Assembly: GCA_004297655.1 (NCBI GenBank)
Contig: SCUN01000197.1
Coordinates: 1 to 33,119 of the forward strand
Reading direction: 5' to 3'
Length of the DNA: 33,119 bases
Origin: Acidobacteriota bacterium
GTDB lineage: Bacteria > Acidobacteriota > Vicinamibacteria > Vicinamibacterales > SCN-69-37
Both the position numbers and the translations under genes were made by a program. The notes beneath the pieces are model-generated. The model was given only the letters and a program-made list of their open reading frames with translations. It was not told the origin of the DNA and ran no database searches. Positions 1 through 33,119 of the stretch are shown here, one piece after another. The first letter of the stretch is position 1. Each line of letters opens with the position of its first letter.

Positions 1-264
1 CACGCCATTCTCGAAGAAGGCGTGCGCGCAGAACGCGAGATCCCGGTGCATTTCCTGATCGGCCAAACCGATCCTCGACTTGAACCACTGCCGGTCCGCG
101 TCGATGAGGCTGATCACGGAGATCGGCGTCTCGCAAATAAAGCTGGCCAGGTGCGTGAGATCCTCGAACGCCTTCTCCGCTGGCGTGTCGAGCAGGCCGT
201 ACCGGCGCAGGACCTCGAGCCGTTCGGATTCGCGCGGATGCAGCGCGGCAGGCACAGCGGGCAT
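1..264 (-). CDS. GAF-domain sensor protein, N-terminal part (truncated by window edge), probably a GAF sensor histidine kinase or cyclase
   Basis: Reverse translation of 264..1 gives MPAVPAALHPRESERLEVLRRYGLLDTPAEKAFEDLTHLASFICETPISVISLIDADRQWFKSRIGL...HRDLAFCAHAFFENGV, a typical GAF N-terminus. ATG overlaps the upstream TGA (TGATG). Not in the ORF track because it is open at the edge. Confidence 0.85.
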   Translation of the reverse strand, partial: MPAVPAALHPRESERLEVLRRYGLLDTPAEKAFEDLTHLASFICETPISVISLIDADRQWFKSRIGLADQEMHRDLAFCAHAFFENGV

Positions 265-2294
265 CAGCCCTCCAATACGCGGTGAAGTTCGCGCACGAGT
301 TCGTCAGTTCCCACCGGCTTCGCGAGAAACGACGTCGCGCCAAGCGCCATGGATCGCGTCTCGCCACGCCCGGAATTGCTCCCGGAAATCACGATGATCG
401 GCAACTCGCGGCCTCTCGGCGTCTGTCGCACATGTTCGATCAAACCAAACCCGTCCGCCACGGGCATATGCAGATCCACGACCATGGCATCGTAGGAACC
501 CGAGTCATACAGCGATCTCGCCACCCGCCCGTTCGACGCCGGCGCCACTGAGAATCCGTTACGCGACAGCGCCTGCGTCAGCACCTCGCGCAAATCGCCA
601 TCGTCTTCGGCCAGAATCACCGAGGCTGACGAACGCTTCGGCGACGCCCGGTACGGTCCGGTCGGCGCCCGCTCCAGGCTCTCGGCGTACGGCACCTGCA
701 GCGTAAACACGCTGCCCTGCCCCACGACGCTCTCGACACTGATCGTGCCGCCGTGCTCTTCGATCAGCGCCTTCGCGATGGCGAGCCCCAGCCCGGACCC
801 GCCCCTCGCCCGAGTGGCCGAACTGTCGAGCTGTTTGAATTTGCTGAACAGCCTCGGAATGTCCGACACCGCAATACCGGGGCCGTGATCGCGCACGCTG
901 ATGCTGACGCCGCGCTGACCGAGATGCGTCGTCACCGTCACCACGCCGCCGGCCGGCGAGAACTTGATCGCGTTCGACACGAGGTTGGTCAGCACTTGAG
1001 CGAACCGGTCCGGATCGACCCGAATCAACGCCGGCCGTTCCGGCGCCTCGACGACGATCCGCACGCCGGCGGCACGCGCCATTTCGCCGGAGACTTCAAG
1101 GCTCGAGCGCACGATGTCGGCGGCGTCGCAAGGCACCAGCTTCAGCTGCACCTGGCCGGCCTCGATCTTCGACACGTCCAGGATGTCGTTGATGATGCGG
1201 ATCAGGCGTTCGCAGTTCTTGAGGGCAATCTGCAGCAACGGCTCGTGATCGGGATCCCGGAACGCCGGCGGATCGTCGAGCACGATCTGCAACGCGCCGC
1301 GCACGGATGTCAGCGGCGTTCGCAGTTCGTGACTGACGACCGACACGAATTCGCTCTTCATCCGGTCGACTTCCCGCCGCTCGGAGATGTCGCGCACATT
1401 GCCCGCGAAGTGGCGGCCCTGGTCCGTCTGGAATTCGAACAGCGAGAGTTCCATCGGGAAGGTCGTGCCGTCCTTCCTGCGCGCCTCCCACTCGGTCACT
1501 TTTCCCAGCGCGGGGCCCGGCAGTGCCTTCAGCGCAGCCAGCGCCTGTTCGTCGGACATCGCCATCAGCACACGGATGGACCGGCCGATCAGCTCATCCG
1601 GCGAATAGCCGAAGATCCTCACCGCCGCGGGGTTGACCGACTCGATCTTTCCGCGATCGCTTGTCGTGATCAGGCCGACGACCATCTTGTCCACGATGAC
1701 GGAGAATCGCCGTTCCAGCGCCGCGCGCGACCGATCCGTGCGCATCTGAGCCTGCGTCTGCCGGTAGATCACGAACAAGGCGCCCGCCAGGATGGCGCCG
1801 CCGCCGACGGCCAGAACCAGCAGCGTCTGGACGACGCTCTGAATGTTCTGCTGCCGCGCGTCGAGGCGCCCGTTGAGGAGGGCCGTCTCTTCGGCCGCCA
1901 TTTCGCCGAGGAGCCTCAGCGCCTCTTCGGTCGCGCCCGTCGACAACGCCGCGTTGACGCCGGCAATGCGCGCCTGCTGCGTCGGGCTCGGCACCATCGA
2001 CGACAGCGCCGCGATCGTGCCGCGCACGCGAAACTGATCCTGCTCGAGGCCGAGGTTCGCCGGGGCACCGCCGACCTTCTGACGCAGCTCGGCCAGCGCC
2101 GTCCCCGCCACGCCGATGCGCGCGCTCTCAATGAGTTCGATGACCTCGCGCGACTGTCCGACCGCCTCGTGAGACGCGCCGAGCAGTTGGGCGCCGCGGA
2201 CGGCCAGAGCGGCGATCGAGGCCAGGACCACGAACGCCATCAGCGCGCCGACGATCGTTCGTCTCTTGAGCGACCCGGCCATCTCAGACGCCAA
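264..2294 (-). CDS. Hybrid sensor histidine kinase (TM sensor - PAS - HisKA - HATPase - C-terminal REC)
   Basis: N-terminal TM and sensor region, PAS (VNPAAVRIFGYSPDELIGRS), H-box FVSVVSHELRTPLTSVRGAL, N/G boxes (NLVSNAIKFSPAGG, DHGPGIAVSDIPRLFSKF, GSGLGLAIAKALIEEHGG), C-terminal receiver (VILAEDDGDLREVL...VVDLHMP...KPVG). Confidence 0.95.
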   Translation of the reverse strand: MASEMAGSLKRRTIVGALMAFVVLASIAALAVRGAQLLGASHEAVGQSREVIELIESARIGVAGTALAELRQKVGGAPANLGLEQDQFRVRGTIAALSSMVPSPTQQARIAGVNAALSTGATEEALRLLGEMAAEETALLNGRLDARQQNIQSVVQTLLVLAVGGGAILAGALFVIYRQTQAQMRTDRSRAALERRFSVIVDKMVVGLITTSDRGKIESVNPAAVRIFGYSPDELIGRSIRVLMAMSDEQALAALKALPGPALGKVTEWEARRKDGTTFPMELSLFEFQTDQGRHFAGNVRDISERREVDRMKSEFVSVVSHELRTPLTSVRGALQIVLDDPPAFRDPDHEPLLQIALKNCERLIRIINDILDVSKIEAGQVQLKLVPCDAADIVRSSLEVSGEMARAAGVRIVVEAPERPALIRVDPDRFAQVLTNLVSNAIKFSPAGGVVTVTTHLGQRGVSISVRDHGPGIAVSDIPRLFSKFKQLDSSATRARGGSGLGLAIAKALIEEHGGTISVESVVGQGSVFTLQVPYAESLERAPTGPYRASPKRSSASVILAEDDGDLREVLTQALSRNGFSVAPASNGRVARSLYDSGSYDAMVVDLHMPVADGFGLIEHVRQTPRGRELPIIVISGSNSGRGETRSMALGATSFLAKPVGTDELVRELHRVLEG

Positions 2295-2652
2295 GCAGTT
2301 CCCGCACCCTGTCGCCGAGCGTCAGCGCGTCGAACGGCTTCGTGATGTAGCCGATCGCGCCGATGCTGAGGCCCGTCTTCAGTTCCTGCTCCTGGCTTCG
2401 CGCCGTGAGGAAGATCACCGGCACCGCGGCCGTGGCCGGGTCGGCCTTCAGCCGACGGCACACCTCAACGCCGTCGAGTTCCGGCATCATCCAGTCGAGC
2501 AGCGCCACGTCCGGCATTTCGCTCGTGACGCGCTCGAGCGCCTCGCGGCCGTTGGTCGCGAGCACCACCTGGAATCCCGCGCGCTTCAACGACAGCCGGG
2601 CGACAAGCTGAATGTCCGGATCGTCTTCGGCCAGGACCACCTTGAGGCTCAT
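2284..2652 (-). CDS. Single-domain response regulator (REC)
   Basis: MSLKVVLAEDDPDIQLVARLSL...VALLDWMMPELDGVEVCRRLK...VIFLTARSQ...GYITKPFDALTLGDRVRELLGV; 11-nt overlap with the next gene. True start is the internal ATG at 2652, not the 4329 start in the ORF track. Confidence 0.92.
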   Translation of the reverse strand: MSLKVVLAEDDPDIQLVARLSLKRAGFQVVLATNGREALERVTSEMPDVALLDWMMPELDGVEVCRRLKADPATAAVPVIFLTARSQEQELKTGLSIGAIGYITKPFDALTLGDRVRELLGV

Positions 2653-4061
2653 GGCTTCGCAAACCCTTTCCGTGTCATGGTGCCCCAGCCCTGCTTCTTT
2701 TTGAAGAAGTCGATCACGCCTTTCAGTCTCCAGTACGTGGTCAACTGACGATACCCGAAGTTCTCGATCACGCCGACCGAGGCCAGCACCAGCAGATCCG
2801 TGGCGCGAGGATATCGCCGAAACGACAGTTCTTCGAGCACGACCGCGCCCACGGAGATGATCGCGCCGTAGGCAATCGCCGCGAGAAACAACAGCTCGGC
2901 GAAGCGCCAGTCGAGCAGCCCCAGCGACACTGCCAGAATTGTCACGACAAACCCGCTGAACTCGATGACCGGTCCGAGCGCCTCGAAGAGCAGGTAGTAC
3001 GGCATGGCGAACAGCCCCACCACGCCGTACCGCGGGTTCGCCATCATGCGCTTGTGATAGCCGAGCACCTGCATCGTGCCGCGCTGCCACCGGTTGCGCT
3101 GGCTGCCGAGGATCTTCCTCGACTCCGGCGCTTCCGTCCAGCACACCGGGTCTGGCTGGAACACGATGCGGTATCGCTGCCGCGCTTCGCGCGCCCGCCG
3201 GTGCAGCCGTGTGACGATCTCCATGTCCTCGCCGACCGTATCCGCGCGGAAACCGCCGACGGCAATCACCGCCTCGCGCTTGAAGATCCCGAACGCGCCG
3301 GAAATGATCAGCAGCGCGTTGGCCGCCGACAACGCCACGCGGCCGGCCAGAAACGCCCGCAAATACTCGACGACCTGGAACATCGCGAGACGGTTCTTCG
3401 GCAGACGCACTTCGGTGACCTTGCCGGCCTCCACCGTGCAGCCGTTGACGATGCGCACGATGCCGCCGGCGGCGAGGGTGTCGGGGTCTTCGATGAACGG
3501 CAGCACCGCGCGCGTCAGCGCGTGTTCCTCGAGCAGCGAATCCGCGTCGATCACGCACACCAGCGGATGCCGCGCCGCGTTGATGCCGGCATTGATCGCG
3601 TCCGCTTTGCCGCCGTTCATCTTGTCGATCGCCACCAGATCCGGATATCGCAACGTTCGATAGACCGCCTTCACGGGCTGCGACTCGATCGGCTGCGCGT
3701 AGCTGGCCGGCGCCGGCTGCATTTCGTACCCGGCCGCCAGCACCTCCATCGTCTTGTCCTTCGCGCCATCCACCACGACGACGATCTCGAACGATGGGTA
3801 ATTCAAGAGCAGCAGCGACCGCACGCTCTCGCAGATCGTCGCCTCCTCGTTGTAGGCGGGCACAATCAGCGAGATGCCCGGCGTGGCCGGCGAGCGCATC
3901 AACGCGCTCAATTCCTGCGACGTCCATCGGCGGCGATGCTGGCGCAGCTTGACGAAGGCGACGACGCAGAAGACGAGATAGAGCGTGTTGAGGACGAGAA
4001 AGTACGCGAGGACGCCGAGATCGAAGACCGAGAGGAACAGAATGACGTAGTGGCGGAGCAT
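2649..4061 (-). CDS. Membrane glycosyltransferase family 2 (processive polysaccharide-synthase type)
   Basis: N-terminal and C-terminal TM segments, SLIVPAYNEEATICESVRSLL, VVVVDGAKDKT, DADSLL, GEDMEIVTRLH, SQRNRWQRG (QxxRW), start MLRHYVILFLSVFDLGVLAYF; ATGA overlap with the downstream REC gene. Confidence 0.92.
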   Translation of the reverse strand: MLRHYVILFLSVFDLGVLAYFLVLNTLYLVFCVVAFVKLRQHRRRWTSQELSALMRSPATPGISLIVPAYNEEATICESVRSLLLLNYPSFEIVVVVDGAKDKTMEVLAAGYEMQPAPASYAQPIESQPVKAVYRTLRYPDLVAIDKMNGGKADAINAGINAARHPLVCVIDADSLLEEHALTRAVLPFIEDPDTLAAGGIVRIVNGCTVEAGKVTEVRLPKNRLAMFQVVEYLRAFLAGRVALSAANALLIISGAFGIFKREAVIAVGGFRADTVGEDMEIVTRLHRRAREARQRYRIVFQPDPVCWTEAPESRKILGSQRNRWQRGTMQVLGYHKRMMANPRYGVVGLFAMPYYLLFEALGPVIEFSGFVVTILAVSLGLLDWRFAELLFLAAIAYGAIISVGAVVLEELSFRRYPRATDLLVLASVGVIENFGYRQLTTYWRLKGVIDFFKKKQGWGTMTRKGFAKP

Positions 4062-4063
4062 CG

Positions 4064-5158
4064 TCAGGCGCCTCCCGCCGAGGCGCGCGCGCGCGCCTGC
4101 CGTTCCCACAGCATCTGTTTCGCCAACGCCGCGGCCTGGCCGTCGCCCGTGGCGCTGGCGGCGAGCACGCTCGCGCCGGCCGCGTGGAGGCCGAGCAGCG
4201 CGCGCGCGCTTTCGGCCGCGACGGTCCAGTTGCCTTCCTGCAAATGCTCGCCGAGATATGTCGCGGCGTCGTCGCGCCCGCTGCGTCCGAGCGCGCGGGC
4301 CGCCATCGCGCGCACGCCCGCGTCGTCATCGGCCAGCGACTTCAGCGCGTAGTAGAAACCCGCGTCGTCCAGGCCGATCGTGCCAAGCACATTGAGCGCG
4401 GCGGCACGCACGGGCGCGTCCCCATGACCGCAGAGCGCCAGACACTCCTCTGTGGCGGCGCCGCCGCAGATCGCCGGCACGAGGTCGGCGACGAACGGCA
4501 GCACGTCCGGCCGGCGGCGGATGGACTCCATCAAGGCGGGTCCGCCGTCGGCGCCCAGCGTTCGGAGCGCATCGACGATCCGCACACGCTGGTGTCGGGA
4601 TTGCTCGGGGATTCGGGCCAGCAGTTCCTGCACGGCACGAAAATCGCCAAGGCGGCCGAGCGCCTCGACGGCGGCCGCTCGAACCTCCTCATGATCGTCG
4701 TCGAGCGCGACGGCCATGGCGAGGAACGATCCGGCGTCCTTGATCACGCCCAGCGAGCGGATCGCCTCGGCGCGCCGCCACCACTGACGGTGCCGGATGT
4801 CCTGCCGCCAGGTCTCGGCCACGCCGGCGTCGACGGCGAGGCCGGCGCCGAGCGCCACGGGCCCGCCGGAGAACGACAGGAGCGGCGCGACGATCATGCG
4901 CCCGAGAAGCAATGGCGACCGCCGCCCAAACCGCAACAGGCGCGCGCGATCTTCCGGCGTCGCGCGCTCGCTCAGCCAGCGATCGACCAGCGGCTGAAAG
5001 CGCGATTCGAGCAGCGCGCGACGCCGATCGATCGACGATCGAATCACGCGCTGCACGACCAGCGCGACAAGCAGCACGATGAAGAGCGCGGCCGCGCCGA
5101 TCAGGAACGGCACGAGGACCTGCCGAAAGATGTCGGCGATCCGCAGGACGGTGGTCAT
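4064..5158 (-). CDS. Membrane-anchored HEAT-repeat protein
   Basis: N-terminal TM helix (LVPFLIGAAALFIVLLVALVV) followed by HEAT-like repeats (RRAEAIRSLGVIKDAGS.., EVRAAAVEALGRLGDFRAV.., GVRAMAARALGRSGRDDAA..). Confidence 0.85.
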   Translation of the reverse strand: MTTVLRIADIFRQVLVPFLIGAAALFIVLLVALVVQRVIRSSIDRRRALLESRFQPLVDRWLSERATPEDRARLLRFGRRSPLLLGRMIVAPLLSFSGGPVALGAGLAVDAGVAETWRQDIRHRQWWRRAEAIRSLGVIKDAGSFLAMAVALDDDHEEVRAAAVEALGRLGDFRAVQELLARIPEQSRHQRVRIVDALRTLGADGGPALMESIRRRPDVLPFVADLVPAICGGAATEECLALCGHGDAPVRAAALNVLGTIGLDDAGFYYALKSLADDDAGVRAMAARALGRSGRDDAATYLGEHLQEGNWTVAAESARALLGLHAAGASVLAASATGDGQAAALAKQMLWERQARARASAGGA

Positions 5159-6657
5159 CGAACCAGTCGCGCGACCCGCGCCATCAGCTCCTGCGGGCTG
5201 AACGGCTTCGTCATGTAGTCGTCGGCGCCAAGGCCGAACGCGCGCGTCACATCTTCCTCGCGGCCGCGCGCCGACAGCACGATCACGCGCGGCCGTTTCG
5301 CGGCGTTGGCGATCTCCGTCAACACGTCGAAGCCGGTGCGTTTCGGCATCATGAGATCGAGCACCATCAGATCGGGCTGCTTTTCCGCAACGGCGGCGGC
5401 CGCGGCGTCGCCGTCAAAGACCATCGCCGTTCGATAGCCGGCCGACTTGAGCTGGGCGTCAACAATGCGCATGACCGACGGATCGTCGTCGGCAAGAAGC
5501 ACGAGCGGCGAGTACGCGGCAGGTTTGGCGGTGCCGAGCCGCGCACCGTTCAACTGGTGATCGGCTTCCGCCAGGAGAGCCTCGAGGGACTTCGCGCCGG
5601 CCGCGGCAGATTCGGCCGCGCCACCGATGAGCCCGGGCCAGGACTTCTCGAGGTCGGCCGTGCGCGCCGCGGCAATCTCCCCTGTCGCCGCCGCGAGCAG
5701 CCACACGACGTGGCCGGCGTCGAACATCGCCACCAGGTCGGAGCGCCGCGCCGCGCCAGCGATGGCGCCGGCGACCTCCGCTTCGCGTCCGAGCGGAAGT
5801 CGCACGAGCGCGAGGGCGGCTCGATCCCGGCGCAGCCGCTCCTGAGCCGCCAGCACGAACGCTTCGTAAGTGAGAAGGCCGTTGTGTTCATCAGCCGTCG
5901 TCGTCGCGCGGGTCTTGAGCAACAGACTCAGCCGGAGGATGAGTTCCGACTGGTCGATCGGCTTGATCAGATAGTCGTCGGCGCCGAGCGCCACGCCGGT
6001 CAGCCGATCGCTCATCGACGCGCGCGTCGTCATGAACACGACGGGCGTGGTGGCGAGCTCGGGCGAGGATTTCAGTTTCCGGCAGATCGCGTGGCCGTCG
6101 GTGCCAGGAAGATCGATATCGAGAATGATGAGCGCCGGATGTTCGAGGCGGGCGCGATTGAAGACGTCACTGCCGTCGCCGGTCGCGGACACCTGGTAGC
6201 CCGCCGCGCGGAGCCATGTCGTGACGATCCGAAGCTGCGTCTCGTCGTCTTCGGCGACCAGCACGCGCGGGCCGGCCGGACGGCCTGGGGCCTTCGCCCA
6301 CGCCGGTTCGGGTTTCGCCAGATCCGCGGCAAAACTCTCCGACAACTTCATAAGGGCCAGCGAGATGTCGTTGGCCTTGACGCCCGTTTGTCCCTGTGAA
6401 GCCGCGACGACGAGTTGTTCGAGATCCGAGGCTTTCGCGCTGACGCTCGGAAAACCGAGCGTGCCCGCGATGCCGGCCATTTGATGCGTCATACGGCGCG
6501 CGGTCGCCTGTGATCCCGCAGCCTCACCATCCGGCGACCCCATCGCGTCGAACAGCAGCGTCAGCGACCGCACGCGTCCGGGAAACGCTTCGATGAAGCG
6601 CACTCGCGCTTCTCGCATGACAGTTTCCGGATCGTCGAAGTCGAGCTCTTCAGCCAT
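5155..6657 (-). CDS. Multi-domain phosphorelay protein: Hpt - REC - degenerate GGDEF-like region - REC
   Basis: Hpt-like ARRMTHQMAGIAGTLGFPSVSAKASDLEQ; REC1 RVLVAEDDETQLRIV..LIILDIDLPGTDG..KPIDQSEL; REC2 LVLLADDDPSVMRIV..LMVLDLMMPKRTG..YMTKPFSPQELMARV; middle part lacks GGDEF. ATGA overlap with the HEAT gene. Confidence 0.85.
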   Translation of the reverse strand: MAEELDFDDPETVMREARVRFIEAFPGRVRSLTLLFDAMGSPDGEAAGSQATARRMTHQMAGIAGTLGFPSVSAKASDLEQLVVAASQGQTGVKANDISLALMKLSESFAADLAKPEPAWAKAPGRPAGPRVLVAEDDETQLRIVTTWLRAAGYQVSATGDGSDVFNRARLEHPALIILDIDLPGTDGHAICRKLKSSPELATTPVVFMTTRASMSDRLTGVALGADDYLIKPIDQSELILRLSLLLKTRATTTADEHNGLLTYEAFVLAAQERLRRDRAALALVRLPLGREAEVAGAIAGAARRSDLVAMFDAGHVVWLLAAATGEIAAARTADLEKSWPGLIGGAAESAAAGAKSLEALLAEADHQLNGARLGTAKPAAYSPLVLLADDDPSVMRIVDAQLKSAGYRTAMVFDGDAAAAAVAEKQPDLMVLDLMMPKRTGFDVLTEIANAAKRPRVIVLSARGREEDVTRAFGLGADDYMTKPFSPQELMARVARLVR

Positions 6658-6686
6658 GGGGACCAGGCCAGGGGGCAGAGAGGAGT

Positions 6687-8645
6687 CTACTGTAACGAGG
6701 CCTTCCGGATCACCGCGGTCAGGGTCCCCTTTTCCACGCCGGATTGCGCGACGATCGCCCGAATCGCGAACGACCCGGCGCCGAGCGTCCCGAATTCGAT
6801 GTCGGTCGTGGCCGAGAGGACCGTCCCCGTCGCCGTCGGATGAATCTCTCGGCTCATCAGCGCGGCCGTCTCGCCGATCCTCGACAGCTCAAAGCGGACG
6901 ACGATGTCGGTCGCCATTGCGGCGGCGTCGTCGGGATAGAGCTCGATCGCCGCGTGAAGGGTCTTGACGCCGGCGGGCAGCGCATCGAGCGCGAGCAGAC
7001 GCTCGCCTGACAGCGATGTCCAGCTGATCAGGACCTGGCTTGCGGTGAAGTTGCCGAGCCGCTGCAGTTCCGCGCCAATGGACTGCTCCGCGCTGCCGAC
7101 TCGGCCTGTGGCGTCGGCCGTCGCCACTCGCAGCGTGTATTTACCCGAGGGCACCGACAGCGGAAAGGCGAAAAAGTACGGCTGGCCTGCGGCCGGTTGG
7201 GCCAAAGTCGTTCGCCCGGCCCTCACCGAAGCGCCGGCCACGTCGACCAGCGAAAACATCGTCGTGACCGGACCGGCGACGTCGGCGGGCATCTCGACGT
7301 TCACGCCGATCTGCACCGCCGCGCCGGCCAACTCGCGTCGAACGGTGGAAGCGACGCGAATCGGCACCGCCGCGTCGATGCCGCCGTACTTCACGGCGGT
7401 TCTGAGCTGATCGTCGATCGGCACGACCACGGGGGCCGCGGAAGCAGATAACGCCTTTCTGTTCGCGCGCACGGTCACGCCGGGTCGCTTCACGCTGACT
7501 TTCGCGTTGATATAACGTGCCGACGTGGCGTTCGGCGGCGCGTCGATGCCGAGCCGGTAGATGGCGGACGTCTCCGCCGCGATGCGCGTGAAGAAGCGAT
7601 CGCCCTGGCCGATGACGTGAAAGGCTTCGCCGCCGGCTGCGGACGCAACGGTCGCGAGGCCGTCGAACATCGCGCGATCGGACGTCACGCGCGCGCGATC
7701 CTGTTCGTTGCTTTGCGCGGTCATCGACGTCATGTCCGTCTCTTCGGCCATCCCATAGAATCGCACGCCGCTTTCCGCGGCTTCCCGCATGATCGGCTCG
7801 AGCTGCCGCGGCAGCTCGCCCACATCCGCCACGGTCGGCACGCCGCCGGACAGCGCGATCACGACTTTGGCGCCCTTGAACGGCTTCAGCACGGCGATGA
7901 TCTGTCGATACGCGTCCATCTGCATCGCGGCGCGGTGGCGCAGGTCCGACGCGTAGCCGCGCGAGAGACCGCTGATCATCGCCCTGCAGGCGTCGATCAT
8001 CTTGTCGCCCAGTCCGGCAAGCTCGCATTCGCGAACGGCCACGCGATTCAATGTGTCTTCGGTGAGACCGCGGTCGATCTCGACGGCTTCGAGCGGCGAA
8101 ATGTAGAACGGCGGTGTGGGAGACACCTCGGCGCGGCCGATCATTTTCAGGATCGCCGCCTTGAGCGCGATCCGATCCGTCGTCGGATTGACTGTCGGAA
8201 GCATCCCGCCGATCGACGTGACGCCAATCAGGTCGTCCGGGCCGAATTGGTCGATCGTGCGATTCGCGGCCGCCGTCAGCGATCGGCCGGTCAGCGGTGT
8301 AATTGACTGATCGTCGAACAGGATGACGACCACTCGTCTGTCCGTGGCTGCCGCTCTCGCCGCGGCCAGCGTCGCCGGCGTCGTTGAGGTGGCGGGCGCA
8401 ATGGCCGTCCCGCCGCCGAACTCGACGTAATCAACGGTCTGTACGGGCCGTTGCTGGCCGTCGAGCATGACGACGAAGTCCGAGGCCTTCAGGCCCTTGA
8501 CCGGCTTGCCGTCTTTGTCAACCGCAGTTACGTCGAGCGCGACGATGTTGGTCGTGGTGCGGAAGACGGGCGGATTCTGTTGCGGAGCGGCGAGCGCCAG
8601 GGCCAGCAAGACCGGCCACACCAGGACTACGACTCGTGCTCTCAT
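6687..8645 (-). CDS. Secreted VWFA-domain protein (Acidobacterial VWFA-related family)
   Basis: Signal-like N-terminus MRARVVVLVWPVLLALALAAPQQNPPVFRTTTNIVALDVTAVDKDGKPVKGLKASDFVVMLDGQQRPVQTVDYVEF; VVVILFDDQSIT. Start at 8645 preferred over the 9011 ORF start. Confidence 0.8.
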   Translation of the reverse strand: MRARVVVLVWPVLLALALAAPQQNPPVFRTTTNIVALDVTAVDKDGKPVKGLKASDFVVMLDGQQRPVQTVDYVEFGGGTAIAPATSTTPATLAAARAAATDRRVVVILFDDQSITPLTGRSLTAAANRTIDQFGPDDLIGVTSIGGMLPTVNPTTDRIALKAAILKMIGRAEVSPTPPFYISPLEAVEIDRGLTEDTLNRVAVRECELAGLGDKMIDACRAMISGLSRGYASDLRHRAAMQMDAYRQIIAVLKPFKGAKVVIALSGGVPTVADVGELPRQLEPIMREAAESGVRFYGMAEETDMTSMTAQSNEQDRARVTSDRAMFDGLATVASAAGGEAFHVIGQGDRFFTRIAAETSAIYRLGIDAPPNATSARYINAKVSVKRPGVTVRANRKALSASAAPVVVPIDDQLRTAVKYGGIDAAVPIRVASTVRRELAGAAVQIGVNVEMPADVAGPVTTMFSLVDVAGASVRAGRTTLAQPAAGQPYFFAFPLSVPSGKYTLRVATADATGRVGSAEQSIGAELQRLGNFTASQVLISWTSLSGERLLALDALPAGVKTLHAAIELYPDDAAAMATDIVVRFELSRIGETAALMSREIHPTATGTVLSATTDIEFGTLGAGSFAIRAIVAQSGVEKGTLTAVIRKASLQ

Positions 8646-9913
8646 CGCGTGAGACCTGTCCCCCACCTGTTGAAAACCTGTGGAAAAGGGGTCCGTCCCC
8701 ATAAGCTCGCGACTTCGCTGAGGTCGCCGTCGTTGGGGGCGGGGGCGAGTCCGAGGAGTTTGCAGAGGACGTTGTAGACGTGGACGTTCCGGAATTCCGG
8801 GACGATCACGCCGCGGCGAAGGCCGGGGCCGGCGGCGATGAACAGGCCGTGCAGTTCGCGATAGCGCGGGTCGTAGCCATGGCCGCCGCCGGTGAATGAC
8901 CGGCCCGATTCGAGACGCGCCTTCGCGGCGGCATGCGTCGTGATCGTCCAACCCAGTTCCGCGATACCGATCACCGCGGGAATCCGCTTGTTCGTTCCGT
9001 AGTTCAACCACTTCGGCAGATCCGCGCGCCTGTAGACGGCGAGCGCCGGGTGTTTGTTGGCCAGCTTCTGATAGATCGCGTCGGCCGACGAAGTGGTTGC
9101 CGGATTGATCTCGATGTTCGGCGACCAGTCAACGACCTCGATCTCGTCGTTTTGCAGATAGTCGTCGAGATAGATCACGCGATCCGAACTCGTCGCCGCC
9201 ATGCCGTGATCGGACACGAGCACGATGCTCGTGCGCTCGGCCAGCCCCAGGTCCTCGATGCCCCACACCAGCTGGCCGATCGCCGCGTCGACGTGCTCGG
9301 CCGCCGTCAGGAGTTCCGGAGCGTCCGGCCCGAAGTCGTGACCCACGTGATCGATCTCGCTGAAATAGAGCGTGCTGAACGATGGCCGGTCGGCCTCAGG
9401 CAGGCGCAACCACTCGAGCACCTGGGCGACGCGATCCATGTTCGGCACGTCGTCGTCAAACGCGCGCCAGTACGTCGGCTTGATGGCCTCGGATCCCGGC
9501 CAGAACATCGCGGCGCTCTTGCCGCCGTTCCTGATCACCGTCTGCCAGATCGGCTCACCGCCCCACCACGCCGGGTTCTTCGCGGTGTCCGACGACATCG
9601 TGAACTTCTCAGTGCCGATCGACCGATCGACCATGGCGTTCGCGATGATGCCGTGATGATCGGGCACGAGGCCGGTTACGAGCGTGTAGTGATTCGGAAA
9701 CGTCACCGACGGAAACGACGGAATCAGGCCCTGAGAGCGGACGCCGCGCGCCGCCAGCGCCTTGATGTTCGGGGCGTTCGTCTTGTCGATGTAATCCCAG
9801 CGCCATCCATCAATGGAGACGAGAATGACGATTGGCGCGGGCGCCTGCGCCGCGCGCCCGGGCAGGATCGCGAGAATCGCGATCGCAACCAGCAGCAGCG
9901 CGCGCCGCTTCAC
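8642..9913 (-). CDS. Alkaline phosphatase family / ENPP-type nucleotide pyrophosphatase-phosphodiesterase, secreted
   Basis: GTG start, signal peptide, ILVSIDGWRWDYIDKTNAPNIKALAARGVRSQGLIPSFPSVTFPNHYTLVTGLVPDHHGI, SEIDHVGHDFGPDAPEL, VLVSDHGMAA, GGHGYDP. Confidence 0.92.
   Translation of the reverse strand: MKRRALLLVAIAILAILPGRAAQAPAPIVILVSIDGWRWDYIDKTNAPNIKALAARGVRSQGLIPSFPSVTFPNHYTLVTGLVPDHHGIIANAMVDRSIGTEKFTMSSDTAKNPAWWGGEPIWQTVIRNGGKSAAMFWPGSEAIKPTYWRAFDDDVPNMDRVAQVLEWLRLPEADRPSFSTLYFSEIDHVGHDFGPDAPELLTAAEHVDAAIGQLVWGIEDLGLAERTSIVLVSDHGMAATSSDRVIYLDDYLQNDEIEVVDWSPNIEINPATTSSADAIYQKLANKHPALAVYRRADLPKWLNYGTNKRIPAVIGIAELGWTITTHAAAKARLESGRSFTGGGHGYDPRYRELHGLFIAAGPGLRRGVIVPEFRNVHVYNVLCKLLGLAPAPNDGDLSEVASLWGRTPFPQVFNRWGTGLTR
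8661..8700 (-). repeat. 40-nt dispersed repeat, copy A
   Basis: Reverse complement GGGGACGGACCCCTTTTCCACAGGTTTTCAACAGGTGGGG; 36/40 identical to copy B. Confidence 0.9.
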
Positions 9914-10627
9914 TTACCTGCCTTTCATGATTCCGTCGGCGGCGAACCACGGGAACAGCTCGACCGTCGTTCGTCCCGCTTTGACCGTCGGGTCCTGCTC
10001 CAGCAACGCCTTCGCCTTCTCCAGGGAATCCATCACCATCACGACGACGCCGGCGCGCGTCTCGGAGCCGACAGCCGGACCGCCGGCCACCATCACGCCG
10101 GACTGGCGCATCGACCAGAGATTCGCCAGATGGTCATCCATGATCGCGGCATTCGCTTCCGGCGTCCCGATCGGCTTCGGGCCGACGTTGAGGAATCCGA
10201 AGACAAACTGGCGCATCGGCAGGTCGTCCTTGACCGGACCGAACGTGAACCAGTTCGACGGCGTCATGAAGCTGACGATCTCGATGCGCAGCCGTCCCGC
10301 CTTCACCGCCGGATCGTCGGCCTCGAGCGCGCGCGCGGCGTCGGCCGACGCGGCCTTCAGCATGATGATGCCGCGCAGATCGCCATCGCCGCCCATCGGC
10401 CCCGCGATGAGCGCGTGGCCCTCCTTGGCGAGCTTCGTGATGTGGGCGAGATGCGCCGTCTGGATCTTCTGCGTCTCCGGCGTCGATTCCTTGCCGGCAT
10501 TCGGCCCGCGATACAGCATCGCGATGTGAATCGTCTGCATGCCCTCGGGCGCGGGATATCGCCCCTGGGCCGGCAGCGCGGCGGCGGCAAAGACCAGGAC
10601 GACAAGCACCGCCAGCGTTCGCTTCAT
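9914..10627 (-). CDS. Secreted YCII-related domain protein (two YCII-like halves)
   Basis: MKRTLAVLVVLVFAAAALPAQG signal peptide; two similar halves (EGHALIAGPMGGDGDLRGIIMLKAASADAARALEADDPAVKAGRLRIEI and SGVMVAGGPAVGSETRAGVVVMVMDSLEKAKALLEQDPTVKAGRTTVEL). Confidence 0.75.
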   Translation of the reverse strand: MKRTLAVLVVLVFAAAALPAQGRYPAPEGMQTIHIAMLYRGPNAGKESTPETQKIQTAHLAHITKLAKEGHALIAGPMGGDGDLRGIIMLKAASADAARALEADDPAVKAGRLRIEIVSFMTPSNWFTFGPVKDDLPMRQFVFGFLNVGPKPIGTPEANAAIMDDHLANLWSMRQSGVMVAGGPAVGSETRAGVVVMVMDSLEKAKALLEQDPTVKAGRTTVELFPWFAADGIMKGR

Positions 10628-10634
10628 GTGAGCG

Positions 10635-12605
10635 CTACTCGCTCGGTTCTTCGAGGTAGGTGTACCCGTGCAGGCCGTCTTCATAGAAGCGCAGCAGCTG
10701 GCCGGCCTGCTGGATCTCGAGCCGCCCTTCGCGCACCGCCATTTCCGCGGACTCGCGGAGTTTGCGCACGAGCATGTCGGCGTCGAACTCGACGTAGTCC
10801 AGCACTTCGCGGACGGTGTCGCCCTTGATCACCGAACCGAGCAGGACATTGCCTTCATCGTCGAGCGTCACGTGCACGGCGTGCGTGTCGCCGAAGAGAT
10901 TGTGCATGTCGCCCAGAATTTCCTGATAGGCGCCGACGAGAAACACGCCGAGGTAGTACGGATCGCCCGTGAACGGATGCAGCGACAACGTGCGCTTCAC
11001 ATCACGCCGGTCGATGAACTGATCGATCTTGCCGTCCGAGTCGCACGTGATGTCGCCAAGCACGGCCTCCCGGCTGGGCGCTTCGTTCAGACGGTGAATC
11101 GGCATCACCGGAAACAACTGCTTGATCGCCCACGAGTCGGGGATCGACTGGAACAGCGAGAAGTTGCAGAAATACGTGTCCGCCAGCGCGTCGTCGAGGC
11201 CCTGCAGATCTTCCGGCACGTCGTCGATCTGCGAGAGCAGCTTGCGGATCTTGGAGCAGATCGCCCAGTAGAGCGTCTCGGCCTGGCATCGCTGCTTCAA
11301 CGGCAAGTAGCCGCCGTTGAAAAGGTTGAGCGCCATGTCGAGCGATTCCTGCGCGTCGTTGTAGCTCTCGTGGGCGTTGCGCGCGGTGAGATTCTGGAAA
11401 GTCTCGCGCAGGTCGACGAGCGGCTGCTCGAGCTGCTCTTCCCCGGCGCCGTTGGCGCCGTTTGCATCGAACTTGACGGCCTCGTCGCCGAAGTCCGAGA
11501 CGCCCAGCACGTTGAAGATCAGGCACGAGTGGTACGCGACGATGGCGCGGCCGCTCTCCGACACGATCGTCGGATGCTTCACGCCCGCATCGTCACATAC
11601 CGCCTGCACGTGATAGACGACGTCGTTGGCGTATTCCTCGAGGGTGTAGTTCACGCTCGATTCGAAATTCGTCTGCGAGCCGTCGTAGTCGACGCCCAGA
11701 CCGCCGCCGACGTCCAGGAACTCGAGGCCGGCGCCCTCGCGCACGAGCTCCGCGTACACGCGGGCGGCCTCGTTGAGCGCGCCCTTGACGATCCGGATGT
11801 TGGGAATCTGGCTGCCGAGGTGGAAATGCAGGAGCTTGAAGCAGTCCTGCATGCCGTTCGCCTTGAGTTCCTCGAGGCCCTGGCGCACTTCCGCGACCGT
11901 GAGGCCGAACTTCGAACGGTAGCCGCCTGACGACTGCCAGCGGCCGCCGCCGCGCGCGGCCAGCTTGACGCGCATGCCGATATTCGGACGCACGCCCACG
12001 CGGCGCGAGTACTCGAGAATCAGCTGCAGTTCGGTGTATTTCTCGACGACCGGGATGATCTTCCGGCCCATCTTCTGGGCCAGCATCGCCATCTCGATGA
12101 ACTCGGCGTCCTTGAAGCCGTTGCAGATGATCGGCGTGTCGTTGGTCGTCATCGCGATCACGGCAAGCAGCTCGGGCTTCGAGCCGGCCTCCAGGCCGAA
12201 GCCGTAGGGGCTCCCGAACTCGACGACCTCCTGCACGACCTGCTTCTGCTGGTTGACCTTGATCGGATAGACGCAGACGTACTTGCCCGTGTAGTTGTGC
12301 TGGTTGATCGCCGCCTGGAACGCCGCGTGGATGTCGCCGAGCCGGTGCTTCAGGATGTCGGGAAATCTGACGAGAATCGGCAGACCGATGCCTCGCAGCT
12401 GCAAGTGGTCGATCAGCTGCTTCAGGTCGATCGACTTGGCCGGATCCTTCGTCGCGTGGACGTGCAGATTCCCGTTCGCGGCGACGGAGAAGTACCCTTT
12501 GCCCCAGCGATCGACCTCGTACAGCTCGTTGGCATCCGTCACCGTCCACGGATCACCGGCTCGCCATTGCCGCATCGAGCGGCTGGGTGTACTCACAGCG
12601 GACAA
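10635..12605 (-). CDS. speA: Biosynthetic arginine decarboxylase
   Basis: ELYEVDRWGKGYFSVAANGNLHVHAT, GIGLPILVRFPDILKHRLGDIHAAFQAAI, YPIKVNQQKQVVQEVVEFG, HFHLGSQIPNIR, FLDVGGGLGVDYDGS, GLHGYTYLEE. Start uncertain (TTG 12605 or ATG 12575). Confidence 0.95.
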   Translation of the reverse strand: MSAVSTPSRSMRQWRAGDPWTVTDANELYEVDRWGKGYFSVAANGNLHVHATKDPAKSIDLKQLIDHLQLRGIGLPILVRFPDILKHRLGDIHAAFQAAINQHNYTGKYVCVYPIKVNQQKQVVQEVVEFGSPYGFGLEAGSKPELLAVIAMTTNDTPIICNGFKDAEFIEMAMLAQKMGRKIIPVVEKYTELQLILEYSRRVGVRPNIGMRVKLAARGGGRWQSSGGYRSKFGLTVAEVRQGLEELKANGMQDCFKLLHFHLGSQIPNIRIVKGALNEAARVYAELVREGAGLEFLDVGGGLGVDYDGSQTNFESSVNYTLEEYANDVVYHVQAVCDDAGVKHPTIVSESGRAIVAYHSCLIFNVLGVSDFGDEAVKFDANGANGAGEEQLEQPLVDLRETFQNLTARNAHESYNDAQESLDMALNLFNGGYLPLKQRCQAETLYWAICSKIRKLLSQIDDVPEDLQGLDDALADTYFCNFSLFQSIPDSWAIKQLFPVMPIHRLNEAPSREAVLGDITCDSDGKIDQFIDRRDVKRTLSLHPFTGDPYYLGVFLVGAYQEILGDMHNLFGDTHAVHVTLDDEGNVLLGSVIKGDTVREVLDYVEFDADMLVRKLRESAEMAVREGRLEIQQAGQLLRFYEDGLHGYTYLEEPSE

Positions 12606-12607
12606 TT

Positions 12608-12639
12608 CTAAATAGATTTAGCCGCGTACGTATAGTACG
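12608..12639. promoter_or_regulatory. Two adjacent palindromes between divergent speA and the LytS-type kinase
   Basis: CTAAAT-AG-ATTTAG (12608-12621) and CGTAC-GTATA-GTACG (12625-12639). Confidence 0.35.
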
Positions 12640-12650
12640 AATCGCACAAA

Positions 12651-13763
12651 ATGACGCTGATGCGCTCGCGCACTCGCGCCGCCCTGCTGATCGTGCTCGC
12701 CGCCGGCGTCGCGTCCGTCTTCTCGACGGTCATCGCGTATCAGACCGTGCGCAACGACGGCCGCTCGCCCGACACGCTCGCGCTCGCCCTGCTGAACTCG
12801 TCGTTCTGGTTCGGCTGGGCCGCGCTGTCGCTGCCCCTGTCGATGCTGGCCGCCCGGTGGCGCATCGACCGCCGCCCGCGGGTGGCCATCCCGCTGCTGA
12901 CGGTGGCCGCGCTCATCGCCGGCGCCGCGCACATCGGCCTGCAGTCGTCCACGCAGGCCCTCCTGTCTGTGCGCTACGCGATCATCCGAGGCGCCGAGTC
13001 GGGCTACGTGGACATCTTCATTAAGCGGTGGGAGAGCGCCTTCCCGATGCAGCTCCTGCAGCTCATGGACTGGGAGCTGCTCGCCGGCATGGGCATCATC
13101 GCCCTGGCGCACGCCGTCTTCTTCCGGCGCGAAGCCCGCGACCGGGCCATCCGCGAGGCCAACCTCGAGACGCGCCTCATCGAGGCCCAGCTCAAGACCC
13201 TCCAGCAGCAGCTCCACCCGCACTTCCTCTTTAATACCCTCCACGCCGTCTCGGCCCTGATGCACCGCGACGTGGACGCCGCCAACAAGGTCCTGGTCCG
13301 CCTGAGCGAGCTGCTGCGCATGAGCCTGGACTCCGGCCGCCAGAAGGAGTGGCGGCTCTCGAGCGAGCTGGAGTTCCTCGACAAGTACCTCCAGATCGAA
13401 AAGGCCCGGTTCGGCGACCGCCTGACGATGGATTTCGACGTCGAGCCGGACACCTTCGACGCGCTCGTCCCCGCCCTGATCCTCCAGCCGCTGGTCGAAA
13501 ACGCGATCAAGCACGGCGTGGCGCCGCACACCGGGCACGGGCACATCGAAATCCAGGCGAAGAAGGTGGAGGGAGTCTTGCACCTGTCGGTGCGTGACAA
13601 CGGACCCGGCCCGGTCACCGCCGACAAGGTCCGCGCCGGCGGCATCGGGCTGACCAACATCCGCAGCCGGCTCGAACACCACTTCGGTGAACTCGGCCGC
13701 CTGTATCTCGACCGTCAACCCAGCGGCTTCTCCGCCGAAGTCACATTGCCTTTCCGAATCTGA
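12651..13763 (+). CDS. LytS/YehU-type sensor histidine kinase
   Basis: TM region, HPHFLFNTLHAVSALMHRD (His_kinase family), LILQPLVENAIKHGV, DNGPGP, GIGLTNIRSRLEHHFG. Confidence 0.95.
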   Translation: MTLMRSRTRAALLIVLAAGVASVFSTVIAYQTVRNDGRSPDTLALALLNSSFWFGWAALSLPLSMLAARWRIDRRPRVAIPLLTVAALIAGAAHIGLQSSTQALLSVRYAIIRGAESGYVDIFIKRWESAFPMQLLQLMDWELLAGMGIIALAHAVFFRREARDRAIREANLETRLIEAQLKTLQQQLHPHFLFNTLHAVSALMHRDVDAANKVLVRLSELLRMSLDSGRQKEWRLSSELEFLDKYLQIEKARFGDRLTMDFDVEPDTFDALVPALILQPLVENAIKHGVAPHTGHGHIEIQAKKVEGVLHLSVRDNGPGPVTADKVRAGGIGLTNIRSRLEHHFGELGRLYLDRQPSGFSAEVTLPFRI

Positions 13764-13788
13764 ACACCTTTGATCGACCGTTGGTCAC

Positions 13789-14586
13789 ATGTCACCGTCT
13801 AAGACGGACATGATGGTCGCCCCTTCGCCAATCCGAACTCTCATCGCCGACGACGAACCGCTCGCGCGTGAGCGCGTGCGCTCACTTATTGCCGACCAAC
13901 CCGGCCTTTCGGTGGTCGGCGAAGCCCACGACGGCGATCAGGCCGTCGAACAGATCCTCGCCCACCAGCCCGATCTCGTCTTTCTCGACGTGCAGATGCC
14001 GAAGAAGACCGGCTTCGACGTGATTCAGTCCGTCGGCGCCGACCGGATGCCGGCGGTGGTGTTCGTCACCGCCTACGATCAGTACGCGATCAAGGCGTTC
14101 GACGTCCATGCGGTGGACTATCTGATGAAGCCGTTCGACCGCGAGCGCTTCGAGGGCGCCGTCGATCGCGCGCGGCGTCACTTCGACGCCAACGACAGCG
14201 GCGCGCTCAAATCACAACTGCTTCGGCTCGTTCAACAGCTCCAACCGTCCTCCGCCCCGCGCCAGGAACGGCTCATCGTCAAGACCGGCGGCCGCCTGTT
14301 CTTCCTCCGGGCCGACGAGATCGACTGGATCGAGGCCGCCGGCAATTACGTGCGGCTCCACGTCGGCAAGGACGCGCATCTGCTGCGCGAAACGATGAAC
14401 TCCATTGAAGCGCGGCTGGATCCGAAGATCTTTCTCAGAATCCACCGCTCGCGCATCGTGAACATGGAGCGCGTGAAGGAGCTGCACCCGTGGTTCAACG
14501 GCGACTACGCCGTGATCCTGCGCGACGGCACGAAGCTCATGTTGAGCCGCGGCTATCGCGACAAGCTGCAGGAAAGATTGATGTAG
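13789..14586 (+). CDS. LytTR-family response regulator
   Basis: IRTLIADDEPLARERVRSLI, LVFLDVQMPKKTGFDV, DYLMKPFDRERF; C-terminal LytTR (DEIDWIEAAGNYVRLHVG..FLRIHRSRIVNMERVKELHPWFNGDYAVILRDGTKLMLSRGYRDKL). Confidence 0.95.
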   Translation: MSPSKTDMMVAPSPIRTLIADDEPLARERVRSLIADQPGLSVVGEAHDGDQAVEQILAHQPDLVFLDVQMPKKTGFDVIQSVGADRMPAVVFVTAYDQYAIKAFDVHAVDYLMKPFDRERFEGAVDRARRHFDANDSGALKSQLLRLVQQLQPSSAPRQERLIVKTGGRLFFLRADEIDWIEAAGNYVRLHVGKDAHLLRETMNSIEARLDPKIFLRIHRSRIVNMERVKELHPWFNGDYAVILRDGTKLMLSRGYRDKLQERLM

Positions 14587-14610
14587 GGCGGAGTGTTCCC
14601 CAACTCCGCC
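14587..14610. terminator. Terminator-like hairpin between convergent genes
   Basis: GGCGGAGT-gttcccca-ACTCCGCC, perfect 8-bp stem in the 25-nt gap between convergent stops at 14586 and 14612; no strong U tract. Confidence 0.5.
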
Positions 14611-14611
14611 G

Positions 14612-15325
14612 CTATTTGACTTTGAAGGTATTCCCCGGCAGCTGCACGTTGAACTCGACCTTGTCGAGCTTCAACTCCGAAATCGTCATGCCGGCCGCTG
14701 AGCTCTTCACGGAGAACGGCACCATCATGCCGTCGACCGCGCGGTAGTCCCCAAACAGCAGCTCCATCGTGCCGGAGCCCGGCACGGTCGTCACGGCCTT
14801 GACGTCCAGGTAGTTCTGACTGTCGATGAAGAGCTCGGTCGGCGGAAGGCCCTTACGTGTCACGCGGAGATGGAATGCCTTCCGGCCGTTCGCGTCCTCG
14901 ACACCGACGAGCTCAACGGTCGAACCCTTCATCTTGTAGTCCATGAGCGGGCCGTCGATGTCGGCCTGGTCCTTGATCATCTCGACCTGCTCGGTCGGCA
15001 TCTCGATCGGATCCGGTCCGACCATCGGGTTGAGCATGAAGGCCTTCGAGCCGTCGAACACCATCGTGATCGTCTGGCCCTGGATGCTGATTTCCTGACG
15101 GCTGAGGTTCGGCCGCTTGGCGACGGTCATGAGCTGCGCCACCTGGCCCTGCAGCGTGATGCTGCCGGTCTGCCGTAGCGTCTGGACCGCCTTCAGCTTC
15201 TCGACGCCGCCCTTCGCCGCGAGGTTCTTCGCGACAATTTCGTCGACGGTCTGAGCGTAGGCGGATCCGGCGACGACGACACAAACGGCAAGCAGGTTCG
15301 AAACAACGAGCGCTTTACGGAACAT
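14612..15325 (-). CDS. Periplasmic LolA-like / outer membrane lipoprotein-sorting-like protein
   Basis: Signal peptide MFRKALVVSNLLAVCVVVAGSAYAQ, TVDEIVAKNLAAKGGVEKLKAVQTLRQTGSITLQGQ..., PTELFIDSQNYLDVKAVTTVPGSGTMELLFGDYRAVDGMMVPFSVKSSAAG. Confidence 0.7.
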   Translation of the reverse strand: MFRKALVVSNLLAVCVVVAGSAYAQTVDEIVAKNLAAKGGVEKLKAVQTLRQTGSITLQGQVAQLMTVAKRPNLSRQEISIQGQTITMVFDGSKAFMLNPMVGPDPIEMPTEQVEMIKDQADIDGPLMDYKMKGSTVELVGVEDANGRKAFHLRVTRKGLPPTELFIDSQNYLDVKAVTTVPGSGTMELLFGDYRAVDGMMVPFSVKSSAAGMTISELKLDKVEFNVQLPGNTFKVK

Positions 15326-15353
15326 GGACACTCCTCGGGGGCCGGCAAGATCC

Positions 15354-15385
15354 ATGGTGAATGGTCAATGGTCAATGGTCAATGG
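15354..15385. repeat. Heptanucleotide tandem repeat (ATGGTCA, about 4.6 copies)
   Basis: ATGGTGA ATGGTCA ATGGTCA ATGGTCA ATGG, read directly. Confidence 0.9.
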
Positions 15386-15390
15386 AATCT

Positions 15391-16650
15391 TCAGAAACTG
15401 AAGCCGCCCCCGAAGTAGACCCTCGTTCCAGCGCCTTTGCCGTGCGCGACATCGAGATTGAGATGAAACACCGGCGCCGTCAGAAACAGGCCGCCGCCAT
15501 AGCCCTGCTTGAGCGTCTGATCCTCATAGCGCTGGCCCTTGTCGTACACCGTGCCGGCGTCGGCAAACACCCGAAACCCGACTTTGCCGAAGCTGATCGG
15601 CGACGTCAGCGGCGCGCGCAGCTCGAGCGAACCCGCGACGAGCGTGTCGCCGACGAACTCCGCCGCGTGGAATCCGCGCAGGTTCGCCGTGCCGCCGAGC
15701 ATCGACTTGAAATACGGCGACATCTTCTCGGACGCGTCTTCGCGGACGACGCGCGCGACGAGCACCGTCTGGCGAATCAGGCCGAGATAGCCGCTGGCGT
15801 CGACCTTCGTTCGATAGAGCGCGCCGGTGTCGGTGCGGATGTCGGCAAACAGCCGGTCGGCGCTGGCCTTCACGTACACCGCGTTTCTCGGCAACAGGGG
15901 GTCGAGCCGGGTATCGATGACCACGTCGGCGCCGATCGTCTTCACATTTTCATCCGTGGCGCCGAACGCGATGTGGTCGAACGCGCCGGTCACGCCGAAA
16001 TGCACGCGACGGGCCGAGGTTTCCACGCGCGTCCATGCGCTCCGGCGGTCGTCGCGGATCTTGTAGAACGGATTTTCGCGGCTGGTCAGCGCGCCGCCGA
16101 ACTGGAGCCGGCCGCGCGAGAACGTGTGCTCGAGTTCGGCGCCGGCGCGGCGTTCGCCGCCCCACGTGAACGGGAACGATAGCCGGCTGTCGCGGCCGAC
16201 GGGCCTCGCCAGCGCGACGCGCAAACCGTAGCGCCAGCCGTAGCCGTCTTCGGCGTCGATGATCGGCATGTACATGAACCGGCTGCCCACGCCGCGGCGA
16301 ACGATGCGCGGCTCTGCGCCTGGCAGATCGGGAATCTCGATCTTCACCGGTCCTTCGTTGACGACGATCATCACGACGATCTGGGACAGGTCGTCAATCG
16401 AGGCGAAGCGTTTCAGCACATCCACCTCGTCGAACATCCCGGTCTGGCGCAGCGCCTTCTTCGCGTCGGCGAGCGTCGCGTCGGTGAAGGGCGCGCCCTT
16501 CGTGAGCGTCGACAGGCGAATGACGTCGGCGTCGGGCGTGATGTGGTTGCCGTGCACGCGGATGTCGACGATCTTCTCTGACGGCTGCGCCGCGGCGCCT
16601 TGCGGCGCCATGCCGAACAGCCAGGCGCAAAAGAGCAGGGTGGGTGTCAT
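15391..16650 (-). CDS. Omp85/BamA-TamA superfamily outer membrane protein with one recognisable POTRA domain
   Basis: Signal peptide; POTRA IVDIRVHGNHITPDADVIRLSTLTKGAPFTDATLADAKKALRQTGMFDEVDVLKRF; NLRGFHAAEF (RGF motif); C-terminal beta-signal ending ..VYFGGGFSF. Confidence 0.85.
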   Translation of the reverse strand: MTPTLLFCAWLFGMAPQGAAAQPSEKIVDIRVHGNHITPDADVIRLSTLTKGAPFTDATLADAKKALRQTGMFDEVDVLKRFASIDDLSQIVVMIVVNEGPVKIEIPDLPGAEPRIVRRGVGSRFMYMPIIDAEDGYGWRYGLRVALARPVGRDSRLSFPFTWGGERRAGAELEHTFSRGRLQFGGALTSRENPFYKIRDDRRSAWTRVETSARRVHFGVTGAFDHIAFGATDENVKTIGADVVIDTRLDPLLPRNAVYVKASADRLFADIRTDTGALYRTKVDASGYLGLIRQTVLVARVVREDASEKMSPYFKSMLGGTANLRGFHAAEFVGDTLVAGSLELRAPLTSPISFGKVGFRVFADAGTVYDKGQRYEDQTLKQGYGGGLFLTAPVFHLNLDVAHGKGAGTRVYFGGGFSF

Positions 16651-16659
16651 CGCGGCGGC

Positions 16660-17661
16660 CTACTTGATCCGGCTCGACGTTTCCGCGAGCCGATAGTCGT
16701 TGTAGGTGATCGAGTACCGCATGTCGAACTGGCCGATCGCGATCATCATCGACACGTACATCTCGATGCCTTTCGGCAGCCAGACGTCTTCAGATCCCGG
16801 CGTCGTGGCCTTCACGCCTCTGAACGGCTGCGACATGACCATCGTGGCCTTCAGATCGCCGAGACGCACGAACGCCGCGCCGGGCAGAAAGTCCATGTTG
16901 ACGTTGTTGAAGACGTATTTCACGATCTGGTGCGTCTTCGGCTCGACCCACAACGTCACGAGCGAGACTTTGTTCATCGCCTGCTCGATCGTCTGATCGA
17001 GCTGCTGGTCCTTGCTGAGCGTCTCGCCGCGCTCGGCGCGCCGCTTGTTGCGGTCGATGTCGTCGGAAAACAGGCGCGCCGGGTAGTACTCGACCTTGAG
17101 CAGCTCGAGTCCGTCGATGGCCTCCTTGCCGACGAGCGCGTACTTGCCCTCTTCGAACTTGAATTTCAGGAAATACGCCGACGAGATGAACTGCGGTTCG
17201 CGCGTCTGCTGAATCAGGGAGTCGACGTTGGCCGGCGCGGGAGGCGGCGCGGGGGCGCCCGCTTCGCCCGCGCGCGCTTTGTCGCGCGCCTGCTGCCGCT
17301 TCTCGCGTTGCTGCTCGCGCTTGAGAAACTGCTCTTCGTACTTCCGGCGATCCGCCTCGCTGACGGTCACGCCGTTGACCTTCAAGGGGCTGCGCACGAA
17401 GAACCCGTCGCGCAGGTACCACTGGTACTCGCGCCGCTCGCCCCAGACCGGCAATTGCCCCGGGCCGCGGACTTCGATCTGCTCCTTCTCGTTCAGGATG
17501 TACTGCTGCAGCTTCTTCCAGTTGTCATCGCGACGGGCGACGACATCTTTCATGAAGGCATCGAGGTCGGTTTGAGCCGACACCGCCGCCGGCCGAATCA
17601 CACCGGCGGCCAGCAACAGCGCCGCAAGACCGGCGGCCGCAAGAGACGAAATGGTTTTCAC
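16660..17661 (-). CDS. Secreted hypothetical protein (outer-membrane-lipoprotein-sorting-like architecture)
   Basis: GTG start at 17661 with GGGGGAG SD and signal peptide (VKTISSLAAAGLAALLLAAGVIRPAAVSAQ); DNWKKLQQYILNEKEQIEVRGPGQLPVWGERREYQWYLRDGFFVRSPLKVNGV; long ORF 16660-17721. Confidence 0.7.
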   Translation of the reverse strand: MKTISSLAAAGLAALLLAAGVIRPAAVSAQTDLDAFMKDVVARRDDNWKKLQQYILNEKEQIEVRGPGQLPVWGERREYQWYLRDGFFVRSPLKVNGVTVSEADRRKYEEQFLKREQQREKRQQARDKARAGEAGAPAPPPAPANVDSLIQQTREPQFISSAYFLKFKFEEGKYALVGKEAIDGLELLKVEYYPARLFSDDIDRNKRRAERGETLSKDQQLDQTIEQAMNKVSLVTLWVEPKTHQIVKYVFNNVNMDFLPGAAFVRLGDLKATMVMSQPFRGVKATTPGSEDVWLPKGIEMYVSMMIAIGQFDMRYSITYNDYRLAETSSRIK

Positions 17662-17741
17662 AGAAAGAACTCCCCCAAAGGCCCTGGCAGGCAAACCTAT
17701 CAGACGGAGCAGGCGCGTCAATGGTTGCGTAAGATCGTGAC

Positions 17742-19469
17742 GTGCACAACCTGCCGCTGCTGACCACGGTCGGGGTCGCCCTGGTCTACGCCCTGGTGGG
17801 CGGCGTCATCGCCCGGCGCCTGGGCCTGCCGACCATCGTCGGCTATCTGGTCGCCGGCGTGGCGCTGGGGCCGTTCACGCCGGGATTTCACGGCGATTTC
17901 GAGACGATCCGCCAGCTCGCCGAGTTGGGCGTCATCCTGCTGATGTTCGGCGTCGGCCTGCACTTCTCGATCTCCGACCTCTGGCACGTCCGGGGCATCG
18001 CCATTCCCGGCGCGCTCAGCCAGATGCTCCTCATCTCGCTTGCCGGCTACTGGCTCGGGTCCGAATGGGGCTGGTCGCCCGGCGGCGCGTGGCTGCTCGG
18101 CATCTCCGCGTCGGTCGCGAGCACCGTCGTCCTCATGCGCAGCCTGATGGACGAAGGACTGCTGCACTCGCCGGCCGGGCGCGCCGCGGTCGGATGGTCG
18201 ATCGTCGAAGACCTGGCGACCGTCGGCATCCTCGTGCTCCTCACGGCCTACGCGAGCGCGAACGCCGAGTCGGGCGCCGTGAAACCAGTCCTGATCGCCG
18301 TCGGCAAGGCGATCGCGTTCCTCGCCGTGATGCTGATCGCCGGCGCGCGGGTGCTGCCGTACCTGCTCGGCCGCATCGCCAACACCCGCTCGCGCGAGCT
18401 GTTCGTGCTGATCGCGCTCAGCGCCGCCGTCGGCACCGCGCTCGGCGCCTCTGCCCTGTTCGGCGTCTCGCTCGCGCTCGGCGCGTTCATCGCCGGCCTG
18501 GTCGTCAGCGACTCGCCCTTCAGCCACCAGGTCAGCGCGGATCTCCTGCCGTTCCGCGAGGCGTTCGCGGTGCTGTTTTTCGTCTCGGTCGGCATGCTCG
18601 TGAATCCCCACTACCTGGCCGCGCACTGGGGACAAGTGCTCGCGCTCTCGGCGCTGATCATCGTCGGCAAATCCGCGCTGACGGCGATCACGGTCTTCCT
18701 GCTGCCGCATCCTGTGCACACGGCGCTCGTCGTCGCCGCCGGGCGCGCGCACATCGGCGAGTTCTCGTTCATCATCGGCCAGAGCGGTCTCGCGCTCGGC
18801 TTGCTCTCGGAGGATCAGTATTCGCTGATCCTCGCGGGCGCGATCGTGTCGATCACGGTCAATCCGATTCTTTTCCGCACCATCACCCCGATCGAGCGCT
18901 GGCTGAAGGCGCGGCCGGCGTTGTGGCGGCGGCTGGACCGGCACGGCGTCGTCGAGCCGGCGCGGCCGTCCGCGATGCAGGATCACGTCGTGATCATCGG
19001 CAGCGGGCGAGTGGGCCGCCACATCGCCGAGATGTTGGGGCGCGAGAATGTCCAGCGGCTTGTCGTCGAATCGGATCCGCTCGTTCTTTCGAGACTGCAG
19101 GCGCTCAAGATCCCGGTGCTCTACGGCGACGCGGCCAACTCCGAGATCCTGCGCCACGCCGGCCTGCAGAATGCGCGCCTGCTCGTCATCACGGTGCCCG
19201 ACTACGTGTCGGCGCTCGCGATGGTCGCCACCGCCAAGAACTGCGCGCCGGACATCAGGATCCTGGCGCGCGCGTCGAGCTGGGAGGGCGGCCGCCGGCT
19301 GACGGAAGCGGGCGTCCACAAGATCGTGCGGCCAGAACTTGAGGGTGGCGTCGAGCTGCTGCGGCAGACGCTGCAGGATCTGCACTTCTCTGAAGAACAG
19401 ACCGGCTCGCTGATCGACCTCGCCCGCGAAGAGGCCATGGGCGTCGATCCTAACGCCCGAACAGGCTGA
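17742..19469 (+). CDS. CPA2-family cation:proton antiporter with TrkA-N (RCK) domain, YbaL/Kef type
   Basis: Multiple TM (LPTIVGYLVAGVALGPFTPGF, LAELGVILLMFGVGLHFSISDL), C-terminal Rossmann HVVIIGSGRVGRHIAEMLGRENVQRLVVESDP..VLYGDAANSEILRHAGL. Confidence 0.93.
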   Translation: MHNLPLLTTVGVALVYALVGGVIARRLGLPTIVGYLVAGVALGPFTPGFHGDFETIRQLAELGVILLMFGVGLHFSISDLWHVRGIAIPGALSQMLLISLAGYWLGSEWGWSPGGAWLLGISASVASTVVLMRSLMDEGLLHSPAGRAAVGWSIVEDLATVGILVLLTAYASANAESGAVKPVLIAVGKAIAFLAVMLIAGARVLPYLLGRIANTRSRELFVLIALSAAVGTALGASALFGVSLALGAFIAGLVVSDSPFSHQVSADLLPFREAFAVLFFVSVGMLVNPHYLAAHWGQVLALSALIIVGKSALTAITVFLLPHPVHTALVVAAGRAHIGEFSFIIGQSGLALGLLSEDQYSLILAGAIVSITVNPILFRTITPIERWLKARPALWRRLDRHGVVEPARPSAMQDHVVIIGSGRVGRHIAEMLGRENVQRLVVESDPLVLSRLQALKIPVLYGDAANSEILRHAGLQNARLLVITVPDYVSALAMVATAKNCAPDIRILARASSWEGGRRLTEAGVHKIVRPELEGGVELLRQTLQDLHFSEEQTGSLIDLAREEAMGVDPNARTG

Positions 19470-20595
19470 TCATCACATCGCGCAAGTGCGTCTTCCACGT
19501 CGCGGTGGTATGCCCTTCGGGCACGCGCAGAAACGTGACGAGATGCCCGCGCGACAACACGGAGGCGCGCACGAGTTCGGCGCCCGCGATGTTGAGCCGG
19601 TCGTACTCGCCGGCGAGCACCGCCACCTCGAGCTGCTCCGCCTCGCCCCGGCGCACCGGGATCCTCAACACATCGTCTTCGGTCACCGCGGGGATCATGA
19701 GCCCGCTCTTGCCGAAGACACCCGGATAGGCGGCCATCGCATCAAGCGCGCCGCGGGCGCCGGCGGAAACGCCGATGATGGCGTGATCGGCCGCAACGGG
19801 CGTGATGCTGTACCGGGCCGTGATCCAGGACATCAGCTCCCTGCAGACGAAATCACGCATCGGCGCGGCGCGCCGAAAGTCGTCCGTGCGCGACACGGGA
19901 TCCACGAACACGCCGATGACGGGTTCGATGGCGTCGTGCGCGATCAGCCAGTCGAGCACGCGCGGCGCCTCGCCGGTGTTCACGACCAGGCCGCCGTCAT
20001 GAAACACGGCCAGTCGGTACCGGCGCGACGGGTCGTATCCGGGCGGCGTGTACACGATCACGCGTCGTTGGCCAACGATGAGACCTTTGACGACCGCTTC
20101 GGTGAGTTTGCCCGCCGGCGCGGTCGGCGGCGCGTCGAACTCCGGCGGCGCTACGTAGGCCGGCATCACGACTTCAGATGCCTCGCCGCCGACGCGCGCG
20201 ACCTTTCGGGAATTGCGCGGGTCGAGGCGGTAGTCGCCGGCGCCATAGGCAATCAGGTACTCGATGCGGGCGGCCTTGTCGGCGCGAGCTGACAACGAAA
20301 ACCACTTCGTGCCGGGAATCTGATGCATCTTGCCGACGCTGAAATCGAATGTGCCGTCGGCGCGCTCGCCCCACCCGGTGAGATCGGAGACGATCCGCGG
20401 CGGCGATGACGAGTCGCCTTCGGCATAAAACGTGATGTCGGTGGCTGTGACCACGGGCACCGGCGTCTTGCCGGTTTCGATCGCGACGAGTTGCGGCCGA
20501 GCGGCCCGATCCTCTTCCGGCGCCCTGGTTGTCGTCGTCAAGTACGCGATGACGCCGACGATCACGATCAGCGCGGCGGCGAGGCGAAGACGCAT
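19450..20595 (-). CDS. Alpha/beta-hydrolase esterase (enterochelin esterase / esterase D-like)
   Basis: VIVYTPPGYDPSRRYRLAVFHDGG, nucleophile elbow IIGVSAGARGALDAMAAYPGVFGKSGLMIPA, N-terminal TM; 20-nt convergent overlap with the antiporter gene. Confidence 0.8.
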   Translation of the reverse strand: MRLRLAAALIVIVGVIAYLTTTTRAPEEDRAARPQLVAIETGKTPVPVVTATDITFYAEGDSSSPPRIVSDLTGWGERADGTFDFSVGKMHQIPGTKWFSLSARADKAARIEYLIAYGAGDYRLDPRNSRKVARVGGEASEVVMPAYVAPPEFDAPPTAPAGKLTEAVVKGLIVGQRRVIVYTPPGYDPSRRYRLAVFHDGGLVVNTGEAPRVLDWLIAHDAIEPVIGVFVDPVSRTDDFRRAAPMRDFVCRELMSWITARYSITPVAADHAIIGVSAGARGALDAMAAYPGVFGKSGLMIPAVTEDDVLRIPVRRGEAEQLEVAVLAGEYDRLNIAGAELVRASVLSRGHLVTFLRVPEGHTTATWKTHLRDVMISLFGR

Positions 20596-20619
20596 CCCGC
20601 AATTGTAGGCGGGGCGGCG

Positions 20620-22173
20620 TCAGACCTGCGCGAACATCCGCGCGTAGTGCCGGTACCAGCTGCTCTGGAAGACTCCTTCCGGATCGTGCTCGTTCTTCTT
20701 CGCAAGAAACGCGCGCATCTGCGGATAGCAGCGCTCGACCTGATCCTTGCGGGCCCAGCGGTGATAGGTCAGGTAGTAGCTGCCGCCATGCGCGATGCCG
20801 AGATCGATGAGCGCTCGAAACGCGTCGGCGGCGGCATCAACGCCCTCGGCCGTATGCGTGACGTGCAGATTGAAGATCACGCAGGCGTACCGTTCCTTGG
20901 CCCACGCGAGGAACGACTCGTCGTCTCTCTCGATCAGCCGGACCGTGCCATAGACGACGTTGGCCTTGTGCTGGCGTAGCGTGACGCGCGCATCCTCCAT
21001 GAACGCCGAGAGCTGGTCGCGCTGCACGTAGATTTCCGAGATCATCTCGGTGGCCGGCGTCTTCGCCTTCATCGCGATGTCGACATCCTTGTGGTAGTTG
21101 TCCACGTACGCGGCGGAGAGCTGCGAGTCGGCCCAGTAGATCTGGCCCGACGTCTTCAGGTAGCGCTCCGAGTACACCTGAAACGCGCGGCCCTTGTATT
21201 TGTGCGCGTAGAACGTCAGCCGCGCCCAGTCCTCCGGATTGAAGCGCGTCGGATTCAGCGTGAGCGGCGTGTCGATCGGCACGGGCTGATAGCACGAGAA
21301 CACGCCGCGCCTGAGAAAACTGTCGCGGTTGGCGTCGGTCGCGTACTGAAAGTCGCCGTAGAGATACCCGTCGCGAATGCGTCCTTCGAACCGCTCGATG
21401 ATGTTCCGCATTTCGCCGAGTTCGACGACGCGTCGGACCTTCACGCGCGGCCGGAGCTGCAGTTCGATCCGCGTGATCACGCCGAAGAGACCGTAGCCGC
21501 CGATCGCGAGCTTGAACAACTCGGCGTTCTCCGTCCGGGAACACGTGCGGACCCGGCCCGAGCCGTCCACCAGATCGAACGCGCGAACCTGGCTGATGAT
21601 CGGCTTCTGGTTGAGACCGCGGCCGTGGGCGTTGCACGCCAGGGCGCCGGCGAGGCTCAGGCGGTCCGCGCCGGTCTGCTTTTGGTAGATGCCCCAAAGA
21701 GACATCGGGCTATCGGGGGACTGATTATCGGGGGACTGAACCTTGTCGAGATACTTGATGAGTTCAGGCCATTGAATGCCGCCTTCGACAGTGATCACGC
21801 CGCTCTCGCGGTCGAAGCCGAGCACGCGGCTGAGCCCGCGCGTGTCGATGAGCACGTTGGCGTCGCCAAACTGCTGGCCCCCCATCGCGTGACGGCCGCC
21901 GGCGATCGACACCGACCGCCCTTCGCCGCGGGCGCGCGCGATCTCCGCCGCCAGCGCCTCGACCGAATCCGGTTTGACGATGCGGGCGACGCGGGTGGGG
22001 TTCAACTGGGAATGGAGGTCGTTGACGAGCACGCCGTTGGGCCCGGGTTCAGGGGGCGTCACCTCGATTGCCGACGCATACGGAGACCCGACTCGCATCG
22101 TCGGGATGCACCCGGCCAGCGGCACGGCCGCGGCGGTGGAGGAAAGCGCGAGAAAGCGGCGTCGGCTGATCAT
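20620..22173 (-). CDS. FAD-binding oxidoreductase (BBE/ALO-like), Tat signal with lipobox-like Cys
   Basis: MISRRRFLALSSTAAAVPLAGC; LAAEIARARGEGRSVSIAGGRHAMGGQQFGDANVLIDTRGLSRVLGFDRESGVITVEGGIQWPELIKYL; QTGADRLSLAGALACNAHGRGL. Confidence 0.9.
   Translation of the reverse strand: MISRRRFLALSSTAAAVPLAGCIPTMRVGSPYASAIEVTPPEPGPNGVLVNDLHSQLNPTRVARIVKPDSVEALAAEIARARGEGRSVSIAGGRHAMGGQQFGDANVLIDTRGLSRVLGFDRESGVITVEGGIQWPELIKYLDKVQSPDNQSPDSPMSLWGIYQKQTGADRLSLAGALACNAHGRGLNQKPIISQVRAFDLVDGSGRVRTCSRTENAELFKLAIGGYGLFGVITRIELQLRPRVKVRRVVELGEMRNIIERFEGRIRDGYLYGDFQYATDANRDSFLRRGVFSCYQPVPIDTPLTLNPTRFNPEDWARLTFYAHKYKGRAFQVYSERYLKTSGQIYWADSQLSAAYVDNYHKDVDIAMKAKTPATEMISEIYVQRDQLSAFMEDARVTLRQHKANVVYGTVRLIERDDESFLAWAKERYACVIFNLHVTHTAEGVDAAADAFRALIDLGIAHGGSYYLTYHRWARKDQVERCYPQMRAFLAKKNEHDPEGVFQSSWYRHYARMFAQV
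21711..21740. repeat. 15-nt tandem duplication inside the FAD oxidase CDS (in frame)
   Basis: TATCGGGGGACTGAT / TATCGGGGGACTGAA; encodes QSPDN-QSPDS on the minus strand. Confidence 0.9.
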
Positions 22174-22251
22174 GGGCTCACGTTAGCGGCCGAAAATGAC
22201 CCGCGTCGTGACGCCTCCCTGAGAAAAGCCTGAAAATGGGACAATAGGGGG

Positions 22252-23511
22252 ATGCGCCCGCTGCTCGTCTGGTTGACCCTGTTCCTGACCCCCCAGGCGG
22301 GCGCGCCATCCGCGGAACTTCAAGCCGTCGTCAATTCCGCCAAGTTCAAGACCGCGGCCGCCGCGCTCGACCGCGACTTCGACCGTCACGTCGCGGAGAC
22401 CATCCGGCTGACCGAGATTCCCGCGCCGCCGTTCAAGGAAGCGGAGCGCGCGAAGGTCTACGCGGAGTTGTTCCGGCAGCATGGGCTCTCCGACGTCGAG
22501 ATCGATGCCGAAGGCAACGTCCTCGGACTGCGCCGCGGCGCGGGTCAGGGCCCGCTGGTCGCGATCGCCGCGCATCTCGACACCGTGTTCCCTGAGGGCA
22601 CGAACGTCAAGGTCCGGCGCGACGGAACGAAGCTCGCCGCGCCGGGCGTGGGCGACGACTCACGGTCGCTCGCGGTGCTGCTCGCCATCATTCGGGCGCT
22701 TGATGCGGCCCAGATCCAGACGAAGGCCGACATTCTCTTCGTGGGTGACGTCGGCGAAGAGGGCCCCGGCGATCTGCGCGGTATGAAGTACCTCTTCAGC
22801 AAGGGCAAGTATGCCGGGAAGATCACGGCGTTCATTTCCGCGGACGGCACGGATCCGGGCAATGAGATTGTGAGTGTCGCCGTCGGCAGCAAGCGGTACC
22901 GGGTGACCTTCAAAGGCCCGGGCGGTCACAGTTACAGCGACTTCGGGCTCGTCAGCCCGGCGTTTGCGATGGCGAACGCGATGAAGAAGTTCGGTGCGCT
23001 GTCCGTGCCGAAGTCGCCGAAGACGACATTCAGCGTCGGCGTGGTGGGCGGCGGCACATCGATCAACTCGATTCCCTTCGAAACCTGGATGGACGTGGAC
23101 ATGCGTTCCGAGTCGCGCGACGAGCTGAACAAGCTCGACGCCGCGTTCAAGGCGGTCGTCGCCGAAGCGGTCAACGAGGAAAATGCGGCGCGATCGACGG
23201 CCAGCGGCAAGATCACCGCGGATCTGAAGCTCACCGGCGACCGGCCCTCAGGCACCATGCCGGCCAACAGCCGGATCGTCGAAATCGCGTCGGCCTCGAT
23301 TCGCCACTTCGGCCTGACGCCGGTGCTGGCCTCGGGCAGCAACGACAGCAACTTTCCGATCAGCCTCGGCATTCCGGCGATCACGCTCGACGCCGGCGGG
23401 GCCAGCGATCGGAATCACTCGCTCGATGAATGGATCGACATCGCCAAGCCGTCGGCGCTCCGCGGCATGCAGATGATGCTCGCGACGCTCGTGACCCTGG
23501 CAGGAATGTAG
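22252..23511 (+). CDS. M20-family metallopeptidase (PepT/ArgE-like)
   Basis: VAIAAHLDTVFPEGTNV, GVGDDSRSLAVLLAIIRAL, FVGDVGEEGPGDLRGMKYLF, TFKGPGGHSYSDFG, GGGTSINSIPFETWMDVDMRS, NHSLDEWI. Confidence 0.93.
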   Translation: MRPLLVWLTLFLTPQAGAPSAELQAVVNSAKFKTAAAALDRDFDRHVAETIRLTEIPAPPFKEAERAKVYAELFRQHGLSDVEIDAEGNVLGLRRGAGQGPLVAIAAHLDTVFPEGTNVKVRRDGTKLAAPGVGDDSRSLAVLLAIIRALDAAQIQTKADILFVGDVGEEGPGDLRGMKYLFSKGKYAGKITAFISADGTDPGNEIVSVAVGSKRYRVTFKGPGGHSYSDFGLVSPAFAMANAMKKFGALSVPKSPKTTFSVGVVGGGTSINSIPFETWMDVDMRSESRDELNKLDAAFKAVVAEAVNEENAARSTASGKITADLKLTGDRPSGTMPANSRIVEIASASIRHFGLTPVLASGSNDSNFPISLGIPAITLDAGGASDRNHSLDEWIDIAKPSALRGMQMMLATLVTLAGM

Positions 23512-23513
23512 AC

Positions 23514-23873
23514 ATGTCCACACCGCTCCCGCAGACGATTGCTCAACACTTTGACGGCAAGGGCAAGGAAGTACGCGCGACCTACGATCGCATCATGGCC
23601 ATCGCGCGCGAATGGGGCGACGTGAAGCCCGAGGCGAAGAAGACCTCGATTCATCTGCTGCGCACCGCGACGGCCTTCGCGGGCATCGCCACGCGGAAGG
23701 ACGCGCTCGTGCTCACGCTCAAGTCCGAGAACGACATCCGCAGCCCGCGCGTGCGCAAGCACGAGCAGGCGTCGCCGGGACGCTGGCACATCGAGATCAA
23801 ACTGACGAAGCCGCAGGAAGTGGACCACGAGCTGCAGCAGTGGCTTCGCGCGTCGTACCTGCTCGCGAAGTAG
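23514..23873 (+). CDS. DUF5655-like small protein
   Basis: ATG 23514 immediately after the M20 stop; KGKEVRATYDRIMAIAREWGDVKPEAKKTSIHLLRTATAFAGIATRKDALVLTLKSENDIRSPRVRKHEQASPGRWHIEIKLTKPQEVDHELQQWLRASYLL. Confidence 0.7.
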   Translation: MSTPLPQTIAQHFDGKGKEVRATYDRIMAIAREWGDVKPEAKKTSIHLLRTATAFAGIATRKDALVLTLKSENDIRSPRVRKHEQASPGRWHIEIKLTKPQEVDHELQQWLRASYLLAK

Positions 23874-23876
23874 CGC

Positions 23877-24989
23877 TTAGAGCAGGAGCGATTCCACGCG
23901 GTGGGCGTGGACCATCTGTTCCACCGACGACCACTTGAAGATTGTGAAGCGCCCGTCCTGGGACGCGACGAGCGCGATCGCATCCGTCTGATCGTGGACG
24001 AACTGCGCCGCTGAGAGATGGCGCGTGCCGCCCAACTGTCCGGGCGACACGATCGTCGGCGCGCTGCCTTCGATCGGCTCGGTCAGCGAAATCCGCTCCA
24101 CGGTCGAACTGCCTTTGCGCCGGTTGATCTTCACGCCGAACGCCAGCACGTCGTAGGCGTCGTTCATGACCATCGCGCCGTCCACGGCCGTGAGACCGGC
24201 GACGCCTTCGACGGCATGCCGCAGGTCGTCGGCGTCGCCCTGGCGGCGGATCAGATCGCTGAGTCCGGTGAACGGCGGGTCGAGCGCGTACAGCGCCGGA
24301 AATACGGTCGACTGCATCCAGTCGTCGGATCCGGACGGTGTGACCAGCAGCGCGCCGCCGCGGCCGTGGCCGCGCATCGATGCGGCCAGTTGCACGAGCA
24401 CGTTGATGCTGTCGGCGCCGGACTTCGGCACGATCTGCCGGTCGAGCCCGAGGAGCGATTGCAGCACGCCCGGGCAGTCGGGCACCTGGGCGCTGCGCTC
24501 GTCGACGAACTTCACCTGATCGCCCTCGAGCACCGCGACGTTCACGAACTTGCCCATGAGCTCGCTGCGCTGTTTGATGACGAGCAGGCCCGACGTCACG
24601 ACTTCGATCACGAAACAATGCGCCGGCAGATGCCGCGTCGTGCCCCACACCTTCAACTGGCCGTCGGCGCCCACCGACACGCCGAGGTGAATGCCCGGCC
24701 GCTCCACCGCCGGCGCCAGCTTCGCGAGCGCCGCGGGCGCGACGGGCAACGGGCTGGCGAAGAGCAGCGGGTTGATCGTGTCGTCGGGCGACGCGAAGGC
24801 GAGCGAGATCTTCGGCGTCACGCCTTCTTCCCGCCGGAGGCTCGCCCAGAACGCGGCGTCCACGAGCGTCTCGATGTTCGAGGCGTCGGGCGCGGACCGG
24901 TAGCGTGAAAAATACGCCGCGATACGCGGCGCGACGGCCCCGGCAGCCGGATACGCGTGCGTCGTCAAAACGTCTTCCTCGCGATCCAC
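23877..24989 (-). CDS. Diadenylate cyclase (DisA_N/DAC)-like protein with N-terminal DACNV-type putative sensor domain
   Basis: C-terminal DAC-like motifs: VDGAMVMNDAYDVLAFGVKI (DGA) and LGGTRHLSAAQFVHDQTDAIALVASQDGRFTIFKW (RH[R]xA-like). N-terminal VWGTTRHLPAHCFVIEVVTSGLLVIKQR. Start uncertain (GTG 24989 or nearby TTG). Confidence 0.75.
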   Translation of the reverse strand: MDREEDVLTTHAYPAAGAVAPRIAAYFSRYRSAPDASNIETLVDAAFWASLRREEGVTPKISLAFASPDDTINPLLFASPLPVAPAALAKLAPAVERPGIHLGVSVGADGQLKVWGTTRHLPAHCFVIEVVTSGLLVIKQRSELMGKFVNVAVLEGDQVKFVDERSAQVPDCPGVLQSLLGLDRQIVPKSGADSINVLVQLAASMRGHGRGGALLVTPSGSDDWMQSTVFPALYALDPPFTGLSDLIRRQGDADDLRHAVEGVAGLTAVDGAMVMNDAYDVLAFGVKINRRKGSSTVERISLTEPIEGSAPTIVSPGQLGGTRHLSAAQFVHDQTDAIALVASQDGRFTIFKWSSVEQMVHAHRVESLLL

Positions 24990-26125
24990 TCACGATACAG
25001 CGAGTCGGTCAGCATGTACCGGGATCCGTCGCGCATCACGATGTCCTCGCGAATGAGCGCCGCCAGCGACGACTGCACGCTCGAGGCGCCGGCCAGCCGA
25101 TGGCGCTGCCGCACATCGGCCGAGAGCAGTTCCTCGCCGCCCTCGAGGACGAGCGCCCGCAAGACGCCGCGCTGAGCCAGCGTCAGTCGCTGCCAGGATT
25201 CTTCGAAGACGATGCCCTGCTGGCGGAGGATGCGGCTGAGCGTGGCGTGGAGATCATCCACGCCCACCGCCTTCCGCCCCGCCGCCTTCACATCGTCCCA
25301 GGTCTCGTGCGCGAGTCGCTGAACGTCGTACGGGACGTTGTCGGCGAGATCGACGATCGCGGCGCCGAGACCGCTTTCCGCGCGAAGGCCGGATTTGGCG
25401 AATCGCGCTTCGAGCCACTCGGCGAAGTCCGCCGGATCGATCTTCTGCAGCCGCATCACCGGGCCGGCCTTGTAGAAGGGGCGCCGCGGACTGATCATCC
25501 GGTCCATGAGCGACGGCTCGGACCCGGCGAAGACGTAGCCGACGTCGCGCTGCTGTTGGACGGCGGCGCGCAGCGCTTCTTCGACCGACCCCTCGTCAAA
25601 CGACGCGATCGTCTGGAATTCGTCGAGAGCGATCGCCACCGGGCGCTTGCGCGCCGCCGCGATGCGGCCGGGCAGCGCGAAGACCTCGGCGGCGAGCCGG
25701 CCGGCGTCGCGGCTGGTTCTGACAGTCGGGAACGACAGCGACAAGGAGGGCGCGCCCGGCCGATCTGATCCGCCCGGGTCCACGGTGATCTCCGGCCGCA
25801 TGGACCGCATCAGCTCGCCGGCCCACTGGCGGAACCGGGCGATCGGCGTCTCGGCGGCGATGAGCGCCTGCGCGTAGGCCTCGAGGAACCCGACGTAGGA
25901 ACTCGATCCCGCGACGGTGACCGAGACGGTGATCACGCGCTCGCGGGCGAGGCTGTCGAGGGCGCGCCGGATCAGCGACGACTTGCCGTAGCGGCGCGGG
26001 GAGATCAGGAAGACCTTCTGCCCGGCGCGCAGGTCCTCGGTGAGGCGGTGGTATTCCTCGTCGCGGTCGGCGAAGGCGCCGGCGGCGACGATTTCGCCGT
26101 AGATGAACGGGTTCGATGACGCCAT
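24965..26125 (-). CDS. P-loop ATPase of ATPase_2/AAA (STAND, MNS-like) type with C-terminal winged-helix region
   Basis: Walker A SPRRYGKSSLIRRAL, Walker B VAIALDEFQTI, sensor-like YVFAGSEPSLMDRMISPRRPFYKAG, C-terminal wHTH LTLAQRGVLRALVLEGGEELLSADVRQRHRLAGASSVQSSLAALIREDIVMRDGSRYMLTDSLYREWI. Confidence 0.85.
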   Translation of the reverse strand: MASSNPFIYGEIVAAGAFADRDEEYHRLTEDLRAGQKVFLISPRRYGKSSLIRRALDSLARERVITVSVTVAGSSSYVGFLEAYAQALIAAETPIARFRQWAGELMRSMRPEITVDPGGSDRPGAPSLSLSFPTVRTSRDAGRLAAEVFALPGRIAAARKRPVAIALDEFQTIASFDEGSVEEALRAAVQQQRDVGYVFAGSEPSLMDRMISPRRPFYKAGPVMRLQKIDPADFAEWLEARFAKSGLRAESGLGAAIVDLADNVPYDVQRLAHETWDDVKAAGRKAVGVDDLHATLSRILRQQGIVFEESWQRLTLAQRGVLRALVLEGGEELLSADVRQRHRLAGASSVQSSLAALIREDIVMRDGSRYMLTDSLYREWIARKTF

Positions 26126-26164
26126 TACAGTGATTGACGTAATGATTACCCAAATCAGCGTAAT
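26124..26164. promoter_or_regulatory. 41-bp imperfect palindrome (15/20 paired positions) in the divergent intergenic region, overlapping the ATPase start codon
   Basis: ATTACAGTGATTGACGTAATGATTACCCAAATCAGCGTAAT: arms ATTAC/GTAAT, TGATT/AATCA, GTAAT/ATTAC, all centred on 26144. Confidence 0.6.
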
Positions 26165-26172
26165 ATGCCAGT

Positions 26173-26667
26173 GTGTTGCGCGGCTGGCTGCAGACCGAAC
26201 TGGCCCGGGCCGGGGCCTGGGGCCCGGGGGCCCTCTACGGGCTCTACCTGGCGCTCGGCGCCGTGCGCGGGTTCACGCTCGTGCCGTCGACGACCCTGGT
26301 GCTGGCGGCGCTGCCCTTCTTCCCGCCCGGCCCGCTCCTCGTCGCCACGATCGCCGGGATCATGCTGTCGTCGGCCAGCATCTACTACGGGTCGGCGGCG
26401 CTCAGGCTGGACGAACGGCTTGCGAAGAAGCATCCGGAGAAGATCGCCCGGTTGACCGACATCCTCAACCGCTACGAACTCCCGATCATCATCGGATGGA
26501 GTTTCTTCCCGTTGGCGCCGACCGACCTGATCTGCTACGTGTGCGGCGTGTTGCGGGTGCGCTTCTGGAAGTTCCTGCTGGGCGTGACGCTCGGCGAAGG
26601 CGCGATTTGCGCTTTGTACATCTACAGCGGTGACCAGTTCCTGCGATGGCTGGGGTTTCGGCAGTGA
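26173..26667 (+). CDS. Small integral membrane protein, VTT/DedA-like
   Basis: Several TM segments; LYGLYLALGAVRGFTLVPSTTLVLAALPFFPPGPLLVATIAGIMLSSASIYYGSAALRLDERLAKKHPEKIARL..GWSFFPLAPTDLICYVCGVLRVRFWKFLLGVTLGEGAICALYIYSG. Confidence 0.7.
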   Translation: MLRGWLQTELARAGAWGPGALYGLYLALGAVRGFTLVPSTTLVLAALPFFPPGPLLVATIAGIMLSSASIYYGSAALRLDERLAKKHPEKIARLTDILNRYELPIIIGWSFFPLAPTDLICYVCGVLRVRFWKFLLGVTLGEGAICALYIYSGDQFLRWLGFRQ

Positions 26668-26692
26668 CCATTGGCCACTGGCCATTGACCAT
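26665..26692. repeat. Heptanucleotide repeat (ATGGTCA family, opposite strand, 4 copies)
   Basis: TGACCAT TGGCCAC TGGCCAT TGACCAT; supplies the TGA stop of the upstream CDS. Confidence 0.85.
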
Positions 26693-26694
26693 TC

Positions 26695-27267
26695 CTAGGC
26701 GCGTCCCGCGAACTCGCGCGTTTCCGTGTGGACCTTGATCCGCTCGCCTTCCTTGATGAAGAGCGGGACCTTCACATCGAGCCCGGTGTTGGTCCTCGCG
26801 GCCTTGGTCACGCTGCCGCTCGAGGTGTCGCCGCGCACCGCGGGTTCCGTTGAGGCGATCGTCATCTCGACGAGGGCGGGAAACTGCAGGCTGATCGGGT
26901 GGCCGTTGTACTTGTGGACCTGGATCTCGAGGTTGTCGACCAGTAGAAACCGGTCCTCGCCCGTCTGCTCGGCATTGAGCGTCAGCGTCTCGTACGACGA
27001 CTGGTCCATGAAGTGGTAGCCGTCGCTGTCTGAGTACAGGAACGTGGCCGGGACTTTGACCAGGTCCGGGTCGCCGAACTTGTCGCCGGCCTTGAAGGTC
27101 TTGTCGAACACCGCGCGCGTCAGAAGGTTGCGCATCTTCAACCGCACCAGCGTCTGCCCCCCGCGCGCCGTCGGCCTCGAGATCTCCACTTCCAGACAGT
27201 TGTACGGGGCATTCTCGTACTCGAAGTACATCTTGCGCTTGATATCAATCGCCTCAATCAAACTCAT
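26695..27267 (-). CDS. Elongation factor P family protein, EfpL/YeiP-like loop
   Basis: MSLIEAIDIKRKMYFEYENAPYNCLEVEISRPTARGGQTLVRLKMRNLLTRAVFDKTFKAGDKF...YHFMDQSSYETLTL...VPLFIKEGERIKVHTETREFAGRA. Confidence 0.92.
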   Translation of the reverse strand: MSLIEAIDIKRKMYFEYENAPYNCLEVEISRPTARGGQTLVRLKMRNLLTRAVFDKTFKAGDKFGDPDLVKVPATFLYSDSDGYHFMDQSSYETLTLNAEQTGEDRFLLVDNLEIQVHKYNGHPISLQFPALVEMTIASTEPAVRGDTSSGSVTKAARTNTGLDVKVPLFIKEGERIKVHTETREFAGRA

Positions 27268-27279
27268 GATTAATCGTAG

Positions 27280-27319
27280 GGGGACGTACCCCTTTTCCAC
27301 AACTTTTCAACAGTTGGGG
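27280..27319 (+). repeat. 40-nt dispersed repeat, copy B
   Basis: GGGGACGTACCCCTTTTCCACAACTTTTCAACAGTTGGGG. Confidence 0.9.
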
Positions 27320-27328
27320 ACACCCCTC

Positions 27329-27658
27329 TCAGTCCACGATGAACAGCGTGGCCCCGGTCGGCGTCGACGACCGGTGCGGTTCGGCCTGATCGGCCACCTG
27401 GTAGCTCATGCCGGGCGTCAGCCGGAATGTGCGCCCATCTTTCAACTCGGTGGACAGCTCCCCCGCCAGGCACAGCAGCACGTGCCCCTTGGTGCACCAG
27501 TGGTCCGCGACATAGCCAGGGGTGTACTCGACCATCCGCACCCGCACGTCACCGAATTGACGCGTGCGCCAGGAGGCCGAGCCGCGCTCGCCCTTGTGCT
27601 CGGTGCGCTCGACGCTGCTCCAGTCAGTTGTCCCAAATGGAATATCCGAGAGCTTCAT
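27329..27658 (-). CDS. Cupin-fold protein
   Basis: MKLSDIPFGTTDWSSVERTEHKGERGSASWRTRQFGDVRVRMVEYTPGYVADHWCTKGHVLLCLAGELSTELKDGRTFRLTPGMSYQVADQAEPHRSSTPTGATLFIVD. Confidence 0.85.
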   Translation of the reverse strand: MKLSDIPFGTTDWSSVERTEHKGERGSASWRTRQFGDVRVRMVEYTPGYVADHWCTKGHVLLCLAGELSTELKDGRTFRLTPGMSYQVADQAEPHRSSTPTGATLFIVD

Positions 27659-28647
27659 GCGATGCCCGCCCCTTTGCGTTCGCCGAGCCGGCGTCTCCAC
27701 GCCGCCGGCGCCTGGCCGAGCAGCTTCTTGAAGGCCCGGCTGAACGCCGCTTCCGACGCGTAGCCGACCGCGTCGGCGGCTTCGGCCACGGGCGCGCCTT
27801 CCGACAGCCGCTTCGCGGCCAGCTGCATGCGCCACAACGCCAGGTACTGCATCGGCGTCTCGCCGACCATGGCCGAAAACCGTTCGGCGAACACGGATCG
27901 CGAAAGGCCGGCGCGGCGCGCCAACTCCTCCACGGTCCACGGCGCACGCGGATTGCCATGCAATGCGGACAGCGCCTGGCCGATCATCGGATCCCGAAGA
28001 CCGGCCAGCCATCCGGTCTCGGCGGCCGGAAGCGTCTCGAGGTGGCGGCGAATCGTCTCGACAAACATCAACTCGGAGAGACGGGCCAGCACGTTCTCGC
28101 TTCCCGGACGGGCGGCGACCGATTCCTTTGCCGCCAGGTCCATCAGCGTCGCCAGCCACTGCCCGGACGGATCGGACGATCCGCCGGAGAGATGCATCAC
28201 GCTCGGCAGCGCCGCCAGCAGCGGGTTGAACGGGCGTTCGTCGCAACCGAGGAAACAACAGAGGACCCGCGCGCGTTCTGGTCCGCCGCCGCCCGCCTCC
28301 AGCGCGTGCAGCTTGGGCGACAGCGGCTGACGGACGAACATCGATGCATCGCTCGGATTTCGCATACCGGGCGCACTCGACATCACGTGCGCCGCCCCTT
28401 GCGGAAACACGATCAGATCTCCCGCGCGCAGCCGCAATGGCGGGTCACCGACGGCATGACCCCAGCATGCGCCGCTCATGATCAAGTGGTACTCGATCAC
28501 CCGCTCGGCGCCGGGCATGACCGTGCTCGCGATTTCGCGCGATGGCGGCGCCTCCAGCACCCACGGGGAACTCAATTCGAAGTCGAAGAACACGGCGCCG
28601 GTCAGGTGCACAGCGCGAAGCACATCCGACAGGACATCAGTGGCCAT
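27655..28647 (-). CDS. AraC-family transcriptional regulator with N-terminal cupin
   Basis: Cupin-like N-terminus; HTH: PWTVEELARRAGLSRSVFAERFSAMVGETPMQYLALWRMQLAAKRLSEGAPVAEAADAVGYASEAAFSRAFKKLLGQAPAAWRR; ATGA overlap with the cupin gene. Confidence 0.95.
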   Translation of the reverse strand: MATDVLSDVLRAVHLTGAVFFDFELSSPWVLEAPPSREIASTVMPGAERVIEYHLIMSGACWGHAVGDPPLRLRAGDLIVFPQGAAHVMSSAPGMRNPSDASMFVRQPLSPKLHALEAGGGGPERARVLCCFLGCDERPFNPLLAALPSVMHLSGGSSDPSGQWLATLMDLAAKESVAARPGSENVLARLSELMFVETIRRHLETLPAAETGWLAGLRDPMIGQALSALHGNPRAPWTVEELARRAGLSRSVFAERFSAMVGETPMQYLALWRMQLAAKRLSEGAPVAEAADAVGYASEAAFSRAFKKLLGQAPAAWRRRLGERKGAGIA

Positions 28648-28830
28648 TCAAGTTCCCCGAACACCGGACGACCGGGCATCCCAGACGGACGCTGGAGCAT
28701 GAACGGGCGATTGGCGGATGATGGGCAAGACAAACCGGATGCGTGCGCATGCGTCCAGGGCGGCGACCACCGTAAAGTGAAGTTCCGCCGGCGCACTGTC
28801 GCGCCGACTGATTATCGAAAGGTCAATTCT

Positions 28831-29316
28831 ATGCTGAGCCAACGTTCGAACGTCCTTGCCGAGCGCCTTGAACAGGGCGCCCGCGATCTCGCCGCATTCG
28901 CGAGCAACCTCACCGCCGCCCAGTGGAACACCGTCGTCCCGAAGGACGGACGCACCGTCGGCGTGATTGTCCACCACGTCGCCAACATGTACCCGATCGA
29001 AATCCAACTCGCGCAGAGCCTGGCGAACGGCCAGCCGATCGCCGGCGTGACCTGGGATGCCGTGCACGAGATCAACGCCGGCCACGCCAAGGAGTTTTCG
29101 GGCGTCACCAAAGCGGCCGCGCTCGAATTGCTCCAGAAGAACTCCGCGGCCGCAGCGGCCGCGATTCGCGGACTCACTTCCGAGCAGCTCGACCGCGCCT
29201 CGACCGTGTCGCTCAATGACGACGCGCCGCTGACGTGCCAGTTCTTTCTCGAGGATCACGCTGTGCGGCACAGCTTCCACCACCTCGCCGTCATCAAACG
29301 GACACTGAACGCCTGA
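28831..29316 (+). CDS. DinB-like (putative metal-dependent hydrolase / damage-inducible) family protein
   Basis: MLSQRSNVLAERLEQGARDLAAFASNLTAAQWNTVVPKDGRTVGVIVHHVANMYPIEIQLAQ...DHAVRHSFHHLAVIKRTLNA; conserved His positions; internal start preferred over the long ORF 27427-29316. Confidence 0.75.
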   Translation: MLSQRSNVLAERLEQGARDLAAFASNLTAAQWNTVVPKDGRTVGVIVHHVANMYPIEIQLAQSLANGQPIAGVTWDAVHEINAGHAKEFSGVTKAAALELLQKNSAAAAAAIRGLTSEQLDRASTVSLNDDAPLTCQFFLEDHAVRHSFHHLAVIKRTLNA

Positions 29317-29330
29317 TCTATCATCCGGGC

Positions 29331-30740
29331 ATGCCCGCGCCCGTCAGCATCTTCAACGACGTCATCGGCCCCGTGATGCGCGGGGCCTCCTCCTCGCACT
29401 GCGCCGCGGCGCTGCGCATCGGGAGGCTGGCGCGCGATCTGATGAACGCGGACATCGCCCACGTCCTGATGGAGTTCGATACCGGCGGATCACTGCCGAA
29501 CACCCACCAGAGCCAGGGCTCGGACATGGGGTTTTTCGGCGGCCTGCTCGGCTGGGACGCGGCTGACGAACGATTGCCGGATTCCGACCAGGCAATCCGG
29601 GCCGCGGGTATCACGATCGACGTTCGCTACGCCGATCTGAAGGACCCGCACCCGAACACCTATCGGCTCACGCTCTCGAATCCACGCGAGAAGCACTCGA
29701 TGATCGCGATCTCGACGGGCGGCGGCATGATCGAGGTCCTGGAGATCGACGGGCAGAAGGTCTCGCTCGATGGCGGCGCGCGCGTCGAAATCGGTGGGCG
29801 GGTTCTGCATCCCGTGCTGCCGGTGCTCACCCATCCGGACGCGCGCGTGCCGTTCAGCTCCTGCGCGGAACTGCTGCATGCCGCCGCGGGTTCGGATCGC
29901 CCGCTCTGGTCGTGGGCGGTGGCCTACGAAATGGCCCGAGGCCAACTGGCGGCCGCCAATGTGCACGCCATGATGCTCGACATCGTCCGCATCCTCCGCC
30001 GCTCGATCGCGCAGGGCATTGCGGGGACGACGTACGCCGATCGGGTGCTCGGACATCAGTCGGGACAATTCGAAGCCGCGATGCACTCGGGTCGCCTCCT
30101 GGATACCGGTGCGCTCGCGCGCGCGGTGCTCTACACCACGGCGCTCATGGAAGTGAAAAGCTCCATGGGCGTCATCGTCGCCGCGCCGACCGCTGGCGCG
30201 TGCGCGGCATTGCCCGCGTCGGTCATCGGATTCGCCGAAGAGATGCACCTCGACGAAGACGACATGGCGCGCGCGATGCTCGCCGCGGGCCTCATCGGCG
30301 TCTTCATCGCGGAGCGGTGGACGTTCGCCGCCGAAGTCGGCGGCTGTCAGGCGGAAGGGGGATCGGCCGCGGCGATGGCGGCCGCGGCACTGGTCACACT
30401 GGCCGGCGGCACTGTCCAACAGGCCACATCGGCGGCCTCCATGGCGCTGCAGAGCATGCTCGGCCTGATCTGTGATCCGGTCGCGGCGCGCGTGGAGGTG
30501 CCCTGCCTCGGCAAGAACGTCATCGCCGCGAGCAACGCGGCGTCATGCGCCAACATGGCGCTCGCCGGGTTCGATCAGGTGATTCCATTCGATGAAGTCG
30601 TCGATGCGGCGAAGCGCGTCGCCGACGCCATGCCGAGGGAGCATCGCTGCACGGCGCTCGGCGGACTCGCCACCACGCCGACCGCGATCAAGCTCGCGGG
30701 CGTCCTTGCGGATCGACTACAGCGAAAAGCAGCGCGGTGA
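29331..30740 (+). CDS. L-serine ammonia-lyase (L-serine dehydratase), iron-sulfur dependent, single chain
   Basis: GASSSHCAAALRIGRLARDL, DTGGSLPNTHQSQGSDMGFFGGLLGW, MGVIVAAPTAGACAALPASVIG, EVGGCQAEGGSAAAMAAAAL, LGLICDPVAARVEVPCLGKN, GGLATTPTA. Confidence 0.92.
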   Translation: MPAPVSIFNDVIGPVMRGASSSHCAAALRIGRLARDLMNADIAHVLMEFDTGGSLPNTHQSQGSDMGFFGGLLGWDAADERLPDSDQAIRAAGITIDVRYADLKDPHPNTYRLTLSNPREKHSMIAISTGGGMIEVLEIDGQKVSLDGGARVEIGGRVLHPVLPVLTHPDARVPFSSCAELLHAAAGSDRPLWSWAVAYEMARGQLAAANVHAMMLDIVRILRRSIAQGIAGTTYADRVLGHQSGQFEAAMHSGRLLDTGALARAVLYTTALMEVKSSMGVIVAAPTAGACAALPASVIGFAEEMHLDEDDMARAMLAAGLIGVFIAERWTFAAEVGGCQAEGGSAAAMAAAALVTLAGGTVQQATSAASMALQSMLGLICDPVAARVEVPCLGKNVIAASNAASCANMALAGFDQVIPFDEVVDAAKRVADAMPREHRCTALGGLATTPTAIKLAGVLADRLQRKAAR

Positions 30741-31074
30741 TCGCAAGCGCGAACATCGCGCCCTTGATCGCGACGACCGTCGCTCCGCTCAACCCTGACG
30801 GGTCGGCCTGGTCAATGAGCGCCAGCTGGCCGAAGAAGCTCGCGTAGACCTGGCCGCAGGCAAACCCCCACGCTGCGGCGAGCACGACTCGGCCCGACGG
30901 ATCCGATCGGCGAGTCCGCCATGCGCCGTACAGCAGAAACGCGCCAATCAGCCAGTCATCGAGCCAAAAAGGCGCCGCCCGAATGTCACCAAGCTCATGC
31001 CAGCGTCGCGTGGTTTCCGCGATCGGCAGAAACACGCCCGCCACGATCGCGAGGGCGCGGCTGAAGCGAATCAC
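30688..31074 (-). CDS. Small membrane protein, unknown function
   Basis: 128-aa hydrophobic ORF with 3-4 predicted TM segments; overlaps the adjacent DUF1028 stop (ATGA) and the serine dehydratase 3' end by 53 nt. Confidence 0.6.
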   Translation of the reverse strand: MIRFSRALAIVAGVFLPIAETTRRWHELGDIRAAPFWLDDWLIGAFLLYGAWRTRRSDPSGRVVLAAAWGFACGQVYASFFGQLALIDQADPSGLSGATVVAIKGAMFALAITALLFAVVDPQGRPRA

Positions 31075-31892
31075 TTCTTCGCCTTCTTCCAGCCGTCGTA
31101 GCGGAGGCGCAGCGTCTTGACGGGATTGCCGTCTTCTTCGGCCTTGATGTCCTGCTCGGTCACGCTGATGAACATCGAGTAGTCGCCGTCGCTGTACGAC
31201 GTCTTATTTGCGTCAGACTTCTCCGCGAGCAGGATGTAGGCAACGTGCGCGGTCTTCGTCACGCAGGGCGCCGGCGTCTTCGGCGTGGAGTCACACGAAC
31301 AGCGCTTGTCCCCGCCCTTTGCGTCGGCCGCTTCCATCGCGGCCATCACGCGATCGGTCAGCTCGCCCTTCGCCGCGATGAACGCCTTCACCGCGTCATG
31401 CACCACGTCATCGCTCGCCAGGATGTTGCCCTGGATGGAGTAGTAGATCGGCTCGCCAGGCACCTGCCCTTGCTCGTGCAGCGACGAGGCTTGATTGCCT
31501 GTGCCCGAGTGGCCCGCCGCGCGACCGGTCATGTCGATGATGCCGAACTGCCGCGACTGGAAGTTCGGATCCGCGGACAGCATCTCGATGATCTTCGCGG
31601 GATCCGTGCCCTTCTGCAGTTCCGCGTAGATCAAATTCTGATTCGCGAACGTCGCATCGACGTTCGCCTGTGCCGCCGCGGCGGCTTTGCCGGGAACGAC
31701 GATGGCCTGGATGCTGCGGAGCCCGAACGGGGGCGCGCGCCGCACGAGATTCGCGCCGCTCACGCACGTCGCGGAGGCGACAACGGATTGGCCGGTTTTC
31801 GAATTGAGCGCAACGACCGACCAGGTGGCAAAGGCCGATCGGGGAACAAGGAGGAGGGCGACGAGCAGCCCGAACCGAGTGAGTCTGAGCAT
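31071..31892 (-). CDS. Secreted DUF1028-family protein
   Basis: Signal peptide MLRLTRFGLLVALLLVPRSAFA followed by TWSVVALNSKTGQSVVASATCVSGANLVRRAPPFGLRSIQAIVVPGKAAAAAQANVD...GNILASDDVVHDAVKAF. Confidence 0.85.
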   Translation of the reverse strand: MLRLTRFGLLVALLLVPRSAFATWSVVALNSKTGQSVVASATCVSGANLVRRAPPFGLRSIQAIVVPGKAAAAAQANVDATFANQNLIYAELQKGTDPAKIIEMLSADPNFQSRQFGIIDMTGRAAGHSGTGNQASSLHEQGQVPGEPIYYSIQGNILASDDVVHDAVKAFIAAKGELTDRVMAAMEAADAKGGDKRCSCDSTPKTPAPCVTKTAHVAYILLAEKSDANKTSYSDGDYSMFISVTEQDIKAEEDGNPVKTLRLRYDGWKKAKK

Positions 31893-31915
31893 GCGGAATT
31901 CTACGGCCATTGAGA

Positions 31916-31940
31916 ATTGATAAGTTGGTGATTGATAAGT
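31916..31940. repeat. Short direct repeat, 15-nt period
   Basis: ATTGATAAGT at 31916-31925 and 31931-31940. Confidence 0.7.
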
Positions 31941-32003
31941 GACTATTTGGTCACTTAAATGGCCACAAATTTTGTTGACTGGTGACCTAATGGTCACTTA
32001 AAT
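31936..32003 (+). promoter_or_regulatory. Promoter and paired operators upstream of the ArsR gene
   Basis: Operator 1 TAAGTGAC-N6-GTCACTTA (31936-31957); operator 2 GTGACC-TAAT-GGTCAC (31982-31997), between TTGACT (31975-31980) and TTAAAT (31998-32003) with 17-nt spacing. Confidence 0.6.
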
Positions 32004-32009
32004 AGACTC

Positions 32010-32282
32010 ATGGAGATCGTTTTCAGGGCTTTGGCGGACCTCAACCGTCGAAAACTGCTCGACGAGCTCCATTTGAGAGACGGCCAGACGGTCGGTGAGC
32101 TGGCGGCGGCCCTTTCTAATATGACCCGGTTCGGAGCGATGAAGCACCTCCGGATCCTGGAAAGCGCGGGGCTGGTCGTGACCCGGCGGGACGGCCGGCG
32201 GAAGCGGCACTTCTTCAACCCCATGCCGATCCAACGCATTCACGAGCGCTGGATCAGCAAGTTCACGCAGTCTGCGAAGTAG
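32010..32282 (+). CDS. ArsR-family winged-helix transcriptional regulator
   Basis: MEIVFRALADLNRRKLLDELHLRDGQTVGELAAALSNMTRFGAMKHLRILESAGLVVTRRDGRRKRHFFNPMPIQRIHERWISKF. Confidence 0.93.
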   Translation: MEIVFRALADLNRRKLLDELHLRDGQTVGELAAALSNMTRFGAMKHLRILESAGLVVTRRDGRRKRHFFNPMPIQRIHERWISKFTQSAK

Positions 32283-32688
32283 CACCGAGCTTCTTGACGA
32301 TCTCGAACTCCGACTTGGCGACCGGCTGAATCGACAGCCGATTGCCCTTCCGGATCACGCCCATCTTCTCGAGGCCCTTCGTGTGTTTCAGCGTCTCGAG
32401 CGACACGGTGCCGCCGAAGCTCTTCACGAACGCGATGTCGACCTGGCTCCAGGTCGGATCTTTCTCCGGATACCCGGCGCGCACGATCTTCGCGAGTCCG
32501 GTGACGCCCGACGGATCCGCGTTCGACGCGTAGAACAGCACCTCGTCGCCGACCTGCATCTCGTCGCGCATGTAGTTGCGCGCCTTGTAGTTCCGCACGC
32601 CTTCCCAGTTGGTCTTCCCGTCGCGCTTGAGGTCATCAATTGTGTAGACCTCGGGCTCGACCTTCATGAGCCAGTACTTTGTTGCCAT
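32263..32688 (-). CDS. EVE-domain protein
   Basis: MATKYWLMKVEPEVYTIDDLKRDGKTNWEGVRNYKARNYMRDEMQVGDEVLFYASNADPSGVTGLAKIV... Confidence 0.93.
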   Translation of the reverse strand: MATKYWLMKVEPEVYTIDDLKRDGKTNWEGVRNYKARNYMRDEMQVGDEVLFYASNADPSGVTGLAKIVRAGYPEKDPTWSQVDIAFVKSFGGTVSLETLKHTKGLEKMGVIRKGNRLSIQPVAKSEFEIVKKLGATSQTA

Positions 32689-33119
32689 TACTCTCTCCGA
32701 TAGGGGATTTCGCGAAACATCGGCAAACCGGCGGCGCGGATAATGTCGAGCAACCCGCTACGGTCGTGGAATTCCTTATGATCGCGATCGATCACGACGG
32801 CGTTCGGATACGCGGGCGCGAGACGCCGGAATTCGGCGTCGATCAATCGGAAACGGCGCGCCATTTCCTCGATGTTCTCGTGCGCGCGGCTGCGCAGCCG
32901 GATATGTTTCTCGATCGTGTCGCTGCTCGATGTGAGCACGATGATGCGGTCCGGGTTCCAGTGATCGCCGATCGCGAGGACCGCGCGGAGCGCGGCGTGG
33001 TACTCAGCGGGATATTCCGCCATGTGGGCTTCGAGCGTGATGCGCGCGCCCTCGAACAGGATCACGCGATCCGGCCCGTCGTGCTTTACGACGCGAACTA
33101 TCGCGACGCCGCAAAGCAC
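32688..33119 (-). CDS. Unknown protein, possibly P-loop kinase-like (C-terminal portion; probably runs past the window edge)
   Basis: Open to the edge; DRVILFEGARITLEAHMAEY..., PDRIIVLTSSSDTIEKHIRLRSRAHENIEEMARRFRLIDAEFRRLAPAYPNAVVIDRDH resembles the LID/C-terminal part of (deoxy)nucleoside-kinase-like folds. Confidence 0.4.
   Translation of the reverse strand: MLCGVAIVRVVKHDGPDRVILFEGARITLEAHMAEYPAEYHAALRAVLAIGDHWNPDRIIVLTSSSDTIEKHIRLRSRAHENIEEMARRFRLIDAEFRRLAPAYPNAVVIDRDHKEFHDRSGLLDIIRAAGLPMFREIPYRRE

Follow-up and report, generated by a model that had tools for sequence, protein, structure and literature searches.

Genes at the locus

In the 33,119-nt stretch of Acidobacteriota DNA analysed here (contig SCUN01000197.1, referred to as the window) a gene for a protein resembling diadenylate cyclases (DAC), with RHL in place of the RHR motif, directly follows a gene for an ATPase. 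The locus thus raises the question of what a DAC-like protein lacking the third arginine may do, and whether the ATPase is its partner.

The sequence-only reading had described a 370-aa product (GTG start at 24989) with the motifs VDGAMVMND and GGTRHLSAAQF and an upstream ATPase ORF, and both ORFs are indeed present at their coordinates. The overlap of about 25 nt claimed for them had to be corrected to 4 nt (TTGA). In two sister species the DAC protein starts with MAEP/VAEPxYPAAR, which aligns with a TTG at 24968 of the window, and a GAGGA is located 7 nt upstream of this TTG. Because of the aligned N-termini and this putative Shine-Dalgarno sequence (24976..24980, minus strand, within the 3′ end of the ATPase gene), TTG 24968 is the probable start, and GTG 24989 is unlikely to be the true one. 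The refined DACNV-DAC gene extends over 23877..24968 and the ATPase gene, encoding an AAA/ATPase_2-like protein of 386 aa, over 24965..26125, both on the minus strand; residue numbers of the DACNV-DAC protein are counted from GTG 24989 throughout. The junction between the two genes shows a 1-nt overlap (TGATG) in one sister species, and the genes abut (TAAGTG) in the other. Within the genus, dN/dS stays below 0.3 for the DAC gene (about 0.21–0.27 against the window gene, 0.12 between the sister species) and amounts to 0.08–0.15 for the ATPase gene. These low values indicate that both are real genes constrained by purifying selection.

Further upstream follow a gene for a VTT-domain (DedA-like) protein on the opposite strand (26173..26667, plus strand; PF09335, E 3.6e-18) and, beyond it, the gene for elongation factor P (EF-P; 26695..27300, minus strand), recognized by its Pfam EF-P domains. 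Away from the DAC locus, the window also encodes three response-regulator receiver-domain proteins, one of them with LytTR (2284-4329, 5155-6657, 13789-14586).

Domain assignment of the DAC-like protein

The assignment as a DACNV/DAC-type protein proved right. The DACNV domain (residues 31–118; 24636..24899, minus strand) was matched by Pfam PF21751 with 100.1 bits at a cut-off of 27 (E 8.2e-29; 1.5e-29 in the genome search). This domain was reportedly described in a paper from 2015. The DAC-like domain (approximately residues 196–355; 23925..24404, minus strand) remained below the threshold of PF02457, with 15.9 bits at a cut-off of 27 (E 0.0097) over residues 321–349 around the TRHL motif. 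Aligned orthologs behave alike: DACNV was matched in 36/36, DAC weakly (E<0.1) in only 12/36.

A DACNV search of the order (162 genomes) gave matches in 65 genomes, which split into clade 1, containing the window protein, and clade 2, sister DACNV-DAC proteins with GTRHR. By hhalign, whose E-values apply to single comparisons, clade 1 aligned with clade 2 over the full length (100%, E 3.8e-49, a score that includes the common DACNV domain), and clade 2 aligned with canonical CdaA profiles at 99.4% probability. The direct comparison of clade 1 with CdaA was weak (5%, E 0.0078). Since clade 2 matches both, we regard the C-terminal half of the window protein, by way of this bridge, as a DAC domain of divergent type. 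An AlphaFold model built from three sequences reached a mean pLDDT of 45, and no DAC structure came up when the PDB was searched with the clade-1 profile.

Gene neighbourhoods and c-di-AMP setting

The DAC gene follows different genes in different lineages. One family (f12) has the order hspR-like MerR gene, dnaJ, clpB, ftsH, DAC gene, with spacing between ftsH and the DAC gene ranging from a 4-nt overlap to a 7-nt gap in six measured loci and amounting to 28 nt in one. In another (f3) the gene of a DEAD-box helicase precedes the DAC gene with an apparent 4-nt overlap in four loci, as measured with a long upstream frame that was read as the basic tail of the helicase. In a third (f1) the preceding gene encodes EF-P, at a gap of 5–37 nt. 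By association, the DAC gene appears as a recurrent downstream, translation-coupled gene behind lineage-specific genes for protein quality control or translation. Our literature searches turned up no description of DACNV-DAC proteins with proteostasis or translation operons, and no phosphodiesterase or receptor linked to clade 1 was found.

A canonical CdaA is present in 57/60 relatives including the genome of the window, which furthermore carries a c-di-AMP riboswitch (RF00379, 57.4 bits; L249, G000:C139:1790-1957). The DACNV-DAC protein is therefore considered accessory. One genome of 98% completeness (G015) carries a clade-1 DACNV-DAC protein (L034), and no canonical DAC was found in it by family search.

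Several single loci deserve mention. A clade-2 DACNV-DAC gene with RHR precedes trkA and trkH, at a distance of 15 nt from trkA (L040:1736-5897, G007), an arrangement that suggests control of potassium uptake by c-di-AMP. Canonical c-di-AMP systems have a role in potassium homeostasis. On the Hymenobacter monticola plasmid NZ_CP094535.1 (L248:2584-6110) a patatin-Omp85 phospholipase gene is immediately followed by the gene of a DACNV protein that has GGTRHR. At three places (L209 in G078, L211 in G074, and G076:C1:201005-201067) we saw remnants of the clade-1 DAC gene that were short or interrupted by stops, and in some relatives the gene thus seems to be in decay. In the tree, two clade-1 proteins of a family that does not belong to the window's class (L188 in G232, L204 in G341) nest near members of the order, which may reflect horizontal transfer.

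Active-site residues and loss of the third arginine

The DGA motif (D270–A272; 24174..24182, minus strand) is invariant in all 58 clade-1 rows of the alignment and in two divergent relatives, which belong to other families of the same phylum. The TRHL motif (T322–L325; 24015..24026, minus strand) replaces TRHR, and SQD (S343–D345; 23955..23963, minus strand) is the counterpart of (V/I)SEE with its metal ligand (canonical motif roles after PMC7288161); the Ser is found in 57/58 rows. D270, G271, A272, G321, T322, R323, H324, Q344 and D345 are invariant across the 58 rows. The third RHR position is occupied by Leu (51 rows), Phe, Met, Val (two each) or Ile (one) and never by Arg in clade 1, and by Ser and Gln in the two divergent relatives. 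In clade 2 it is Arg in 12/12 rows, including those from Hymenobacter (Bacteroidota) and row L042. The tree separates the set without the third Arg from the RHR set with 99% SH-aLRT, the placement of the two divergent relatives being unsure owing to long branches. The altered RHR that had been noticed in the window protein is thus real and a trait of the whole subfamily.

Compared to clade 2, clade 1 shows further changes near the site: besides R325→L these are R329→Q, on the same helix as RHR and replacing a second Arg, as well as E287→K, a gained R290 and an R364 near the C-terminus that is invariant. R329→Q, K287, R290 and R364 may compensate for the loss or alter the dimer geometry.

In Listeria CdaA the ATP site comprises Leu31, Asp71, Leu88, Gly101, Thr102, Arg103, His104, Ser122, Glu123 and Glu124, and the third RHR Arg is absent from this list of ATP and metal contacts (PMC7288161, a review). 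According to the alignment, clade 1 matches Asp71, Gly101, Thr102, Arg103, His104 and Ser122; Glu123, a main-chain contact, is Gln, and the metal-binding Glu124 is Asp. The GG-x-LL segment of clade 1 is the probable counterpart of Leu31 in the CdaA motif GALI. Since the mapped contact positions are kept or conservatively replaced, the subfamily probably retains ATP binding at the DAC site. This weakens the suggestion that the altered motif points to different chemistry or to inactivity. Replacing RHR by AAA abolishes c-di-AMP synthesis in Mycobacterium tuberculosis DacA (PMC3328451) and activity in Bacillus thuringiensis CdaS (PMC4568413); the literature searched contained no mutant in which only the third Arg had been exchanged.

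Our leading, still tentative reading of these data is that the window protein is an accessory, probably cytosolic DACNV-DAC member of a subfamily which lacks the third Arg, has kept the nucleotide pocket and may make c-di-AMP. The conservation in 58 homologs speaks for a live site, because a dead one would not be expected to be conserved in this way. It is quite conceivable, if doubtful, that the protein is instead a pseudo-cyclase, in which ATP or c-di-AMP would be a mere ligand of the DAC site, without synthesis, and which would act as a regulatory nucleotide sensor on its operon neighbours. The clade-wide loss of the third Arg with subsequent drift of the position (L/F/M/V/I/S/Q), the exchanges of Arg329 to Gln and E287 to Lys, the inactive AAA mutants and the supply of c-di-AMP by canonical CdaA are in line with this. 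Nevertheless, the DGA Asp and the acidic metal-ligand residue are both invariant, and conservation of the two would not be required of a site that only binds a ligand.

It is rather unlikely that the subfamily produces a different nucleotide, a mixed or a linear dinucleotide, or acts as a nucleotide hydrolase. The concerted changes of clade 1 near the site would fit such different chemistry, but the substrate is conjectural and the changes may touch the dimer geometry only. A bolder and likewise improbable version holds that in this strongly constrained subfamily, which occurs in several classes of one phylum, the rearranged site (K287, R290, Q329, R364) would make some nucleotide signal that is not c-di-AMP, with DACNV as its gate and a connection to proteostasis operons.

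Distribution of the adjacent ATPase

The ATPase contains a Walker A motif (SPRRYGKSSL; its SPRRYGKSS part at 25976..26002, minus strand, is invariant in a 15-row alignment) and an LDEF motif, and matches AAA_22 with 31.2 bits, above the cut-off of 27. Judged by these features, it has a P-loop AAA/STAND ATPase core; the C-terminal winged helix of the sequence-only reading is putative. Pfam ATPase_2 was matched with 23.9 bits, below its cut-off of 33.2, and a profile of the protein matched PDB entry 2fna weakly (E 0.0029).

Homologs of the ATPase, usually single-copy, were found in 75/162 genomes of the order; outside the genus, near-complete matches have 58–73% identity and one distant match has 28%. 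The DAC gene is patchy, being present in 59/162 genomes. Both genes occur together in 37 genomes, the DAC gene alone in 22 and the ATPase gene alone in 38, which corresponds to an odds ratio of 2.9 (p 0.002) with kinship ignored. Only in the window's genus, in the three genomes sampled from it, do the two genes lie side by side. Elsewhere the ATPase gene is located, for example, near histidine-biosynthesis genes or a gene for an MFS/ATG22-type transporter, and the neighbourhood survey found no ATPase gene next to DAC homologs outside the three congeneric genomes. On these grounds we rejected the idea of a conserved DAC/ATPase pair. The coupled DAC and STAND two-gene system proposed in the sequence-only reading, which had named homologs lacking a conserved ATPase partner as its refutation, is not supported beyond the genus.

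One sister species has the order EF-P, ATPase, DAC, and in related genera the DAC gene, with no inserted ATPase gene, comes immediately after that of EF-P. The ATPase gene therefore seems to have moved into the operon. This relocation would have taken place in an ancestor of the window's genus, and the ATPase would be co-translated with the DAC gene yet not be its general functional partner.

No link to conflict systems was found. PADLOC gave no hit for the DAC protein, the best the ATPase achieved against defence models was a weak match to mad8 (E 6e-5), and no defence genes were seen among the scanned genes of the window, the Pfam-scanned neighbours looking like housekeeping genes. Relatives were not found in IMG/VR and phage records, and a single plasmid match has 27% identity. 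A dedicated two-component conflict or defence system, with a DAC-like signal producer and a STAND switch, is thus very improbable: co-translation in three species of one genus, the resemblance of the ATPase to ATPase_2/MNS-type STAND proteins and the mild co-occurrence speak for it, but the genes part outside the genus, many genomes have only one of them, and models, neighbours, phage and plasmid records offer nothing beyond the weak matches given above.

Proposed role and comparison with known systems

Most likely the window protein is an accessory nucleotide enzyme or sensor linked to stress operons. If it is an accessory cyclase, as we prefer, its DAC site would bind ATP and a divalent metal under the gating of DACNV, and the protein, once in the right oligomer, would form c-di-AMP or a closely related nucleotide. 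It would thereby add, locally and conditionally, to the output of the housekeeping CdaA when protein quality or translation is under stress. The DACNV match, the bridge through clade 2, the tight coupling to ftsH, DEAD-box helicase and EF-P genes, c-di-AMP signalling in the host and the clade-2 relative at trkA-trkH argue for this reading. Against it stand the inactive RHR→AAA mutants (PMC3328451, PMC4568413), the weak direct DAC match, the mean pLDDT of 45, the lack of a linked phosphodiesterase or receptor, the patchy occurrence of the gene (59/162) and its decay in some relatives.

The point of interest is a constrained DAC subfamily without the third Arg. It offers a natural test of whether this residue is needed in diadenylate cyclase chemistry, as relatives with and without it exist, some within one genome, and the site is otherwise conserved. 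Furthermore, it connects proteins of the DACNV-DAC type with operons for proteostasis and translation (hspR-dnaJ-clpB-ftsH, DEAD-box helicase, EF-P).

Among known systems, the ATPase_2/MNS-type STAND ATPases (PF01637; PDB 2fna) share the P-loop, LDEF and a similar layout with the window ATPase, which falls under the ATPase_2 cut-off, so that its STAND class is a resemblance by core and by the weak 2fna match. The DACNV proteins (PF21751; ‘putative sensor domain DACNV-containing protein’ at NCBI) have in common with the window protein the N-terminal domain and a DAC-like region after it; sister members including those of Hymenobacter have GTRHR or GGTRHR, whereas the window subfamily has GGTRH[LFMVI]. 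With CdaA, DisA and CdaS (PF02457) the window protein shares DGA, G-T-R-H, Ser and, in the place of the metal ligand, an acidic residue, all in the same order, but it differs from them by the missing third Arg, SQD instead of SEE, a DACNV N-terminus and low direct similarity.
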